Assembly: GCA_913057725.1 (NCBI GenBank)
Contig: CAJXOS010000002.1
Span: 1 to 64,000 of the forward strand
DNA from: an uncultured Lewinella sp.
Lineage (GTDB): Bacteria; Bacteroidota; Bacteroidia; Chitinophagales; Saprospiraceae
Direction of reading: 5' to 3'
Length of the DNA: 64,000 nt
Positions 1 through 64,000 of this stretch are shown in pieces (the first letter of the stretch is position 1; every line of letters starts with the position of its first letter). The position numbers and the translations under genes are program-made. The notes below the pieces were generated by a model, which did no database searches, was not told the origin of the DNA, and saw nothing but the letters and a program-made list of their open reading frames with translations.

Positions 1-357
1 CCCTTTCCTCAATATGGTGATCTTGACCTGGCGCTAAACGGCGTACCATCCGACGCTTTCAAGATTCTGCTTTCACATGATCCTTCGCACTGGGATGAAA
101 AAGTACTTCCGCATAAGGATCACATACACCTTACCCTTTCCGGGCATACGCACGGCATGCAATTCGGAATCAATTTCAAAGGAATAAAGTGGAGTCCTGT
201 ACAATTGGTATATCCAAGATGGGCCGGTCTGTACGAAGAGGCAAAGCAATTCCTGTACGTGAATCGTGGCTTTGGGTGGCTGGCATTTCCAGGCCGAATA
301 GGCATGTACCCAGAGATTACCGTTTTTGAACTGCGTCGCGCACCACAGCCGCAGTAA
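1..357 (+). CDS. Metallophosphoesterase, C-terminal part (partial)
   Basis: The gene is cut by the left edge; frame 1 is open from base 1 and ends at the TAA at 355-357, leaving the last 118 residues. The motif SHDP (about residue 26) and the strong metal-ligand motif SGHTHGMQFG are typical of the C-terminal half of calcineurin-like phosphoesterases of the membrane-associated YkuE type. The N-terminal metal-binding motifs lie outside the window, so substrate cannot be judged. Its last 41 bases overlap the 3' end of the convergent hydrolase gene on the minus strand. Confidence 0.85.
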   Translation, partial: PFPQYGDLDLALNGVPSDAFKILLSHDPSHWDEKVLPHKDHIHLTLSGHTHGMQFGINFKGIKWSPVQLVYPRWAGLYEEAKQFLYVNRGFGWLAFPGRIGMYPEITVFELRRAPQPQ

Positions 358-1126
358 GTGTATTCACTAAATCGTGATTGCCACTCACCTCACGCCAATC
401 AATTCGGGGAACTCGGGCAAAGTAGGCTCTAATCTTGGGGTTGGGAACAAAGCGATCAGCTTCAGCTAGCACGACCAAGGTGTCTACCTCATTCTGTTTC
501 CAATATTGTATCCGATCGGGGCGACTGGTTCTTAAATGCACCAAAGAATTGTATACTCGGAACAGGCGATTGCGCTTATCCGCTGGATACAACTGTACCT
601 CTGCGTAGCGCTTCCGAAAATTATTTACCCATCCTAAGCGGTAGCCAATATTTACGCCTAGTTCCAACCATTTTGGCCAAGCAAGGGCAAACTCTAATAC
701 ACGTTGCGCCCACAAGGGCAACACTCGATCAAAGCTACCAATACCCGCCGGAGCAAGAAAGACGAAACGGTCAACGTCTTGCGCTAGCTCAGTCGCAGTA
801 CACACGAGGATTCGAGCCCCCATACTATGCCCCGACAAGGAGAACCGTTCTTCTCCCTGATGCTTCGCAATTGCCCGAATAAGATCGACCATTTGTTTTG
901 GCGAAAACTTAGACTCGTCCCATCTTGCACCTCCATGAAAAGGCAAATCCGGTGCGCAGATGGTATAGATACCACCTAAATCTTCTGCCCAAGCTTTGAA
1001 TACCTGCCCATCATAGTCGTATCCGTGAAAGGCAATAAGAAGTTGCTCCCCGCTGCCATAAACGTGAACCGGAATCTGTTTTTGATCTTCTAAATGGATA
1101 GTAAATGGAGAGGAGGTCATGAGCAT
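317..1126 (-). CDS. Alpha/beta hydrolase
   Basis: A 269-residue cytosolic alpha/beta-hydrolase-fold protein. The oxyanion region AFHGYDYDG is near residue 33, the nucleophile elbow is GHSMGAR (serine in GxSxG, about residue 99), a plausible acid is in LAEADRFVP, and the catalytic histidine is in SGNHDLV near the C-terminus. No signal peptide is visible. The start at 1126 (MLM) has a second ATG two codons later at 1120. The 3' end overlaps the convergent phosphoesterase by 41 bp. The family includes esterases, lipases and C-C hydrolases; the substrate cannot be read from the sequence. Confidence 0.85.
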   Translation of the reverse strand: MLMTSSPFTIHLEDQKQIPVHVYGSGEQLLIAFHGYDYDGQVFKAWAEDLGGIYTICAPDLPFHGGARWDESKFSPKQMVDLIRAIAKHQGEERFSLSGHSMGARILVCTATELAQDVDRFVFLAPAGIGSFDRVLPLWAQRVLEFALAWPKWLELGVNIGYRLGWVNNFRKRYAEVQLYPADKRNRLFRVYNSLVHLRTSRPDRIQYWKQNEVDTLVVLAEADRFVPNPKIRAYFARVPRIDWREVSGNHDLVNTLTAAVVRDAVQKR

Positions 1127-1213
1127 GTCCTTGTGCGGACAGATAGATTATGGCTTGTTACCTAAAATCAACACTCCACCTTCAGATGGAGTTCTAGCAA
1201 AAACGAATGTAAA

Positions 1214-2125
1214 ATGTTTTCTCGACAAACTATACATGACGCGAAGTGGTTTGGGCGAAGCCCTCACTACTTCGGTCGGCATATACTGTACTTGAAGAAG
1301 GTTTGGATTCCCGAACCTCTTCAACGTCAGTATACCAGCCTAACAGCTTTACTTCTGCTCCTTGTAGTTACTACCTGGACCAATTGTTCTGCACCGAAGG
1401 TCGCCTCCGACAGCCAACCTATTAGCCACGCGAGCTGGGATAGCCTGCTAAGGAAACATGTGGATGACCAAGGGCTGGTAAACTATCAGGGCATGACCGC
1501 CGACAGTAGCTTACTAAAGGAGTACCTGCAGCTATTAGCAGAGAATCCACCAAACAATCAAAGTTGGTCGGAAGCAGAGCAGATGGCTTATTGGATTAAT
1601 GCCTACAATGCCTTCACCATTAAGCTTGTAGTTGATCATTATCCGATTACGGGTCTCAAGGAAATCAAGAATGGTGTACCATTTGTGAACTCTGTATGGG
1701 ATATCAAGTTTTTTGAAATCGGAGGAGAAGCATTTGATCTCAACAATATTGAGCACGGCATTCTGCGCAAGGAATATTCCGATCCTCGCATACACTTTGC
1801 CTTAGTTTGCGCTAGTCTTTCCTGTCCCAAATTGCAGCGTTTCGCTTTCACTGCCGATCGTTTAGAAGAACAATTGGACCAAGCCTCACGTGAATTCGTC
1901 AATGACACTTTCCGGAATAATATCTACGAGAATCCGATACAGTTATCAAAAATCCTTAGTTGGTACTGGATGGATTTCAGGGACACTTATGACAGTCGTT
2001 ACGATTTCATTCAGCAATATGCCGAAAGCCCCATTGATACCGAGAATGACATAAAATTCTTAGACTACAACTGGAGACTCAACGAGCAATCTCCCAAGAA
2101 ACGGGCCTTACTACAAGGAAACTAA
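1214..2125 (+). CDS. DUF547 domain lipoprotein
   Basis: A 303-residue protein. A hydrophobic stretch (about residues 43-55) ends in a lipobox-like TNCSAP, so it is probably lipid-anchored. About 36 residues precede the hydrophobic segment, unusually long for a signal peptide, so a downstream non-ATG start (for example the TTG in LYLKKVW) is possible. The DUF547 core is recognisable: the AYWINAYNAFTIKLVVDHYP block, the SVWD segment, the NIEHGILR block and an ALVCASLSCP cysteine pair. The family is related to thiol-dependent hydrolase folds, but the function is unknown. It is convergent with the DUF5916 gene; only 45 bp separate the two stops. Confidence 0.8.
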   Translation: MFSRQTIHDAKWFGRSPHYFGRHILYLKKVWIPEPLQRQYTSLTALLLLLVVTTWTNCSAPKVASDSQPISHASWDSLLRKHVDDQGLVNYQGMTADSSLLKEYLQLLAENPPNNQSWSEAEQMAYWINAYNAFTIKLVVDHYPITGLKEIKNGVPFVNSVWDIKFFEIGGEAFDLNNIEHGILRKEYSDPRIHFALVCASLSCPKLQRFAFTADRLEEQLDQASREFVNDTFRNNIYENPIQLSKILSWYWMDFRDTYDSRYDFIQQYAESPIDTENDIKFLDYNWRLNEQSPKKRALLQGN

Positions 2126-2170
2126 TGACTATCTAACGCCCTAACCATCAAACCTTCCAACCAAGCCTAT

Positions 2171-4390
2171 CTACGTATTCAACCAGTAGGTCACCTTAGC
2201 CACGATGGCACGGTTCTTCACGCGCCAGTCTAGTGAATTGTAATTGTCGGTGTACACTAAGAAGAAGTCTGATACCGGAGCGAAGCGCCACTGCAAACGT
2301 GCGTTAACGTTCACGTTATCAATCTGACTGTTGTACTGGAAGAAGGTCGTCAGGAAGATGCTCTTAGAAAAAGTCAAATCAATACGCGGTCCGATCAAAA
2401 ACAAGCCCGCACTAGCGTAAGGATCTGGCAAGTCGATGTAGCTGTAATTCGTCGTCAGCGCAATCTGACCAAGTGGCTGATAGCGCCAGGTTAGGTTTGT
2501 TTGCACTCCGTAGCGATAGCCATTGAAGAATTCACCTATGGTAGGCTCCACTCGGAAGGACAGTTCCTTTCGACGATCAGATTCATATGAGGCCGAAAAG
2601 CGGGTGTAGTTATATCCAACTTGGCCAGGCAATGGCGTGGCATCAGTCCTGGTCGGGTCGAAGTCTTCTAAGAGATATACGTATTCGTTACCTACAGAGA
2701 AGCGTAGGTTACTGGTATTCGTGAAGTTGAAGCTCCAGTTGAAGAAGACTACCCGGTCCGTACTCCCCTCTGCGGGAGTCCAGAGGAAGCGACTTCGTAT
2801 ACTGGGGCCGTGGCGGTTAATGCCTCCTTTCTTAGGGTAGAAAAACATCTCCGCTCGCGGATTCATCTGCCAATAGTTTCGGCGTGGCACGAAACCTACC
2901 TCTGCATCAAACTCCTCCCCTACATAGCGCTGCTCCATTCCAAAAGCGAAGTCACGATCTCGATAATTGATCTGCGCACCATGCGAGAAAGGATTATTTC
3001 CTTGTGTCGGTGAAAAAGAATGATGAAAGTAGAACTTACCATTCCAGCGGTTATCCGCTGATGCCAGGTTATAGTCCAAACCTGCTACTCTGTTGTATTC
3101 GCGATATACGTCGCTGGTATCACTGGTGAGATCGGCAAAGGTTTGCTTATTCACGAAGATGAACCCGACGTTAGATCTTGTAAACAACTTGCGTTGTAGC
3201 GCAGTAACCGTGTAATTATAGCTGGGCAAACCATTCTCGGGGTTATCTGCTGTCTGCATATTAAGCAAGCCCACTCGCCAATTATTATCCAGTTTTCCAC
3301 TAAGGCGAGCACCAAAATAGATAGGATTTGACAAGGCGGCCCCAGTACTCGTATCCTGAGTTACACCTATTCTTCGTGAGAAAAATGGATTTGCCCGATC
3401 ATCACCAAAAGTACTGAAGAGGTCAGCATTCTCTAGGAAAAACTGCCGCCGCTCTGGAAAGAACAGCTCAAATCGACTCAGGTTAATTTGCTGCCGGTCC
3501 ACCTCCACCTGACTAAAATCAGGGTTTACCGTTAAGTCCAGGTTAAGGCCTGAAGTAACAGCGATCTTGGCATCACCTCCTACATTGAAGTTGTTATCCG
3601 CTGGAAGGCCTTCTTCAATATCACGTTGCGTACCGGCAGTGACGTAAGGGATAAGTGATATACTACTACCTGCTGTTTTGGGCGCTTCTTCCCACTCCAT
3701 ATTCCCCACGTAAGCCAAACTCATAATCATTTGATTCTGGGGAATCGGTTGCCAGGTAGATCGAGTATTACTTTGTGTATCGAAACGATAACTATTGAAA
3801 TACCACTGCTTTTGTCCTTCCGGGAAACGAATGGTGCTAAAAGGAATTGCCACTTCGCACGACCAGTAATCCCCGAAAACAGCTGACTCCCCTTTCCATT
3901 TATTATCCCATTCGCCAAGCCAGTCGCCGCGGTTATTTCCACCATTTGAAATAAGCGCCTCTCGCATCACACCATAGGGGTTCATACCAAAGACAAAGGC
4001 ATTGGTACGATCGCGAAAAGGGTCTAATAAAAAGGTAATATTGTCGCTACCTCCGGCCCGATAATCACGACGAAGGCTAGGTACTACATAGTCATCTCCA
4101 GGGGCGTAACATTTCGCTGCGATGTACAGAAAATCGTCATCGTAGGTCATGTAGATTTCCGTCTTCCATTCACAGTACGTGGAATCGGAGGGGAAGTTTT
4201 CCCAGAAGTTTGTTGCAGGAGAACCTGTAAACCAGGCGGCTTCATTGAGTTCACCATCTACAGTGATCCTTTCTTGAGAACGACGTAAAAACAATCCGTT
4301 TTCACCTTCTCCGGCCATTTCAAGGGCCATTTGCCCAGAAAGCAGCACTGGGCTGCAAAGAGCCATCAGTAGCAGTAGTCGCTTGAACAT
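2171..4390 (-). CDS. DUF5916 / CBM9-like outer membrane protein
   Basis: A 739-residue secreted protein with a cleavable signal (MFKRLLLLMALCSPVLLSGQ). Residues of about 35-210 form a carbohydrate-binding-module-9-like domain (AAW near residue 53; DDFLYIAAKCY; GMNPYGVMRE). The remainder is rich in alternating aromatic/polar strands and ends in an aromatic-rich strand, as expected for a DUF5916 beta-barrel in the outer membrane. The SQVEVDRQQINLSRFELFFPE stretch is a hallmark of the family in Bacteroidota. Function is unknown; association with glycan or peptide metabolism has been proposed for the CBM9-like part. A promoter-like TAATTTTG box lies just upstream. Confidence 0.85.
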   Translation of the reverse strand: MFKRLLLLMALCSPVLLSGQMALEMAGEGENGLFLRRSQERITVDGELNEAAWFTGSPATNFWENFPSDSTYCEWKTEIYMTYDDDFLYIAAKCYAPGDDYVVPSLRRDYRAGGSDNITFLLDPFRDRTNAFVFGMNPYGVMREALISNGGNNRGDWLGEWDNKWKGESAVFGDYWSCEVAIPFSTIRFPEGQKQWYFNSYRFDTQSNTRSTWQPIPQNQMIMSLAYVGNMEWEEAPKTAGSSISLIPYVTAGTQRDIEEGLPADNNFNVGGDAKIAVTSGLNLDLTVNPDFSQVEVDRQQINLSRFELFFPERRQFFLENADLFSTFGDDRANPFFSRRIGVTQDTSTGAALSNPIYFGARLSGKLDNNWRVGLLNMQTADNPENGLPSYNYTVTALQRKLFTRSNVGFIFVNKQTFADLTSDTSDVYREYNRVAGLDYNLASADNRWNGKFYFHHSFSPTQGNNPFSHGAQINYRDRDFAFGMEQRYVGEEFDAEVGFVPRRNYWQMNPRAEMFFYPKKGGINRHGPSIRSRFLWTPAEGSTDRVVFFNWSFNFTNTSNLRFSVGNEYVYLLEDFDPTRTDATPLPGQVGYNYTRFSASYESDRRKELSFRVEPTIGEFFNGYRYGVQTNLTWRYQPLGQIALTTNYSYIDLPDPYASAGLFLIGPRIDLTFSKSIFLTTFFQYNSQIDNVNVNARLQWRFAPVSDFFLVYTDNYNSLDWRVKNRAIVAKVTYWLNT

Positions 4391-4448
4391 TATACAGACG
4401 TTTTCTTACTAGTCTACAGGCATTTAACCCGTCTCAATAATAGAGGTT

Positions 4449-4477
4449 CAAAATTACGCCATATAAATAGCAAGCAA
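4449..4477 (-). promoter_or_regulatory. Promoter of the DUF5916 gene
   Basis: On the minus strand TTG (4475-4477) is followed after 18 bp by TAATTTTG (4449-4456), an exact match to the Bacteroidota -7 consensus TAnnTTTG. It lies about 60 bp upstream of the ATG at 4390. Motif match only. Confidence 0.5.
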
Positions 4478-4560
4478 GGCTATAGAACAAAGCACTGATG
4501 CAGTAAACCCATCAACTGATGCAGTCAGCCCGATTTTCGGAATTAGTGATTATCGGCTAT

Positions 4561-4875
4561 TTACTCTCCGCGCTCAATCACCTTCATAATTGTCCGGAAA
4601 GCCACATACTTGTTTTCGTAACGCGCATGATGCTTACGCTGCATAGCTGCAGCCTCCTCTTGCTGATAATCCTGATAAGCAGCAAAGTTTGGCATCAAGT
4701 ATTGTACACTGTAGGTAAAACCATCACTCTCATCGGTACCCATTAGACGGGAGATTGTATACTCAATAAAGTAGCCCGTCTTCATCATTTCCGGTAGGTG
4801 CACTACCTTCATCCATGCCAGCCAATCCTTATGAATATCGTGTTCAATCTTTATCGTGACGTTGTATAAGATCAT
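4561..4875 (-). CDS. DUF4286 family protein
   Basis: A 104-residue cytosolic protein of the DUF4286 family, common and almost confined to Bacteroidota. Recognisable are the N-terminal MILYNVTIKI strand, WLAWMKVVHLPEMMKTGYF and the FTYSVQYLMPNFAAYQDYQ block. The fold resembles a ferredoxin-like (dimeric alpha/beta barrel) domain; no enzymatic role is established. It lies 11 bp downstream of murA on the same strand and is probably cotranscribed with it. Confidence 0.8.
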   Translation of the reverse strand: MILYNVTIKIEHDIHKDWLAWMKVVHLPEMMKTGYFIEYTISRLMGTDESDGFTYSVQYLMPNFAAYQDYQQEEAAAMQRKHHARYENKYVAFRTIMKVIERGE

Positions 4876-4886
4876 CTATGTCATTT

Positions 4887-6209
4887 TTATTCCTCCAGGC
4901 GAGTAATTTTCGCCCCGAGTGCAGCCAATCGCTCATCGATCCGTTCATATCCACGATCAATCTGGTGGATATTACGGATAACACTCTTGCCATTAGCCGA
5001 TAGTGCCGCGATCAACAATGCAACTCCTGCTCGGATATCCGGCGAAGTCATCTCAATTCCTCTTAACTGAAAACGGCGATTCAATCCAATTACCGTAGCT
5101 CGGTGTGGGTCGCAGAGAATAATTTGCGCACCCATGTCGATTAGTTTATCCACGAAGAACAAGCGACTCTCAAACATCTTCTGGTGCACAAGAATACTAC
5201 CTTTCGCTTGAGTAGCCACCACTAAAACTACACTCATTAAGTCCGGTGTAAAACCAGGCCATGGCGCATCATAAACCGTGAGGATTGAGCCGTCAATGAA
5301 GCTTTGGATTTCATACTCCTCTTGTGCCGGAATATGTAAATCATCACCAACCACATTAATCGTAATACCTAAGCGACGGAATACGTGAGGTATAATACCT
5401 AATTGGTCTACCCGCGCATCCTTGATCGTAATCTCTGATTTGGTCATAGCAGCCAAACCAATAAAGCTACCAATCTCGATCATGTCAGGTAGCAAGCGGT
5501 GATCGGTTCCTGAAAGGGAAGCAACACCTTCAATATGCAAACGATTAGACCCTACTCCATTGATCTTAGCTCCCATTTGCTGTAGCATTCTACAGAGCTG
5601 CTGGACGTAAGGCTCACAAGCCGCATTGTAAATGGTGGTTTCGCCCTCGGCCAATACCGCTGCCATCACGACATTAGCAGTACCGGTCACCGAGATTTCT
5701 TCCATATGCAGGTAACAGCCCTGTAGTCGCCCTTTGGACCGGAATGCATAAAGGTTCTTTTCTCCATCAAAAGAGAAATGTCCGCCAAGCTGTTCCAGTC
5801 CCAGTAAGTGCGTATCCAAACGACGGCGACCGATCTTATCGCCACCTGGCTTAGGAAGAGATGCCCGCCCGTAACGCGCCAATAGTGGTCCAATGAGCAT
5901 TACTGATCCGCGGATCTTACTAGCATCACGGATGAAATCTTGAGTAAGGACATAGTCGACATCCACATCCTTAGCTTCGAAGCGATAGGTATCTGGTGCT
6001 AATTGCTCCACCTTAACCCCTAGACCTTTGATAAGTTGGATCAACATAGCAACATCGCGGATATCCGGTAGATTGCTGATGGTGACGGGTTCTTCGGTAA
6101 GTAAAACGGCACAAAGTACCTGCAGTGCTTCGTTCTTAGCTCCTTGTGGGATGATCTCTCCATTCAGAACATGACCGCCTTCGACGACGAAAGTTCCGGC
6201 TGTTTGCAT
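4887..6209 (-). CDS. murA: UDP-N-acetylglucosamine 1-carboxyvinyltransferase, Cys-to-Asp form
   Basis: A 440-residue enzyme catalysing the first committed step of peptidoglycan synthesis, transfer of enolpyruvate from PEP to UDP-GlcNAc in the cytosol. The active-site KN pair is present (GAKNEAL, residues 24-30), as are the repeated inside-out alpha/beta domains. The loop that carries the catalytic Cys115 in E. coli (PGGC.IG) reads PGGDKIG here, with Asp at residue 124 (codon 5838-5840). Family knowledge: this Asp form is active but not alkylated by fosfomycin. DUF4290 lies 89 bp upstream and DUF4286 11 bp downstream on the same strand, a block often seen in Bacteroidota. Confidence 0.97.
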   Translation of the reverse strand: MQTAGTFVVEGGHVLNGEIIPQGAKNEALQVLCAVLLTEEPVTISNLPDIRDVAMLIQLIKGLGVKVEQLAPDTYRFEAKDVDVDYVLTQDFIRDASKIRGSVMLIGPLLARYGRASLPKPGGDKIGRRRLDTHLLGLEQLGGHFSFDGEKNLYAFRSKGRLQGCYLHMEEISVTGTANVVMAAVLAEGETTIYNAACEPYVQQLCRMLQQMGAKINGVGSNRLHIEGVASLSGTDHRLLPDMIEIGSFIGLAAMTKSEITIKDARVDQLGIIPHVFRRLGITINVVGDDLHIPAQEEYEIQSFIDGSILTVYDAPWPGFTPDLMSVVLVVATQAKGSILVHQKMFESRLFFVDKLIDMGAQIILCDPHRATVIGLNRRFQLRGIEMTSPDIRAGVALLIAALSANGKSVIRNIHQIDRGYERIDERLAALGAKITRLEE

Positions 6210-6298
6210 GAGTTATAGTTGGTTTTAAACACGTTCAAAGCAGTGCGTGAACGAGTCGCGCACTGCTTTGAGATAGTTATTGGTGTTAGATTTAGTCG

Positions 6299-6982
6299 TT
6301 ATCGCTTGTGATTACGACCACGTCCGCCTCCTTTATTGCGGCGGCCGCCCCGATTGCTGTAATTTGATGAGCGTTTTCCACCACCGCTATTATTACGACG
6401 GCGATGCGCATTCTTGCTTACAAGATTGTCCAAAGATTGCTCTTCTGGAATTACCAAGATTCCTTTCGATAGCGCACGTAGATCAGCTTTGATGATCTCG
6501 TCGCTGACATAGTGCTCGCGGTTCCAAGTCTTATAGGCCAATTTCATGTAGGCAGCAATTGCTGCTACATAACCATCTTTCTTAGCGCCATCTTCCATGG
6601 CGATCGCCTTTTTGATCATCGTTTGCACGTTATGACCATAGTGACGATACTTAGCTTCCGACTCTGGGTATGGTACGGTATCAGGGAATAGACGACCACT
6701 CGTGTCTTCGGGCATCTCTACTCCTTCTGGAGGAGTAACGCGCAGATCGTTGTCTGCTATCCGAAACAGGTGACGCCAAAGCTTACCCTTATAATTTTCG
6801 ATATTCTTATTCTGTGGCACCATCTGCATCATCAGACGAACGATGCGCTCTGCGAAATGCTGACGCAGTTCGTCATCTTCGATCGTACGCGCGTGGTCTA
6901 CTAGTAGCTGTACGTGCCGACCATACTCGGGGATAGTCAAGTTATCCTTAGCCGAATTATAGGTCATATTCCAATCCATCAT
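6299..6982 (-). CDS. DUF4290 family protein with Arg/Gly-rich tail
   Basis: A 227-residue protein of the Bacteroidota-specific DUF4290 family. The conserved N-terminal half contains IPEYGRHVQ, LRQHFAERIVRLMMQM and KLWRHLFRIAD, followed by YRHYGHNVQ. From about residue 192 the sequence turns into a basic Gly/Arg/Asn-rich tail (GGRRNKGGGRGRNHKR at the end) that resembles an RGG-type nucleic-acid-binding tail. Function unknown. It directly precedes murA (89 bp), as in many members of the phylum. Two consecutive ATG codons can serve as start (6982 or 6979). Confidence 0.8.
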   Translation of the reverse strand: MMDWNMTYNSAKDNLTIPEYGRHVQLLVDHARTIEDDELRQHFAERIVRLMMQMVPQNKNIENYKGKLWRHLFRIADNDLRVTPPEGVEMPEDTSGRLFPDTVPYPESEAKYRHYGHNVQTMIKKAIAMEDGAKKDGYVAAIAAYMKLAYKTWNREHYVSDEIIKADLRALSKGILVIPEEQSLDNLVSKNAHRRRNNSGGGKRSSNYSNRGGRRNKGGGRGRNHKR

Positions 6983-7041
6983 ATTCTTCTTCGCTTGTCG
7001 CTTTACTATTAAATGTTTCGCCGCAGCAGCTCCGTCCTATT

Positions 7042-8880
7042 CTATTCTACCGTAACGGACTTAGCCAAGTTTCGAGGCTGATCTACATTGCAACCTCTCA
7101 TCAAAGCGATATGATAGGATAACAACTGTAGTGGGATAACGGATAATAAAGGAGTGAAAGGCTCTTCCGTATTCGGAATTTCGATAACGTGGTCTGCCAT
7201 CTTACTGATGACGGTATCACCTTCGTTTACGATTGCGATCACAAACCCTTTACGTGCCTTAACTTCTTGGATGTTGCTAACGATTTTATCGTAGGCACTG
7301 CGGTTAGTAGTGATAACAATGACCGGCATGTTCTCGTCGATGAGCGCAATAGGGCCATGCTTCATTTCCGCCGCCGGATATCCCTCGGCGTGGATGTAAG
7401 ATATTTCTTTCAATTTCAATGCACCTTCTAATGCTACAGGGAAGTTGTAACCCCGTCCTAGGTATAGTGCATTGGAGTGATCCTTGATCTCAGCTGCAAT
7501 ATAGCGTATTTGCTCGTCCTTTTCCAGTACTTGCTGAATCTTATCTGGGATAGTAGCCAACTCGCTAACCAGCTGTCGGAAGTAAGAGTTTGAGATCGTT
7601 CCGCGCTTGTAGGCAAGACTAAGTGCCATCATGGTAAGTAGGCTCACTTGGCCCGTGAATGCTTTTGTAGAAGCTACACCGATCTCAGGTCCGGCGTGGA
7701 TATAAGAGCCGGCATCCGTAAGGCGCGCAATGGAAGAACCTACTGAGTTCACAATTCCGAAGAGCATCGCTCCTTTTTGCTTCGCCATTTCTAATGCCGC
7801 AAGCGTATCAGCTGTTTCTCCTGATTGAGAAATAGCGATAACCAAGTCCTTTTCCGTGATGATCGGGTTGCGGTAACGCAACTCTGAAGCATATTCCACT
7901 TCAACCGGAATGCGAGCTAAATCTTCAAACAGATACTCGGCAATCAAGCCGGCATGCCAAGACGTACCACAAGCAGCAATGATAAAGCGCTCCGCCTGCA
8001 TCACGCGATTCGCGAACTCTTCCAGTCCACCTAGGCGAATCCAGCCTTCTTCTGCACTCAAACGACCACGCATACAGTCTGCTACCGTCTGTGGCTGTTC
8101 GTGAATCTCCTTCAACATAAAGTGGTCGTAACCGCCCTTCTCCAGCGCCTCAATCTTCATGTCCAACTCGTGGATAAATGGCGTCTGCTCTTCGTTGCCA
8201 ATTGTACGTAGTTGTAGACCATTTTCCAGGCTCACTACGGCAATTTGCTCATCATCAAGATAAACCACACGCTTAGTGTACTCAACAATCGGAGTAGCAT
8301 CAGAAGCAAGGAAAAACTCATCCTTACCCAATCCTACTACAAGTGGACTAGCTTTACGTGCTGCCACAATTTTTGAGGGATCCTCCCGATCAATAACAAC
8401 TATAGCGTAGGCACCAATTACACGAGTTAAGGCAATCCGTACAGCTTCCTCAATCGGCAGGTCATCCTGCATTTGAATAGCTTCGATCAGGTGGGTAAGT
8501 ACTTCTGTATCTGTTTCGCTCTCAAAAACATGCCCTTCTTTTTCTAGGGCAGTTTTCAATAGTGCATAGTTTTCGATAATTCCATTGTGGACCAGCGCGA
8601 TGCGGCCGTTTCCAGACCTGTGCGGGTGTGCGTTAACGTGCTCCGGCGCACCGTGAGTAGCCCAACGGGTATGCCCAATACCAGTAGTACCAGACTGATC
8701 TTTTTCAGCAGCATAGTCTATGAGCTCCTGTACTTTACCCTTCCGTTTGTAAATGTGAAGTCCGCCATTCAATAAGGCGACGCCAGCGCTATCATATCCA
8801 CGGTACTCAAGGCGTTGCAAGCCTTTGATAAGTACAGGATACGCTTCGCGGTGGCCAAGATAGGCTACAATTCCGCACAT
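7042..8880 (-). CDS. glmS: Glutamine--fructose-6-phosphate aminotransferase
   Basis: A 612-residue enzyme making glucosamine 6-phosphate from fructose 6-phosphate and glutamine, feeding UDP-GlcNAc synthesis and hence MurA. The N-terminal Ntn-hydrolase glutaminase domain starts MCGIVAYLG, with Cys2 as nucleophile after Met removal, and shows GYDSAGVA and HTRWATHG. Two SIS isomerase domains follow (ISQSGETADTLAAL; the second around AEGYPAAEMKHGPIALI). The C-terminal LAKSVTVE is the usual end. Full length. It lies upstream of DUF4290/murA on the same strand with a 59 bp gap. No glmS ribozyme is visible upstream. Confidence 0.98.
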   Translation of the reverse strand: MCGIVAYLGHREAYPVLIKGLQRLEYRGYDSAGVALLNGGLHIYKRKGKVQELIDYAAEKDQSGTTGIGHTRWATHGAPEHVNAHPHRSGNGRIALVHNGIIENYALLKTALEKEGHVFESETDTEVLTHLIEAIQMQDDLPIEEAVRIALTRVIGAYAIVVIDREDPSKIVAARKASPLVVGLGKDEFFLASDATPIVEYTKRVVYLDDEQIAVVSLENGLQLRTIGNEEQTPFIHELDMKIEALEKGGYDHFMLKEIHEQPQTVADCMRGRLSAEEGWIRLGGLEEFANRVMQAERFIIAACGTSWHAGLIAEYLFEDLARIPVEVEYASELRYRNPIITEKDLVIAISQSGETADTLAALEMAKQKGAMLFGIVNSVGSSIARLTDAGSYIHAGPEIGVASTKAFTGQVSLLTMMALSLAYKRGTISNSYFRQLVSELATIPDKIQQVLEKDEQIRYIAAEIKDHSNALYLGRGYNFPVALEGALKLKEISYIHAEGYPAAEMKHGPIALIDENMPVIVITTNRSAYDKIVSNIQEVKARKGFVIAIVNEGDTVISKMADHVIEIPNTEEPFTPLLSVIPLQLLSYHIALMRGCNVDQPRNLAKSVTVE

Positions 8881-8953
8881 GGTCTTTAGTTTTTTGGTCT
8901 ACTCAATCGGCCGCGTCAGCCCACTACCGATTTATGATTGTTATCTAACACAA

Positions 8954-8988
8954 CAAAAATGTCCTGAATACTTTCAAGACATTTTTGC
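8954..8988 (-). terminator. Terminator-like hairpin after the DUF4270 gene
   Basis: Inverted repeat CAAAAATGTC (8954-8963) / GACATTTTTG (8979-8988) with an inner TGAA/TTCA pairing. It lies about 75 nt past the DUF4270 stop on the minus strand and just upstream of glmS. Confidence 0.5.
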
Positions 8989-9061
8989 GTGTTACTTAGT
9001 TGATGTTGTTCTATACTTATTTGTCACGAAGCTATAACGCGAACGCAACTCTTTTCTTGCC

Positions 9062-10438
9062 TTACAATTCTGTAAATGACAGCTTGAGTAAAGGAGGATT
9101 GGTTGTTGCTCCTGGCCCTTTGAAAATGACCTGACTCGCATTTCCAGCTCGTGGTAAAATCTGAAGATACAAAGTTTCCGGCTCAGAACCGTCAATAACA
9201 TACTGCGTATGAATTGAAATATTGAATCGATAGAGGCGACGCCCATCTTCTTCTTCTGGCTGACCGCCAAAGTAAATGTCAAGATCGTTCGGTAAAACGG
9301 TGACATCTCCAATAGCCTCGAGGCGTCCATCACTATTCTCCCTCAACACGATGATTTGTTCGGCTACAGGGAATTGGAAGATGTTATAATCCTCTGGCAC
9401 TTCCACCGTCAATTCTAATTCGGCCTTGTTAATCACCTTATTATCGAAGTCCTGCAAGCCAGGTATCTCGAAAGCGATTCGCAAGCCTTGCAGGCCTTGC
9501 AAGAACATCAAGCTATCATTGGTTAGCGGATCGTTGATAAACTCACCCGCCACATAGGTCTCATAAGAGTGATTGTATTGACTGATGCGTCGGCCAATAC
9601 TACCTGCTTCCAAGTTGTATGTTAATGTATCGCCATTGAGTCGGTAGTAGAAATAAATTCCAGGCCAACTCCGATTCATTGCGAAGTTCATAATCCCTGG
9701 AGAAACCCCCGTAGGCTTCACATATATTCCTTTGAAGAAATCGAGTAGTGTACTATCATTGGTATACACTGACGTATCCTGCTGCAGAAAGCGCTCACCA
9801 AATGCATCATCCAAATGGATACGCACGTGAGGTCGCTTTAGATCAACGGTATCCAGAGTGGTAAAGTCAATCTGCTCCTTCACAAAAATCGAATCACCAA
9901 CATCTGGTCGGAAGGTGGTTGAAGCAATCGGCATAGGATTTACATCATATGACACGTTCGAATAGAACGCCAATGCACCGTCAACTTCCGTTGGCTCCAT
10001 CGCTTCAGTGACCTCAAATACTTCTACTCCAAATTCTCCGGCAATAGTACCGTAGATTCCAGATGAATCAATTGGCAATACCAAGACTACTGAGTCCAGG
10101 ATGGCTGCCGGGTCTGTGATAAATTCAACCGGATTACCACCTAAATCACGTAACAAGAGCGGCTCAAAATAGAGTCCACATTCCGTGATACCGAAATAGG
10201 TATTTTCTGTACGGCCAAAAAGGAAAGAGGAAATTGCCCCCACACCTGGAGAAAAAGCAGGTACAGAGTCAGCTGGCTCAGTGCGAGCGACCAATTTAAG
10301 CGTATCGGAAAAACCGACACTGGCACGGTCTTCAGCTAGTAGATCAGCACCAACCTCGAGTGGGTCAGTACAATTCGTAAGTAAAAGGGAAAGTGCGCTG
10401 CAAACTACCAGCAGGCTGGCCCGAAAACTGTTCTTCAT
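9062..10438 (-). CDS. DUF4270 family lipoprotein
   Basis: A 458-residue predicted lipoprotein: the signal peptide ends in LLLTNCTDP, with Cys23 as the probable lipidated residue, followed by the family start (PLEVGADLL). DUF4270 proteins are long beta-rich Bacteroidota surface or periplasmic proteins without known function. The order DUF4270 - starch-synthase-like protein - panC/panD is a recurrent arrangement in the phylum, although no functional link is established. It lies 127 bp downstream of the starch-synthase-like gene on the same strand. Confidence 0.8.
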   Translation of the reverse strand: MKNSFRASLLVVCSALSLLLTNCTDPLEVGADLLAEDRASVGFSDTLKLVARTEPADSVPAFSPGVGAISSFLFGRTENTYFGITECGLYFEPLLLRDLGGNPVEFITDPAAILDSVVLVLPIDSSGIYGTIAGEFGVEVFEVTEAMEPTEVDGALAFYSNVSYDVNPMPIASTTFRPDVGDSIFVKEQIDFTTLDTVDLKRPHVRIHLDDAFGERFLQQDTSVYTNDSTLLDFFKGIYVKPTGVSPGIMNFAMNRSWPGIYFYYRLNGDTLTYNLEAGSIGRRISQYNHSYETYVAGEFINDPLTNDSLMFLQGLQGLRIAFEIPGLQDFDNKVINKAELELTVEVPEDYNIFQFPVAEQIIVLRENSDGRLEAIGDVTVLPNDLDIYFGGQPEEEDGRRLYRFNISIHTQYVIDGSEPETLYLQILPRAGNASQVIFKGPGATTNPPLLKLSFTEL

Positions 10439-10565
10439 ACAATAGTTGATACTTTACGCTTATCCTTCTACAATGGATCGAGCGCCGACTAATGGGTTGC
10501 AAGGCTTTGGTATTGGCGAGCTATTTCGGATGACATGGCAAAACCAACACCAAAGCAGCTACCTC

Positions 10566-11387
10566 TTAGCCTTCAACTTCTTCTGTCAAGAGTGATTGAT
10601 AGAATTCAATAAGTTTGGCGCGATACTCCTCAGCATCGAAATCCATAACTGGCTTATCTGTTTCTGAAAGGACAGATACCGCTTCGTCTAACAGGTTCTC
10701 AGAACCACGGACGATAGCGTCAGCACTGCGGATTGCTCCTGCTTCGAGCGTTACACCACTGCCGTTTTGGTAAATGTGAAGATCTTCTTCCTGCAGGTTA
10801 TTGATAGACGCCTTAGCGGTGAAGCTATCGTTGAAGTACTGCGCGAAGTTGTCTGACTCGTAAGACGAGTAAACGATCTTGGCATTCTCAAAAAGAGGCT
10901 CGTTCTTGTAAGTTGTCTTCAAGTACAACGGAATTAGGCTGGTCATCCAACCGTGGCAGTGCACGATATCTGGCGCCCAACCGAACTTCTTAACAGTCTC
11001 CAACACTCCTTTACAGAAGAAGACCATGCGGTCTGCATTATCGTCAAAAGGCTGCTCGTCTTCGTCACGGAAGAGGAACTTGCGCTTGAAGAAATCTTCG
11101 TTGTCAAGAAAATAAACCTGCATTCGGGCTTCTGGAAGTGAAGCTACCTTGATAATTAAAGGATAGTCATCGTCATCGACGATAATATTCATACCTGACA
11201 AACGAACCACCTCGTGGAGACGGTGGCGGCGTTCGTTAATGGTTCCAAACCGAGGCATGAGTACCCTGATCTCCATATTGTTCTCCTGCACATACGGAGC
11301 CATCTTACGGACAGTCTCTGAAATCTGTGAGAGGTTAGTGTAAGGCTCCATCTCCTGGGTAACGATCAGTACCTTCTTTTTGCTCAT
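10566..11387 (-). CDS. Glycogen/starch synthase-like protein, GT5 N-terminal domain only
   Basis: A 273-residue protein matching the N-terminal Rossmann domain of GT5 glycogen synthases: KKKVLIVTQEMEPY at the start, PDIVHCHGWMTSLIPLYLK, and KIVYSSYE. The C-terminal glycosyltransferase domain of the usual roughly 480-residue enzymes is absent. The ADP-glucose-binding KTGGL motif expected just after the first strand reads YTNLSQI. It may be a noncatalytic or regulatory homologue, or half of a split enzyme. I place the start at the ATG at 11387; a TTG ten codons upstream (11417) is in frame but less likely. Divergent from panC with a 212 bp shared promoter region. Confidence 0.8.
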   Translation of the reverse strand: MSKKKVLIVTQEMEPYTNLSQISETVRKMAPYVQENNMEIRVLMPRFGTINERRHRLHEVVRLSGMNIIVDDDDYPLIIKVASLPEARMQVYFLDNEDFFKRKFLFRDEDEQPFDDNADRMVFFCKGVLETVKKFGWAPDIVHCHGWMTSLIPLYLKTTYKNEPLFENAKIVYSSYESDNFAQYFNDSFTAKASINNLQEEDLHIYQNGSGVTLEAGAIRSADAIVRGSENLLDEAVSVLSETDKPVMDFDAEEYRAKLIEFYQSLLTEEVEG

Positions 11388-11487
11388 ACGCCTACTATCT
11401 CTATTTTCGAAATTCAAACATCAGTTTCAATAAAGGGGAATTAAGAGCACACCTTTACTTTTAAAAGTGCTTTCTCAATTCAAGCTG

Positions 11488-11495
11488 CAAAGATA
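11488..11495 (-). promoter_or_regulatory. -7 box of the starch-synthase-like gene
   Basis: TATCTTTG on the minus strand, an exact TAnnTTTG match about 100 bp upstream of the ATG at 11387. No clear -33 TTG lies at the right distance. Confidence 0.45.
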
Positions 11496-11558
11496 GTAAA
11501 AATCAGGCATTTACCTTTGAAAACCCTAGCCTAAAAAGGCCTCTTTATGAAAAACGGC

Positions 11559-11566
11559 TATATTTG
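11559..11566 (+). promoter_or_regulatory. -7 box of panC
   Basis: TATATTTG, an exact TAnnTTTG match 33 bp upstream of the panC ATG; the -33 element is not obvious. Confidence 0.5.
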
Positions 11567-11599
11567 CCTCCCACTTTTGGGAAGAAAATTCACTAGGCA

Positions 11600-12460
11600 A
11601 TGTACTTGTTCAAACGCGTCGATCAGTTACGGGAGTTTCTGAACGGTGCTCGTACCAATAATCGTACGGTTGGATTCGTCCCGACGATGGGCGCTTTACA
11701 CGACGGACACCTATCTCTGATCAAGCGTTCTTTAGCGGAAAACCAAGTCACAGTAGCCAGTATCTTTGTCAACCCCACTCAGTTCAATGAGGCTAGCGAC
11801 CTAGATAAATATCCGCGCACACCGGGTAAAGACTTGGAAAAATTGGCAAAGGTTGGTTGTACAGTCGCATTTCTACCAGAAGTGTCGGATATGTACCCTG
11901 AAGATCTAGATACTTCCCTATCCATTGACTTCTCTCCGCTCGACGAAACTATGGAAGGCCAAGAACGACCCGGGCACTTCGCCGGTGTTGCTCAAGTAGT
12001 AAAACGCCTACTGGACATTGTCACGCCAGAGTACCTCTACATGGGACAGAAGGACTTTCAGCAGCAACTGATTGTCCGAGACATGACTCGCCAACTCTCC
12101 ATTAATACAACAGTAGTGACCGTTCCAACCGTACGAGAAACGGATGGGCTGGCCATGAGCTCCCGGAACGTACGGCTCACAGACGACCACCGTCAGCGAG
12201 CAACAGTACTCCACCAAACACTTCTTTCCGCCAAAGAAAAACTTGCCGCAGGCGAAAGCCCTAGCGCTATTGAAAACTGGGCAATGCAGGCATTACAGAT
12301 TCCGGGATTTCGCCCGGAATACTTCACAATCGTCAATGCCGACACCTTAACACCCCTTCCCGATACCGAAGACCTACCCAAACGCATAGTAGCCTGTACC
12401 GCAGTATGGGCCAGTGAGGTGCGCCTTATCGACAACATGCTGTTACGTGGACAATTGTAA
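11600..12460 (+). CDS. panC: Pantothenate synthetase
   Basis: A 286-residue cytosolic ligase that joins pantoate and beta-alanine using ATP, the last step of vitamin B5 synthesis. The N-terminal nucleotidyltransferase signature is TMGALHDGHLSLI (HxGH type), followed by SIFVNPTQFN, YMGQKDFQQ and the MSSRNVRL motif. Length is normal for the family. panD follows 144 bp downstream on the same strand and makes its substrate beta-alanine, though panD has its own -7 box. Confidence 0.97.
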   Translation: MYLFKRVDQLREFLNGARTNNRTVGFVPTMGALHDGHLSLIKRSLAENQVTVASIFVNPTQFNEASDLDKYPRTPGKDLEKLAKVGCTVAFLPEVSDMYPEDLDTSLSIDFSPLDETMEGQERPGHFAGVAQVVKRLLDIVTPEYLYMGQKDFQQQLIVRDMTRQLSINTTVVTVPTVRETDGLAMSSRNVRLTDDHRQRATVLHQTLLSAKEKLAAGESPSAIENWAMQALQIPGFRPEYFTIVNADTLTPLPDTEDLPKRIVACTAVWASEVRLIDNMLLRGQL

Positions 12461-12487
12461 CTTTTGGGTCTATTTTACGTCTAAAGC

Positions 12488-12519
12488 TTGAAAGCCATTC
12501 AAAAACTTTCGTAATTTTG
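12488..12519 (+). promoter_or_regulatory. Promoter of panD
   Basis: TTG (12488-12490), a 21 bp spacer, then TAATTTTG (12512-12519), matching the Bacteroidota TAnnTTTG box. Gives panD a transcript separate from panC. Confidence 0.5.
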
Positions 12520-12604
12520 TTTTGTTTACTGTTTTGATGTCTTGATTTTTAAAAGGAAAACAAAAAACAAGGCACGATAAACAAATATTATACTTCGCGA
12601 AACT

Positions 12605-12952
12605 ATGCTAATTCAACGCTTCAAATCTAAGATTCATCGCGCAGTAGTGACAGAGGCTAACCTCAACTACGTGGGTAGTATCACTATTGATGAAGACTTG
12701 CTGGATGCTGCAAATTTGCAGGAAGGAGAACGCGTACAGATTGTCAATAACAATAACGGTGAACGCTTCGAGACCTACACCATTAAAGGCGAACGCGGTT
12801 CTGGCATGATCTGCCTAAACGGTGCTGCTGCCCGACGTGTACAAGTGGGTGATGTTGTTATCATTATCGCCTATGGCTGGATGACCCCGGAAGAAGCAAA
12901 GACCTATCAACCTGACGTCGTGTTCCCAGGAGAAGGCAACAAACTCGTATAA
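12605..12952 (+). CDS. panD: Aspartate 1-decarboxylase proenzyme
   Basis: A 115-residue pyruvoyl-dependent enzyme making beta-alanine from L-aspartate for pantothenate synthesis. The self-cleavage site is Gly24-Ser25 in YVGSITID; Ser25 becomes the pyruvoyl group. Other family blocks are [25 protein letters not shown] and IIIAYGWM. It is slightly shorter than the 126 residues of E. coli. The neighbour panC uses its product. A strong hairpin terminator follows. Confidence 0.97.
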
Positions 12953-12989
12953 AACAACCACGGTAGCATTTGCTATCATATCAAAAGAG

Positions 12990-13023
12990 AGAGGGTATCA
13001 GCAATTGATTGCTGATACCCTCT
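12990..13023. terminator. Bidirectional terminator between panD and smpB
   Basis: A perfect 15 bp stem (12990-13004 with 13009-13023) around the tetraloop TTGA, followed by a T-rich stretch on the plus strand and TCTCTTTTG on the minus strand. It sits between the convergent panD and smpB stops. Confidence 0.85.
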
Positions 13024-13049
13024 TCTTTGTTTCAGTAGATAAAATCGCC

Positions 13050-13520
13050 CTACATTCGGCTGCGCTTCATTCGATCCATATCGCGCTTCAGGTCCTTCTG
13101 CTTAATACTCTCGCGCTTATCAAAGCTCTTCTTACCCTGAGCTAAAGCAACTTCTACTTTAGCAAATCCTCGGTCGCTGATATAGAGTTTATGTGGAACG
13201 ATGGTATATCCACGCTCTTTCACTTTCTTCTCTAGCTTCTTAAGCTCTGAGCGTTTGAGCAACAATTTGCGTGTACGCCGCGACTCATGGTTAAACTGAT
13301 TACCAAAAGCGTAATGCGCTATGAACATGTTGTGGATAAAGAGTTCATTGTTCTTGAACAAGCAGTATGCATCGCGAAGATTCACGTTGCCCTGCCGAAT
13401 CGATTTGATTTCAGTTCCTGTCAATACGATACCCGCTTCTACGACGTCGATAAATTGAAACTCGAAAGTCGCTCTGCGGTTAACTATCTCAATGTTCGCT
13501 TTTTTCTTCTTTTCTGCCAT
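13050..13520 (-). CDS. smpB: SsrA-binding protein
   Basis: A 156-residue RNA-binding protein that delivers tmRNA to stalled ribosomes in trans-translation. The family blocks are complete: NRRATFEFQF, GIVLTGTEIKSIRQGNVNLRDAYC, the LLLKRSELKKL block, YTIVPHKLYI, KVEVALAQGKK and the basic tail needed on the ribosome (QKDLKRDMDRMKRSRM). tmRNA itself is not in this window. It is convergent with panD across the hairpin at 12990-13023. Confidence 0.97.
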   Translation of the reverse strand: MAEKKKKANIEIVNRRATFEFQFIDVVEAGIVLTGTEIKSIRQGNVNLRDAYCLFKNNELFIHNMFIAHYAFGNQFNHESRRTRKLLLKRSELKKLEKKVKERGYTIVPHKLYISDRGFAKVEVALAQGKKSFDKRESIKQKDLKRDMDRMKRSRM

Positions 13521-13595
13521 CCGGTGGTTATACTCCTGCTTTGTTTTCCTTTAGTGCTACTTGAAAAATTACTTGTCGATTTTTTTAAGAATTTC

Positions 13596-13638
13596 GAATG
13601 AGAAGCGCTCTTAAAATGAAGCGTTCTGCTTCTCATTC
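13596..13638. repeat. Inverted repeat upstream of smpB
   Basis: Perfect 11 bp arms GAATGAGAAGC (13596-13606) and GCTTCTCATTC (13628-13638) around a 21 nt loop, 76 bp upstream of the smpB ATG. No poly-T follows, so it could be an operator or an RNA hairpin rather than a terminator. Confidence 0.6.
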
Positions 13639-13722
13639 AAAGTTCAAAATCGAAAAGTTAATTTTCCTGCGTTAATTAACAGCGTTTTCCGGGGATAGTT
13701 CCCCTCTCCTTGTAGATAAGAA

Positions 13723-13758
13723 AGAAGTGCAGCAGCTCAATCGTTCCGCCGCACTTCT
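13723..13758 (-). terminator. Terminator of the dipeptidyl peptidase gene
   Basis: On the minus strand a 13 bp stem beginning AGAAGTGC (with two G-T pairs) and a 10 nt loop, followed by TTTCTT. It starts 14 nt past the stop at 13772. Confidence 0.7.
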
Positions 13759-13771
13759 CATATATTCTATT

Positions 13772-16009
13772 TTAGCGTTGACGGCTCTTCTGCATCGGCT
13801 GCATACGCAATACGCCTGCTGGACGCCCTTCTACCGCACGCTGCGCTTTTAGGTTTTTATCCAAGAACTCCGTCATTTTAGTATAGAGGTGCAAACGAGT
13901 TAGTCCTCCATAAATGCCATGGTTCTTATTTGGATAGAAATAGGTATCAAACTGTCGATTCGCCTGGATTAAGGCATTCGCCATTTCAGCAGTATGCTGG
14001 AAATGCACATTGTCATCGCCCATACCATGCACCAAGAGATAGTCTCCCTGTAATTGTTCAGCAAAATAGACTGGCGAATTCTGGCGGTAGCCTTCTTCAT
14101 TTTCAGACACTGTCCGCATATAGCGCTCCGTGTAGATGGTATCATACCACTTCCAGTTGGTTACTGGAGCCACTGCGATGGCTGCGCTGAATCGCTCTGG
14201 GCTTTTCAGAATACAAGAACTTGCCATGTAGCCACCATAACTCCAACCAAAGATGCCAATTCGCTTAGCATCAATGTAGTTTTGGCTTCCCAGGTATTTA
14301 GCAGCAGCTGTTTGGTCAATGGTCTCATAATGACCAAGGCGCTGGTAAGTCATTTTCTTAAACTGCTCTCCGCGCGCTCCTGTACCTCGGTTGTCTACGC
14401 TTACTACAATGTATCCCTGTTGCGCTAGCATCTGGAACCACCAATAGTTTTGGCCACCCCAACTGTCTTTAACCGTCTGGCTGCCTGGGCCGCCATATAC
14501 ATACATCAATACCGGATATACACGCTTTTCATTAAAGAATGGCGGCTTGATCATGTAACCATTCAACTGTACATCATCGTCTGTATTGAATTGGAAGAAC
14601 TCCACATCCTGCACACCATAGGCTTCTTGCAGGTTCTGAAGATCAGCGTTATCTTCAATCACGCGAACTTCTTCACCGTCTCGGTCCAGTACGGTGTAGC
14701 TTGCTGGCTTATTGATAGAAGAGTGGGTAAGTACGAAGTAGTCAAACGTACTGCTAAACTGTGCGCTACTTGTACCTGCCTCAGCAGCAAGTGCTTTTGG
14801 AGTAGCTGATGCATCAAGTCCGCTCACGTAGATCTCTCTCTGCATCGGGTTGCGCTTAGCCGCCTGATAGTAGATCATACCATTCTCCTCATCTAAGCCG
14901 TAGAAGTTGGTTACTTCCCACTGGCCAGTAGTCAGCTGTTGAGCTAGGCTACCATCCATATTGTAGAGGTACACGTGGTTATACCCTCCAAGCTCACTGG
15001 TCCAAACGAACTGATCACTATTCTCTAAGAAATAGAGGTTGTCATGTATATCGATGTAGTAAGGACTCTCCTCCTGTAGAAGTGTACGGCTATTGCCAAC
15101 GAAATCTACCAAGCGAAGTTCTAGCTTACTCTGATGACGATTCATAAAGAACACACAAAGCTCTCCTGCTTTACGCGTCCACTTTACGCGCGGGAAGTAC
15201 TCCCACTCAGCGCCAGTTTCAGCCACTTTTCGTGTTTTACCAGAAGCCAGGTCGTAAATATGAATACTCACGGTGCTGTTCTCCTCCCCTACCTTAGGGT
15301 ATTTGAAAGTGACATACTCTGGGTATAGTCCATCACGATAGTTGGTCATCGTAAATTCAGAGACCGCCGATTCATCAAAACGGTAGAAAGCAATCTGCTG
15401 ACCATCAGGCGACCAGAAGAAGCCATGATCATCACCGAATTCTTCCTCGTACACCCAATCAGCGGCACCGTTGATGATTTTGTTCATCTCACCATCGGAT
15501 GTAATACGGGTACTCTCACCGGTAGCTAGGTTTTGCAGATACAGATTATTCTCGTAGACAAATGCCACCTTATCACCTTGTGGATTAAGTGCTGCTAGGC
15601 GCACCTTTTTGCCCTCTTCGTATACGCGCTGTACCGATTGATCTCCACGGTTGTAGATATAGAAGTCGGCGGCAAAGGAATGGCGGTAAATCGACTCCGC
15701 ATTATTGCTCAGAATGATGCGATCTTCATCTTCAGTGAACTGGTAATTCTGAATACCGTCAACATCTGCAATGCTGGCCACATCCAAAAGGGTAGCTACC
15801 TGCTTACCATTACGTAGATCATACTGTTCGATCTTATTGCCTTCCAGACGTGTGTAATGGCTTCCATCATTCATGAAATTGAATCCTGGCACACGCTTGG
15901 GCATGAAAGTGTAATATTGCCAGATGTCCTCAAGAGAGATACTGCGTTGAGCCTGGGTCGCACCCACGGTCAAGCACAAAACCAAAAACAGAATAGCTTT
16001 CTTACTCAT
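13772..16009 (-). CDS. Dipeptidyl peptidase IV (S9 family peptidase)
   Basis: A 745-residue exported serine peptidase that should release N-terminal dipeptides (typically X-Pro) in the periplasm. The signal peptide is MSKKAILFLVLCLTVGATQAQ. The beta-propeller domain carries the WVYEEEFG loop whose Glu pair binds the substrate amino terminus in DPP IV. The C-terminal alpha/beta hydrolase domain has the nucleophile GWSYGG (Ser590), the acid in GDDNVHF (Asp666) and the histidine in KNHGI (His697). A short basic tail (MQPMQKSRQR) extends beyond the hydrolase fold. It stands alone, with a hairpin terminator downstream. Confidence 0.95.
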   Translation of the reverse strand: MSKKAILFLVLCLTVGATQAQRSISLEDIWQYYTFMPKRVPGFNFMNDGSHYTRLEGNKIEQYDLRNGKQVATLLDVASIADVDGIQNYQFTEDEDRIILSNNAESIYRHSFAADFYIYNRGDQSVQRVYEEGKKVRLAALNPQGDKVAFVYENNLYLQNLATGESTRITSDGEMNKIINGAADWVYEEEFGDDHGFFWSPDGQQIAFYRFDESAVSEFTMTNYRDGLYPEYVTFKYPKVGEENSTVSIHIYDLASGKTRKVAETGAEWEYFPRVKWTRKAGELCVFFMNRHQSKLELRLVDFVGNSRTLLQEESPYYIDIHDNLYFLENSDQFVWTSELGGYNHVYLYNMDGSLAQQLTTGQWEVTNFYGLDEENGMIYYQAAKRNPMQREIYVSGLDASATPKALAAEAGTSSAQFSSTFDYFVLTHSSINKPASYTVLDRDGEEVRVIEDNADLQNLQEAYGVQDVEFFQFNTDDDVQLNGYMIKPPFFNEKRVYPVLMYVYGGPGSQTVKDSWGGQNYWWFQMLAQQGYIVVSVDNRGTGARGEQFKKMTYQRLGHYETIDQTAAAKYLGSQNYIDAKRIGIFGWSYGGYMASSCILKSPERFSAAIAVAPVTNWKWYDTIYTERYMRTVSENEEGYRQNSPVYFAEQLQGDYLLVHGMGDDNVHFQHTAEMANALIQANRQFDTYFYPNKNHGIYGGLTRLHLYTKMTEFLDKNLKAQRAVEGRPAGVLRMQPMQKSRQR

Positions 16010-16204
16010 GCGTTCAATTACTTTTTATGGAACTAGGTGGGATAGGAAACGAAAAGGATAAAGATCAGTACTTAGTTTAGACCTTGAATGCGCTTGTCGC
16101 TGTAAGAATACAGGATCGAAGCACACCTCATCATAACGATGTATCCCACTTCAATTCGCCATTACATTTTGTAAAAGCGGTCAAAAATACAGAAAGGGCG
16201 TGGC

Positions 16205-16993
16205 TTATTGTAATATAGCCCCCAATTCGCGGCGGAGCAGATCACTAAAGATTGCCCCTCTATGCCCCGAGCCATTTAAAGCCACTAAGCGGCCACGTTC
16301 TTCAACTAAGCCGTGTAGATATACCGAATGTTCATACGGAATGAGTTCATCTCGTGTACCATGAAACAGCGTGACAGGTGCATTTACTTCCGGAAGTAAA
16401 AGGTCATTACGCAGTGGGTACTTCAGCAGGAATGAAGGGATGAATGGCGCGAATAATTCCTTCATCGCCAACATCGATTGATAAGGAGCTACCAAGCAGA
16501 GGTGCCGAGGATTGTTCTCACTAGCCAAGTAGGTGGCGATCCCACTTCCCAGCGAATAGCCTAGCAGCACTATCTGATCTTCATCATAATACTGTTGAAG
16601 CCAATCGTAAACTTCCTGGGCATCGGTAAAAAGTTGTTCTTCCGACTCAATTTCGCCATCGCTTTTACCATAGCCACGATAATCAGGCATCAACACATCA
16701 TAACCCAAGCCCGCAAGATTTTCCGCTTGCCGCAAACAGCGACGATTAGAGCCTCTGTTTCCGTGCCAATACATGACCACTCCTCTAGAGCGCCGGGAGG
16801 AACGTAACCACATCGCGTGCAAACGCACATCGTCGGCTACCGGGATGTACACCTCTTCGCCGGTCCAAAACTCAAAGCTATCTGGCAACTGACTGGGTTG
16901 AAATAACATACGCTCCTGCTGTAGATACACAGCACCGCAACCCAAAGCGTATAGCGCCAAAACCAAGAAGAAAAAACGTCTAAGCCATTTCAT
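16205..16993 (-). CDS. Alpha/beta hydrolase, membrane-anchored (BEM46/ABHD13-like)
   Basis: A 262-residue hydrolase with an N-terminal membrane anchor or signal (MKWLRRFFFLVLALYALGC, with a possible lipobox Cys). The fold is complete: YWHGNRGSN oxyanion block, nucleophile GYSLGSG, acid HGTRDELIP and histidine GSGHRG. The start is taken at the ATG at 16993, which places the hydrophobic segment at the N-terminus; a TTG nine codons upstream (17020) is in frame but adds an unlikely leader. It follows the TIR-domain gene on the same strand by about 100 bp. Substrate unknown. Confidence 0.85.
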   Translation of the reverse strand: MKWLRRFFFLVLALYALGCGAVYLQQERMLFQPSQLPDSFEFWTGEEVYIPVADDVRLHAMWLRSSRRSRGVVMYWHGNRGSNRRCLRQAENLAGLGYDVLMPDYRGYGKSDGEIESEEQLFTDAQEVYDWLQQYYDEDQIVLLGYSLGSGIATYLASENNPRHLCLVAPYQSMLAMKELFAPFIPSFLLKYPLRNDLLLPEVNAPVTLFHGTRDELIPYEHSVYLHGLVEERGRLVALNGSGHRGAIFSDLLRRELGAILQ

Positions 16994-17096
16994 GTCAATG
17001 AAAACAACGCAGTCTTTCAATGGTTTGTTATGGCCGAGAATGGATAAAGCACACGAGAGTTAATTCACAACAGATCCCTCATGTTTTACGCAGTAA

Positions 17097-18587
17097 CTAT
17101 TTCCCCACCTTTGTAATCCCATCCAAGACGGACGTGTCGACAACTTGATCCCACTGCATGGCAGGATCTAAGAGAAATTCAGGAAATTGAAACTCCAGAA
17201 ACCGCTGATACAAAGCAGCTGCAGGAGATTCCTCCCCGTCCACTTTACCAAAGAAAGCTTTATTCTCCTCCAGTGTAGACAAGTGAACTTTCTCCAGAGA
17301 AGATTGGAAGTAGGTGCGTAAGCTATCCACCAAATCTGCTTTAATTTCAGTGGGAATGATTGTTGGTAGAGGCTCAATAATAGCTTCGATTAGAACACCC
17401 AATGCACCAATTTTATAGAGTTCGTCCTGAGCAAACTTGGCGGTTTCCTCAAACCAGCCTTGGAACAGCAAACGTAGTTCGTCTCGGTTCAGATTCACGA
17501 ACTCTTGCGTAGCCACTATCACATCGGTAATCAAATTGGGGTAGTCTCCAGTATGAGCAATGACCGTGGTTCCAGGGACCTCAGCCAAGCAAGATTCCAC
17601 GTAAGGGCTCCACATTACAACCCCGTCTATCGACTCATCATGCTGGAAGGTTTTGCTGATTACGTCGAGATCCACGTTCTTTTGCGGAAGATGAACGATA
17701 TCAAAAGTATCCATCCCCGTTTCCTTTAGCACATACTTCAGGAAAGTGAAAGCAGGTGAATCATAAGGGTAAATAACCTTCTTGCCTTTAAGCTCTTCCA
17801 AGGTCTTGATCCCGTTCCGCGCAATTATCGCATCAGCTCCATTCGACCAACTGACTTGAGCAATAACCTTGGGGTTATGATCCTTGAGTTTAAATAGTAC
17901 AGATGGTAGCCGGTCCAGTGTTGCCCAAATAAGATCAGCCTCACCAGACTCCATCATTTGGCAGGTCTCCTCTACATTATCACTGATTTCATAGCGCAGG
18001 GTGCGTTTGTACTGCTTGTAGAGGCTTGTTTGCCGCGATCGGATAAACCCATTATTGTACATGATGCCGCCGATGAAGCCTACCCAGGTAGGGATAACAA
18101 ATCGGATACTCCTGGCATTAATCTCTTTGATATACTGATTGAGCGTCTCGGTAATTTCGCGATAAATAGCATCTCGACTTCCTGGTGTATCAATGATCCG
18201 ATCGAAGAACTTTAGCTTTTCAATATCGAAAGCATCGTCATAATGGTCGCGCCACATGAAGTCCTGAACAATTACCGGCATCACATAACGCCCCTTACCC
18301 GAATGAGCTGCATAGTTTGATAACAGGATACGCGTCTCTTCATCGAAGACATCTTCAATTGCAAAGTCGGCACTCAGTAGGAGTAGTGTGATATCCGCCT
18401 GGCTTAACTCGCGACGGATTTCTCGATTGATAACTGCACCTAGATCAATGTCTTTGACCGTCCAAATTCGCACATTAGAATGCATCTTAGCCAATATGCC
18501 TAGATGGCGTTCCATTTCCGCCCAAGTATCCTTGTCGGCATCAGCATAGAGAACAGCAATATTGATGTTTTTAGCCCCTTTTTTCAC
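17097..18587 (-). CDS. TIR domain fused to NMT1/TauA-type substrate-binding domain
   Basis: A 496-residue protein with no signal peptide. Residues 7-155 form a TIR domain: strand INIAVLYADADKD, DIDLGAVINREIRREL, the LLLLSADFAIEDVFDEE block with Glu83/Glu84 where NADase TIR domains have their catalytic Glu, and YVMPVIVQDFMWRD. Residues of about 160-400 match a periplasmic-binding-protein fold of the NMT1/THI5/TauA type: SGEADLIWATLDRLP, SWSNGADAIIA, GIKTLEELKGKKVIYPYDSP, WSPYVESCL and DYPNLITDVIVAT. The start is GTG (18585-18587) because an in-frame TAA lies 12 nt upstream. The combination suggests a cytosolic ligand-sensing TIR effector or NADase; that role is inference. It is divergent from the DUF554 gene. 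Confidence 0.85.
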   Translation of the reverse strand: MKKGAKNINIAVLYADADKDTWAEMERHLGILAKMHSNVRIWTVKDIDLGAVINREIRRELSQADITLLLLSADFAIEDVFDEETRILLSNYAAHSGKGRYVMPVIVQDFMWRDHYDDAFDIEKLKFFDRIIDTPGSRDAIYREITETLNQYIKEINARSIRFVIPTWVGFIGGIMYNNGFIRSRQTSLYKQYKRTLRYEISDNVEETCQMMESGEADLIWATLDRLPSVLFKLKDHNPKVIAQVSWSNGADAIIARNGIKTLEELKGKKVIYPYDSPAFTFLKYVLKETGMDTFDIVHLPQKNVDLDVISKTFQHDESIDGVVMWSPYVESCLAEVPGTTVIAHTGDYPNLITDVIVATQEFVNLNRDELRLLFQGWFEETAKFAQDELYKIGALGVLIEAIIEPLPTIIPTEIKADLVDSLRTYFQSSLEKVHLSTLEENKAFFGKVDGEESPAAALYQRFLEFQFPEFLLDPAMQWDQVVDTSVLDGITKVGK

Positions 18588-18730
18588 TTCAATTGGTTAG
18601 TTGGATGTTTTATACTTCGCGAACTGGAGAGCGTATTTTATAAAATCCTCTTAGCGCTTAAGATAGTGCTTCTACCATTTATATCCGATGTTAGGGAGGA
18701 TTGTTACATTTATACCATAACGAAATATAA

Positions 18731-19456
18731 ATGGGGATTAGCACAAGCAAATGGCCAATAGGTACCTTAATCAATATGGGTACAGTAGCGATTGGCAGCC
18801 TAATTGGACTTTATCTACAGGGGATATTTCCCGAAAACATCCAGCGCATCATCTTTCAAGCCATTGGCCTGGCCACCCTAATCCTAGGTATCATGATGGG
18901 ATTAAAGGTACCGGAAGGATATTTGCTGAATTTTATTTTTAGTCTGATTCTCGGTGCTATTCTCGGTGAATTAATTGGCATACAGTCTTTCCTTCAGAAC
19001 CTGGGAGACAGCATCAAGGTGGCACTAAACATCGGTGAAGGTACCTTTACACAAGGCCTTATCACTGCCTTCCTTCTTTTTTGTATTGGCAGCATGACCT
19101 TCGTCGGAGCAATCGAAGAAGGTCTCAAAGGCAAACGAGACCTACTTATGGTAAAGTCTACCCTGGATGGTATCTCCTCCATAGCTTTTGCTGCTACCTA
19201 CGGTATTGGAGTCCTTTTTTCGATCGTTCCGATGCTCATATTTCAAGGTGGCATCACGTTGATGGCTCGCCAACTGCAGCGTTTCTTTACCCCTACCATG
19301 ATTGCCCAGCTCAGCAGCGTCGGTGGCGCCTTAATTATTGGGATCGCGATAAACATCTTAGAACTGGGGCAAATCAATGTTGAGAACTTGCTTCCCGCAC
19401 TCATCGTCACTATTCCTTTGACGTGGGTTCAGCAGCGGGTTCAAGCCACCAGATAG
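18731..19456 (+). CDS. DUF554 family membrane protein
   Basis: A 241-residue integral membrane protein with about seven hydrophobic segments. Typical blocks of the DUF554 (YdfK/YqgA) family are GTLINMGTVAIGSLIG, SLILGAILGELIGI, FCIGSMTFVGAIEEG and SSIAFAATYGIGVLFS. Function is not established; small-molecule transport is a guess. The gene is divergent from the TIR-SBP gene (143 bp) and its last 47 bases overlap the convergent DUF2851 gene. Confidence 0.9.
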   Translation: MGISTSKWPIGTLINMGTVAIGSLIGLYLQGIFPENIQRIIFQAIGLATLILGIMMGLKVPEGYLLNFIFSLILGAILGELIGIQSFLQNLGDSIKVALNIGEGTFTQGLITAFLLFCIGSMTFVGAIEEGLKGKRDLLMVKSTLDGISSIAFAATYGIGVLFSIVPMLIFQGGITLMARQLQRFFTPTMIAQLSSVGGALIIGIAINILELGQINVENLLPALIVTIPLTWVQQRVQATR

Positions 19457-20762
19457 GTAGATAAGGAGCAGCCTCTTCTTCGGCGCCTGATGGCCGTTGC
19501 AATATCTGACAACCGATAGCACAGTCTAGGCATCGTTTCGTATCGCAGTACTGTTTCTTTAAATGAAGCAGCGCCTGGCTCTGCGCAGCTTGATCCGCTG
19601 ACATACCAAATTGTTTCCATCGCTCGAGAACAGTATTTTTCTCTGGCGGCAACTCCTCCAGCAGCTGTAGGGCACGATCCTGAAACCGCTGCTCATCTCG
19701 TTTCTTGCCATAGAGAAACAAGAAGGGAGCAATTACATTGATGATCAATAAATGAACCCGAGCCCGCCCTAGAGTCTTGGTTCTTTTGGCGGCAGGCTTA
19801 TCAAAGCGAAAATGGGTTTGCCAGTAGTTAGACAACTCAACAACGAAAGCATTTTCGATCTCCTTTACTTTTTGAGCGGCTAACATCTTACTGAATAGTG
19901 CTCCTGTTCGATAAAGCAGAGTGGCCCATTGCGCAATTCGTACGGTTGGGAAATTTGCAGGACGCATCCGCATAAATTTCCAATGATTGGCGGAGATGGG
20001 GCGAAGGCCAAACTTGAGTTTCAAAAAGTCGTATTCCTTTTGAAGTGCCTTCGGGTAATCATCAGTAAATTGACTTTCCAGCAATCCTGCCTGACCAAAT
20101 AACAGGGCCTCCAACTGAAGCAAGCTATTACGATGGCGTTGTATAGTCTTCAACGGTATTGATTGCGCCAACATGAGAAATGCATCCGCATTCACTTTAA
20201 GACCTAAGCCCCACGCTAAACCTTGATGGAAAGTTTCTTCCCAGTCGCCGTTATTGCTTTCTAATAGTTCGGTCAGTTGTTCTGTTCGTTGTTCCAAACG
20301 CTCAACCAGTAGTCGATCTAGCCACAGCTGCCGTTTGATCTCTGGCACCTGATGCAATTGAGTCTGGCACGAAATCCAATATTCGCTGTGCAACAATCGA
20401 AGATACTGGCGAGCTAATCCTGGTGATACATATGTCCGGAGATTCAAACAGGGTATACGTTCGCCATTTGGATGATAGACGACTTGGTCTTCATCGAGTA
20501 CCACGTGGAGAATGACATTGTCATAGTTAGGGTCTTTTTCGTGCCCATGGGCGTACCACTGTGAGCTCCGTAAATGCATCTCCACGTTCCCGGCCCAAAG
20601 GGTGGAGCCAATACGCATGCGGGCATTCAAGAAATCAGGCCCAGCATCTTGATTGTGTTGACCAGGATCGACAATACTAATGGTTTCCCCTGTAGTAGTA
20701 ATTAAGTCTTTCATCCGGAACCGACCTAGGCGCCAGACAAAGTGTAAGAAATCTTCTTGCAT
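19410..20762 (-). CDS. DUF2851 family protein
   Basis: A 450-residue cytosolic protein of the Bacteroidota-typical DUF2851 family. Seen here: MQEDFLHFVWRLGRF at the start, DAGPDFLNARMRIG, WAGNVEMHLRSSQWYAHGH and NVILHVVLDED, which resemble a restriction-endonuclease-like fold core (inference). The C-terminus carries a cysteine cluster (CDTKRCLDCAIGCQIL) that may bind a metal. Function unknown. The 3' end overlaps the convergent DUF554 gene by 47 bp. Confidence 0.85.
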   Translation of the reverse strand: MQEDFLHFVWRLGRFRMKDLITTTGETISIVDPGQHNQDAGPDFLNARMRIGSTLWAGNVEMHLRSSQWYAHGHEKDPNYDNVILHVVLDEDQVVYHPNGERIPCLNLRTYVSPGLARQYLRLLHSEYWISCQTQLHQVPEIKRQLWLDRLLVERLEQRTEQLTELLESNNGDWEETFHQGLAWGLGLKVNADAFLMLAQSIPLKTIQRHRNSLLQLEALLFGQAGLLESQFTDDYPKALQKEYDFLKLKFGLRPISANHWKFMRMRPANFPTVRIAQWATLLYRTGALFSKMLAAQKVKEIENAFVVELSNYWQTHFRFDKPAAKRTKTLGRARVHLLIINVIAPFLFLYGKKRDEQRFQDRALQLLEELPPEKNTVLERWKQFGMSADQAAQSQALLHLKKQYCDTKRCLDCAIGCQILQRPSGAEEEAAPYLPIWWLEPAAEPTSKE

Positions 20763-20814
20763 GAGAGCGTGTTTTTAATTGGAAGATTCCTTCAAAAGGA
20801 AAATTACACGCCAT

Positions 20815-20839
20815 TTGGGTCTCAACTTTTGACACCCAA
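20815..20839. repeat. Short inverted repeat between O-antigen ligase and DUF2851 genes
   Basis: Arms TTGGGTCTCA and TGACACCCAA (9 of 10 paired) around a 5 nt loop. There is no T-run, so termination is uncertain. Confidence 0.4.
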
Positions 20840-20875
20840 GCACAAAACACTAATAATCAATAAAATAAACTTAAT

Positions 20876-22354
20876 CTAAGCATCTTCCTGAACAGAAGAG
20901 GATAAGCGCTGGCGACGTAGAAAAAGATCTTGATTAATGAAGATGGCCAGATTGATAAAGAAGAAAGACCCAATTTTATCCGTCTCGATGAGGTCGTTGA
21001 TCAAAAGAAAAGCCGTGATAACGGTCATAGATAATACCACCGTAAGAACGATAGTCTGTCGTTTCGGATAAGCAGCTAAAGCATGGTAGAGGTATTCACC
21101 GCGCAAGAAAAAGACCACTAATAAAGCAATGAATATGATCAGCCCGGGCAGGCCTTGCTCAACCAACGTCATAACAAAGTAGCTATGGACTCCGGACTGT
21201 TCCGGGTTGTCACTCACGTAAGTCCGGAAGCTGGTTACAGCATACGGTTTATAGAAATTGACAAAGTTGCCTGGGCCCCAACCGAAAATTGGGCGTTCCG
21301 GCGTCATATGGCCTGCTGCCACCCAACGATAGACACGCTCCATGGTAGAGATGTCCTCCATCTTATAGGTAGCCTCAATCAGGTTATCGAAACGTTCATG
21401 CGAGATGGTGCGATCATAATTCGGCGCATACTCCAGGTAAGTACTATTGCTCACCATATGAGCCACACCAATGATTGCCGCCGCCCCGGCACCTATAAGC
21501 GCATAGCGCATCAAGCGCCATCGCAGAATGAAGTAGGTGCCCAATGCAATAATCAGGGCGATATAAGCAGCTCGTGTATAAGAAAAGTAAACCGCAAGCA
21601 GTACAATAACTAATCCTCCTACAAGCACATTCCAAGGCATGGACCAACGCTTATATCGACCAAGCATAAGGACCATAAAAGGATAGAACAGCGCTAATGC
21701 AGCAGCGTAGTTCACGTGATTCCGCTGAAAGGGGTGCATGATACTATGGATGCCCTGAAAGGAAAAGCCCAACAAAGCATGCCGCAATAGGATAATTAGT
21801 ACTACTATAATAAACGGCCAAAAGAAGATCCAAAAGAACTGCCGAAAGTCTTTATCCGTACGAAGTAGATAAGCACTTAGCCCGAAGAAAGTGACTACAT
21901 ACCACACTTTGGCGAGCAAGAACTTCAAGGACACGAAAAAGAGACCTGAAGTAATAGTGGTGGTAGCGACCCAAGCTACGTGTAGCATTAGGATTAAACT
22001 CAGCGGATGACGCAGCAAATCTGTGGAGAGCGACTTAAGATTGCTCAACACAAAGAGCCCAAATAACACCATCAGCCCCACAATAAGTGGTTCAGTAGGC
22101 AAGTCCGTACCAAAGCCACCGGGCAGTTGAATCTCTGTTGAAAAGGGAATGCAAACGATGAGCAACCAGTAGATCGGTTTGAAATCGACTAGCGCCAAAT
22201 AGCCACCAATAAAAACAGCTGGTAAAGCCGCCAGGAAATAGTAACCACTAGCAGCGGCTGCAAATACCGACAACAATACCACACCCACAAAGGATAACAC
22301 AAGTGTACTCCCTGCTGGTAATGTGGAAAGGTGGTGGCGGATGGCAGCTAGCAT
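20876..22354 (-). CDS. O-antigen ligase family protein
   Basis: A 492-residue inner-membrane protein with about twelve hydrophobic segments and the large periplasmic loop of the Wzy_C/WaaL superfamily. The loop includes RVYRWVAAGHMTPERPIFGWGPGNF and a later EQSGVHSYFVMTLVEQGLPGL, where the H-S-x-x-L-x-x-G-L-P-G type motif is characteristic. Such enzymes ligate or polymerise undecaprenyl-linked glycans. It is the third gene of an operon with the flippase and the Wzz-like protein (10 bp gap to the latter). Ligase and polymerase cannot be told apart by sequence. Confidence 0.85.
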   Translation of the reverse strand: MLAAIRHHLSTLPAGSTLVLSFVGVVLLSVFAAAASGYYFLAALPAVFIGGYLALVDFKPIYWLLIVCIPFSTEIQLPGGFGTDLPTEPLIVGLMVLFGLFVLSNLKSLSTDLLRHPLSLILMLHVAWVATTTITSGLFFVSLKFLLAKVWYVVTFFGLSAYLLRTDKDFRQFFWIFFWPFIIVVLIILLRHALLGFSFQGIHSIMHPFQRNHVNYAAALALFYPFMVLMLGRYKRWSMPWNVLVGGLVIVLLAVYFSYTRAAYIALIIALGTYFILRWRLMRYALIGAGAAAIIGVAHMVSNSTYLEYAPNYDRTISHERFDNLIEATYKMEDISTMERVYRWVAAGHMTPERPIFGWGPGNFVNFYKPYAVTSFRTYVSDNPEQSGVHSYFVMTLVEQGLPGLIIFIALLVVFFLRGEYLYHALAAYPKRQTIVLTVVLSMTVITAFLLINDLIETDKIGSFFFINLAIFINQDLFLRRQRLSSSVQEDA

Positions 22355-22364
22355 AAGCCCAGGA

Positions 22365-23510
22365 TTACTCTCCGCGATAGATGGCCTTCCAATCCATATC
22401 TCCGTAAGCCTCGTAGAGTAAAATCCCCACTACCGTAAAGAAGAAGGTAATGAAAATCGCTGCTAGGACGATCAAGGTCCGGAACGGGCGAGACTTCACC
22501 AACGGAAGCATAGCATCTTCCACCAGAACCATAGACGGAATATTGGATTCGAAAGTAGCCCGATACTGCTTTAGCTTTTCCTTGTCTTCACTTAAGCTTC
22601 GGTTCGCTTCTTGGTATTGACGAGTATTGAGCAGTACTTGAGATAAACCTTCGTTAAACTGGTTTAGCTTATTATCAAGCTGGGTCATTTCTTCCTCTAA
22701 ACCAGCTACTCTTACTTCGTAGACCGCAACCGAGTCACGAAAACGACCGCCGCGTTCCTGAAAGACCGCAAGCTTAGCTCGTGTACTAATCAATTTAGTT
22801 TCGGTACCGGCAGCCAAGGATGTAAGACCTTCAGATTGGGCTTCGGTATTGAAGATTCCGTATCGTTGGCGTAGCGATTGTAGGGTATCACTTAACACCC
22901 CGATCAACTCCTCTTTGGCAGCAATGTTATTCACGAAAGTTCCAATGGCTCTTTCCTGACCGTCCTTGATCAACTCTTGCGTCAATTGGTCAATCTTATT
23001 CCGAGCAGTTTTGGCAAGAACCATCGCCATCTCAGGGTCTTGATCTTCAATCGTCAACTGAATCGCATCGCGTTTCGTTTTCTCGATCTCATAAAGTCCC
23101 ATGAAGTGCTTACGGACGTAGTATTGCCCCTTCGGATTATCAGGGTTGATATCGTAGTGGGTATACAGATCAAAGGTATCCACTAGGAAATCGACAAGAT
23201 CGTTGGATTCGCTGATAGTCAGCATACGATCAATATCGTTTTCATTTCCGTATAATTCCGGAGCAATACTTCCATCGCCAAACAGTAGTTCTGGCGTGGC
23301 TTGATCTGGGCTAGTAGCGAAGAAGACGGTCGTAGATTGGTAATATTCCGGCACCAGAAGAACGATGATTGCACTGCCTATACCAGCTGCTAAACAAGCA
23401 GCAATAATCACCTTTTTCCAACGAAAAAGGGTACGCACAACATCTAGTAAATCTGTCCTTTTTACCTCCTCTGTGTCCTTCTCCAACTGTTTTTCGTTTT
23501 GAGCAGTCAT
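22365..23510 (-). CDS. Wzz/GNVR-type polysaccharide co-polymerase
   Basis: A 381-residue protein with a short cytosolic N-terminus, a first membrane segment (VIIAACLAAGIGSAIIVLLV, residues of about 34-53), a periplasmic region with coiled-coil helices of about residues 170-320, and a second membrane segment (LIVLAAIFITFFFTVVGILL). The lay-out and PSMVLVEDAMLPLVKSRPFR before the second segment are typical of Wzz chain-length regulators. No C-terminal BY-kinase domain. It lies 49 bp after the flippase gene and 10 bp before the O-antigen ligase gene. Confidence 0.85.
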   Translation of the reverse strand: MTAQNEKQLEKDTEEVKRTDLLDVVRTLFRWKKVIIAACLAAGIGSAIIVLLVPEYYQSTTVFFATSPDQATPELLFGDGSIAPELYGNENDIDRMLTISESNDLVDFLVDTFDLYTHYDINPDNPKGQYYVRKHFMGLYEIEKTKRDAIQLTIEDQDPEMAMVLAKTARNKIDQLTQELIKDGQERAIGTFVNNIAAKEELIGVLSDTLQSLRQRYGIFNTEAQSEGLTSLAAGTETKLISTRAKLAVFQERGGRFRDSVAVYEVRVAGLEEEMTQLDNKLNQFNEGLSQVLLNTRQYQEANRSLSEDKEKLKQYRATFESNIPSMVLVEDAMLPLVKSRPFRTLIVLAAIFITFFFTVVGILLYEAYGDMDWKAIYRGE

Positions 23511-23559
23511 ATTATCGACTCACAAATTTTCTGCAAATGTAGAAAAAGCCGGGAGTTAA

Positions 23560-25017
23560 TCACTCCTCCTGACGTATCCCAAGCCATTCTAACCACCTTT
23601 TTACATCGAGTAGTCCTAAGGCAAACGCCAAAACAGCACCAATAGATATAGCCAAGACAAACTTAACAGCCCAACCGACGCTATCCCAGTGGTTTTGCAT
23701 CAACCACGTCAAACCAGCTAGCAAACCAATGAAGAGCATAAACCGAACCAGCAATACAGGAAGGAAATTCAATTGCAATAAGCGTTGAGCCAATAGCACT
23801 TGGGCCAAGAATGTAAAGCTCTGGGTAAGCAATGTGGCGATCGCTGCTCCTTCTGCACCACGTTCTGGGATAAGCACGAGATTAAGAATGACGTTCACCA
23901 CTATTCCAATTGCGAAAATCCAATTCATTGGACGCAAGTTCGCATTCGCTGTAAGCAGGGTGCCGTATACATACCCACCGCTCATCGGAATGAAAGTCAA
24001 CATCAACCATTGCAAGATTCGTCCGGAGTACGCATTTCCATCCGTGTACAGTCCTATCATTATGGGTGTAGCAAAGAACCAAACACTCACGGCTAGCGTG
24101 AGTGCTCCAGACCAGACGGTGCTAATGGCAAGCTGGGTCAATGGTTTCACAGACTCCTCCGTCTTTAGTAATCGTGCGAACATGGGAAGCAACAAACCGG
24201 CCAGGAGGAAACCACCAATATTTGCGGCATCCAACAAGCGAAATGCCGAGGCATAACGGTCCGCCTCCATCACCCCGTTGGGCAGTAGTTTCTCAATCAT
24301 GATAGCATCCAAGCGCGTGTAAGCGGTCATCAGAAATACCACTAGCGCATAAGGAGCACTTTGCCGTAGGAAAGACCATAACTGTACCGGCTTCCAGCGC
24401 CACTGCAAATACCCCAAACGAGGCCATAGTAAATAGAGTAAAACCAGTATTGTGAGGGCGTACGCAGCGGTATGGGCAAGAATAAACCGTACGATCGTAA
24501 AGTCTGCTTGCCAGGCTGGCGCCCAGAGCATCGCCCCTGCAATTATGATTAGTAGCGTTTTATCCACCACCGACATCCAGCTATCCAGGCGATAGAGCCC
24601 TAGACCCGCCAAATTAGATCGTAGGAAGAGGACAAAGGTTTGTAAAAACTGATTGACGCAAATACCAAGCAGCATCCACCAAACTGCCGAATCCCGGAAG
24701 CCCCATAGATATCCAGCAACAATAGTGAACCCAACAAATAGAACTCCCAGGCCGAGCTTTAAACTGAGCAGATACGGAAAATACTTCGACAACAGATGAC
24801 GCGACTGAGATAATTGCCGAGCATTAAAGTTCTGCAAGCCAAAGTCGGAGATAATCTGGAAAAGGAAAGCAAAATTAAAGAGGGTAAAATACAGACCGTA
24901 ATCCCCCTCTGGCAGGCTGTTTTGTACCGTCCGATCAATACCGAAAAGATAGAACGACTTGACCAACACATTGATGGTGACGATCAAAACCGCATTGCCG
25001 GCAAATTCTCGGTTCAT
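23560..25017 (-). CDS. Polysaccharide flippase (MATE/Wzx-like)
   Basis: A 485-residue membrane protein with about fourteen hydrophobic segments of the oligosaccharide flippase family, which moves lipid-linked glycan units across the inner membrane. Family signs are DYGLYFTLFNFAFLFQIISDFGLQNF near the start, the TRLDAIMIEKLLP loop, and NVILNLVLIPERGAEGAAIATLL in the C-terminal half. The ATG at 25017 (MNREFAGNAVLI) is preferred over an in-frame TTG twelve codons upstream (25053). First gene of the flippase - Wzz - ligase operon. Confidence 0.85.
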   Translation of the reverse strand: MNREFAGNAVLIVTINVLVKSFYLFGIDRTVQNSLPEGDYGLYFTLFNFAFLFQIISDFGLQNFNARQLSQSRHLLSKYFPYLLSLKLGLGVLFVGFTIVAGYLWGFRDSAVWWMLLGICVNQFLQTFVLFLRSNLAGLGLYRLDSWMSVVDKTLLIIIAGAMLWAPAWQADFTIVRFILAHTAAYALTILVLLYLLWPRLGYLQWRWKPVQLWSFLRQSAPYALVVFLMTAYTRLDAIMIEKLLPNGVMEADRYASAFRLLDAANIGGFLLAGLLLPMFARLLKTEESVKPLTQLAISTVWSGALTLAVSVWFFATPIMIGLYTDGNAYSGRILQWLMLTFIPMSGGYVYGTLLTANANLRPMNWIFAIGIVVNVILNLVLIPERGAEGAAIATLLTQSFTFLAQVLLAQRLLQLNFLPVLLVRFMLFIGLLAGLTWLMQNHWDSVGWAVKFVLAISIGAVLAFALGLLDVKRWLEWLGIRQEE

Positions 25018-25107
25018 TCTTTCGCAGTAGTTACTATCCGCTTGCGCTAACAAGACAGGAAGAATAAGTGCTAAACGAACAGAAATAGGTTGAAGTATTC
25101 CCGCTGA

Positions 25108-25629
25108 TTAGAACAGGCTTCCCTGGCGCGCAAAGCTAAGGGGATTTTCCAACTCCAATAGTCGGCGCTTAAAATCCAGTCCGTAGAAATACCCTTGAAG
25201 ATCGCCGTTCTTGGCAATCACTCGATGACAGGGTACGATGATCGCAATGGGATTATTACGATTAGCTTGACCAACGGCTCGGATAGCCTTAGGATCACCC
25301 AATTTTTCGGCGATAGATAGGTAAGAAGTAGTGCGGCCGTAAGGGATTTCTAATAGCTGTTCCCAAACAGATCGCAGAAAAGGCGTGTAGCCTGAAAAGT
25401 CAATATCTAAGTCGAATTCCTTTCGCTGCTGCTTGAAATACTCATCCAACTGTTTCACAGCAGTCCTCAACTCTCTAGGAATAGGGCCAGCCGGACAAGG
25501 CTTAGTATCTACAAGCTGTACGGATCTTAATCCCTGATTACTGCCAGTGATTTTGAAGCAACCAAAGGAAGAAAAATAGTGGGCTTCTACCAAGCCAGGA
25601 ATTTCATGATCAGTACGCGAACGAGCCAT
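25108..25629 (-). CDS. ogt: Methylated-DNA--protein-cysteine methyltransferase
   Basis: A 173-residue suicide DNA-repair protein that removes the alkyl group from O6-alkylguanine. The acceptor is Cys134 in IIVPCHRVIA, with the helix-turn-helix stretch containing YGRTTSYLSIAEKLG and the arginine finger region AIRAVGQANRNNP. Length matches Ogt rather than the Ada fusion. It sits 47 bp past hisIE on the same strand and may ride on its transcript. Confidence 0.96.
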   Translation of the reverse strand: MARSRTDHEIPGLVEAHYFSSFGCFKITGSNQGLRSVQLVDTKPCPAGPIPRELRTAVKQLDEYFKQQRKEFDLDIDFSGYTPFLRSVWEQLLEIPYGRTTSYLSIAEKLGDPKAIRAVGQANRNNPIAIIVPCHRVIAKNGDLQGYFYGLDFKRRLLELENPLSFARQGSLF

Positions 25630-25676
25630 TATTTCGACTTAGAATTATATATGGCTAATGTACAGAATTTCAAGCA

Positions 25677-26282
25677 CTAACGGTGGCGACTTTCGAGTAC
25701 TTTCATCACATCGTCCCAGGCATACCCTTTTGCAGCTAAGAGTACGATATAATGATAGAGTAAGTCAGCTGCTTCATTCAGGAATAGTTCTTCGTTATCA
25801 TCCTTGGCCTCAATCACTAATTCAACCGCTTCCTCCCCTACTTTCTGGGCAACTTTATTGATTCCTTTACGGAAAAGCGAAGAAGTATACGATTGATCTG
25901 AAGGCTCATCTCGGCGCTGCTGAATCACTTTTTCGAGATGGCGCACAAACTCCCCCTCATTAGGTGTTCCGAAGCAAGTATCGGTACCGGTATGACAGGT
26001 TGGGCCGTGTGGTTTCACCAACGCCAGAAGCGTATCCTTATCGCAATCGAGCTGCAAATCCACCAGCTTCAGGAAATTACCAGACGTCTCTCCCTTTGTC
26101 CACAAACGTTTTTTGGAACGGCTATAGAATGTGACACGCCCTTCGGCTAAAGTCTTCTCTAAAGCGGGTTCGTTCATGTACCCCAGCATCAGAACGGACT
26201 TCGTTTCTGCATCCTGAACGACTACTGGAACCAGGCCATCCGTCTTTGTAAAATCAACCGTTGAAACGGAAAAATTAACCAT
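25677..26282 (-). CDS. hisIE: Bifunctional phosphoribosyl-AMP cyclohydrolase / phosphoribosyl-ATP pyrophosphatase
   Basis: A 201-residue fused enzyme for histidine steps 2 and 3. The N-terminal HisI part has VQDAETKSVLMLGYMNEPAL, FYSRSKKRLWTKGETSGN and the metal-ligand cysteines in DCDKDTLL and GPTCHTGTDTCF. The C-terminal HisE part (from about residue 108) has KVGEEAVELVIEAKDDN and EAADLLYHYIVLL. It is separated from hisF by a gene on the opposite strand, so it must have its own promoter or rely on long read-through. Confidence 0.97.
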   Translation of the reverse strand: MVNFSVSTVDFTKTDGLVPVVVQDAETKSVLMLGYMNEPALEKTLAEGRVTFYSRSKKRLWTKGETSGNFLKLVDLQLDCDKDTLLALVKPHGPTCHTGTDTCFGTPNEGEFVRHLEKVIQQRRDEPSDQSYTSSLFRKGINKVAQKVGEEAVELVIEAKDDNEELFLNEAADLLYHYIVLLAAKGYAWDDVMKVLESRHR

Positions 26283-26314
26283 AGCTTGTTACCTTTAATC
26301 TATTCGATCAATAG

Positions 26315-26342
26315 TTCACTGTAAAATCTTCGTAACAGTGAA
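26315..26342. repeat. Inverted repeat between divergent hisIE and DUF5362 genes
   Basis: Perfect 8 bp arms TTCACTGT (26315-26322) and ACAGTGAA (26335-26342) separated by 12 nt, located 33 bp upstream of hisIE and 29 bp upstream of the DUF5362 start. The position fits a regulatory operator; no regulator is known. Confidence 0.5.
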
Positions 26343-26370
26343 ACCACTTATTTCACCTAAAATTTAAAAA

Positions 26371-26817
26371 ATGGACTTGGATAACATCCTTGACGACGCT
26401 CCATCACCTGAAGCCAATCTTATTATCAACCAACCCATTCGCGACTTCCTTTCTGAATCCGCCCGTTGGGCTAAATTTCTAGCAATCGTTGGTTTTGTTT
26501 TTCTAGGGCTAGCCGTTCTCGGTGTCCTTATTGGCGGCAGTACCATTATGACCTTGTCCGGCATGGCCGGTTTTGGTGCGCTTGGAATGATCTTTTACCT
26601 GGGGCTACTCGGTGTCTCAGCCATTCCGATTTACTACCTGTACAATTTCGCCACCAAGACCTAAGTTGCACTTCGCGACGACAGCCAGGCCTTTCTGGTA
26701 GATGCCTTTGAGAACCAAAAATCGATGTACAAGTTTTATGGCATTTTCATGGCCATCATGCTTGGTATCTACGGTATCATTTTCCTCATTGGCTTGATCG
26801 GCCTTGCCGCTAGCTAA
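26371..26817 (+). pseudogene. DUF5362 membrane protein with in-frame stop at codon 98
   Basis: The reading frame starts at the ATG at 26371 and encodes 97 residues up to a TAA at 26662-26664, then stays open in the same frame for another 50 codons to a TAA at 26815-26817. Upstream part: PIRDFLSESARWAKFLAIVGFVFLGL and two hydrophobic segments, ending YLYNFATKT. Downstream part: VALRDDSQAFLVDAFENQK, then a third hydrophobic segment. Together they match the expected length and order of a DUF5362 protein, with Lys or Gln expected at the stop. A single base change (AAA or CAA to TAA) explains it. Either a recent pseudogene, a sequencing error, or a shortened protein. On the opposite strand to the his genes. 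Confidence 0.8.
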
Positions 26818-26821
26818 TGCG

Positions 26822-27577
26822 CTACAACCTCACGGGAATATCTTGCTTGTGCAAGTACTCCTTTAACTGAGGAATCGGAATTTCTCCGAAGTGAAATATA
26901 CTGGCGGCTAGGCCCGCATCGGCTTGGCCGCTAGTAAATACTTCTGAAAAATGCTCCATCGTCCCTGCTCCGCCAGAAGCGATCACGGGAATCTGAACCA
27001 ACTCGGCTACCCTAGCCGTTGCCTCATTCGCAAAACCGGCCTTCGTGCCATCATGGTTCATACTGGTAAATAGGATTTCCCCTGCCCCGCGGCTTTCTGC
27101 TTCTTTTACCCAATCAAAAAGCTTGATATCTGTAGCCAGGCGTCCACCGTTTAGGTGTACATACCATTCTCCTTCTACCTGTTTGGCATCAACCGCCACT
27201 ACCACAAATTGACTACCGAAACCGCCAGCCAATTCAGAAATCAATTCCGGCCGCCGAACAGCAGCAGAGTTAATAGAAATCTTGTCCGCTCCTGCATCCA
27301 GCAGCACCCCTACATCTTCTACCGACTTAATACCTCCACCTAGTGTAAACGGAATGCGTAAGTGACGGGCAATATCTCGTGCCAATGCCGCCAGGGTTTT
27401 GCGTTTCTCGTGCGTGGCCGTGATATCGAGGAACACGAGCTCGTCGGCTCCTTCTTCGCTATAACGTGCACCTAACTCAACGGGGTCACCAGCATCGCGC
27501 AACTGGACAAAGTTTACGCCTTTGACTGTCCGGCCATCTTTGATATCTAAACAGGGAATTATTCTCTTCGCAAGCAT
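26822..27577 (-). CDS. hisF: Imidazole glycerol phosphate synthase, cyclase subunit
   Basis: A 251-residue (beta/alpha)8-barrel protein that, with HisH, makes imidazole glycerol phosphate and AICAR. Catalytic Asp11 lies in [14 protein letters not shown], the second catalytic Asp in [18 protein letters not shown] and PVIASGGAG are the phosphate-binding loops. It lies 13 bp after hisA. Its stop is 4 bp from the end of the convergent DUF5362 reading frame. Confidence 0.98.
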
Positions 27578-27590
27578 GAGGATTAGTAGT

Positions 27591-28301
27591 TTAAGACATC
27601 AAATCACGTAACTGAATACGTCCTTCGTAAATTGCTTTCCCGATAATAGCACCAAAGCATCCTATTTCTTGGAGGCGCTCAATCTCTTCCATCTCTGTCA
27701 CTCCGCCACTAGCAATCAACTGTAGATCTGGAAAGCGTTCCCGAATTTGTGCATATAGTTCTAGTGCCGAACCTTGCAGCAAGCCATCTTTCGATACGTC
27801 TGTACAAATAGCATAGCGCACACCTGCCTCTAAATAGCGCTCAAGGAATGGAAGCAGCTCTTCCTGGCTCTCTTCTTGCCAACCGCTCACAGCAATCTTA
27901 CCATTCTTGACGTCCGCTCCAAGAATAATCCGCTCTGCCCCAAAGCGCTCCAACCACGCCAGAAAACGATCTGGGTTCTTGACCGCAACGGTACCTCCTG
28001 TGATTTGTGCCGCACCACTCTCAAATGCGATACGCAAATCCTCATCTTGCTTGAGACCACCGCCAAAATCGATGTGCAGATCCGTTCGGGTAGCAATGCG
28101 CTCCAGCACCTTGTAATTAACAATATGCTTGGCCTTGGCTCCGTCCAAATCGACCAGGTGCAGGCGAGTAACACCGGCATCAGCGAAGGCTTTCGCTACC
28201 TCCAAGGGATCTTCATTGTATACCTTCTTCTGGGCGTAGTCACCTTGCGTGAGGCGCACACACTTGCCATCAATAATGTCTATAGCGGGAATTATATGCA
28301 T
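27591..28301 (-). CDS. hisA: ProFAR isomerase
   Basis: A 236-residue (beta/alpha)8-barrel enzyme that isomerises ProFAR to PRFAR. The catalytic Asp8 is in [15 protein letters not shown], the second in [16 protein letters not shown] and [12 protein letters not shown] are phosphate-binding loops. Gap to hisH 4 bp and to hisF 13 bp, so part of the his operon. Confidence 0.98.
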
Positions 28302-28305
28302 GAGC

Positions 28306-28893
28306 TTATTGAGCTAAAAAGTCTTTCAAAATTTGTTCTCCGACACTTCCTGATTTCTCCGGGTGAAACTGCGTCGCAAAGAAGTTATCCTTTCTCAACA
28401 CCGCACTGAAGGGATGTACATAATCAGACTCCGCAACGGTATAAGGGCCTTTCTCTACGTAATAGCTATGTACAAAGTAGGTGTACTGTCCTTCCAGTTC
28501 TGGGCTGAGCCAACTATCATCATTTAAGCGTAGCGTATTCCACCCCATGTGCGGTACCTTTTCCCCTTTTTGCGGTAGAAAGCGCTTCACCGCCTGAGGT
28601 ATGATACCCAGACAAGGTGTGTTATCATCTTCTTCCGAATACTCACAAAGCAATTGCATACCCAGGCATACGCCTAAAACGGGCTGCTTTAATGACCTGA
28701 TCAACTCGTCCAGACCTTGCTCGCGTAGAAACTGCATGGTAGTTCCTGCAGCTCCCACTCCGGGGAAAATCACCTTTTCTGCGGCGGCAATTTCATCATG
28801 GTCAGAGGTCAGCACAGCTTCCACCCCAATACGCTCTAGGGCATAAAGAACGGACCGTACATTACCCGCGTTATAGTCGATTACTGCGATCAT
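28306..28893 (-). CDS. hisH: Imidazole glycerol phosphate synthase, glutaminase subunit
   Basis: A 195-residue class I glutamine amidotransferase that supplies ammonia to HisF. The triad is visible: Cys in [17 protein letters not shown], and His and Glu in [12 protein letters not shown]. The N-terminal [11 protein letters not shown] is the usual start. It is 2 bp from hisB and 4 bp from hisA. Confidence 0.98.
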
Positions 28894-28895
28894 GA

Positions 28896-30032
28896 TTAGA
28901 GCATTCCTTTGGTACTAGGTAATTGTGCCGAACGTGCATCTCTGCTTTTAGCCATCCGAATAGCGCGAGCTAAACCTTTAAATATGGCTTCAATCTTGTG
29001 ATGCTCATTATCTCCTTCCACTTTAATATTGAGGTTGCAACGAGCAGCATCAGAAAAAGACTTGAAGAAATGATAGAACATCTCTGTGGGCATATCCCCA
29101 ATCTTTTCTCGCTTGAAGTCGGCCTCCCAGACGATCCAGGGGCGTCCGCCAAAATCGATTGCTACTTGAGCCAATACATCATCCATCGGCAGATAGAATC
29201 CGTAGCGTTCTATGCCCAACTTATTGCCCAAGGCTTTGGCAAAAGCATCGCCTAGCGCTAAAGCCGTATCCTCTATGGTGTGGTGCTCATCGATATGCAA
29301 GTCACCATCGACATGGATGGTCAAGTCACTTCCAGAGTGACGAGCAATTTGTTCCAACATGTGGTCGAAGAAACCCAGACCCGTTTTCATATCCGCTTGA
29401 CCTGTACCATCCAAATCAAGTTCGATACGAATGTCCGTCTCTTTGGTTTTGCGATGCACACTGGCTTTGCGACTCCCAAGTTTCAGTAGAGCATAGATCT
29501 CTGCCCAATCAGTAGTAGTCAGGGCAATTGTGTCACCTAAGGCCGCTAGTTGTTCTTGGGCAAGCTCATCGGCCCCCAAATTTGGGTCTGTATTAATCCA
29601 AATACCTTTTCCACCGAGATTCTGCGCCAGCTGCATATCAGTCAGGCGATCACCCACTACGAAGCTATTGGCCAGGTCGTAATCACCTTCCAGGTATTTC
29701 TGCAGCAAGGCGGTGCCCGGCTTACGGGTAGGCTTGTTGTCCCGTGCAAAAGTGCGATCGATCACGATATCCGCAAATTCAATTCCTTCCCCCTTGAGCG
29801 TATCGACGATCAGGTTTTGCGCTGGCCAGAATCCCTCTTCTGGAAAACTGTCTGTACCCAGGCCATCCTGGTTTGTCACCATCACCAACTCGTAATCCAA
29901 CTCACGAGCAATTCGCCCTAGGTATTGGAACACGCCTGGATAGAAGGCCACCTTCTCCAAGGCATCTACCTGATAATCTTCTGGTTCGAGGTTGATCGTG
30001 CCATCGCGATCGAGGAAAAGTACTTTTTGCAT
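28896..30032 (-). CDS. hisB: Bifunctional histidinol-phosphatase / imidazoleglycerol-phosphate dehydratase
   Basis: A 378-residue fusion for histidine steps 6 and 8. The N-terminal HAD phosphatase (residues of about 1-165) starts [12 protein letters not shown] with the nucleophile Asp; it includes [12 protein letters not shown]. The C-terminal dehydratase has the metal-binding motifs [26 protein letters not shown] and the [16 protein letters not shown] block. This is the E. coli-like fused form, also usual in Bacteroidota. It lies 32 bp after hisC. Confidence 0.98.
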
Positions 30033-30064
30033 GGTTTATTCTATTTCGTCGGCAAATGCAGCCA

Positions 30065-31105
30065 TTACATTTCAATCAATGCGCGGAATAAGCGTTCATT
30101 TTCTTCTGGCGTCCCTACGGTAAATCGCAGGCACCCCTCACAAGCATACTGGCGCGAACGATCGCGAACGATAATCCCCTTGCCCATGAGATAATTGTAA
30201 GTAGCCTTTGGGTCTTCCACCTTAGCCAGAATAAAATTGGAACTGGATGGATAGACACGCTCTACGAAGCTTAAGCTTGCTAAGTGCTGCTGCATCAAAG
30301 CGCGCTGCCCCAAGATCGTCTGCACTTCCTCGGCTTGCTTCTGTTTCTCCTGTAGTGCTTCTAGAGCCGCTTTTTGGGTTAAGCGATTCACATTGTAGGG
30401 AGGCTTAACCGCATTGAGCAGCTGAATAATAGCCGTTGAAGCGAAAGCCATTCCCAAGCGTATCCCAGCCAGGCCCCAAGCTTTAGAAAAGGTCTGCATG
30501 ATCACCAAATTCGGGAAGCGATCCAGCCATGTGGTATAGGATGCCCGATTGGCAAAATCAACATAAGCTTCATCAATCACCACAATCCCAGGAAAGCTTC
30601 CTACTAAACGTTCCATCGCGTCTGCCGGAAAATCATTTCCACTTGGGTTATTAGGCGTACAAAGCCAGAGAATCTTGGTGCGTTCATTGGCCTCCGCCAG
30701 AATGGCATCCACATCGGGCACGAAGCCCGCTTTTAGTGGCACCTTTTTTACACCAACATTATTGATGTCTGCACTTACCTGGTACATACCATAGGTAGGG
30801 GGCAAGGTTATGACTTCATCCTTGCCCGGCTCGCAGAATATGCGGAAAAGCAAATCGATAACCTCGTCGCTACCATTGCCAAGCATAATCTGTTGGGCAG
30901 GCACGCCCTTAAGTTGCTCCAGCTCCTTCTTTACGGCAGCAGCCAAAGGGTCAGGGTATCGATTCAAGCCTGTTTCGTACGGGTTCTCATTGGCATCCAG
31001 ATAGACTTCAGCGGAACCTTTGAATTCATCTCTAGCGGAAGAATATGGATTCAAGGCCGCAATATTTGGTCGCACCAATGTGGTTAAGTCGAATGCTGTA
31101 GTCAT
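30065..31105 (-). CDS. hisC: Histidinol-phosphate aminotransferase
   Basis: A 346-residue PLP-dependent class I/II aminotransferase converting imidazole acetol phosphate to histidinol phosphate. Visible motifs: DANENPYETG, LGNGSDEVIDLL, CTPNNPSGN, VVIDEAYVDFA, and the PLP lysine in TFSKAWGLAGIRLGMA. The C-terminal arginine that binds substrate carboxylate is in LRFTVGTPEENERL. It is 4 bp from hisD. Confidence 0.97.
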   Translation of the reverse strand: MTTAFDLTTLVRPNIAALNPYSSARDEFKGSAEVYLDANENPYETGLNRYPDPLAAAVKKELEQLKGVPAQQIMLGNGSDEVIDLLFRIFCEPGKDEVITLPPTYGMYQVSADINNVGVKKVPLKAGFVPDVDAILAEANERTKILWLCTPNNPSGNDFPADAMERLVGSFPGIVVIDEAYVDFANRASYTTWLDRFPNLVIMQTFSKAWGLAGIRLGMAFASTAIIQLLNAVKPPYNVNRLTQKAALEALQEKQKQAEEVQTILGQRALMQQHLASLSFVERVYPSSSNFILAKVEDPKATYNYLMGKGIIVRDRSRQYACEGCLRFTVGTPEENERLFRALIEM

Positions 31106-31109
31106 GGGT

Positions 31110-32396
31110 TTAGTTTTTGAGGCTTGCTAAACGAATAGAAACAGCATTCTTATGCGCCTCCAAAGATTCGGCAGCAGCCATTTTTTCTACCGTTGGACCA
31201 ATATTTTGCAAACCTTCCTGACTCAATTGCTGGAAGGTAATCTTGCGCACAAAAGAGTCTAGAGATACACCGCTATAAGCACGGGCAAAGCCATTTGTTG
31301 GTAAGGTGTGATTGGTGCCACTAGCGTAATCACCAACCGACTCTGGAGTATAATGCCCCATAAAGACAGAGCCGGCATTCACAATACCATCTACCCACTG
31401 CTCGGGTTGATCAACCGCTAAAATGAGGTGCTCTGGGCCATAAGCGTTAATGACTGCCATGGCATCCGTTTGTGCATCTACTACCATCACCACACTGTTG
31501 GCTAAACTAGCTGCTGCGAAATCGCGTCGAGGCAATTTCTCTAGCTGTTCGTTAGTAGCAGCCATTACTTGCTTCGCCATCTCTTCTGTGTAGCATACTA
31601 ATACCACCTGACTATCCGCTCCGTGCTCTGCTTGACTCAATAAGTCAGCAGCAACAAAGGCTGGCTCTGCACTTTCGTCCGCCACTACCATCACCTCTGA
31701 TGGCCCAGCAGGCATATCAATCGCCACACCAAGCTTACTGACCAACTGCTTGGCCACAGTCACATAAGCATTACCCGGGCCAAAAATCTTGTACGTCGAT
31801 GGAATGGTCTCAGTACCATAGGCCATTGCCCCAATCGCTTGTGCTCCACCAACGCGATAAATCTGTTTCACGCCGGCTAGATTCGCGGCATATAGGATAG
31901 CAGGGTGTACGCTACCATCTTTTTGCGGTGGCGTACAAAGCACCACTTCTCGGCACCCAGCCAAAACTGCTGGCACAGACAACATCAATACCGTAGAAAA
32001 CAATGGAGCTGTACCGCCTGGTACATAGAGGCCAACTCTTTCGATACCAACGCTCCGGCGCCAGCAACGCACTCCGGGCATCGTCTCTACCGTTGGGGTC
32101 GTATCTTGCTGAGCACGGTGAAACTGTTCGATATTGTACTTAGCTGTCTGAATCGCCTCGCGGAGCTCAGACGAGATCTGCTCTCCTGCCAGTGCAATTT
32201 CTTCGGCACTCACTGCTAGCTCTGCTAGTCTAACGCCATCAAACTTAGCCGTGAAATCCAAAAGGGCATCGTCTCCTCTATTCGCTACCTCTTGTAGGAT
32301 ATCGCCTACTGGACCCTCCAGCTGACGCAAGTCCATCGCCGGACGAGCTAATATTTCATTCCATTTGGCGGGGTCGGGTTGGATATATAGCTGCAT
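31110..32396 (-). CDS. hisD: Histidinol dehydrogenase
   Basis: A 428-residue zinc enzyme that performs the last two oxidations from histidinol to histidine. Visible: GLYVPGGTAPLFSTVLML, GGAQAIGAMAYGTE, KIFGPGNAYVTVAKQLV, DMPAGPSEVMVVAD, the LLSQAEHGADSQ zinc/catalytic block, and YGPEHLIL. Normal length. It is 2 bp from hisG and 4 bp from hisC. Confidence 0.98.
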   Translation of the reverse strand: MQLYIQPDPAKWNEILARPAMDLRQLEGPVGDILQEVANRGDDALLDFTAKFDGVRLAELAVSAEEIALAGEQISSELREAIQTAKYNIEQFHRAQQDTTPTVETMPGVRCWRRSVGIERVGLYVPGGTAPLFSTVLMLSVPAVLAGCREVVLCTPPQKDGSVHPAILYAANLAGVKQIYRVGGAQAIGAMAYGTETIPSTYKIFGPGNAYVTVAKQLVSKLGVAIDMPAGPSEVMVVADESAEPAFVAADLLSQAEHGADSQVVLVCYTEEMAKQVMAATNEQLEKLPRRDFAAASLANSVVMVVDAQTDAMAVINAYGPEHLILAVDQPEQWVDGIVNAGSVFMGHYTPESVGDYASGTNHTLPTNGFARAYSGVSLDSFVRKITFQQLSQEGLQNIGPTVEKMAAAESLEAHKNAVSIRLASLKN

Positions 32397-32398
32397 GC

Positions 32399-33259
32399 TT
32401 ACAGGATCATTTTTTGGATGGGGATTATCAGGATACCTTCCGCACCTTTAGCCTTCAGGGAATCGATGATTTCCCAGAAGCTATCTTCGGAGATCACCGT
32501 GTGAATAGAGCTCCATCCTTTTTGTGCCAATGGCATCACAGTGGGGCTCTTCATTCCGGGGAGTAACTCGATGATTTCATTAACCGACGAATCGGGCGCG
32601 TTCATCAACAAGTACTTGTTTTTCCGGGCTGTCAGTACAGATTCAATACGGAAAACCAGTTTATCCAAAATTTGTTGGGCGCCAGGAGCAAGATTTTCGC
32701 TTTTCACTATGCAGGCCTGCGACTTGAGCATGACCTCTTGTTCCTCGAGGTTGTTCTTGAAGAGCGTACTTCCTGTACTTACCAGGTCACAGATAGCATC
32801 CGCCAGACCGATATTAGGCGCGATCTCTACGGAACCAGAAATCTCATGAATCTCTGCCTCGATATCATTAGCTTTCAGGTAGCCTCGAAGTGAATTAGGA
32901 TAAGAGGTTGCGATCTTCTTACCGTTCAACCATTGTGGCCCATCATAGTCTGCGAATCGAGGGGTAGCGATAGACAAACGGCACTTAGAAAATCCTAATT
33001 GAAGGACCTCTTTAATGGCCTTCCCTTTTTCTATCATCGTGTTCTGACCAATGATACCGATATCAGCTACTCCATCTTGTACGTACTGGGGAATATCGCC
33101 ATTGCGCAGATAGAGGATGTCAATCGGAAAATTTCGAGCAGAGGCTTTAAGTTGGTTACGGCCGTTGTCAATGCTGATACCACATTCTTTCAGTAGGCGG
33201 AGGGAATCGTCGAGCAAACGCCCGGATTTTTGCACAGCTACTTTTAAACGATCAGACAT
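32399..33259 (-). CDS. hisG: ATP phosphoribosyltransferase (long form)
   Basis: A 286-residue long-form HisG, first and feedback-controlled enzyme of histidine synthesis. The N-terminal catalytic domains show KVAVQKSGRL, DIGIIGQNTMIE, KIATSYPNSLRGYL and the PRPP-binding ADAICDLVSTGSTL. Residues of about 215-286 form the C-terminal regulatory ACT-like domain (LLPGMKSPTVMPLA; VISEDSFWEIIDSLK), so it does not need HisZ. It is the first structural gene of the operon, behind the attenuator at 33293-33423. Confidence 0.98.
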   Translation of the reverse strand: MSDRLKVAVQKSGRLLDDSLRLLKECGISIDNGRNQLKASARNFPIDILYLRNGDIPQYVQDGVADIGIIGQNTMIEKGKAIKEVLQLGFSKCRLSIATPRFADYDGPQWLNGKKIATSYPNSLRGYLKANDIEAEIHEISGSVEIAPNIGLADAICDLVSTGSTLFKNNLEEQEVMLKSQACIVKSENLAPGAQQILDKLVFRIESVLTARKNKYLLMNAPDSSVNEIIELLPGMKSPTVMPLAQKGWSSIHTVISEDSFWEIIDSLKAKGAEGILIIPIQKMIL

Positions 33260-33292
33260 GGTTTGGAGATTTTGGTTTGAATTGGGGGAAAT

Positions 33293-33328
33293 AAAAAAAG
33301 GCCTTCCGCGACTAACGGAAGACCTTTT
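33293..33328 (-). terminator. Attenuator terminator of the his operon
   Basis: On the minus strand GGTCTTCCG (33316-33324), a 7 nt loop and CGGAAGGCC (33300-33308) form a 9 bp stem with one G-T pair, preceded by AAAA and followed by a run of seven T. It lies 24 nt past the leader-peptide stop and 34 nt before the hisG ATG, as expected for a histidine attenuator. Confidence 0.9.
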
Positions 33329-33351
33329 CTGTGAATTTTCTATTCAAGTAG

Positions 33352-33423
33352 TTAAGCACATACGAGATCACCATTCGCCGCCGAAGCAAATCCTGAATGA
33401 TGATGTACGAAAGTTACTAGCAT
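33352..33423 (-). CDS. hisL: his operon leader peptide
   Basis: A 23-residue reading frame (ATG at 33421-33423, TAA at 33352-33354) beginning Met-Leu-Val-Thr-Phe-Val and containing three consecutive His codons (CAT CAT CAT, 33397-33405). It precedes a Rho-independent terminator and hisG. This is the arrangement of transcription attenuation: stalling at His codons when charged tRNA-His is scarce should prevent the terminator from forming. A candidate alternative pairing is TTCAAGTA (33427-33434, minus strand) with TACTTGAA (33343-33350). Start lies only 16 nt from the 3' end of tRNA-Phe. Confidence 0.88.
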   Translation of the reverse strand: MLVTFVHHHSGFASAANGDLVCA

Positions 33424-33439
33424 AAGTACTTGAAGTATG

Positions 33440-33512
33440 TGGTGTGGGGCGGAATCGAACCGCCGACACATGGATTTTCAGTCCATTGCTCTACCAACTG
33501 AGCTACCGCACC
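33440..33512 (-). tRNA. tRNA-Phe (GAA)
   Basis: A 73 nt cloverleaf: acceptor GGTGCGG / CCACACC, D-arm GCTC...GAGC, anticodon stem ATGGA/TCCAT with loop CTGAAAA (anticodon GAA at 33477-33479), variable loop GTGTC, T-arm GGCGG TTCGATT CCGCC, discriminator A. No CCA is encoded. The acceptor stem has one C-A mismatch at position 5:68. The his leader starts 16 nt downstream on the same strand. Confidence 0.95.
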
Positions 33513-33547
33513 AACCTATATAAAGCGCCTTACTTTCAAAGGCGTGG

Positions 33548-33578
33548 CAAATTTATGACTAATTTCTATACAAGGCAA
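33548..33578 (-). promoter_or_regulatory. Promoter of the tRNA-Phe / his operon
   Basis: On the minus strand TTG (33576-33578), a 20 bp spacer and TAAATTTG (33548-33555), an exact match of the Bacteroidota -7 consensus with good spacing, 36 bp upstream of the tRNA-Phe 5' end. Since only 16 nt separate the tRNA from the his leader peptide, it probably drives both. Confidence 0.65.
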
Positions 33579-33845
33579 GAAACCGCACATTTTTTTATCA
33601 GATTCTTCAACAATCATTTTTCGGAGGCCTAGAAGACATTGAGACTCAGTAGCTGACAAAAAAAGAAATATGCCCCCTTATTCTCTTCGTTCGCTTCAGC
33701 CTTCCTATTCCCTATCTAAATGTAACTCCTTCAAGATTTCCACGTCCAAAGCTCGAAAGGTCCATTTTACGGGTCGAATTTCTAACTAGACGTACAACAA
33801 TTAACCTACACTTCCCGTACTTTAGGCTCAACTAAGTTTTTTTAC
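33579..33845. other. Intergenic region without recognised gene
   Basis: About 270 bp between the divergent tRNA-Phe/his unit and the MtfA-like gene. AT-rich with short homopolymers; I see no convincing reading frame, repeat or RNA. GTACTTTAG (33816-33824) is a one-mismatch -7 candidate for the downstream gene. Confidence 0.5.
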
Positions 33846-34658
33846 ATGCCTGCTTTTCGTTTAGCCATACCGTTCATCCTTCTTCTTGGATTAGGTCTAT
33901 ACCTAACCATAGAAGTCGATGAGAACTGGTCGTTTATGATGATCGTTGCATTAGTGATCCTGGTTGCTGGTTTTATTCTGGCCCCACAGATTAATTGGTG
34001 GTGGTGGCAACGTTTCCCGCCAGATCTACCTAGTGAAATGGCACAGCTATTGGAGCAGCGCCTCCCTTTTTATCGCCAATTGAGCGCAGAAGAGCAACAG
34101 GAATTTCGTCGTCGCGTATTCTTATTTAACCACGGCCACAATTTTATGCCGCAGGTTTTAGAAAAAATGCCGCTTGATGGGCAGGTGATGATTGCTAGTG
34201 CACCGGTAGCCATGACCTTCAATAAGGAGCAGTTTCTCTTTCCCAAGTTTGAGAACATCATTGTATATCCTCACCCATTCCCCTCTCCTCAGTATGAAAC
34301 CACTTTTCATGCTTCGGAGATCTACGAACCTGATGGGGTAGTTATGTTTTGCCTGGAACATATCCTGCGAGGCTTTGTGGATCCACGACAATTCTTGAAC
34401 CCTGCCTGGTACGAATATGCGCGGGTCTACGCACACACTTATCCCGAAGCAGACCTAGGTGATTGGGACAATGCTGGCTGGGAACAACTCGAAAGTGTGA
34501 GTGGTTTTTCACACGAGGCGCTCAAGCGCTGGATAGGACTTCCAGAATTAGATCTACAAGCAATGGGTATTGCTTTCTTCTTTTTATTCCCAAAGCGTTT
34601 TGAAGAGGTTCTACCTGCTATCAACCAACAATTACAAGCTGTTTTTCACCATAAATAA
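33846..34658 (+). CDS. MtfA-like protein lacking the HExxH metal site
   Basis: A 270-residue protein with two N-terminal membrane segments (residues of about 5-22 and 30-46) and a soluble domain resembling the MtfA/zinc-dependent peptidase family: LPFYRQLSAEEQQEFRRRVFLF, MIASAPVAMTF, ENIIVYPHPFP and a GVVMFCLEHILRGF block. Where active members carry HEFAH this protein has YEYAR (residues 189-193), and the downstream Glu ligand region reads GIAFFFLFP. It is therefore probably proteolytically inactive. It lies 9 bp before the M48 protease gene and should be cotranscribed with it. Family assignment is by pattern and moderately sure. Confidence 0.65.
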   Translation: MPAFRLAIPFILLLGLGLYLTIEVDENWSFMMIVALVILVAGFILAPQINWWWWQRFPPDLPSEMAQLLEQRLPFYRQLSAEEQQEFRRRVFLFNHGHNFMPQVLEKMPLDGQVMIASAPVAMTFNKEQFLFPKFENIIVYPHPFPSPQYETTFHASEIYEPDGVVMFCLEHILRGFVDPRQFLNPAWYEYARVYAHTYPEADLGDWDNAGWEQLESVSGFSHEALKRWIGLPELDLQAMGIAFFFLFPKRFEEVLPAINQQLQAVFHHK

Positions 34659-34667
34659 AGACCTACT

Positions 34668-36164
34668 ATGATACGCACCATACTACCTTATCGCAGTTTA
34701 CTTCTTACCGGGCTTGTTCTGGCACTCTCCTTCTTCTGGGACGGCTGTGCCGTTAACCCCGTTTCTGGCAAAAAGCAATTCATGCTGATGTCGGAATCAC
34801 AGGAACTGGCATTGGGCAAACAATCTGATCCTTCTATTGTAGCTCAATTCGGCATGTATCAAGATGAAGAGTTGCAAGCTTTCCTCAATACTAAAGGCCA
34901 GGAGATGGCTGCCATCTCGCACCGCCCCGACCTGCCTTTTGAGTTCAAGCTATTGGACTCGCCAGTAGTAAACGCCTTTGCAGTACCAGGCGGGTACGTT
35001 TATTTCACGCGTGGCATTATGGCTCACTTTAACAATGAGGCACAATTTGCCGGGGTACTTGGTCATGAGATTGGCCACGTTACTGCACGGCACTCGGCAC
35101 GTCAATATAGCCGTACGGTTTTGGCTCAGGTAGGCTTGATCGCTGGTATGATCATTTCCCCAGAGTTTGCGCAGTTCGGAAATGAAGCCAGCCAAGGCAT
35201 GCAGCTATTGCTGTTAAAATACGGACGTGATGCGGAAAGTGAATCTGACAAGCTGGGTGTTGAGTATTCTTCGCAAGTTGGGTACGATGCACATGAAATG
35301 GCCGGTTTCTTCGCTACGCTAGATCGCCTAACGGGCGGCCCGGAGGGTCGTCTACCAACCTTCATGTCTACTCACCCCGACCCTGCTGATAGAAACCAGA
35401 AGGTTGGGCAAATGGCGGGCCAGTGGCAACGTCGTCACCAAGGTCAAAACTATGAGGTCGGTCGTGACTCCTACCTCCGTATGATTGATGGCTTGATGTA
35501 TGGTGAAGATCCACGCCAGGGTTTTGTAGAAAATGACAACTTCTACCATCCTGAGCTTAAGTTCCAATATCCGATTCCTTCTGGCTGGCGTACAGCCAAC
35601 TCACCACAGCAAGTGCAAATGGCACCAGAAGATGGTAAAGCAGTGGTAATTCTACAGCTTGGTCAAGGAGCCTCGCTGGAAGCTGCCGCACAAGCAGCCG
35701 GGGAGAAGTATAGTCTACGCACTACAGCTAGCCAGCGCAGAACGGTCAATGGAATATCTGCACTGGAAGTATATGCAGACCTCGTACAGGAAGGCCAGGA
35801 TGCCAATGGACAACCTGCGCAACAGGTGTTAAAGACGGTATCCTACTACATTCAATATGGAGAGTTGATCTACCACTTCATTGGTGTATCCAGCGAACAG
35901 GACTTCGTCTCCTATCGCGGACGCATGCTGAACATCATGACGGGTTTCCGTTCCCTAAGTGATCCTGATAAACTAAACCGTCAGGCCGAACGCCTAAAGA
36001 TCCAAACCCTTGATCGGGAAATGACTGTGCGGGAGGCTTTTGCACGGTACCAGCAGCCAAGTGACCGGCACGAAGAATTGGCCATCTTGAACGGTATGGA
36101 ATTGACTACGCGCCTTCCAAAGGGTACGTTAATCAAGACCGTTACGCGTCCTAACGGACAATAG
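34668..36164 (+). CDS. M48 family metalloprotease lipoprotein (BepA/LoiP-like)
   Basis: A 498-residue exported zinc protease. The signal peptide ends in FFWDGCAVNPVSGKKQF, with Cys27 as probable lipidated residue. The HExxH site is GHEIGHVTARHSARQ (His133, Glu134, His137) and the third ligand is in ESESDKLGVEY. After the roughly 250-residue peptidase domain comes a C-terminal domain including YYIQYGELIYHFIG, then a DREMTVREAF segment often found in this Bacteroidota family. Likely role: quality control of outer-membrane or periplasmic proteins (inference from BepA). It follows the MtfA-like gene by 9 bp and is followed by a terminator. Confidence 0.92.
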   Translation: MIRTILPYRSLLLTGLVLALSFFWDGCAVNPVSGKKQFMLMSESQELALGKQSDPSIVAQFGMYQDEELQAFLNTKGQEMAAISHRPDLPFEFKLLDSPVVNAFAVPGGYVYFTRGIMAHFNNEAQFAGVLGHEIGHVTARHSARQYSRTVLAQVGLIAGMIISPEFAQFGNEASQGMQLLLLKYGRDAESESDKLGVEYSSQVGYDAHEMAGFFATLDRLTGGPEGRLPTFMSTHPDPADRNQKVGQMAGQWQRRHQGQNYEVGRDSYLRMIDGLMYGEDPRQGFVENDNFYHPELKFQYPIPSGWRTANSPQQVQMAPEDGKAVVILQLGQGASLEAAAQAAGEKYSLRTTASQRRTVNGISALEVYADLVQEGQDANGQPAQQVLKTVSYYIQYGELIYHFIGVSSEQDFVSYRGRMLNIMTGFRSLSDPDKLNRQAERLKIQTLDREMTVREAFARYQQPSDRHEELAILNGMELTTRLPKGTLIKTVTRPNGQ

Positions 36165-36200
36165 TGCCAACACTTCCCACTTTTCAGTTGTTGAGTGGGT

Positions 36201-36247
36201 GCATCTCCAAAGAAATGATATGAATTCCTTTGGAGATGCTCTTTTAA
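36201..36247 (+). terminator. Terminator of the M48 protease transcript
   Basis: Perfect 12 bp stem GCATCTCCAAAG (36201-36212) / CTTTGGAGATGC (36228-36239), 15 nt loop, then TCTTTTAA. It lies 37 nt past the M48 stop. Confidence 0.8.
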
Positions 36248-36284
36248 CACTAAACTTTAACGTCAAGGTAACAGTCTAATCTGC

Positions 36285-36292
36285 TATCTTCG
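36285..36292 (+). promoter_or_regulatory. -7 box upstream of the CxxC secreted protein gene
   Basis: TATCTTCG, one mismatch from TAnnTTTG, 34 bp upstream of the ATG at 36327. No clear -33 element. Confidence 0.35.
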
Positions 36293-36326
36293 CGTTCTAT
36301 TTAAAAGAAGATCAAAACGTTGCCTT

Positions 36327-36773
36327 ATGCGTACCATCTGCATTGCCTTTATTGCTGTATTTGCCGTCGGTGTACTTTATGGCCAAGATTCTACCGAAGA
36401 GAATGTTTGGCAAAAGCTAGCGCGAATTACCTACACCAAGCAATATGACGAGCTACTAGGTTTCAAGGTAGATGTCCCTGTATTCAGCGATGAGGTGGAA
36501 TCCCTAGACGGTGAAGAAATTGAAGTACGCGGATATGTAATTCCTGTTGAAGGCTACAAGAGCCACACGGAATTCATCTTTTCTGCCTTCCCGTACAACA
36601 TGTGCTTTTTCTGTGGTGGAGCTGGCCCTGAGACGGTAATGGAAGTCTATGCAGATGAGCCAATCCAATATCAAACGGAGGCAATCACTATCCGTGGCAC
36701 GCTAGAACTCAACGATGCAGACATCAATCAATTGATGTACATTCTTCGCGACGTAACATTAGTAGAGGACTAA
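36327..36773 (+). CDS. Secreted CxxC protein, DUF3299-like
   Basis: A 148-residue protein with a signal peptide (MRTICIAFIAVFAVGVLYGQ). The mature part has the feel of an OB-fold DUF3299-type domain: VDVPVFSDEVESLDGEEIEVRGYVIPVEG, then a conserved-looking NMCFFCGGAGPETVMEVY with a CxxCG motif that could bind a metal or form a redox disulphide, and ITIRGTLELNDAD. Function unknown; a role in metal handling is only a possibility. Convergent with the sulfotransferase gene, 17 bp apart. Confidence 0.7.
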   Translation: MRTICIAFIAVFAVGVLYGQDSTEENVWQKLARITYTKQYDELLGFKVDVPVFSDEVESLDGEEIEVRGYVIPVEGYKSHTEFIFSAFPYNMCFFCGGAGPETVMEVYADEPIQYQTEAITIRGTLELNDADINQLMYILRDVTLVED

Positions 36774-36790
36774 ACTACCTCAGATCTCTC

Positions 36791-37567
36791 TTACCAATCC
36801 TGGTGGGACCATTCTTGTTGCAACTCTTTGCGGAATCGTTCCACCAAAATTTCCGAATACTCGTCACTAGTACGGGTGAAATAAGTATGAGCTAATTCCT
36901 CTTGCTCATAGTCAAACCCTAAGTGGCGCATAATCTTATTGATTTCTCCTTGATAGTCTCGGCAGAGATCCTCATAAATTACCGTATGAGGTTGAATCCC
37001 GTGATTCGCAAAGTAGCTTTCCGTAGCGCATTCCTTGAGCACTAGTTGATGGTAGAGATGACTTAGCGCAGCGAAATCATAGTGCCTCTCATAAAAATCG
37101 AGTCCGGGCTTAACTCTCGATTCGGCGGGCCGAACATGCCACTGCTCCGTCTTAATCGCTTTCCACCAGGACACTGCTTGACGCACTTTATTTCGGCGGC
37201 TCAGATACACATGCTTGCTGTTCGGGAATAAGTCTTCCCATACTGACTCCTGTTTCTCAACGCCTTGGGGGTTTATGCCCCGCAATCGGCAGACTTCTTC
37301 AAACAAGCGAGTATGGTAATGCGTGCTGTAATGATACTTTATGGCAAAAACACCATTTGACGAGCATCCAATTTCCCACAGCCGATCGCGCAGCGCTTCA
37401 TAGCTATCAACATCGTGCATTTCGGCTAAAGATCCTTCAGGCGGAATATTGAATAACTCTTCGGGGCGTCCGGCTATACCGGTTTGCTCCAGTGCTTTTG
37501 CAAGCATAGAACTACCACTACGCTGGGTAGCCCAGAGACGACAAGTAAAAATGGGAACGGCCGACAT
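36791..37567 (-). CDS. Stf0-type sulfotransferase
   Basis: A 258-residue cytosolic enzyme of the Stf0 family, which transfers sulfate from PAPS to glycans or lipids. The 5'-phosphosulfate-binding loop is ATQRSGSSML near the N-terminus, followed by the Stf0-typical GRPEELFN; the 3'-phosphate-binding segment is LSRRNKVRQAVSWWKA. Stf0 proteins include trehalose 2-sulfotransferase and rhizobial glycan sulfotransferases. Substrate here is unknown; the only glycan operon in the window is at 20.9-25.0 kb. No neighbour suggests a pathway. Confidence 0.85.
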   Translation of the reverse strand: MSAVPIFTCRLWATQRSGSSMLAKALEQTGIAGRPEELFNIPPEGSLAEMHDVDSYEALRDRLWEIGCSSNGVFAIKYHYSTHYHTRLFEEVCRLRGINPQGVEKQESVWEDLFPNSKHVYLSRRNKVRQAVSWWKAIKTEQWHVRPAESRVKPGLDFYERHYDFAALSHLYHQLVLKECATESYFANHGIQPHTVIYEDLCRDYQGEINKIMRHLGFDYEQEELAHTYFTRTSDEYSEILVERFRKELQQEWSHQDW

Positions 37568-37628
37568 AAAAGGAAGGGTTGGTACAGTGCCCCAACAAAC
37601 AGCGCCTTCAAATTAGTTCCCGCTGAAC

Positions 37629-38309
37629 CTACACATGAAAGCAAAAGCCGACGCCATGAACATTCTCAACTTTGATAGATGCGTCTTCTTTCAAATATTT
37701 GCGCAAACGTGAGATGAACACATCCAAACTACGCCCCAGGAAGTAATCATTTTCGCCCCATACTTCTTCCAAGATATCTCCTCGCTTAATGACCTGATTC
37801 TTGTGTCGAATCAAATACTGAAGTAGATCTGCTTCTTTCTGAGTAAGACGACGCACATCAGCACCGTGCTTTAGTTCAAGGTTAGGATAATTGAAGGCAT
37901 AGGCACCAATAGTATACTCTTGAGGAACTGGCGTAGAAACGGCCCGGGACCTGCGTAAGAACACCTCAATCTTCAGGATCAGCTCCTCAATGCTAAAGGG
38001 CTTCGTAATGTAGTCATCAGCACCTAATCGAAGGCCGTGTAAACGATCTTCCTTAAGCGATCGTGCGGTAAGAAAGAGGATAGGTACCTCTGTGTTCTTT
38101 TTACGAATCTCTTTGGCTAGCGTAAAACCGTCCGTTTCCGGCAGCATCACATCCAGTAGACACAGGTCATACTGCCCGGATTCAATTGCCGTTCGAGCGC
38201 TACCGCCATCTGGGCAGTGGGTTACTTGATATCCTTGTAGTTCTAGATGATCGCGAGTCACAAAACTCAGGCTTTCATCGTCTTCAACGTAGAGCAGGTG
38301 TGCACGCAT
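37629..38309 (-). CDS. OmpR-family response regulator
   Basis: A 226-residue DNA-binding response regulator. The receiver domain has YVEDDESL, the phospho-acceptor Asp53 in LLDVMLPETDG, the LTAR switch threonine and the KPF lysine. The C-terminal winged helix of OmpR/PhoB type runs from about residue 130 (RRLTQKEADLLQYLIRHKNQVIKR; GRSLDVFISRLRKYL). The partner histidine kinase lies 15 bp upstream on the same strand. Resembles Bacteroidota RprY-type regulators. Confidence 0.95.
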   Translation of the reverse strand: MRAHLLYVEDDESLSFVTRDHLELQGYQVTHCPDGGSARTAIESGQYDLCLLDVMLPETDGFTLAKEIRKKNTEVPILFLTARSLKEDRLHGLRLGADDYITKPFSIEELILKIEVFLRRSRAVSTPVPQEYTIGAYAFNYPNLELKHGADVRRLTQKEADLLQYLIRHKNQVIKRGDILEEVWGENDYFLGRSLDVFISRLRKYLKEDASIKVENVHGVGFCFHV

Positions 38310-38324
38310 AGTGCTAAGTTGGTT

Positions 38325-39647
38325 TTAGTTGGGTAAAACAGTTGCGGGTGGTACTGCAGCTTGCTTACTGATCGAAGCTTTGCCAAGTAAGATTTCGAAG
38401 GCTGTTCCTTGCCCGGGCTTACTCTCCAAATTGATTTGCCAATCATGGGCCTGGCAAATTCGCTTCACGTAATATAGGCCAAGGCCAAAGCCTTTCACAT
38501 TATGAACATTTCCGGTGGGCACCCGGTAAAATTTATCAAAAATTCGAGCTTGATGCGAAGGGGCAATGCCAATTCCATTGTCAGCTACCCGCAGCATGAT
38601 GCGCTTGTCTTTTCGCTCGGTCGTCACCGTAATTACAGGCTTACCATTACAATACTTGAGCGCATTATCCAACAAGCTATACAAGATATTAGACAAGTGA
38701 AGGCGATCCGCCATAATGGTGACACCTTGCACAGCAGCTAAATCCGTTACTAGTTCTCCGCCACGTTGCTCTAGCTGCATACCGGTGCTCTCCATCAAGG
38801 GTTCAAGTACCTCTAGCAACACCACTTTCTCCTTCTTAAGCTCTATGTTCCCTTTCTCCAGGCGAGCAAGTTGTAATACTTTCTCCACCTGTCGGTTCAG
38901 ACGCTCATTTTGTTCCAAAATGATATTAGCGTATCGTTCTAGACGACTATCTGACTGTACTCGCTCGTCGTTAGCAAACACTCCGGCAGCAATTTTGATC
39001 GTAGACAAGGGCGTCTTGAACTCATGCGTCATATTATTGATGAAATCCTTCTGCATTTCAGAAAGTCGTTTCTGTCGCAAAATGACCCACATCGCATACG
39101 CAAAGAACAAAATGGTAACCAGGAGTATGACCGATAGAAAGATGATCAACTGCATCTTATCAAACAGGAAGCCGGTTCGGCCTGGGAATTTCACACCGAA
39201 GTAGTAGGTAAACTCTCGGTCCTTGGGAAGATCGCCAAGATCTAGGTTTTTTCGTTCACCTTCAGGCGTAAAACTGCAATAGCCTCCGTAGACCATCTCA
39301 TCTGTATGACAATCAAATACAGCATACTCGAAGTCTACATTGATAGATCGCTCTTCTAGCTCACTTTGAAGGAGATATTCTAGCAGTTCTGCATCAATCT
39401 CCACAGCCATATTAACGATCCAGTAGTTGGAGGTCCGTTGCTTGACGATATCCCTTGATGGTAGTTCCGCATCGTTGATGGATGCCAGTTTCTTAGCTAC
39501 CTGAAAAAGCGCGAGGTTAGTCTTCTTATTGAACTCCTCTTCGTTCAAATCCCAGGTTGCCATGACCCAATAGGACTGAATACCAATGATACCCACTAGG
39601 GCAACAGCTCCCAATATAACTACCCAGCGAATGACGGCATTCTGCAT
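38325..39647 (-). CDS. Sensor histidine kinase
   Basis: A 440-residue membrane kinase. Membrane segments of about residues 8-30 and 166-190 enclose a periplasmic sensor domain of about 135 residues containing two cysteines. No HAMP domain is evident. The H-box is INNMTHEFKTPLSTIK with phospho-acceptor His208; the N-box is LYSLLDNALKYCNGKP, and the ATP-lid motifs VADNGIGIAP and VKGFGLGLYYVK are present. It precedes its response regulator by 15 bp and the pair forms a two-component system. The signal is unknown. Confidence 0.95.
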   Translation of the reverse strand: MQNAVIRWVVILGAVALVGIIGIQSYWVMATWDLNEEEFNKKTNLALFQVAKKLASINDAELPSRDIVKQRTSNYWIVNMAVEIDAELLEYLLQSELEERSINVDFEYAVFDCHTDEMVYGGYCSFTPEGERKNLDLGDLPKDREFTYYFGVKFPGRTGFLFDKMQLIIFLSVILLVTILFFAYAMWVILRQKRLSEMQKDFINNMTHEFKTPLSTIKIAAGVFANDERVQSDSRLERYANIILEQNERLNRQVEKVLQLARLEKGNIELKKEKVVLLEVLEPLMESTGMQLEQRGGELVTDLAAVQGVTIMADRLHLSNILYSLLDNALKYCNGKPVITVTTERKDKRIMLRVADNGIGIAPSHQARIFDKFYRVPTGNVHNVKGFGLGLYYVKRICQAHDWQINLESKPGQGTAFEILLGKASISKQAAVPPATVLPN

Positions 39648-39725
39648 AGAGAAGACTTGATTACGACCTTAAAGATCAGCTTTTTTCTAACGTGTCAACA
39701 GCAGCATCTAGCGCTTAACAGCGCA

Positions 39726-40994
39726 TTAACAAGGGTTTTCTACTGGAACAAACTTGGAGGTGAGAACGGTAAAATCATCGGGATAACCCTTATCTCCTTT
39801 AAATCGGTTAATCTCTTCTTGCAGCGCTTGGTTGAAATCGGCGGCCGAAAGGCTGTGATTTGCTTCGACGAATTGCTGCAAAATCAAATCATCAAAGTAT
39901 TCCCCTTCGGCATTCTGAACGTCGATTAGCCCATCTGTGTAAGTAAGAATCAGGGACGGCTCAGTCAACCTAACCTCACCAACCTGAATCTCTGGAAGCT
40001 CCTGGAAAGAACCTAAGATAGTACAACCTTCGCGCAGAAGAATCGTCTGGTTGGCACTCGCAAGAATAGGAGGGTTATGCCCTGCATTGATAAAACGTAG
40101 AACGTTCGTGTAACGATCAAACTCTGCTACAAAGAAGGTAATGAATCGTTCGCCTCCGGTAATACGATTCACCGATGTATTGAGGTCTACAATAAACTCC
40201 TTAAGTGGCGTACGTTTGTTGATGAGCGAATTAAAGTTGGCCTGAAAGTTAGCCATCAGCAGCGCCGCAGCTACCCCTTTACCCGAGATATCCCCAATGC
40301 AGAAAGCCAGTTTTCCATCAGGAAACTCTAGATAGTCGTAGTAATCTCCACCGACACCAAAATGCGGTTTATAAATACTCGCCATCTCATAGCAGTCCTT
40401 CACCGGTAGGCTGGCTGGAATGAGCATACGCTGCATCTCCCCAGCAAGCTCCATTTCTCGACGTAGACGTTCCTGCTCGAGCTGCCGTTTAAACAAGCGC
40501 TTATTCTCAATGGCCACCGCCACAATATTGGTAATGGTCGTGATGAACTGTACCTTCTCGTACATATCGTCTTCATCACCAAACCCGCCGATGAAAACGT
40601 ATGCGATAGGCTGCTCCTTATGAAGCACCGGGATTACTAATTCAAATACGGAAAGAAAAGAATGCTCTGCCGCCTCCAGATTAACCAGTTCGGTGAAGTC
40701 TCCTAATTCTGCACTGATATCGTAGGCCAATTGTTCGTCACTCAATCCATTATGAGCAGCACAACGCCAAGGCTCCGATTGCACCCCACGGATGAACAGT
40801 GCCATCTTCTTCACACCAAGCTCAAACGTAAGGAACGAGTGATACATCTCGTAGAGCTCTCCGGCCGAAAAGTTGTTGTTGATCGCTTGGGTTAAGGTCA
40901 GCAAGCGATTCACCTGCAGTTGTCGCAAATGAAGCTGATGCTCCAGATGTTCAATTCTGGAAAACTGCTTGGCCATTTTTGCGAAATCTGCCAT
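39726..40994 (-). CDS. GAF-PP2C (SpoIIE/RsbU-type) serine phosphatase
   Basis: A 422-residue cytosolic protein: an N-terminal coiled-coil-like helix (FSRIEHLEHQLHLRQLQVNRLL), a GAF-like sensory domain, then a C-terminal PP2C-type phosphatase with the metal-binding GGDYYDYLEFPDG, FCIGDISGKGVAAALLMA, NAGHNPP and LTYTDGLIDVQN. RsbU-type enzymes control anti-sigma-factor antagonists; no rsbV/rsbW is visible nearby. The ATG at 40994 is chosen because AGGAG precedes it and a TATCTTTG -7 box lies at 41031-41038, downstream of the alternative TTG start at 41075. Confidence 0.92.
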   Translation of the reverse strand: MADFAKMAKQFSRIEHLEHQLHLRQLQVNRLLTLTQAINNNFSAGELYEMYHSFLTFELGVKKMALFIRGVQSEPWRCAAHNGLSDEQLAYDISAELGDFTELVNLEAAEHSFLSVFELVIPVLHKEQPIAYVFIGGFGDEDDMYEKVQFITTITNIVAVAIENKRLFKRQLEQERLRREMELAGEMQRMLIPASLPVKDCYEMASIYKPHFGVGGDYYDYLEFPDGKLAFCIGDISGKGVAAALLMANFQANFNSLINKRTPLKEFIVDLNTSVNRITGGERFITFFVAEFDRYTNVLRFINAGHNPPILASANQTILLREGCTILGSFQELPEIQVGEVRLTEPSLILTYTDGLIDVQNAEGEYFDDLILQQFVEANHSLSAADFNQALQEEINRFKGDKGYPDDFTVLTSKFVPVENPC

Positions 40995-41030
40995 AATAAA
41001 CTTCTCCTCTGATGCGTAAGTTGTGTTTGC

Positions 41031-41038
41031 CAAAGATA
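41031..41038 (-). promoter_or_regulatory. -7 box of the PP2C gene
   Basis: TATCTTTG on the minus strand, exact TAnnTTTG match. It is 36 bp upstream of the ATG at 40994, which has an AGGAGA Shine-Dalgarno-like site, unusual for this phylum. Confidence 0.55.
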
Positions 41039-41232
41039 GCAAATGAACTTGTCTAATAATTGCCGCATTCGTCAAAAATCAGGCATTTTCGGACTAATCA
41101 AGGTTCGCACGGAGCTTTATAGCAGGGCTATCAAGGAGAGTATGGAACGACGAGTAGAACAAAAAGGACAATTTTAGGCGTTGCAAGTAGTTTTTAGACA
41201 AGTTTAGTGTGGATCAAACCATTGCAAGCTAA

Positions 41233-41264
41233 TTTGGTCGCCGAGCAGGAAGCCATTACATTTG
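41233..41264 (+). promoter_or_regulatory. Promoter of the alpha/beta hydrolase gene
   Basis: TTTG (41233-41236), a 20 bp spacer and TACATTTG (41257-41264): both Bacteroidota promoter elements at the consensus distance, 61 bp upstream of the ATG. Confidence 0.65.
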
Positions 41265-41325
41265 CAGAGATTATCTGACACACCCGTAGCCAAGTAAAAT
41301 CTACGCCCAATTTAGACGTAGGAAA

Positions 41326-42126
41326 ATGAAAACACTACCTTTTCGCAATGCCAAAGTAGCCTATCAAATGGAAGGGAAGGGATTCCCTGTGGTCCTCCTG
41401 CATGGCTTTTGCGAAGACAGCCGCATCTGGGAAGATTTTAAGCACGATTTGCTGGAAGAGAACTACCGGGTCATCACGATCGATTTGCCGGGCTTCGGCG
41501 AATCTGAAGTTGTTCGCCCAGCAAGCATCCAATACTATGCAGAAGCAGTGCTTGCTGTCCTAGATGCTAAGAAACTGAATGAGGTCATCGTCATCGGCCA
41601 CTCTATGGGTGGATACACCGCTCTGGCCCTAGCCGAAATGGCGCCAAAACGACTGCGCGGACTCGGCCTTTTCCACTCCCATCCTTATGCCGATTCGGAA
41701 GACAAAAAAGGTGCCCGTCACAAACAAATCGATTTCATTAATCGCCAAGGTCACCAGCTTTATGTGAAGCAATTGGTGCCAAAACTCTTCGCCTCCAGTT
41801 ATGGCCTTAGCCATCCTTTTGACCTCGACAAACTGATCCACAGAGCTGCTCGTTATCAGGCAGAAGGTATCATCGCTGGTTTGGAAGCAATGGCCAAACG
41901 GCCAGATCGTTCGGAAGTACTACGGCAAAGTGCTTGCCCAGTACTCTTTATTGTGGGAGAAGAGGATACCGCTGTACCTGCCGAAGCTAGCCGCGATCAG
42001 CTATCACTACCAGCAGTAGCTGACATCAACGTATTGGAGAAAGTAGCCCATATGGGGATGATCGAGGCTAGGCGCAAGACGCAATTAATGGTGCGCCAGT
42101 TCATCGCTTTTTGCCTACATAAATAG
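41326..42126 (+). CDS. Alpha/beta hydrolase
   Basis: A 266-residue cytosolic alpha/beta hydrolase. Oxyanion block VVLLHGFCEDSRIW, Asp in DLPGFGESE, nucleophile GHSMGGYTALALAE, acid in GEEDTAVPAE and histidine in KVAHMGMIE. The overall form resembles the MenH/BioH/haloperoxidase group, but a specific substrate cannot be assigned. The last 12 bases overlap the convergent membrane-protein gene. Confidence 0.9.
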   Translation: MKTLPFRNAKVAYQMEGKGFPVVLLHGFCEDSRIWEDFKHDLLEENYRVITIDLPGFGESEVVRPASIQYYAEAVLAVLDAKKLNEVIVIGHSMGGYTALALAEMAPKRLRGLGLFHSHPYADSEDKKGARHKQIDFINRQGHQLYVKQLVPKLFASSYGLSHPFDLDKLIHRAARYQAEGIIAGLEAMAKRPDRSEVLRQSACPVLFIVGEEDTAVPAEASRDQLSLPAVADINVLEKVAHMGMIEARRKTQLMVRQFIAFCLHK

Positions 42127-42534
42127 GAACATAGCTATCATTGTAAGAGACCCAAGTACGGTAGTAAAAATGCCCAGCTTCTTTGATCGCACCCACCCTG
42201 ATAGCGAGATGGTGACTATTGAAGCCATCATCCCCACCAATAAGGCTAGCGTCCCCACTAATCTAGAAGAAAACAATTGTCCTTGATCTACTGGAAAGGG
42301 ATAACCTTCAGTGGTCACCATGATCATTTGTGTCATTGCAGCCACTGAAACAATAAATGCCAAAGACGCCGTGGCCGTGGATACTGTCAAAACGCGTAGC
42401 AATCGGCCATCCTTATCTGATAAAATCAATGCTCCCAGCAAGGTAACGGAGAAGCCCCCTAAGAAGGAGCTGATAAAAGCAATCTGCTTAGCCAATTCGT
42501 TCATGTACGGCAATGGCAACTCCAACATATGCAT
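42115..42534 (-). CDS. Small membrane protein of unknown function
   Basis: A 139-residue protein with four predicted membrane helices (roughly residues 16-38, 49-70, 92-110 and 119-138). I do not recognise the family. Start could be the ATG at 42534, at 42528 or at 42504 (MNELAKQIAF). It lies 25 bp downstream of nadE on the same strand and its 3' end overlaps the convergent hydrolase by 12 bp. Confidence 0.7.
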   Translation of the reverse strand: MHMLELPLPYMNELAKQIAFISSFLGGFSVTLLGALILSDKDGRLLRVLTVSTATASLAFIVSVAAMTQMIMVTTEGYPFPVDQGQLFSSRLVGTLALLVGMMASIVTISLSGWVRSKKLGIFTTVLGSLTMIAMFLFM

Positions 42535-42559
42535 GGCTGATGATTTTAATGAAGGATCA

Positions 42560-44200
42560 TTAGTTCAAATACTTAGCTACGATCGGTAACCTACGGCCCA
42601 TACCAAAGGCCTTATTACTCACGCGTAATACCGGAGCGGTTTGATAGCGCTTAAACTCATTGATATTCACCAGGCGTAAGATTCGACGAACCAATGCTTC
42701 GTCGTAGCCCTGTGCAATGATCTCCTTTGGCCCTTTGCGTTGCTCAATGTACTGAAACAGTACCTCATCCAAAATGTCGTAATCTGGTAAACTATCGCTG
42801 TCTTTCTGATTAGGGCGCAGCTCGGCAGAAGGGGGTTTAGTGATGATATTCTCTGGAATCACTTCGCCATCCTTATTCATAAAGCGGGCCAACTCGAAGA
42901 CTTCGGTTTTGTACAAATCACCAATCACACTCAAACCACCACACATATCGCCGTAGAGCGTTCCATAGCCTACTGCCATCTCACTCTTGTTAGATGTATT
43001 GAGCAGAATTGGGCCAAATTTATTACTGAAGGCCATCAACAGCATACCACGAATACGGGCCTGTAAGTTCTCTTCCGCAATATTAAACTCCGTTCCCCAG
43101 AAGTGGGGCCGAAGAGCCACCTCGTATTCCTTGTAGATATCCTCAATAGGAATAATCTCATATTGCGAACCCAGGTTTTGGGCAAGTTGGCGCGCGTCAT
43201 TCACAGAGTGGTCACTGCTAAATTGCGAGGGCATCAACACGCAGCGCACATTATCTGGACCCAGTGCTCGGGCTGCAAGTACCGCAACTACAGCAGAATC
43301 AATACCACCACTCAGTCCCAGGATGGTTCGCTTAAAACCGAGCTTATAGAAGTAATCACGAAGGCCCATGATCAAGCCATCATGAATCAAAGTCATTTTA
43401 TCGCGTTCCTGCTCCCTTTTTGGATCAGTAACTTTCTTCACGTCCTCCAAATCATACGTGCGAATGCTTTCCTCAAAGTAGGGCAGCTCATCGTATACCG
43501 TGCCATCAGGAGACATGACCAGTGAACCACCATCAAACAACACCTCTGTTTGTGCACCTACCTTATTGGTATAGAAAATGGGGATGTGGTACTGTTCGAT
43601 ATTTGCGCGAAGAACATGGACGCGGTCCTCCGCATGATCGAATGAAAAGGGAGAAGCCGACAGGTTTAAGATCAGATCTGGCTTCTGATCGATCATTTCA
43701 TCCATTGGGCAGATCTTGTACAATGGATTCTCATTGCCCACATTCCAAAGGTCCTCACAAATCGTCAGGGCAATCCGCTGACCCATGTACTCTATCACCT
43801 CCCACTCATGCGCCGGCTCAAAATAGCGGTACTCATCAAAGATGTCATAGGTAGGCAACAGCGTCTTATGCTGAATAGCCTTAATCTCACCGTCTGCTAG
43901 AAAATATGCAGAATTGTAAAGGTCCTTTCCTTCTGGTACAGGGTTTACGGTAGTTGAGCCCACGAGGATGGCTATACCTTTTGCATCGGCCTTTAGTTCT
44001 TCGACCATTTCATCCGCCTGTGCGATGAAGTCGCTAAACTCTAGAAAGTCTCGTGGAGGATATCCAACAGTAGTCAATTCCGGTAGTAAAACGAGATCGG
44101 CACCTTGGGCTTTAGCCTCTGCTACAGCGGAGCGAATACGTGCCAGGTTGCCACTAAAATTTCCAATGTGGACGTTGATTTGCGCGATGGCTATTTTCAT
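42560..44200 (-). CDS. nadE: Glutamine-dependent NAD+ synthase
   Basis: A 546-residue two-domain enzyme that converts nicotinic acid adenine dinucleotide to NAD+ using glutamine. The N-terminal nitrilase-type glutaminase has the triad Glu41 (LLPELTT), Lys112 (HKTLLP) and Cys148 (TICEDLW). The C-terminal ATP pyrophosphatase domain has the P-loop LGLSGGIDSAVV (297-302 SGGIDS) and LNTSNKSEMAVGYGTLYGDM. Full length for the long form. Followed at 25 bp by a small membrane protein gene. Confidence 0.97.
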   Translation of the reverse strand: MKIAIAQINVHIGNFSGNLARIRSAVAEAKAQGADLVLLPELTTVGYPPRDFLEFSDFIAQADEMVEELKADAKGIAILVGSTTVNPVPEGKDLYNSAYFLADGEIKAIQHKTLLPTYDIFDEYRYFEPAHEWEVIEYMGQRIALTICEDLWNVGNENPLYKICPMDEMIDQKPDLILNLSASPFSFDHAEDRVHVLRANIEQYHIPIFYTNKVGAQTEVLFDGGSLVMSPDGTVYDELPYFEESIRTYDLEDVKKVTDPKREQERDKMTLIHDGLIMGLRDYFYKLGFKRTILGLSGGIDSAVVAVLAARALGPDNVRCVLMPSQFSSDHSVNDARQLAQNLGSQYEIIPIEDIYKEYEVALRPHFWGTEFNIAEENLQARIRGMLLMAFSNKFGPILLNTSNKSEMAVGYGTLYGDMCGGLSVIGDLYKTEVFELARFMNKDGEVIPENIITKPPSAELRPNQKDSDSLPDYDILDEVLFQYIEQRKGPKEIIAQGYDEALVRRILRLVNINEFKRYQTAPVLRVSNKAFGMGRRLPIVAKYLN

Positions 44201-44299
44201 ACGTGCGTTGAAGTTAAGAGGGTATAAAGATACATCTTGTTACAGTAGAAACAAGAAAACCTCTTACTTAGTTTAAAAACAAAACTAAGATTAATTCCT

Positions 44300-44779
44300 C
44301 TAACTCCTTTTCGTCTTGGGTTTCGGCTGTGGAAAGGTGAGATCAGTGCTACTGTAACTGGTGCCAAAAGTAAGGGCAGCATTGTAAACCTGAATGATTG
44401 CATTTACCACTTGATCGGGCTGCAATTCGCGGAGCGGATGGATATAGGCGACCCAAAGAATATCATCTGAGACGGCATAACGCACATCTAAGGCTGTGTG
44501 AAAGTTGGCTTCCATACAATCCGCCATTTGCTCTGCAGTCACATCGTCCATGTGTTGAATAGGCGTCACGATTCGCATTCGGTTATGTCCTTGATCTGTA
44601 ATGCAAAATATGGGCAAGCCATTCACTACAAACTGCCAATTTCCATTCCCTCCCTGAATGGTATCACTTATTGTATTCAAGATTTCTTCCAGGCCATCAT
44701 TATTCATATCCTGGCTGTGTCCTGGAAGCACGAAGAGGAGGGTAAAAACGATAAGTAAAGCGCGCAAAGTTTTCATCAT
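44300..44779 (-). CDS. Secreted YbjN-like protein of unknown function
   Basis: A 159-residue protein with a signal peptide (MMKTLRALLIVFTLLFVLPGHSQ). The mature part (WQFVVNGLPIFCITDQGHNRMRI; MADCMEANFHTALDVRYAVSDD; LWVAYIHPLRELQPDQVVNAI) resembles the type III secretion chaperone/YbjN fold found in small exported Bacteroidota proteins. No function is assigned. Two consecutive ATG codons can start it. About 100 bp upstream of nadE on the same strand. Confidence 0.7.
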   Translation of the reverse strand: MMKTLRALLIVFTLLFVLPGHSQDMNNDGLEEILNTISDTIQGGNGNWQFVVNGLPIFCITDQGHNRMRIVTPIQHMDDVTAEQMADCMEANFHTALDVRYAVSDDILWVAYIHPLRELQPDQVVNAIIQVYNAALTFGTSYSSTDLTFPQPKPKTKRS

Positions 44780-44994
44780 TATGGCTTTTTTGAAGGGTAG
44801 GCTTTCAATTTACTTCTCAAGTAGCACACTTGCAATTCTAGCTAAGGGAATAGTAGCTCCACGGACAGTTTAGCTACGAGTAGGAAATATGGCTTATCCC
44901 CATAGATTTCCGCATTGTATTTGAACCACCGAATATCCCTGCTGTTGCATGCAGGTATTTGCTAAAGCCACCAAAAACCAAATAGTCTCTTTTT

Positions 44995-45693
44995 ATGTCA
45001 AATCGTAACATCCTAGTAGTAGGGGGTAGCTCCGGAATAGGTCTTGCCCTGGTAGAACAACTCCTCACCGAAGGCCACAATGTTTATGTCTGGTCTCGAG
45101 AAGAACGGGGGCTGGCAGCTTTGCCCGGCGCCCAGCACTTTGCCGTCGATGTTACTACGGATGAACTACCGACGGATGAACTACCTGACGTCCTGGATGG
45201 CTTAGCGTACTGCCCTGGCACCATTAATCTAAAACCATTTCGCGGCCTAAAACCAGACCAGTTCCGACATGAGATGGAAGTTAACTTGATTGGTGCGGTG
45301 CGGTGTCTGCAAGCAGTAGAGCGTCGTTTCAAGAAATCCTCACAGGCGGCAGTCGTACTCTTTAGTACGGTTGCTGTACAACGTGGTATGGCCTTTCACG
45401 CAAGTGTGGCATCGGCAAAAGGCGCAGTAGAAGGATTGACACGCTCATTAGCAGCGGAATGGGCTCCGAGGATTCGAGTCAATGCCATTGCCCCGAGCCT
45501 AACCGACACTCCCCTCGCCGAGAAACTACTTGCCAATGAAGATAAGCGCAAGGCTTCTGCAGATCGTCATCCGCTCCAACGGGTAGGCACCGCACAGGAG
45601 GTCGCACAACTAGCAGCTTATTTACTTAGCCCTGCAGCGGGCTTTATGACGGGCCAAGTAATTGGGGTAGACGGTGGCAAGAGTCGCATCTAA
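44995..45693 (+). CDS. SDR family oxidoreductase
   Basis: A 232-residue short-chain dehydrogenase/reductase. The NAD(P)-binding glycine motif is VVGGSSGIGLALVE; the NNAG equivalent reads YCPGTINLK, and the usual catalytic Tyr-xxx-Lys reads H-A-S-V-A-S-A-K, so Lys is present (SAKGAVEGL) but Tyr is replaced by Val/Ala (preceding motif VLFSTVAVQRGM). Other blocks: RVNAIAPSLTDTPL, FMTGQVIGVDGG. The changed YxxxK suggests altered or weak catalysis. Stands alone. Confidence 0.85.
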   Translation: MSNRNILVVGGSSGIGLALVEQLLTEGHNVYVWSREERGLAALPGAQHFAVDVTTDELPTDELPDVLDGLAYCPGTINLKPFRGLKPDQFRHEMEVNLIGAVRCLQAVERRFKKSSQAAVVLFSTVAVQRGMAFHASVASAKGAVEGLTRSLAAEWAPRIRVNAIAPSLTDTPLAEKLLANEDKRKASADRHPLQRVGTAQEVAQLAAYLLSPAAGFMTGQVIGVDGGKSRI

Positions 45694-45850
45694 TTCCTCC
45701 CAATTTTTCGATAAACATAAGTAAGTCAAACAGTAGCAAATCCTATTGAGGTAGCCCTTGCGGTCTTATCCTCTTATTCCCATTGAATTCACTACCTTAG
45801 CGCGGTACCTAATAGTACTACGTGAAAAAGTACTTCACAATTTCTATAAA

Positions 45851-45907
45851 GACTATTGGATCGTGAATTCACTTAAGCTGGACCGTTCCATCCACGATCC
45901 AGTAGTC
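45851..45907. repeat. Long inverted repeat upstream of parA
   Basis: 15 bp arms GACTATTGGATCGTG (45851-45865) and CACGATCCAGTAGTC (45893-45907), fully paired with one T-G wobble, around a 27 nt loop. It ends 41 bp before the parA start. No T-run follows, so it is more likely an operator, a centromere-like site or an RNA hairpin than a terminator. Confidence 0.65.
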
Positions 45908-45948
45908 GAATTTGTCAAGCTAATTTTTCTGCGACACTAAGCTGACTC

Positions 45949-46713
45949 ATGGGAAAGATCATTTCGCTATTGAACCACAAAGGTGGGGTAGGTAAAACCA
46001 CTAGCACGATTAACATCGGTGCCGGCATGGTAGAGCTAGGCAAGAAAGTACTTCTTGTTGATCTCGACCCTCAGGCCAACTTAACCTTATCCCTGGGGAT
46101 TCCCCGGCAACCCATCACCATTTATGAAGCTATCCGCGGCGAGGCCGAGCTTGATCCGTATACGGTCAAGCCAGGTTTGGACGTGGTTATCTCCACACTA
46201 GACTTATCTAGTGCAGAAATGGAATTGATCAATGAAGCTGGCCGAGAATACATCCTGCGCGAGATATTTGACCCTTTCCGGGAGGATTACGACTTTATTC
46301 TCATCGATTGCCCTCCTTCTTTGGGGCTGCTCACATTGAATGCGCTTACTACCAGCGATTTCGTACTCATTCCGTTGCAGACAGAGTTCTTAGCATTACA
46401 GGGACTAGCCAAGATTAAGCAGGTCATCCAGAAGGTTCGATTACGACTGAACAAAGGGTTAGATATCGGAGGTGTGATCGCCACCATGTACGATGCGCGT
46501 AAGGTCCTCAACCGAGATGTAGTAGAGACTATCAAGAAATACTTCGGCCCGCTGGTTTTCGAAACCTACATCCGCGACAATGTTGCCTTAGCCGAAGCAC
46601 CAGCACAACGCAAGGACATTTTCGCTTACAATCGGAATAGCCCTGGAGCAAAGGACTACCTTTCCTTAGCCCAAGAGATCATTAGTCGCTCTAATAAAGC
46701 AGCAGAACGGTAA
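45949..46713 (+). CDS. ParA family ATPase
   Basis: A 254-residue Walker-type ATPase of the ParA/Soj family that positions DNA or protein cargo. The deviant Walker A is NHKGGVGKTTSTIN, Walker A' is LLVDLDPQANLTLSLG, Walker B is DFILIDCPPSLGLLTLNAL. No N-terminal DNA-binding extension, so type Ib or chromosomal-like. Next to it, instead of a full ParB, is a 149-residue ribbon-helix-helix protein; a long inverted repeat lies upstream. The pair may be an accessory segregation or cargo-positioning module. Confidence 0.93.
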   Translation: MGKIISLLNHKGGVGKTTSTINIGAGMVELGKKVLLVDLDPQANLTLSLGIPRQPITIYEAIRGEAELDPYTVKPGLDVVISTLDLSSAEMELINEAGREYILREIFDPFREDYDFILIDCPPSLGLLTLNALTTSDFVLIPLQTEFLALQGLAKIKQVIQKVRLRLNKGLDIGGVIATMYDARKVLNRDVVETIKKYFGPLVFETYIRDNVALAEAPAQRKDIFAYNRNSPGAKDYLSLAQEIISRSNKAAER

Positions 46714-46816
46714 AGGAATTTTCGCGAACAGGAAACCGAAAAGCGGTAAAATACCGTTATATTACAGATAAGGCTATCATGATTCAATAGCCGCTCAAAT
46801 TAGAAAACCGAATAGT

Positions 46817-47266
46817 TTGGCCAAGAAACGCTTTACGGAAGGACTCGATAGCCTGTTTGGTGATGCTGATGAACAGCAAGGCCAGCAGACGCTATCCCTA
46901 TTCCCGGAAGAGTCTCCTAGCGGAAGTGCTAAACGTGATGACGAAAAGAAGAGCAGCAAAGGATTTGCCTCGCAGCTCGATGCTTTTCTGGCTGAAGCTT
47001 TCGAAAACGAGCCTGCACAAGCAAAAGAATCAACGAAAAAAGCTAAGCCTAAGCGACGTCTAGCCGGTTTGGATCTGCTCATTCAACAAACCGCGGAAGC
47101 TCCAAAACGGGGCACCACCAAACTTGCCGACAAGCGTCGACTAACTTTGGCCTTTGATAAAAAACAATTGGCTGCGCTCAAGCAAATTGCTGAAGCTCAA
47201 GGCGTCTTTTTGAAAGACTTAATTGCTCAGTTGATTGAACGTTATCTGGAAGAACGCGACAAATAA
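46817..47266 (+). CDS. ParA partner: ribbon-helix-helix protein
   Basis: A 149-residue protein starting at TTG (46817-46819); no in-frame ATG precedes the conserved region. The N-terminus MAKKRFTEGLDSLFG resembles the ParA-binding N-terminal peptide of ParB proteins. Two similar modules follow (SQLDAFLAEAF, residues 52-62; RRLAGLDLLIQQT, residues 80-92). Residues 107-148 look like a ribbon-helix-helix domain (RRLTLAFDKKQLAALK; GVFLKDLIAQLIERYLEE), a DNA-binding fold used by small ParB-type proteins. It follows parA by 103 bp. Role as centromere-binding partner is inference. Confidence 0.75.
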   Translation: MAKKRFTEGLDSLFGDADEQQGQQTLSLFPEESPSGSAKRDDEKKSSKGFASQLDAFLAEAFENEPAQAKESTKKAKPKRRLAGLDLLIQQTAEAPKRGTTKLADKRRLTLAFDKKQLAALKQIAEAQGVFLKDLIAQLIERYLEERDK

Positions 47267-47304
47267 ATCGCTCCTCCTCTCCTATTCATCCATATTTCAA
47301 GCAT

Positions 47305-47312
47305 TATCTTTG
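47305..47312 (+). promoter_or_regulatory. -7 box of the thioredoxin-fold protein gene
   Basis: TATCTTTG, an exact TAnnTTTG match, giving a leader of about 160 nt before the ATG at 47479. The leader contains the 12 bp palindrome GCCAAATTTGGC (47324-47335). Confidence 0.5.
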
Positions 47313-47478
47313 TTTGCGTCCTGGCCAAATTTGGCAGGTATATGCTATTCCATTAAAACGACCGACAAATGAAACGAGCATGATTTTGTTTAATCATAAA
47401 TCCACACCAGGAAGGATTAAGGAAAGTCATGTGAGCGGGTTGCGATTATTTATGCAACTCCGGAAAAATTTAAAACAG

Positions 47479-48657
47479 ATGAAAAATACATTGCTCCTAT
47501 TCCTGGCACTGAGCTTGAGTTTCAGTTTGGCAACAGCCCAAGGAATTGACTTCTTCAAAGGTGAATGGCAAGAGGCACTTGCTCAGGCAAAAAGCCAAGA
47601 CAAACTCATCTTTGTAGATGCATACGCTACCTGGTGCGGCCCTTGTAAGCGAATGGCTGCGGAGGTATTCCCGAATGAAAAAGTAGGTGCTTTTTATAAC
47701 CGCAATTTTATTTCTCTAAAGATTGACATGGAGGCTCCGGAAAATGCGGAGTTCAGATCAAAATATCCTGTAGCGGCCTTCCCTACGCTATACTACATCA
47801 ACGCTGAAGGTGATGTGGTGCAGAATGTCAGAGGAGCACAGGCTGTAGATCAATTCATCCGCACTGGAGAAAAAGCCCTAGCACTTTCCGAGCCAACAGG
47901 AGATTACGCCGAGCAATATGCTGATGGTGATCGCGACCCAGAATTGGTGTATAAGTACGTTCGATCGCTGATTCGCAATGATGAATCACATTTGCGCGTA
48001 GCCAATGATTTCTTGCGATCACAAAGTGATCTGAACACACCAGATAACCTACAATTTATCATGCTCGCGGCGACCGAAGCAGATAGCCGCATCTTCACAC
48101 TTATGACCGACCGTAAGGATGCCATCATTGCGGCGAATTCTTCTGACCTCTACTATAGTCAGGTGTACGCGGCCTGCCAGACTACTGCCGAAAAATCTGT
48201 CGAATACAGCAGCCCTGAGCTTCTGGAAGAAGCCTGCGAAAAAATGGAGGAACACTATCAGGAAAAAGCAGAGGAGTTTCGCTACGTATCAGAAATGGGG
48301 TACGCAAAGGGTCACCGTGACGGTAAGATGTATGCTAAAGCTGCCCGCGCTTATGCAAAGGAAATCATTGCCGAGGATGCTTCTAAGCTCAATGATTTTG
48401 CCCTACGCATATCCAATGATTTTGAAAATGACAAGAACGCCCTTTCCGTGGCTCAGTACGCTGCCACCGAAGCGATCAAAAACAATAGTGATACATTCCG
48501 CCATTATTACACACTGGCTATTGTAGAACGTAAACTAGGAAACAATAAGCAAGCATTGGCAGCAGCCCAAAAGGCCTTAGCTATTGCAGAATCAGATACA
48601 CCTAGTGCTATCCGGATGCTAACTGCATTCATCGACTCCTTGGAGCGGGAAGGTTAG
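47479..48657 (+). CDS. Secreted thioredoxin-fold protein with C-terminal helical repeat region
   Basis: A 392-residue exported protein. Signal peptide MKNTLLLFLALSLSFSLATAQ, then a thioredoxin domain with the redox motif TWCGPCKRM (about residue 54) and VAAFPTLYY carrying the cis-proline. The remaining 240 residues are mostly helical with TPR-like stretches at the end (HYYTLAIVERKLGNNKQALAAAQKALAIAE). The start at the ATG at 47479 puts the signal at the N-terminus; a longer frame to 47314 would begin at the transcription start and is rejected. Probably a periplasmic disulphide reductase or chaperone. Confidence 0.88.
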   Translation: MKNTLLLFLALSLSFSLATAQGIDFFKGEWQEALAQAKSQDKLIFVDAYATWCGPCKRMAAEVFPNEKVGAFYNRNFISLKIDMEAPENAEFRSKYPVAAFPTLYYINAEGDVVQNVRGAQAVDQFIRTGEKALALSEPTGDYAEQYADGDRDPELVYKYVRSLIRNDESHLRVANDFLRSQSDLNTPDNLQFIMLAATEADSRIFTLMTDRKDAIIAANSSDLYYSQVYAACQTTAEKSVEYSSPELLEEACEKMEEHYQEKAEEFRYVSEMGYAKGHRDGKMYAKAARAYAKEIIAEDASKLNDFALRISNDFENDKNALSVAQYAATEAIKNNSDTFRHYYTLAIVERKLGNNKQALAAAQKALAIAESDTPSAIRMLTAFIDSLEREG

Positions 48658-48680
48658 CAAAGGTCAGAATCAAGAAACAG

Positions 48681-48720
48681 AAAGCCCTGAATGTGTACAC
48701 ATTCAGGGCTTTGATTTTTT
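48681..48720 (+). terminator. Terminator after the thioredoxin-fold gene
   Basis: A 32 bp perfect palindrome AAAGCCCTGAATGTGT / ACACATTCAGGGCTTT (48681-48712), followed by TGATTTTTT. It lies 23 nt past the stop and may also serve the convergent deacetylase gene. Confidence 0.9.
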
Positions 48721-48771
48721 CAAACTAGGCTCAGCTCTACAGCAACCACTGCAGTCTAAGCGGTATTCTTA

Positions 48772-49425
48772 TTAAGCACTCTTGCGTTGTTCCGGGCTCA
48801 ACATATTTTCATATTCATTGAGCGCCTCAAAACGGTAGCCTAATGCACTGTAATGTGCAAGCACCTTTGGTAGTGTAACACGCAACTTCTCTTCCGCTTT
48901 TACACTATCGTGGAAAACCACAATAGAACCGGGTCCAGCATTACGCGTAACATTCTGCAGGCACTGCTCAGCACTAATATTCGGATCAAAATCTCCACTC
49001 AGCACATCCCACATAACGATGCGGTAGTGACGCTGCAAAAACTGAGCCTGACGCGGACGTAGCTTACCGTAGGGAGGACGGAATAGCACAGTTTTGGTCA
49101 AGTTCGCAGCATGACGCACATTGTGGAAGTAGGGAATATTGTCGGTAGTCCACCCGTTCTGGTGATTCATAGTGTGGCTACCAACCGCATGGCCAGCAGC
49201 TTTTACTTGTTCGAATACTTCAGGGTGCTTCTGGATATTATCACCTACACAGAAAAAAGTGGCTTTTGCGTTGTAAGCAGCCAATTGTTCCAGTACCCAG
49301 GGAGTAACTACTGGAATAGGGCCGTCATCAAACGTAAGGTAGAGCACCTTTTCGCTGCTGGGAATTCTCCAGGTGAAGTTGGGGAAAAGTTCCTGGATGA
49401 ACTTCGGGGTTTTAACGAGATACAT
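48772..49425 (-). CDS. Polysaccharide deacetylase family protein
   Basis: A 217-residue NodB-homology deacetylase (carbohydrate esterase family 4). The motifs are LYLTFDDGPIP (catalytic Asp and metal Asp), GSHTMNHQNGW (metal His pair), and FRPPYGKLRPRQ; the later VVFHDS has the catalytic His. No signal peptide is apparent, so the site of action is unclear. Start at the ATG at 49425; a TTG four codons upstream is in frame. Likely acts on peptidoglycan or another N-acetylated glycan (family knowledge). Confidence 0.92.
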   Translation of the reverse strand: MYLVKTPKFIQELFPNFTWRIPSSEKVLYLTFDDGPIPVVTPWVLEQLAAYNAKATFFCVGDNIQKHPEVFEQVKAAGHAVGSHTMNHQNGWTTDNIPYFHNVRHAANLTKTVLFRPPYGKLRPRQAQFLQRHYRIVMWDVLSGDFDPNISAEQCLQNVTRNAGPGSIVVFHDSVKAEEKLRVTLPKVLAHYSALGYRFEALNEYENMLSPEQRKSA

Positions 49426-49437
49426 AAGGATTCGCAA

Positions 49438-49624
49438 ATTAAAATGTTCAAGGGATATTATTCTACAGTCTTAGCGGTACTGCATAGCGCAATACCGCAT
49501 TCAAGTTTTCATTCAATAGTGCTAACCAACCAGGGAGATAAGAAGAAAAACGGGTTTTTCCGCTTATGCTTGACGCTAAACACTAAGAGTTCAATTCAAA
49601 GCGCTTCAGCGTCGGTTTAATTGC
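49438..49624. other. Intergenic region
   Basis: Between the deacetylase gene and the candidate RNA. The only structure seen is a short imperfect hairpin GCGGTA...TACCGC at 49474-49498. No gene supported. Confidence 0.5.
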
Positions 49625-49632
49625 TACTTTTG
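49625..49632 (+). promoter_or_regulatory. -7 box upstream of the candidate RNA / gltX leader
   Basis: TACTTTTG, exact TAnnTTTG match, placing a start near 49639, about 285 nt upstream of gltX. No good -33 TTG. Confidence 0.45.
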
Positions 49633-49636
49633 CAGG

Positions 49637-49785
49637 ACTTTTAGTAGGGCAAGAAAAGCGATTTGCCGATGGGGAGAATCATTTATATCGCCTTTAGATT
49701 CCTGAGACCAAATTTCCTTGGCTAAAGTTTCGGTAGAAACGCACAAGGCTTTGGTTTTGCTGCCTAAATGCGAAACTTTTTTTTA
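49637..49785 (+). ncRNA. Candidate structured RNA (or structured gltX leader)
   Basis: A roughly 150 nt region without a reading frame, starting just after a -7 box and ending in CTTTTTTTT (49777-49785). Segments near the two ends can pair: TAGG, GCAA and AAAGC at 49645-49660 with GCTTT, TTGC and CCTA at 49747-49766. Inner hairpins are GAATC/GATTC (49676-49701 region) and GTTTC-GGTA-GAAAC (49727-49740). The long interrupted stem recalls 6S-type RNAs, but I cannot assign a family; SRP RNA and tmRNA signatures are absent. Confidence 0.35.
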
Positions 49786-49923
49786 AATCAACTCATTTTG
49801 GTATTAATTGTTCACAAATACCTGTCCTACTGACAATACCGGGGAACGAAATTGATAGTTCCCAGCAACAGTCGAATAATAAATTTTTGACGATCGCTAA
49901 ACCGCAAAAAACTGTTCTTCGCA

Positions 49924-51474
49924 ATGACTAAAGTACGCGTAAGATTTGCTCCTAGTCCCACCGGTGCACTGCATATCGGTGGCGTTCGTACAGCTTTGTA
50001 CAACTACTTACTGGCACGCCAAACCGGCGGTCAATTCATCCTCCGTATTGAGGATACGGATCAAACGCGTTACGTACCCGGTGCCGAAGACTATATAAAG
50101 GAAGCGCTAGAATGGTGTGGTCTTCATCCGGACGAAGGCCCTGGATATGGCGGCGATTATGGGCCTTATCGTCAGTCAGAACGCAAAGTGCTGTACCAAA
50201 AGCATGCGCAAGATCTTGTGGACAATGACAAAGCCTACTATGCGTTTGACACGCCAGAAGAATTAGATGCTCGCCGTGAGGCAGAAAAAGCAGCTGGTAA
50301 CCATAGTTTCCGCTATGGTGTGCAGACGCGCGCCAGCATGCGCAATAGCGAAACGCTTTCAGCACAAGAGGTAGCAGACCTTTTGGCTGCTGATACTCCT
50401 TACACCATCCGCCTCAAAGTGCCTAGTGACGAGATCATCAAGATCCAGGATAGCGTTCGAGGAGAAGTCCAATTCCAAAGCAACGAGCTTGACGATAAGA
50501 TCTTGCTAAAGACCGATGGTATGCCCACCTACCATTTGGCCAACATCGTGGACGATCACCTCATGGAGATCACTCATGTAATTAGAGGTGAGGAGTGGCT
50601 ACCAAGTACTGCTCATCACGTACTCCTGTATCGTGCTTTTGGCTGGGAAGACACCATGCCTACCTTCGCGCACTTACCGTTAATCCTCAAGCCAACCGGT
50701 AAGGGTAAATTGAGTAAGCGTGATGGTGCCAAGCTTGGCATTCCCGTTTTCCCTTTGGCTTGGAAAGGCGACACGCCCGAAGATTCCTTTACAGGCTTCC
50801 GGGAGTTTGGTTTCGATCCCCGTGCTGTACTCAACTTTTTAGCGTTCCTGGGCTGGAACCCTGGAACCGAGCAAGAGATTTTCTCATTGGAGGAATTGAT
50901 CGCAGCTTTCTCAGTGGAGAAAATTGGAAAAGCGGGTGCTCGTTTCGACTTTGATAAAGCTAAGTGGTACAACCAACAGTACATCATCAATACGCCTGAT
51001 GCCGATCTTTTGGCGACCATCAAGCCAATGCTTGCGGCCAAGGGAGTAGATAAGGATGACGCCTTCCTGGAAACTTTTGTGGGTCTGATGAAGGAGCGCG
51101 TGATCTTTTACGGCGACTTCTGGGAAAAAGGAAGTTATTTCTTCCAGGAGATCGAGCAGTATGATGAAAAGAATGCACGTAAGAAGTGGAAGCCTGAAAA
51201 GCAACCACTATTCGAAACCCTTCGTGACCAACTGAAGGCACTCGACGCCCCAGACGAGGCTGCTGTAGAGGCTTGCGTAAAAGCATTCATGGAAGCCAAC
51301 GAATTAGGCTTCGGTGCCGTTTTACCTATACTGCGTTTAGGAGTGGCTGGCACTATGCAAGGGCCATCCATCTTTGCCGTAATGGCGCTATTAGGAATGG
51401 ACGCAGTAGAGCAACGGCTCAACAAAGCCTTTGATGCTTTCAATGAAATCAAAGCACGGGCTGCTAACGGCTAA
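49924..51474 (+). CDS. gltX: Glutamate--tRNA ligase
   Basis: A 516-residue class I aminoacyl-tRNA synthetase. The HIGH signature is SPTGALHIGGVRTALYNYL, the ATP/glutamate-binding IEDTDQTR follows, and the KMSKS equivalent is GKLSKRDGAKLG. The C-terminal anticodon-binding domain ends in the usual way. Bacteroidota GltX is of normal discriminating length. Upstream is a 285 nt leader or RNA region; downstream a strong terminator. Confidence 0.98.
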   Translation: MTKVRVRFAPSPTGALHIGGVRTALYNYLLARQTGGQFILRIEDTDQTRYVPGAEDYIKEALEWCGLHPDEGPGYGGDYGPYRQSERKVLYQKHAQDLVDNDKAYYAFDTPEELDARREAEKAAGNHSFRYGVQTRASMRNSETLSAQEVADLLAADTPYTIRLKVPSDEIIKIQDSVRGEVQFQSNELDDKILLKTDGMPTYHLANIVDDHLMEITHVIRGEEWLPSTAHHVLLYRAFGWEDTMPTFAHLPLILKPTGKGKLSKRDGAKLGIPVFPLAWKGDTPEDSFTGFREFGFDPRAVLNFLAFLGWNPGTEQEIFSLEELIAAFSVEKIGKAGARFDFDKAKWYNQQYIINTPDADLLATIKPMLAAKGVDKDDAFLETFVGLMKERVIFYGDFWEKGSYFFQEIEQYDEKNARKKWKPEKQPLFETLRDQLKALDAPDEAAVEACVKAFMEANELGFGAVLPILRLGVAGTMQGPSIFAVMALLGMDAVEQRLNKAFDAFNEIKARAANG

Positions 51475-51508
51475 TAGTTTAGCCAACTTAGATGTAGTAA
51501 TTTGACGG

Positions 51509-51547
51509 AAATGAATGTGCTTTCTTCTTGAGGCACATTCATTTTTT
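51509..51547 (+). terminator. Terminator of gltX
   Basis: Perfect 12 bp stem AAATGAATGTGC (51509-51520) / GCACATTCATTT (51533-51544) with a 12 nt loop, running into TTTTTT. It starts 35 nt past the gltX stop. Confidence 0.9.
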
Positions 51548-51581
51548 CCCGTTCTTAGGCAATACAGTATAGGAGAACAGC

Positions 51582-51599
51582 TTTGGCAATTTTGCCAAA
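51582..51599. repeat. Palindrome upstream of the phosphatase-like gene
   Basis: TTTGGCAA (51582-51589) and TTGCCAAA (51592-51599), a perfect 8 bp dyad with a 2 nt centre, 33 bp before the ATG at 51633; shaped like a repressor operator. Confidence 0.5.
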
Positions 51600-51632
51600 A
51601 TGCAATCATCCAACTAAAACATTAGCTGACTC

Positions 51633-52280
51633 ATGCAATCTTCTGTTCTCTATCCAGAGCTCGGGCAATATGCCAACGAGCTACTAAAGAACCAAAGTGA
51701 CGTTCTCACACCAGCGCGCAAGGAGCTTCTCTTACGCTTAGTTGACTTTATTAGTCGACAACTCTCAGAAGAGGGAGAGGTTCACTTGAACTTCATTTGT
51801 ACCCACAACTCCCGACGTAGCCACATTTCACAGATCTGGGCAGCAGCGGGGGCGGCGCACTTCGGCCTGGCAAATGTATTTACCTACTCTGGCGGAACGG
51901 AGGCCACGGCCTTCCAACCTCGGGCAATTGTGGCTTTGGAACGTGCAGGCTTCAAAATCACTACGGAGGATGCTTCGATTGACAACCCTAAGTACGCTGT
52001 ACAGTTTTCCGATCAGGTGCCCGGAACAACAGCTTGGTCTAAGACCTTCGACGATGAAGCCAACCCCAAGCAGCAATTTGCTGCAGTGATGACCTGTTCG
52101 GATGCCGACCAGAACTGTCCGTTCGTACCAGGCACTTCGCTGCGCTTACCACTTACTTTTGAAGACCCCAAAGTAGCCGATGGTACCTCTTTCGAAAGTG
52201 TTCGCTACGATCAGAGCGTTAGGGAAATCGGCAAAGAGCTTTTGTGGGTGATGCGAGAAGTAGCTTTGCGCCCATTCTAG
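51633..52280 (+). CDS. Arsenate reductase-like low-molecular-weight phosphatase
   Basis: A 215-residue cytosolic protein with the low-molecular-weight tyrosine phosphatase / thioredoxin-coupled arsenate reductase fold. The phosphate loop is the C-x5-R motif of FICTHNSRRSH (Cys56, Arg62, Ser63). Two further cysteines lie in VMTCSDADQNCPFVPG, with the general-acid Asp region there. An N-terminal extension of about 45 residues precedes the fold. Could detoxify arsenate or act on phosphoproteins; no ars genes are nearby. Confidence 0.8.
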   Translation: MQSSVLYPELGQYANELLKNQSDVLTPARKELLLRLVDFISRQLSEEGEVHLNFICTHNSRRSHISQIWAAAGAAHFGLANVFTYSGGTEATAFQPRAIVALERAGFKITTEDASIDNPKYAVQFSDQVPGTTAWSKTFDDEANPKQQFAAVMTCSDADQNCPFVPGTSLRLPLTFEDPKVADGTSFESVRYDQSVREIGKELLWVMREVALRPF

Positions 52281-52329
52281 CAGTACACGGCCATCTCTTA
52301 TAGTCTTAATGCTTTACGTTCTTTCCGTC

Positions 52330-53499
52330 TCAATTGAGTATCGGGAAATGCCCCCCTATACGCCTAATAAGGCTACCACGTAAGGCACAGGCCAGCTGGT
52401 GAACCATATCCCAATCACTTGGATGGAAAGCATCTGAGCCACTACACGAAGAAGGCAATGCTCGTTCATCGCCCGAGCATATCTCAAAAGTATTGGACCA
52501 ATCTACATATTCGCTAGCCCCCCATTGACCTCCTGGCCGCAACCCAGCAACCGGAATTATTTGGATTTGCCCCGAAGCTGTTGCCTCCTTGTATTGCTCT
52601 ACTGTAGTAATCGTTGCAGTTACCGTTTCGTAGATCGGCACCTCTTCTTCTACTTTAACCCATACAGAATCCTGCCACTCTGATTTAGTTTCGGTGCGAT
52701 AGCCTGTGATTACTTCCGCACTAAAACACTCTGAGCTCCGATCTTCATAATCCATACTTACATAAAGGCTGGTAACATCTAGCGTGGCTTCGTAATCAAT
52801 ACGCCAACCACCTGCATTCAAGTAATTAATCTGAAGCCAGTCTCCGTTATATAGCACCGAGCTTGCTGAAGCAAAAGAAGCTTCCAGCGAATGCCAATTG
52901 GGATTGAGGTAACCAATCGCCTGCACCAGCACCCTTACTGTTCCCAGATCGCGCATCTCAGCCAGATGGTTTCTGTAGCTATCATCCTCCGGAACGTATT
53001 CCAGAGCCCGAAGCAGCCAGGCATATGCTTCACGGGCTGCAAGTTTTTGATTGGCTCTAGCAGCCAAAAAAGAAGAAGCTGCTTTTTGGAAACAGTAATC
53101 TCCTGCCGCCAATCGTACATGCTCCATTAGCCGCTCCAATGATGGTTGATCATAACGGAAAGGAAACTCAGGATACAGATGCGCGTAAGGCTGCACATCC
53201 ACGTGCCGGTCTAACAGCTCAATATATAGGGGATAGATACGAAGCCAACGGCCGGGATGGGCTTCCGCCTGTAGATCGCCAATTTGCCGAATGGCACGAT
53301 CTTGAAGTGCGAGATAGCTATCGTGCAGGGTAACCAATGTACCATTGGCCGCAGGCTTATCTCGACGCATTCGTTGGTCCAGCTGACGCTTACTGACTTT
53401 GTATGCCCGATCATACTCTCCTGCTTCTAGGATTTTGAGAGCATCGACACAACTGAGTAAGAGAAAAACGAGAAATAGAGAGGTAGAGAATACGCGCAT
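52330..53499 (-). CDS. Lipoprotein of unknown function
   Basis: A 389-residue protein with a short lipoprotein signal (MRVFSTSLFLVFLLLSC, Cys17). I do not recognise a family. The N-terminal half is helical and contains repeat-like segments (AGEYDRAYKVSKRQLDQRM; AREAYAWLLRALEYVPEDDSY). The C-terminal half is strand-rich with a four-cysteine region (SSECF; TFEICSGDER; LPSSCSGSD; LACALRG). Probably a periplasmic or outer-membrane-attached protein. It stands alone on the minus strand. Confidence 0.75.
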   Translation of the reverse strand: MRVFSTSLFLVFLLLSCVDALKILEAGEYDRAYKVSKRQLDQRMRRDKPAANGTLVTLHDSYLALQDRAIRQIGDLQAEAHPGRWLRIYPLYIELLDRHVDVQPYAHLYPEFPFRYDQPSLERLMEHVRLAAGDYCFQKAASSFLAARANQKLAAREAYAWLLRALEYVPEDDSYRNHLAEMRDLGTVRVLVQAIGYLNPNWHSLEASFASASSVLYNGDWLQINYLNAGGWRIDYEATLDVTSLYVSMDYEDRSSECFSAEVITGYRTETKSEWQDSVWVKVEEEVPIYETVTATITTVEQYKEATASGQIQIIPVAGLRPGGQWGASEYVDWSNTFEICSGDERALPSSCSGSDAFHPSDWDMVHQLACALRGSLIRRIGGHFPILN

Positions 53500-53634
53500 A
53501 TGTTAGTGGGTTTCTGGAGCGATAAAAGCAAGCTCTTTAAAGATACCCTCTAATGCAACCGCCTTTTTTTATCAAAAAGTTAAACCCAACCCGATGGCGC
53601 GTTAAAAATGATAACAGCACGTATTAGCCCTCTC

Positions 53635-54171
53635 TTATAGCATTTTCGACATTCGTACCATCCCTCGATAATTCGGATACATACGCGTGAAATCCAGTTG
53701 ATAAAAACCGGTAGGTCGATAGCCCATTTTCTTGTAAAACATATGGGCGGTAAGCTGTGTGTCCATGGCCTCAAGCCAAATCAGATCTTTCCCCAGCGTT
53801 CGTGCCTTATCTGATACATAGTCCATAATTGCGCGCCCAATACCATTTCCGTGTGTATCCGGGTGGAGGTAAATTCGCTGCAGCTTAAACGCTGGAACTT
53901 CTGGAAAGTCCGGAGATTGATCATGCATTTTGTACCAAAGAATACCGGCATAATCTTCTTTCCACTTCACTAGATAATAAGGCGCATCCTGGCGTTGAGC
54001 ATCACAAAGCACTTGCTCGCGATGGTAAGTATTATTTAAATACCAGGAAGATTCGTCTTGCCACATGTGAGCGTAAACCGGTGGGTAACACCTGGTCATA
54101 AGTGGAAGGACAAGTTCCGCGTTGTTTTCCTGAATGGGGATCAAAGTTAAGTTGGGAGCTAGCTCAATCAT
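53635..54171 (-). CDS. GNAT family N-acetyltransferase
   Basis: A 178-residue acetyltransferase. The acetyl-CoA-binding segment is LQRIYLHPDTHGNGIGRAIMDYV (Q/R-x-x-G-x-G/A form HGNGIG), followed by LIWLEAMDTQLTAHMFYKKMGYRPTGFY. It resembles the spermidine/RimI-like group; substrate unknown. It lies 45 bp after the DUF3291 gene on the same strand and may be part of a short operon with it and the AraC regulator. Confidence 0.88.
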   Translation of the reverse strand: MIELAPNLTLIPIQENNAELVLPLMTRCYPPVYAHMWQDESSWYLNNTYHREQVLCDAQRQDAPYYLVKWKEDYAGILWYKMHDQSPDFPEVPAFKLQRIYLHPDTHGNGIGRAIMDYVSDKARTLGKDLIWLEAMDTQLTAHMFYKKMGYRPTGFYQLDFTRMYPNYRGMVRMSKML

Positions 54172-54215
54172 ACTTTAAAGCAGAATAGTCAGTAGATCAT
54201 TAAATTCTAAAATCA

Positions 54216-54677
54216 CTAAAGTTGTTTTCCTTCTGGGCTAAATAATCTGCTCCAGTCGAAGGCTTCAGCACTTGGTCCCTGCTGCTGTAAAGTTTCCAGC
54301 TTGGCGGCTGCTTCGACTGGAGTAGGCTCATGCCCCTCCGGCACCCACCACAATACCATATGTGGTCGTTCCATCTTTTCAAACCATTTCTTGCCTTGCC
54401 GCACGAAGTAGCTATGAGCAGTTTTATACACAAAATCCCGAAGCGTTTCCGGGCTTTCCCAGACCGACATATTGACGATAATCATATCATCCGCGAAGGG
54501 AGTCTCGATAGATGTTGCTGAAGTTCCTTCCTCATCCTTCAGGCGCCAAACAAAACCCTCCTGCTGTTCGGCCAGCTCATTGATAGGGCCAAGAAAATGA
54601 ACGAACTCCCACATGAGCGGATGGTCAAGTGGTTCTAGCATGCGAGCTATATTCAACTGAGCAAGTTGATACTTCAT
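54216..54677 (-). CDS. DUF3291 domain protein
   Basis: A 153-residue cytosolic protein: YQLAQLNIARMLEPLDHPLMWEFVHFLGPINELAEQ at the start and HMVLWWVPEGHEPTPVEAAAKL near the end are typical of DUF3291, a ferredoxin-like dimeric alpha/beta barrel related to monooxygenase-type folds. The ATG at 54677 is preferred to the in-frame TTG at 54692. It follows the AraC gene by 26 bp. Function unknown. Confidence 0.88.
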   Translation of the reverse strand: MKYQLAQLNIARMLEPLDHPLMWEFVHFLGPINELAEQQEGFVWRLKDEEGTSATSIETPFADDMIIVNMSVWESPETLRDFVYKTAHSYFVRQGKKWFEKMERPHMVLWWVPEGHEPTPVEAAAKLETLQQQGPSAEAFDWSRLFSPEGKQL

Positions 54678-54703
54678 TCTTTTTTTAGACAAAAGAACGC
54701 CTT

Positions 54704-55633
54704 TTACGACAGCTTCGAAAGGTCATTTGTCGACAAAAACTGGTCGTTTTTTTCTCGCAGTCTTTTTCGGTATTCGCTAGCGGAGACTCCCAAATAGCGA
54801 TAAATGTACTTACGGAAATAGCTTACCTCAGAGAAACCTAGCTCTTCGGCAATCTCGGCAATAGTTTTGTTACTGAACTTCAATAGCTGTTCGGCTTTGC
54901 TCAGTAATACGCCTCTGATTATCTGGGCCGCAGTTTGTTGATGAGCGGCCTGGCAAGCACGATCGAGTTGACGAGCACTGGTGTGCAAAAGATCAGTATA
55001 GAAGCTCAACTTCCGGTTTTCATAAACATGTTTCTGCACAGCATAGAGAAACTGGCTGTACAAGGCATTGTAGGTGCCCCGCTCATGATATACTTCGGCC
55101 AACGGTACTTGTCGTTCGAACAGGAGTAGGATTAGCTTAACATACTGCCTTACCAAGCCATTCGCCCCGTTTTTAGCAAACTCGGCCAGCAGCAATTGGA
55201 AGAGGTTTTCGATGGCCTCTCGGTCTTTTGCCCCAGCGGTAATCCGAAAATTCAACTCGCTAATATTTGCAGACAAGCTCGGAATGTCTGCGACTACCGC
55301 CGACAAGAATGCCGGTGAGAAGTGCATCAAATACCCCTTTACGTTTTCCTTGCCTGAACATGCGTGTACCGCACCGGGCGCTAATAAATAGAAATGATCT
55401 GCAGCTAAGGGATAGACCTGCTTTTCAATATCATAATCGCCAGCACCACTTGCTACCCAGCTCATTTGATACAGATAGGGGTGGGCATGCGCATGATTGT
55501 CAGCACCTGTCCGAGCCGTTTGCTCAGTGATTTCTTCAATAAAGAAATAGGGAGCGGAAATAGCAAAATCCCGTTCCTGGTATCGTCCATAACTAGGGAT
55601 ACCTCCACGTGGTGATATTTGAAATTGCGTCAT
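54704..55633 (-). CDS. AraC family transcriptional regulator
   Basis: A 309-residue regulator. The N-terminal cupin-like ligand domain has NHAHAHPYLYQMSWVASGAGDY and LLAPGAVHAC. The C-terminal double helix-turn-helix runs from about residue 205 (LLHTSARQLDRACQAAHQQTA; TIAEIAEELGFSEVSYFRKYIYRYLGVSASEYRK). Its likely targets are itself and the DUF3291/GNAT genes just downstream. anmK lies 30 bp upstream on the same strand. Confidence 0.93.
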   Translation of the reverse strand: MTQFQISPRGGIPSYGRYQERDFAISAPYFFIEEITEQTARTGADNHAHAHPYLYQMSWVASGAGDYDIEKQVYPLAADHFYLLAPGAVHACSGKENVKGYLMHFSPAFLSAVVADIPSLSANISELNFRITAGAKDREAIENLFQLLLAEFAKNGANGLVRQYVKLILLLFERQVPLAEVYHERGTYNALYSQFLYAVQKHVYENRKLSFYTDLLHTSARQLDRACQAAHQQTAAQIIRGVLLSKAEQLLKFSNKTIAEIAEELGFSEVSYFRKYIYRYLGVSASEYRKRLREKNDQFLSTNDLSKLS

Positions 55634-55663
55634 CTTATTCAGCTCTTTTAGACGAGGATTACC

Positions 55664-56764
55664 CTATCCCCAATGCACAGCTCCACCCACAACCGCCCTA
55701 CTAGCTCCAGTTACCGACGGTAAAACATTGGGCTGCTTCTGCCAGCGGAGGGCCCCAGCAAGCCCCATCAAAACCGCCTCCTTGAAGGCCGTGATTTCTG
55801 GTGTAGCGACTTCTAACTGTAGTGGCTGCACAGCTTGTGCAATCTGTTCGCACAAAAAGCTATTAAACCCACCACCACCAGCTACAAGAATTCGTTGTTG
55901 ATCAGATAGACTCAACTTTTGCTGCATTGCCACCATTTCCACACTTCGTCCAATTTCTTCGGCGACGTGCACACATAGCGTATGAAGGCGGTCTGCTAAC
56001 GACCAACGTTGATCCTGAAACAAAGGGAGGAGTCGTTCTTGCACCCAATCATTACCCAATGATTTCGGAGGGGCTTGTTTCAAAAATGGCAACGCATTGG
56101 CCTGCTGAAACAAGTCTGGAATAACTTTACCGGAACGAGCCCTTTGCCCATTTTCATCATAAGCTTCACCGACTTCCTTCATCAAGGCATCCAATACCTG
56201 GTTGGCCCCCGTGATATCAAAGGCGATATAGTCATCTGGGGTTTGTACACTAATATTCGCGATCCCTCCCAAATTTAGGCAGGCAAAATAGTCCGAAAAC
56301 AAATACTGATCCGCTAGTGGAGCAAGCGGTGCCCCTTGACCTCCTAGTGCCATATCCTGGGTGCGAAACTGGTCAATCACGGGCAAACCTAAGACTCCAG
56401 CCATTGCAGCCCCATCTCCAATCTGAGTCGTTGTATGCTGATCTGGAAAATGAAATACGGTATGCCCGTGGCTGGCCACAAAATCTGCCTTTATATGGTG
56501 TTCATCAATAAACTGCTGAATGGCTTTCCCATAGAGCATTCCGAGCTCGGTATGTAGAAGCCACAGCTCACGGCCATTAAGCGTTGGAGCCCCGCGAAGA
56601 CGCTCTTGCCAACTCGTATCATAGGGAATAGTAGCTCCCTTATGCATCTCCCACCGCAAAAGTTGCTGAGGATCGGTTGAAGAAAAAGCGAAAGTGCACC
56701 ACGCCAGGTCAATCCCATCCAGAGAGGAACCTGACATCAGACCAATTACCTGGTAAACTGCCAT
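55664..56764 (-). CDS. anmK: Anhydro-N-acetylmuramic acid kinase
   Basis: A 366-residue sugar kinase of peptidoglycan recycling that phosphorylates and opens 1,6-anhydro-MurNAc. The ATP-binding start is GLMSGSSLDGIDLAWC, the catalytic Asp block is LPVIDQFRTQDMALGGQGAPLAPL, then CLNLGGIANIS and AFDITGANQVLD. The ATP-binding C-lobe has VAGGGGFN. Full length. Precedes the AraC gene by 30 bp. Confidence 0.96.
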   Translation of the reverse strand: MAVYQVIGLMSGSSLDGIDLAWCTFAFSSTDPQQLLRWEMHKGATIPYDTSWQERLRGAPTLNGRELWLLHTELGMLYGKAIQQFIDEHHIKADFVASHGHTVFHFPDQHTTTQIGDGAAMAGVLGLPVIDQFRTQDMALGGQGAPLAPLADQYLFSDYFACLNLGGIANISVQTPDDYIAFDITGANQVLDALMKEVGEAYDENGQRARSGKVIPDLFQQANALPFLKQAPPKSLGNDWVQERLLPLFQDQRWSLADRLHTLCVHVAEEIGRSVEMVAMQQKLSLSDQQRILVAGGGGFNSFLCEQIAQAVQPLQLEVATPEITAFKEAVLMGLAGALRWQKQPNVLPSVTGASRAVVGGAVHWG

Positions 56765-56863
56765 AGTCAGAATGATTTAATACCAATAAATGCTGGTCTG
56801 GTGTGTCCTAGTTCGTCTGGTCCTATCGTGAAAGCTAAAACCTACAAATAGAAAGCTGATTGC

Positions 56864-57205
56864 CTATTCTACTTTCAATTCGAGAGAATACTCAGCTACT
56901 GCTTCAATTTCATCAGCATCGAGTAGGTTTTCGAATGGCGTCATTGCTCCGCGACCTTTAGTGATAACAGCGATACGCTCTTCCATTGTCAAGGCCGAAG
57001 TAGTAAGATTAAATGCCCCACTAGCCCCCATATCACCATACAAGCCATGACAAGTGACGCAATACTGCTTGTAGATTTTTTTACCGTCGGGCTTAGCCGG
57101 CGCAGCTGCTGCTGGCTGTGATGAAGGAGTATCTGATGAAGACTCAGCGCCACCACACGCCCATACTGCAGTAGCAATAGCACAGAAAATTAGAAGTTGT
57201 TTCAT
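56864..57205 (-). CDS. Class I cytochrome c lipoprotein
   Basis: A 113-residue exported haem protein. The signal ends at VWACGG (Cys17 possibly lipidated), followed by a Ser/Ala/Pro-rich linker, then the haem-binding CVTCHGLYGDMG (about residues 49-60) and the axial Met in GAMTPFENLLD. One haem, small soluble class I type. Probably an electron carrier on the periplasmic side of a membrane; no partner oxidase is in the window. Confidence 0.92.
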   Translation of the reverse strand: MKQLLIFCAIATAVWACGGAESSSDTPSSQPAAAAPAKPDGKKIYKQYCVTCHGLYGDMGASGAFNLTTSALTMEERIAVITKGRGAMTPFENLLDADEIEAVAEYSLELKVE

Positions 57206-57397
57206 ATGAATACCCGATACTTTTTTGATGAAATAGCCAAGGATGTAAAAGTAGTACGCTGGTCGGAAAAAAGCGTTGTTTCTCCCGCAAAAAGCGGCGC
57301 TCGTCCAAAATTCAAACCTCTTTATAGAGATAAACTGTTACCTTGTTAAGTATTGTAGTACTACTTGAAATCTTCGCTATGCGACTACGGTGTAGTA

Positions 57398-57427
57398 CTT
57401 CCTAATCAAAAAATCTAGATTAGGAAG
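57398..57427. repeat. Inverted repeat upstream of the prohibitin-like gene
   Basis: Perfect 10 bp arms CTTCCTAATC (57398-57407) and GATTAGGAAG (57418-57427) around AAAAAATCTA, 53 bp before the ATG at 57480. Either an operator or a hairpin in the leader RNA. Confidence 0.55.
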
Positions 57428-57479
57428 CTAGTTTTCCTACGATACATAACTAAAAAAGTAAATAATAGTTATCTAAGTC

Positions 57480-58325
57480 ATGAGTGATCAACGTTATAGA
57501 ACCAGCCAGGGCAAACTTATTAGTGCTGCTGTGGTAGGGTTTATCATCCTGATGGTCCTGGTTATTTTCTCAAGTGCCACTTTCCTAACCATCGACGCCG
57601 GTGAGCGCGGTGTGCTTTTCCGTCGTTTTGGCGGCGGCCTTGACAAAGAGAATATCTATCCACCAGGATTCCATATTCTAGCACCATGGAATACCATGCA
57701 CCGCTATGATGTACGGGAAAAGCAGATAGAAGAAAAGATTGATGCCCTTTCGAATAATGGTCTGAACATCGCTGTAGATGTAACCGTCCGTGTAAACCCT
57801 GCCTATGATCAAATTGGTGGGCTACACGAGAAATTCGGACAAGACTACATCAACACGTTAATACGCCCCGAGGTGCGTTCGGCAGTCCGGGAAGCCATCG
57901 GTAAATTCACCCCGGAAGAGCTCTACTCCACCAAGCGTGACGAAGTGCAAACGCTCATCCAGACGGACCTCGAAAAATCTCTGATCGAAAACTACATCGA
58001 ACTGAGAGCGACCCTAATTAAGGATATTGAACTACCGGATAAAGTACGTGGTGCGATCGAAGACAAGCTCGAAGCTGAGCAGTCGGCCCTGAAGTACGAG
58101 TTTATCCTAGCTAAAGAACGCCAGGAAGCGGAACGTCGCATTATTGAGGCGGAAGCCAAAGCACGAGCGAACCAAATCCTGAATGCCTCTTTGAGTACCA
58201 ACATTCTGCGTGACAAAGGTATTGAGGCCACGCTGGAGCTGGCTAAAGCACCAGGTAGTAAGGTTGTGGTAATAGGAGGCGAAGGCTCCGGTGGCATGCC
58301 ACTTATCCTGGGCGGTGGCAACTAA
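57480..58325 (+). CDS. Prohibitin family (SPFH) membrane protein
   Basis: A 281-residue protein with a single membrane segment (SAAVVGFIILMVLVIFSSATFL, residues of about 16-37) and an SPFH/PHB domain: TIDAGERGVLFRRFGGGLDKENIYPPGFHILAPW, DVTVRVNP, RPEVRSAVREAIGKFTPEELYS and LIKDIELPDKVRGAIEDKLEAEQ. The C-terminal coiled coil is rich in Glu/Ala (AKERQEAERRIIEAEAKARA). SPFH proteins form ring-like cages on the inner membrane and modulate FtsH-type proteases (family knowledge). Confidence 0.95.
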   Translation: MSDQRYRTSQGKLISAAVVGFIILMVLVIFSSATFLTIDAGERGVLFRRFGGGLDKENIYPPGFHILAPWNTMHRYDVREKQIEEKIDALSNNGLNIAVDVTVRVNPAYDQIGGLHEKFGQDYINTLIRPEVRSAVREAIGKFTPEELYSTKRDEVQTLIQTDLEKSLIENYIELRATLIKDIELPDKVRGAIEDKLEAEQSALKYEFILAKERQEAERRIIEAEAKARANQILNASLSTNILRDKGIEATLELAKAPGSKVVVIGGEGSGGMPLILGGGN

Positions 58326-58349
58326 GTAGTCAACGTCAAGTAAACCGTT

Positions 58350-58392
58350 ATAATCCCGCTTCAAGAGGTCTTGAAGCGGGATTATTTTTTTT
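58350..58392 (+). terminator. Terminator of the prohibitin-like gene
   Basis: 16 bp perfect stem ATAATCCCGCTTCAAG (58350-58365) / CTTGAAGCGGGATTAT (58370-58385), AGGT loop, followed by eight T. Confidence 0.93.
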
Positions 58393-58448
58393 CAAAACTG
58401 TAAGAAAACGATAGGCCTTGCGACTTATAAAATAAAAACACCTCAATC

Positions 58449-58649
58449 ATGACTAATCAACGCGCAGACATCTGGAGTGGAATTATGGCACTAGGCACCT
58501 TAGGAATGACACTAGTACCAAACACCTCTATCTTCCACATTCCATTAATACTTGTTACTACAGTTAGCCTCGGCATGCTGGTATGGATCGTAAGTAAAGA
58601 CCAGAAAAAAGCACAGCAACAAGAGGTAAGCAATGAGCAGAACTGCTAG
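58449..58649 (+). CDS. Small membrane protein of unknown function
   Basis: A 66-residue frame with two hydrophobic segments (IWSGIMALGTLGMTLV and HIPLILVTTVSLGMLVWIV) and a charged tail (SKDQKKAQQQEVSNEQNC). It lies after a terminator and before the dnaB promoter region, with an A-rich leader typical of the phylum. No family recognised. It could be a real small gene or chance. Confidence 0.5.
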   Translation: MTNQRADIWSGIMALGTLGMTLVPNTSIFHIPLILVTTVSLGMLVWIVSKDQKKAQQQEVSNEQNC

Positions 58650-58659
58650 GCAGAAAGAG

Positions 58660-58668
58660 TTATCCACA
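58660..58668 (+). promoter_or_regulatory. DnaA box upstream of dnaB
   Basis: TTATCCACA, a perfect match to the strong DnaA box, followed 3 bp later by TTATCAACG (58672-58680; two mismatches). It lies 56 bp upstream of the dnaB -7 box and about 84 bp before the ATG. Confidence 0.5.
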
Positions 58669-58701
58669 TACTTATCAACGTCCCTTGTGAGGAATTCCTG
58701 C

Positions 58702-58740
58702 TGTAGTTTACCGCAAAAGGTTTTACTTTTGTAAACTACA
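58702..58740. repeat. Dyad flanking the dnaB -7 box
   Basis: Perfect 10 bp arms TGTAGTTTAC (58702-58711) and GTAAACTACA (58731-58740), 19 nt apart, containing the putative -7 box TACTTTTG (58724-58731). It covers the expected polymerase binding and start region. Confidence 0.6.
58724..58731 (+). promoter_or_regulatory. -7 box of dnaB
   Basis: TACTTTTG, exact TAnnTTTG match 20 bp upstream of the dnaB ATG, so the 5' leader would be very short; no clear -33 TTG. Confidence 0.5.
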
Positions 58741-58751
58741 CGCAAGAATAG

Positions 58752-60272
58752 ATGGCTGACTCATCCACTAACAAACCAACAAGACGTCGACGTACGGACG
58801 GTAAACAAGGCCGCGAGGACTTGTCTAACTACGTATTCGGCAAGGTTCCTCCTCAAGCAGTACCGCTAGAGGAGGCGATCCTGGGGGCAATCCTTCTCGA
58901 AAAGGATGCCTTGACGGAAGTATTGGATGTATTGCAACATGACGCCTTCTATGTGGATGCCCACCAGTTGATCTACAAGGCGATGCTTCGGCTCTTTGAA
59001 CGCTCCCAACCCATTGACCTCCTTACGGTGATGGAAGAGCTAAAAAAGTCAGGCGAGCTAGAATCCATCGGTGGCCCTGCCTACCTGGCAGAACTCTCCA
59101 ACAAAGTAGCTTCAGCAGCCAACATCGAGTATCATGCTCGGATTGTAGCGCAGAAGTTCATTCAGCGAGAGCTCATTCGCATCTCTACCAAAACCATCAA
59201 CGATGCATTCGAGGACACTACCGATGTCTTTGACTTGCTGGATGGTGCTGAAAATGCCCTCTTCAAGATTGCAGAACGCAATATGGGCCGGAGCGTCGAT
59301 AAGATGGGTAGCTTGGCGAGTAAGCTGCTCAAGCAAATTGAGGAGCTGAAGGATGTAGAAGAAGGCCTCACTGGAGTGCCTACCGGCTTTACTGATTTGG
59401 ACCGCCTTACTAGTGGCTTTCAAAAATCAGATTTGATCATTTTGGCAGCCAGACCAGGTATGGGTAAAACAGCCCTTACCCTATCTATCGCCAAAAACGC
59501 TGCTCTGGACTTCAATAAGGGAGTTGCAGTTTTCAGTTTGGAGATGTCCAGCTTACAGTTGGCCCAGCGTATCATTTCCATGGAAGCTGAGATTGCGGGT
59601 AGCAAGCTGAGAAATGGTCAGTTGGAGGAATACGAATGGCAGCAGCTGCACACTGCCATTGAAAAAGTAGCTGACGCCCCCATCTTTATCGACGACACCC
59701 CTGGCATCAACAGTTTTGAGCTTCGCGCTAAATGCCGACGCCTCAAAATGCAGTATGACATTCAAATGATCATCATTGATTATCTACAATTGATGAGTGG
59801 TGGTGGCGATAACAAGTCGGGTAATCGTGAACAGGAAGTAAGTGCAATTTCTCGTTCACTGAAAGGGCTTGCTAAGGAGCTCAACGTACCAGTGATTGCA
59901 CTCTCCCAGCTGAGTCGTGCGGTAGAAACCCGTGGTGGTGATAAGCGCCCTCAATTAAGTGACCTTCGTGAATCAGGATCGATCGAGCAGGATGCTGATA
60001 TGGTAATGTTCATCTACCGCCCAGAATACTACCAAATCCTGGAAGACGAAGAAGGCCAATCGCTCAAGGGAGTGGCCGACGTTATTGTAGCCAAGCACCG
60101 TCATGGTGCCTTAATGGATGTACGCTTGAGATTTACCGGCGAGTTTGCTCGTTTCTCCAACATGGACGACCCCGACTTTGGCGATCTCCCTGGCGACACT
60201 TTCGAAAGTCCTTTCAACAATATCATCACCAAACCATCCAAGATGAATGATGGTGAGGATATTCCTTTCTAA
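58752..60272 (+). CDS. dnaB: Replicative DNA helicase
   Basis: A 506-residue hexameric helicase that unwinds DNA ahead of the replication fork. N-terminal domain PQAVPLEEAILGAILLEKDAL; linker; then the RecA-type ATPase: Walker A LAARPGMGKTALTLSIA, VAVFSLEMSS, Walker B MIIIDYLQLMSG, and RSLKGLAKELNVPVIALSQLSRAVE followed by the arginine-finger region. No intein. A DnaA box and a dyad lie upstream. Confidence 0.98.
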   Translation: MADSSTNKPTRRRRTDGKQGREDLSNYVFGKVPPQAVPLEEAILGAILLEKDALTEVLDVLQHDAFYVDAHQLIYKAMLRLFERSQPIDLLTVMEELKKSGELESIGGPAYLAELSNKVASAANIEYHARIVAQKFIQRELIRISTKTINDAFEDTTDVFDLLDGAENALFKIAERNMGRSVDKMGSLASKLLKQIEELKDVEEGLTGVPTGFTDLDRLTSGFQKSDLIILAARPGMGKTALTLSIAKNAALDFNKGVAVFSLEMSSLQLAQRIISMEAEIAGSKLRNGQLEEYEWQQLHTAIEKVADAPIFIDDTPGINSFELRAKCRRLKMQYDIQMIIIDYLQLMSGGGDNKSGNREQEVSAISRSLKGLAKELNVPVIALSQLSRAVETRGGDKRPQLSDLRESGSIEQDADMVMFIYRPEYYQILEDEEGQSLKGVADVIVAKHRHGALMDVRLRFTGEFARFSNMDDPDFGDLPGDTFESPFNNIITKPSKMNDGEDIPF

Positions 60273-60409
60273 TTTTTTTCTTTACCACTCGGTAACCTTT
60301 TCCCGGCATACGTTACTATTATTAGTGTAGACGCATTGATGCGAAGTACTCATGGGCTGTTCCTAAACTTTGCGAATAATGCGATTATGGTTTACGAAAC
60401 ACTGATCTA

Positions 60410-60961
60410 ATGGTAAAGACACCTGCAAAATCGGCCTTCTTGCAATGGTATCAAGCTTATCATGAGCGCCTTGTTCGCTATTGTAGTAGCCGTGCATTTG
60501 GCATCATGGACGCCGAAGACCTGGTACAGGAAGCTGTTTTGGCTACCCTGGCCAACTGGGAGAAAATACAAGACAAGAGAAAGCTGCTAAGCTATATGAT
60601 CGGTGTGGTGAATAATCAAGTTCGCAACCACCGCCGGCGGCTGCCATTTAAAGGCAAGCTGGACGAGCAGCGCATGCAGGCACTAGAAAGCCGCCTTGGT
60701 GATGCCGAAACAGCACTGGATGTCCATTTCCTACTAAAAGCTATTGAACAACTTCCTGCACCACAAGCCGAAGCACTGCGCTTGTTTGAATGGAGTGGCT
60801 TTAGCATCCGTGAGATTGCTGAGCTTCAAGACTGCAGTGAAGGAGCTGTAAAAACCAGACTCAGTAGAGCACGAAAAAGCTTGCGAGAATTGCTGACCGA
60901 AGATGGGAAACGCCTCAGTATAGGGCAGCGCCTACAGATTTATGCCTCTATCTTGCTGTAA
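60410..60961 (+). CDS. RNA polymerase sigma factor, ECF type
   Basis: A 183-residue sigma factor with regions 2 and 4 only. Region 2: FLQWYQAYHERLVRYCSSRAFGIMDAEDLVQEAVLATLANWEK. Region 4 helix-turn-helix: LPAPQAEALRLFEWSGFSIREIAELQDCSEGAVKTRLSRARKSLRELL. ECF sigma factors respond to envelope or environmental signals, usually under an anti-sigma factor. No transmembrane anti-sigma gene follows; instead a 53-codon frame starts 15 bp downstream. Confidence 0.93.
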   Translation: MVKTPAKSAFLQWYQAYHERLVRYCSSRAFGIMDAEDLVQEAVLATLANWEKIQDKRKLLSYMIGVVNNQVRNHRRRLPFKGKLDEQRMQALESRLGDAETALDVHFLLKAIEQLPAPQAEALRLFEWSGFSIREIAELQDCSEGAVKTRLSRARKSLRELLTEDGKRLSIGQRLQIYASILL

Positions 60962-60976
60962 TCTAAAGCTCGACCA

Positions 60977-61138
60977 ATGAAAAAGCCAAGCGAACAGGAT
61001 ATTCAAAAAAGGATGGACCAAGTGCCGCGTTTACACGCTCATATCCCTTTCGAGGAGGTGATCGTCTGGGTCTACGCAGCACCTAATCCTAAGACCCGTT
61101 TTTGGCTATGGCGATGGCTGGACAAACTCACCCTTTAA
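60977..61138 (+). CDS. Small protein downstream of the sigma factor
   Basis: A 53-residue frame (ATG at 60977, TAA at 61136-61138) beginning MKKPSEQDIQKRMDQVPRLH and ending with Trp/Arg-rich RFWLWRWLDKLTL. It lies 15 bp after the sigma-factor stop on the same strand. No membrane segment. Could be a small anti-sigma-like or accessory protein; that is speculation from position alone. Confidence 0.55.
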   Translation: MKKPSEQDIQKRMDQVPRLHAHIPFEEVIVWVYAAPNPKTRFWLWRWLDKLTL

Positions 61139-61285
61139 TCAACTTTAGCACTTAGCCGCTCACCATTTTATCGAATCCGGTAGCGGTCATTTCTTCAACA
61201 TACGGACTCAAGTTAGACTGGATGCAAGGGCACCTTGCGTCATAGCCGTGCTATGTCCCTAAACAACCTTTATCAATCAATTCAT

Positions 61286-61960
61286 ATGAACTACGGAAAA
61301 GAATTTCAGCGCTTTGCTGTTGGCCACATGGGCATGAACAGCATGCATTTGGCCAACTACATTAGCCAAACCAGCACTCCTGCCCAGGCTAATATCTCGC
61401 CAATGGTAATAGAAGAACGATCACTCAACATTGCTCAACTGGATGTCTTCAGTCGACTGATGATGGACCGGATCATTTTTCTCGGTGTACCAATCAATGA
61501 CTACGTTGCTAACGTCATTCAGGCACAACTACTATTTCTTCATAGCACCGACCCGCGTCGTGACATTCAAATGTATATCAATAGCCCGGGTGGTTCCGTG
61601 ACTGCTGGTCTGGGTATTTATGATACAATGCAATACGTTGGCCCTGATGTCGGCACAATTTGCACCAGCATGTCAGCTAGCATGGCTGCAGTACTGTTGG
61701 CAGCAGGGGCACCGGGAAAGCGATCAGGCTTACCGCACAGTCGAGTCATGATTCACCAACCAAGTGGTGGTATGCAAGGCCAATTATCAGATATGGAGAT
61801 CACCTACAAACTGGTAAAGGGCATGCAAAAGGAGCTCTATCAGATACTCAGTGAGCATACTGGCCAGTCCTTCGAACAAATCACAAGCGATAGCGACCGA
61901 GACCATTGGATGTCAGCCCAGGAAGCTAAAGCGTATGGATTATTAGACGAAGTCTTGTAG
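61286..61960 (+). CDS. clpP: ATP-dependent Clp protease proteolytic subunit
   Basis: A 224-residue serine peptidase that forms the tetradecameric chamber used by ClpX/ClpC. Catalytic residues: Ser132 in TSMSASMAAVLL, His157 in RVMIHQPSGG, Asp206 in DRDHWMSAQEA. The segment before the serine reads CTSMSASM instead of the common CMGQAASM. A 25-35-residue N-terminal propeptide-like segment is present. The ATG at 61286 is preferred; an in-frame ATG at 61253 or TTG at 61235 would extend it. clpX is not adjacent. Confidence 0.95.
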   Translation: MNYGKEFQRFAVGHMGMNSMHLANYISQTSTPAQANISPMVIEERSLNIAQLDVFSRLMMDRIIFLGVPINDYVANVIQAQLLFLHSTDPRRDIQMYINSPGGSVTAGLGIYDTMQYVGPDVGTICTSMSASMAAVLLAAGAPGKRSGLPHSRVMIHQPSGGMQGQLSDMEITYKLVKGMQKELYQILSEHTGQSFEQITSDSDRDHWMSAQEAKAYGLLDEVL

Positions 61961-61975
61961 GAAAGAAGCATGTAA

Positions 61976-62009
61976 TGGCCCGGTGAAAGGAAAAACCGGG
62001 CCACTTTTT
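61976..62009. terminator. Terminator between clpP and the small basic protein gene
   Basis: Perfect 9 bp stem TGGCCCGGT (61976-61984) / ACCGGGCCA (61995-62003) with a 10 nt loop, then CTTTTTA on the plus strand and a T-rich flank on the minus strand. Confidence 0.8.
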
Positions 62010-62193
62010 ATTCCCTGTCTAAGTAACCAAACAGATCGATCTCTTCGTTTTCATCTTCTTGATGAAAATAGACCTGTTTAGGTTTATACTTCTGTTTTGT
62101 TTGTGGTTTAAGTTTCGTGCGCCGGCGCTGATTTTCGGTGTTGTTCGCCGGCAGTACTGATTGGTTTTTCTTGTTCTTATCTGACTTTTTCAT
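62008..62193 (-). CDS. Small lysine/asparagine/glutamine-rich protein
   Basis: A 61-residue frame with a basic N-terminal part (MKKSDKNKKNQSVLPANN; RRRTKLKPQTKQKYKPKQ) and an acidic C-terminus (HQEDENEEIDLFGYLDRE). No family recognised. Convergent with clpP and bordered by a bidirectional terminator, which supports that it is a gene. Composition is low-complexity, so chance cannot be ruled out. Confidence 0.5.
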   Translation of the reverse strand: MKKSDKNKKNQSVLPANNTENQRRRTKLKPQTKQKYKPKQVYFHQEDENEEIDLFGYLDRE

Positions 62194-62321
62194 GATCAGT
62201 TAGGTATAGAAAAGACAAAAAGCGGGCTAGTAGATTAGTTGCCCATGATTTAAAACTGCCACAAGTCTACAGGAAAAAACAATACAGCGAAAGATGCTTG
62301 GTGAAATTTATTTGTCTGGTA

Positions 62322-63224
62322 TTATGCTACTTCATGACCCCGAGCGGCCTCCAATAGAATAAACCAATCTTGATCGTCAAGTTCTATTTGAGTAGCCTTG
62401 ACTGCTGCCGTTAAGCGACTTTCACGAGCGGTCCCCAATACGGGCAGAATACCTGCCGGATGATGCAATAGCCAAGCCAGCAACATAACATCACTACCTG
62501 GACTACCGTACTTTTCTCCAACATCATCAAGGGCATCTGCTACCCTTCTGGCGGCATCATCATCACGGCTAAAAAATCCACCTAATGGCGACCAAGCCAT
62601 AGGGCGCATTTCGTATTTGAGTGCCTGATCAAAGGTGCCGTCAAAGACTGGGTCATTATGTAATAAGCTAGCCTGTACCTGGTTAGTCACCAAGGGTGTA
62701 GCTGAACGCAAAAGATCTAGCTGGGAGGGTGTAAAATTCGACACTCCGAAGTGCCGCACCTTTCCACTGGACTTCAGCTCCGCAAAGGCAGCTGCTACTT
62801 CCTCCGCTTGCATCAAAGGACTTGGACGATGAACCAATAGCAAATCCAAATAGTCCGTCTGTAAGTTTTTCAGGCTTTGTTCAGCGGAGCGGATAATGTA
62901 ATCCTTGCTCAGGTCATAGGCCTTGATGTGATTGTCCGGACGTTCGTCACAAACCAAACGGATACCACATTTGCTGATCATCTGCACCTTCGAACGATCA
63001 GCCGAAAGGCCACCCCAGGCATTGCCAAAAGTGGCTTCAGTAGTATAATGGCCATAAATATCTGCGTGATCGAAAGTAGTGACCCCTTCTTCCAAGCAAT
63101 GTTCGATCAAGGATTGCATCTCCTTGACGGAGAGATTATGCCCCCATACACCCCAGGTCATTACCCCGGCAACGAGGCGTGAAAAAGTAGGTCCATTCGG
63201 ATGTAGTTGAATTGGTGCGAGCAT
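62322..63224 (-). CDS. Aldo/keto reductase
   Basis: A 300-residue NADPH-dependent (beta/alpha)8-barrel oxidoreductase of the YdhF-like subgroup. Active-site tetrad motif FDHADIYGHY (Asp and Tyr), the Lys in QMISKCGIRL and the His in YLDLLLVHRPSP. NADP-binding segment VLGTARESRLTAAV. Reduces aldehydes or ketones; substrate unknown. It lies 38 bp after the LOG-family gene on the same strand. Confidence 0.93.
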   Translation of the reverse strand: MLAPIQLHPNGPTFSRLVAGVMTWGVWGHNLSVKEMQSLIEHCLEEGVTTFDHADIYGHYTTEATFGNAWGGLSADRSKVQMISKCGIRLVCDERPDNHIKAYDLSKDYIIRSAEQSLKNLQTDYLDLLLVHRPSPLMQAEEVAAAFAELKSSGKVRHFGVSNFTPSQLDLLRSATPLVTNQVQASLLHNDPVFDGTFDQALKYEMRPMAWSPLGGFFSRDDDAARRVADALDDVGEKYGSPGSDVMLLAWLLHHPAGILPVLGTARESRLTAAVKATQIELDDQDWFILLEAARGHEVA

Positions 63225-63262
63225 GATAGATCCAGCTTTTGGTTACGCGCTAAAGTACAGGA

Positions 63263-63844
63263 TTATGTTTGGTTTTCATCCAGCCATTTTCCGACAAGGG
63301 CCGGTTTATAGTCCAGCATTTGCTGTAGCAGATCCTCAATATTATCACTCACCAACAGCATTCGTCGGTTACTTACTCTGAGCAAGCCCTGCTCTACCAT
63401 ATGGTCCAAGAGACGAATAAGGGCATCATAATAGCCTTCTGTATTGAGTATACCGATCGGTTTTTGATGCAGACCTAACTGCCCCCAGGTAAGCATCTCG
63501 AATAGTTCTTCCAATGTGCCAAAACCACCAGGAAGCGCAATTACGCCCTCGCAATGCTCATTCATTAACTGCTTCCGTTCGTGCATACTATCAACCAATA
63601 GCAACTCCGTCAGGCCGGGATGGGCCAACTCTTTTGCTTGTAGGAAATGAGGAAGTACACCAATAACCTTCCCGCCTTCATCTAGCGCGCCATCTGCAAC
63701 CGCCCCCATCAGACCAACTTTGGCTCCGCCATAGACCAAGGTGATTTCTCGTCGAGCTAATTGCTGGCCTAAACGACAAGCCTCTTGGGCAAATGTTGAA
63801 CTAGCACCACTACTGGAGCCACAGAATACTGCTACTGCTTTCAT
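63263..63844 (-). CDS. LOG family nucleotide 5'-monophosphate phosphoribohydrolase
   Basis: A 193-residue Rossmann-like protein of the TIGR00730/LOG family. The signature is LPGGFGTLEELFEMLTWGQLG (PGGxGTxxE), with VYGGAKVGLMGAVADGAL upstream. Family members hydrolyse cytokinin riboside monophosphates or AMP to base and ribose 5-phosphate. Precedes the aldo/keto reductase by 38 bp. Confidence 0.95.
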   Translation of the reverse strand: MKAVAVFCGSSSGASSTFAQEACRLGQQLARREITLVYGGAKVGLMGAVADGALDEGGKVIGVLPHFLQAKELAHPGLTELLLVDSMHERKQLMNEHCEGVIALPGGFGTLEELFEMLTWGQLGLHQKPIGILNTEGYYDALIRLLDHMVEQGLLRVSNRRMLLVSDNIEDLLQQMLDYKPALVGKWLDENQT

Positions 63845-63876
63845 GAATCATCAATTTAGCGTTCAGCAGAAGACCC

Positions 63877-64000
63877 TTAGAAGAAGTAGGAAAACTTAGC
63901 CCGCAAGTTAAACGGCGTACCCGGGGTAAAGTGAATTTCCTTCATTGGCACCGCTTCATTTTGCAAACGAGATTCGGTAGCAAACTGCGCCTCGTTCCAT
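63877..64000 (-). CDS. C-terminal end of a probable TonB-dependent receptor (partial)
   Basis: Only the last 40 residues are in the window; stop at 63877-63879. The frame reads WNEAQFATESRLQNEAV, then PMKEIHFTPGTPFNLRAKFSYFF. The closing PGTPFNLRAK.SYFF with a terminal aromatic residue is the typical last beta-strand of Bacteroidota TonB-dependent outer-membrane receptors. Substrate cannot be judged. Confidence 0.65.
   Translation of the reverse strand, partial: WNEAQFATESRLQNEAVPMKEIHFTPGTPFNLRAKFSYFF

Follow-up and report, generated by a model that had tools for sequence, protein, structure and literature searches.

A ParA ATPase of plasmid kinship and its small ribbon-helix-helix partner with three ParB-tail-like modules: a probable chromosome-resident version of RHH-type partition modules in Saprospiraceae

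The closest described relatives of the gene pair presented here are the plasmid partition modules of ribbon-helix-helix (RHH) type, such as ParF-ParG of TP228, delta-omega of pSM19035 and the one-module pairs of Bacteroidota plasmids (those of Tenacibaculum, Flavobacterium, Adhaeribacter and Bacteroides p5482 were compared). These systems and ours have in common a ParA without N-terminal HTH, a small RHH-type protein encoded downstream and, on the latter, an N-terminal tail for docking to ParA, which in our case is a putative one. Our system differs from them in being chromosomal, in having three modules instead of one and in the frequency of an upstream array (9/98 loci, against 10/22 for the plasmid type). 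According to the accessible part of PMC9499535, at least four contiguous heptad DNA repeats are required in pSM19035 for efficient ParA activation, and the N-terminal peptide alone is not an efficient activator. A chromosomal ParA with an RHH DNA-binding partner is likewise known from Sulfolobales archaea under the name of SegAB, in which SegB recognises scattered sites; unlike our partner, SegB is reported to be without sequence identity to bacterial proteins, and palindromic SegB sites are located upstream of segAB whereas none were found at the loci described here (triple modules are not mentioned in the accessible part of PMC12284271, from which these statements on SegAB are taken). Compared with McdAB-like systems, our partner has an RHH-like domain instead of one of McdB type. 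As for the chromosomal ParABS of the same organism, the tail of its ParB (LGSGIDALF) resembles the first module of our partner (FTEGLDSLF), but our partner has no ParB_N match, our ParA belongs to another clade and a separate parAB exists in the organism. Literature searches, mostly outside subscription journals, retrieved no paper that we recognised as dealing with a ParA/three-module pair.

The pair was found in a 64-kb stretch of DNA from an uncultured Lewinella sp., called the window hereafter, of which an earlier note had claimed that it encodes a ParA and a small partner carrying three ParB-tail-like motifs. Both open reading frames are present on the forward strand: that of the ParA ATPase at 45949..46713 (254 aa; RHH-linked plasmid-type lineage by sequence) and that of the partner at 46817..47266 (149 aa, TTG start; three modules followed by a C-terminal RHH). 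In the ORF list of the window they are co-directional, and 103 bases separate the end of parA from the start of the partner. The partner starts with a codon other than ATG in most members of its family, the first aligned letter being M in 32, L in 30 and V in 28 of 98; L or V at this place points to TTG or GTG starts and possibly to weak translation. The word GTGAGTAA, enriched 3' of parA, is in this reading the start codon of the partner. We consider the pair a real conserved system and a new, chromosome-resident version of the RHH-type ParA partition modules. Its fold, gene link, modules and plasmid kinship are supported by the results given below, from which we infer a working model.

The ParA matches the Pfam model AAA_31 at 193 bits and its nearest solved structure is that of M. 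xanthus ParA (8ray, E 2.7e-60). It has no N-terminal HTH extension, the P-loop beginning at residue 9 of 254 aa, and the deviant Walker A residues K11/K16 together with D40 are invariant in 103/103 orthologs (the 103 ParA orthologs and the 98 partners used throughout are non-identical sequences, many of them from draft or metagenome assemblies). The residues forming the ParB pocket of M. xanthus ParA, as given in the accessible part of PMC12462528, are kept in all 103 orthologs (L125, L127, L130, L167, Y59 and E92) with one change, M. xanthus L187 corresponding in every case to K162. This position is K in 16/24 plasmid-type ParAs and L in 20/22 chromosomal ParAs. A second exchange concerns the DNA-binding residue R238, whose mutation R238E abolishes DNA binding in M. 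xanthus: its place is taken by A, S or T in 103/103 orthologs and mostly by A or S in plasmid-type ParAs, while 22/22 chromosomal ParAs have R or K there. As far as sequence comparison can tell, the residues at both positions agree with plasmid kinship. Since R209 is invariant and R189 is kept in 102/103, DNA binding by a ParA of this type may rely on shifted residues. Compared over 20 genomes, it is also better conserved than their chromosomal ParA, with a mean identity of 79.6 against 72.2% (177/190 pairs); in the window genome, the two ParAs are 41.6% identical.

The plasmid kinship emerges from searches and from a tree. ParA relatives at E<=1e-50 were found in 116 plasmid records, the best being about 62% identical, in Tenacibaculum, Flavobacterium and Adhaeribacter, and the 40 plasmid ParAs listed are 55-63% identical to the window ParA; the plasmid search with the partner as query gave nothing at E<=0.01. 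In a quick ParA tree of 85 rows, for which 34 of the 103 orthologs were sampled, 22/22 chromosomal ParAs form one clade, the sampled orthologs and the window ParA form another (SH-aLRT 95), and the window ParA lies within the RHH-linked clade. On these alignments, the ParA groups with plasmid-type ParAs and not with those of the chromosomal par locus, plasmid-type being understood here as kinship of the ParA: only L212-L217 are plasmid records, several others being contigs, some of them large. Nearest to the orthologs in the tree stand two long-branched Balneolaceae ParAs; the partners of these two, of 87 and 90 aa, have no N-terminal module recognisable by a fixed pattern. Two further loci, both of Saprospiraceae genomes, L230 (G575:C49) and L231 (G537:C26), have a plasmid-type ParA of 51-54% identity and a partner of 114-123 aa which, by eye, lacks modules 2 and 3; G575 holds both a three-module pair and this second, plasmid-type pair.

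Despite its kinship, the pair could be assigned to the chromosome in four genomes. The earlier note had proposed that the chromosomal par locus is a separate one, and indeed the sole ParB_N match of the window genome is encoded elsewhere (C87), together with its own ParA. The window pair itself is on a 113-kb contig of a draft genome. Concerning homologous pairs, for which the earlier note had envisaged plasmid or chromosome, they were located together with parB on one chromosome-sized contig in G001 (7.5 Mb, one contig), G554, G556 and G060, at a distance that is not fixed. Because the contig is shared with parB, the pair in these genomes is chromosomal and is not the main par locus.

The two genes are also tightly linked. 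When 150 genomes of this family were searched, 91 were matched by the profile of the partner and a ParA ortholog (70% or more identity to the window ParA) was found in 88, all of which have the partner (88/88); neither gene was present in 59/150, and the three genomes with a partner match alone correspond to a plasmid-type pair (G537) and to matches at a contig start (G550 and G557). In 86/88 genomes the partner gene comes after parA in the same orientation, at a distance of no more than 786 bases. The two others are G543, with 2.5 kb and other ORFs between the genes, and G060, where a 4.3-Mb contig carries ParA and partner at a distance of 1.7 Mb from each other; both reading frames are open there and the partner has three modules by eye. 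That both genes were retained in G060 after their separation speaks for a link in function that does not depend on the operon. That the two genes are linked, as the earlier note had supposed, is thus borne out by their co-occurrence, and the opposite outcome, no conserved link, did not occur. Named relatives with the pair are Lewinella, Neolewinella, Phaeodactylibacter, Saprospira and Aureispira (Saprospiraceae and kin), to which metagenome-assembled genomes are added. This distribution bears on the idea of an anti-plasmid or incompatibility factor, in which a captured plasmid par module would disturb the partition of related incoming plasmids. The plasmid kinship of the ParA, the precedent of ParI on a genomic island (in the accessible part of PMC9178275) and the presence in G575 of a second, plasmid-type pair beside the three-module pair speak for it, but the pair is found in 88/150 family genomes with a highly conserved ParA, the multiple-of-9 arrays described below are nearly absent from its loci, and PADLOC detected nothing for the partner and only weak ATPase-like matches for ParA, so that we consider this role quite unlikely.

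The C-terminal part of the partner was characterized by profiles and structure prediction. In the searches of the partner, no Pfam model exceeded the cut-off, with no match to PF02195 (ParB_N), and NCBIfam gave no match. A profile of 29 partner homologs found ParG (1p94) as its best profile match, at E 7.5e-4 over the C-terminus. The AF2 model has a mean pLDDT of 71, rising to about 94 over residues 111-149, and its residues 104-149 were aligned by VIA-align mostly with RHH proteins (PutA, ParG, omega, CopG and Arc; best Z 5.2); Foldseek with this model against solved structures gave none at E<=0.001, the top matches being again RHH proteins. Profile, model and structure comparison place the domain at residues 106-149 (47132..47263, forward strand), with the strand K-R-x-T; about 97 members could be aligned over this strand, and of these 94 keep R108 and 89 keep T110. 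The R-x-T strand can also be read in the Flavobacterium-type plasmid partners and resembles the pattern of CopG. The modelling therefore supports the RHH fold that the earlier note had predicted for the C-terminus, and an absence of this fold was not what we obtained.

Upstream of this domain, the alignment of the 98 non-identical members (127 ORFs minus 29 outgroup ORFs) presents three conserved blocks which, like the RHH itself, stand out from variable linkers. Family conservation and profile scans define module 1 at residues 3-14 (KKRFTEGLDSLF, 46823..46858), module 2 at residues 48-62 (KGFASQLDAFLAEAF, 46958..47002) and module 3 at residues 79-94 (KRRLAGLDLLIQQTAE, 47051..47098), all on the forward strand; the AF2 helices at 7-14, 49-63 and 85-93, predicted with modest confidence, coincide with the three motifs. 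With the central leucine as the anchor of the alignment, the blocks can be written as F-T-x-G-L-E-S-L-F, F-T-S-D-L-D-S-L-L and P-L-S-G-L-D-A-L-I. The positions of L11, L15, L18 and I19 of M. xanthus ParB (reference positions from the accessible part of PMC12462528) are hydrophobic in the blocks; the exception is block 3, which usually has P or R in place of L11. The relatedness of the modules claimed by the earlier note is confirmed by their conservation and by mutual profile ranking: with the block-1 profile, block 2 ranked first of about 107 positions in 85/97 proteins, while block 3 was among the two best in 72/97; with the block-2 profile, block 1 ranked first in 95/98 and block 3 first or second in 86/97; the block-3 profile was weaker, placing block 1 first in 35/98 and block 2 first in 29/97. 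A simple pattern of hydrophobic spacing fits blocks 1, 2 and 3 in 97/98, 94/97 and 52/97, respectively, and one fixed spelled pattern recognises three modules in 68/98 members, two in 29 and one in 1. Ahead of every module the sequence is basic, the mean net charge over six residues being +2.9, +2.0 and +2.8 for modules 1, 2 and 3.

The resemblance to the ParB tail was evaluated with a profile of 20 nine-mers taken from 29 ParB N-termini of related genomes, of which 22 had a motif readable by eye (two repeats of nine-mers already used and seven ParBs without clear motif were excluded). Block 3 ranked first in 59/97 proteins and block 1 was among the three best in 78/98, while block 2 had a median rank of 6. 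Only 10%, 0% and 41% of blocks 1, 2 and 3 scored above the 95th percentile of shuffled maxima, and for this reason the three modules rest on conservation and rank, not on the score of a single sequence. In M. xanthus ParB, loss of R13 reduces binding moderately and almost abolishes ATPase stimulation (accessible part of PMC12462528). The equivalent position is D or E in 63/98 first modules and most commonly S, D or A in module 2 and S, T or A in module 3, so that nearly all modules lack the basic residue on which stimulation depends in M. xanthus. The N-terminal peptide thus agrees with a ParB tail, as the earlier note had proposed, in its hydrophobic residues and its rank, and departs from that of M. 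xanthus in the stimulating residue; since the central position is mostly D/E, S, A or T, putative ParA-docking is a better label than ParA-stimulating. The missing residue is not peculiar to the partner, as this position is basic in only 4/20 of the related ParB tails used.

Plasmid-type partners have one N-terminal module in 23/26 cases and none in three (L041, L177 and L179); an earlier count of 20 selected outgroup partners, 20/20 with one module, was widened to these 26, and for Lawsonia (L215) the partner is located outside the stretch compared. It is possible, though doubtful to us, that module 1 alone docks ParA, the two others serving for contact with a further factor (self-association, or another nucleoid protein) or with a different face of ParA. 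In favour of such a division of labour, 23/26 plasmid-type partners have a module of type 1 alone, module 2 is a poor fit to the ParB profile, and module 3 has a conserved tail of its own (R90, T92) and a profile that finds the other two less well. Against it, the profiles of blocks 1 and 2 give the other blocks the first rank or one close to it, and three similar modules exist in a second family. The latter was reached by a profile search of 395 class-level genomes, which matched 11, three of them in the window's own family; six of the eight matched genomes outside it have a ParA-like gene at the locus. A search with one of these outside-family partners matched 9/13 genomes of one family (f23), all nine loci having a ParA of 44-48% identity. 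Eight of the nine partners carry three K-x-F-L-x-x-[LI] modules before the C-terminal domain (in two of these eight the first module was read by eye) and the ninth carries two; AF2 puts helices on the modules with low confidence, and two of the loci are on contigs of 7.5 and 8.2 Mb. As the partners of the Balneolaceae neighbours show no recognisable module, a passage from one module to three during the history of the pair is only presumed.

The DNA around the pair was searched for a target of the partner. Upstream of parA, a putative Bacteroidota -7 promoter element, TACCTTAG, is located at 45793..45800 on the forward strand; we take it to be such from the Bacteroidota consensus, TACCTTAGCG is shared with the same-genus loci L003-L005, and TAnnTTTG-like words are among the top enriched words 5' of parA. 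The gap from the putative promoter to parA holds a dispersed hairpin-forming repeat of ~120 bp (45814..45940, forward strand, from aligned copies) with four further copies in the same genome (L234-L237; 70-74% identity) and an RNA fold z of -4.2; none was seen 5' of parA in L003-L005, and an Rfam search gave no match. In the 160 bp 5' of parA, a search for a shared operator (101/152 loci kept after removal of near-copies) returned mostly promoter-like words, together with AAACATAC, found in 10/101 loci against 0.7 expected on one strand. Inside parA, no strong buried site was detected in 97 sequences, the best 9-codon synonymous window reaching 1.30x expected with a mean of 1.09. RHH proteins are commonly repressors, and the partner could mainly repress its own operon and modulate the level of ParA, no transport being involved; the lack of a conserved operator 5' beyond promoter-like words and AAACATAC, as well as the retention of both genes 1.7 Mb apart in G060, make this very unlikely.

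Counts of 9-mer repeats 5' of parA were clearly above their shuffles only for the alphaproteobacterial contig L171 (10 copies). The more sensitive TRF, evaluated with dinucleotide shuffles, detected an array 5' of parA in 10/22 plasmid-type loci (shuffled mean 1.3, max 3), six of them with multiple-of-9 periods, and 3' of parA in 5/22 (shuffled mean 0.7, max 2), all multiples of 9. For Saprospiraceae, the corresponding figures were 9/98 upstream (shuffled mean 2.2, max 6; one multiple of 9) and 6/98 downstream (shuffled mean 0.9, max 4; no multiples of 9). Some chromosomal Saprospiraceae loci do hold arrays, the counts being above shuffles but fewer than for the plasmid type; in this comparison 12/22 plasmid-type loci have no array 5' of parA either, and the two groups also differ in descent and in upstream G+C (25% against 35%). 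The multiple-of-9-bp arrays which flank parA in L212, L213, L166, L167, L170 and L178, Bacteroidota plasmids or plasmid-like contigs, are rich in AGTAA or GTAAA and are candidate centromeres of one-module partners. In the alphaproteobacterial MAG contig L171, about 21 copies of a 27-bp repeat lie just 5' of an RHH-linked parA. Scattered sites, by analogy with those of SegAB in the accessible part of PMC12284271, would fit the lack of a local array, and a site that is distant or single may also exist.

The searches for DNA sites having found none, we also considered that the pair positions a protein cargo in the manner of McdAB or PpfA, the RHH only dimerising or binding protein and the cargo being cytoplasmic. 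Transport of protein cargo is described for several chromosomal ParAs that do not belong to a par locus (accessible part of PMC9178275). We regard this as unlikely, however, as the R-x-T of the RHH strand is conserved, also in the Flavobacterium-type plasmid partners, and no conserved cargo gene accompanies the pair in the loci compared. Flanking genes are not conserved there and give no hint of a cargo: no conserved cargo gene was found in the 64 loci compared, whose flanks reached 10 kb at most and were often shorter, a membrane-protein-like family 3' of the pair being present in 17/64 loci and a regulator-like gene 5' of it in 16/64 (both named by eye, and neither present in the window).

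Our preferred reading is that the pair is probably a partition module made of a plasmid-type ParA and an RHH centromere-binding protein, which turned into a chromosomal accessory system in Saprospiraceae. The partner would dimerise through its RHH and hold a chromosomal DNA site, as the conserved RHH strand suggests. Its flexible arms would bring six docking helices of each dimer within reach of the ATP-bound ParA that covers the nucleoid. Binding of these helices to the pocket at the ParA dimer interface would tether the site and eventually trigger ATP hydrolysis, and the bound site would be moved or spaced by the usual ParA ratchet. ParA binding, stimulation, the DNA target and transport by the pair are all deduced by us from these comparisons. 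Several observations weigh against this reading: no DNA target was found 5' of parA or inside it, nearly all modules lack the basic residue, K162 and the exchange of R238 set the ParA apart from that of M. xanthus (the latter change being shared by plasmid-type relatives), the Balneolaceae neighbours have no recognisable module, 59/150 family genomes have neither gene, and the flanking genes are not conserved in the loci compared. Within this accessory-system reading, we propose, only tentatively, that valency shifted from DNA to protein: one dimer bound to a single site, each of its chains contributing three modules, would do what in plasmid RHH systems takes several dimers lined up on a repeated centromere. 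The proposal comes from the heptad array needed in pSM19035 and from the correlation of arrays with the two groups of loci. The fewer arrays of Saprospiraceae compared with plasmid-type loci fit, without proving it, a replacement of the DNA centromere array by protein repeats, and two families of the class have three-module partners encoded on contigs of chromosome size. We lowered our confidence in this shift because one-module partners are also found on large contigs (L174, 5.3 Mb) and because the Balneolaceae neighbours have no module.

Together, these results indicate that many Saprospiraceae possess a second, chromosomal ParA system of plasmid kinship, whose partner has three modules where most plasmid-type relatives have one. 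As each chain has three modules and most loci have no detected array, the family makes it possible to ask if peptide repeats may substitute for a repeated DNA centromere, and it lends itself naturally to finding out if ParA activation is governed by the local number of docking sites rather than by DNA architecture. The pair could be a bacterial counterpart of archaeal SegAB, existing beside the usual ParABS.
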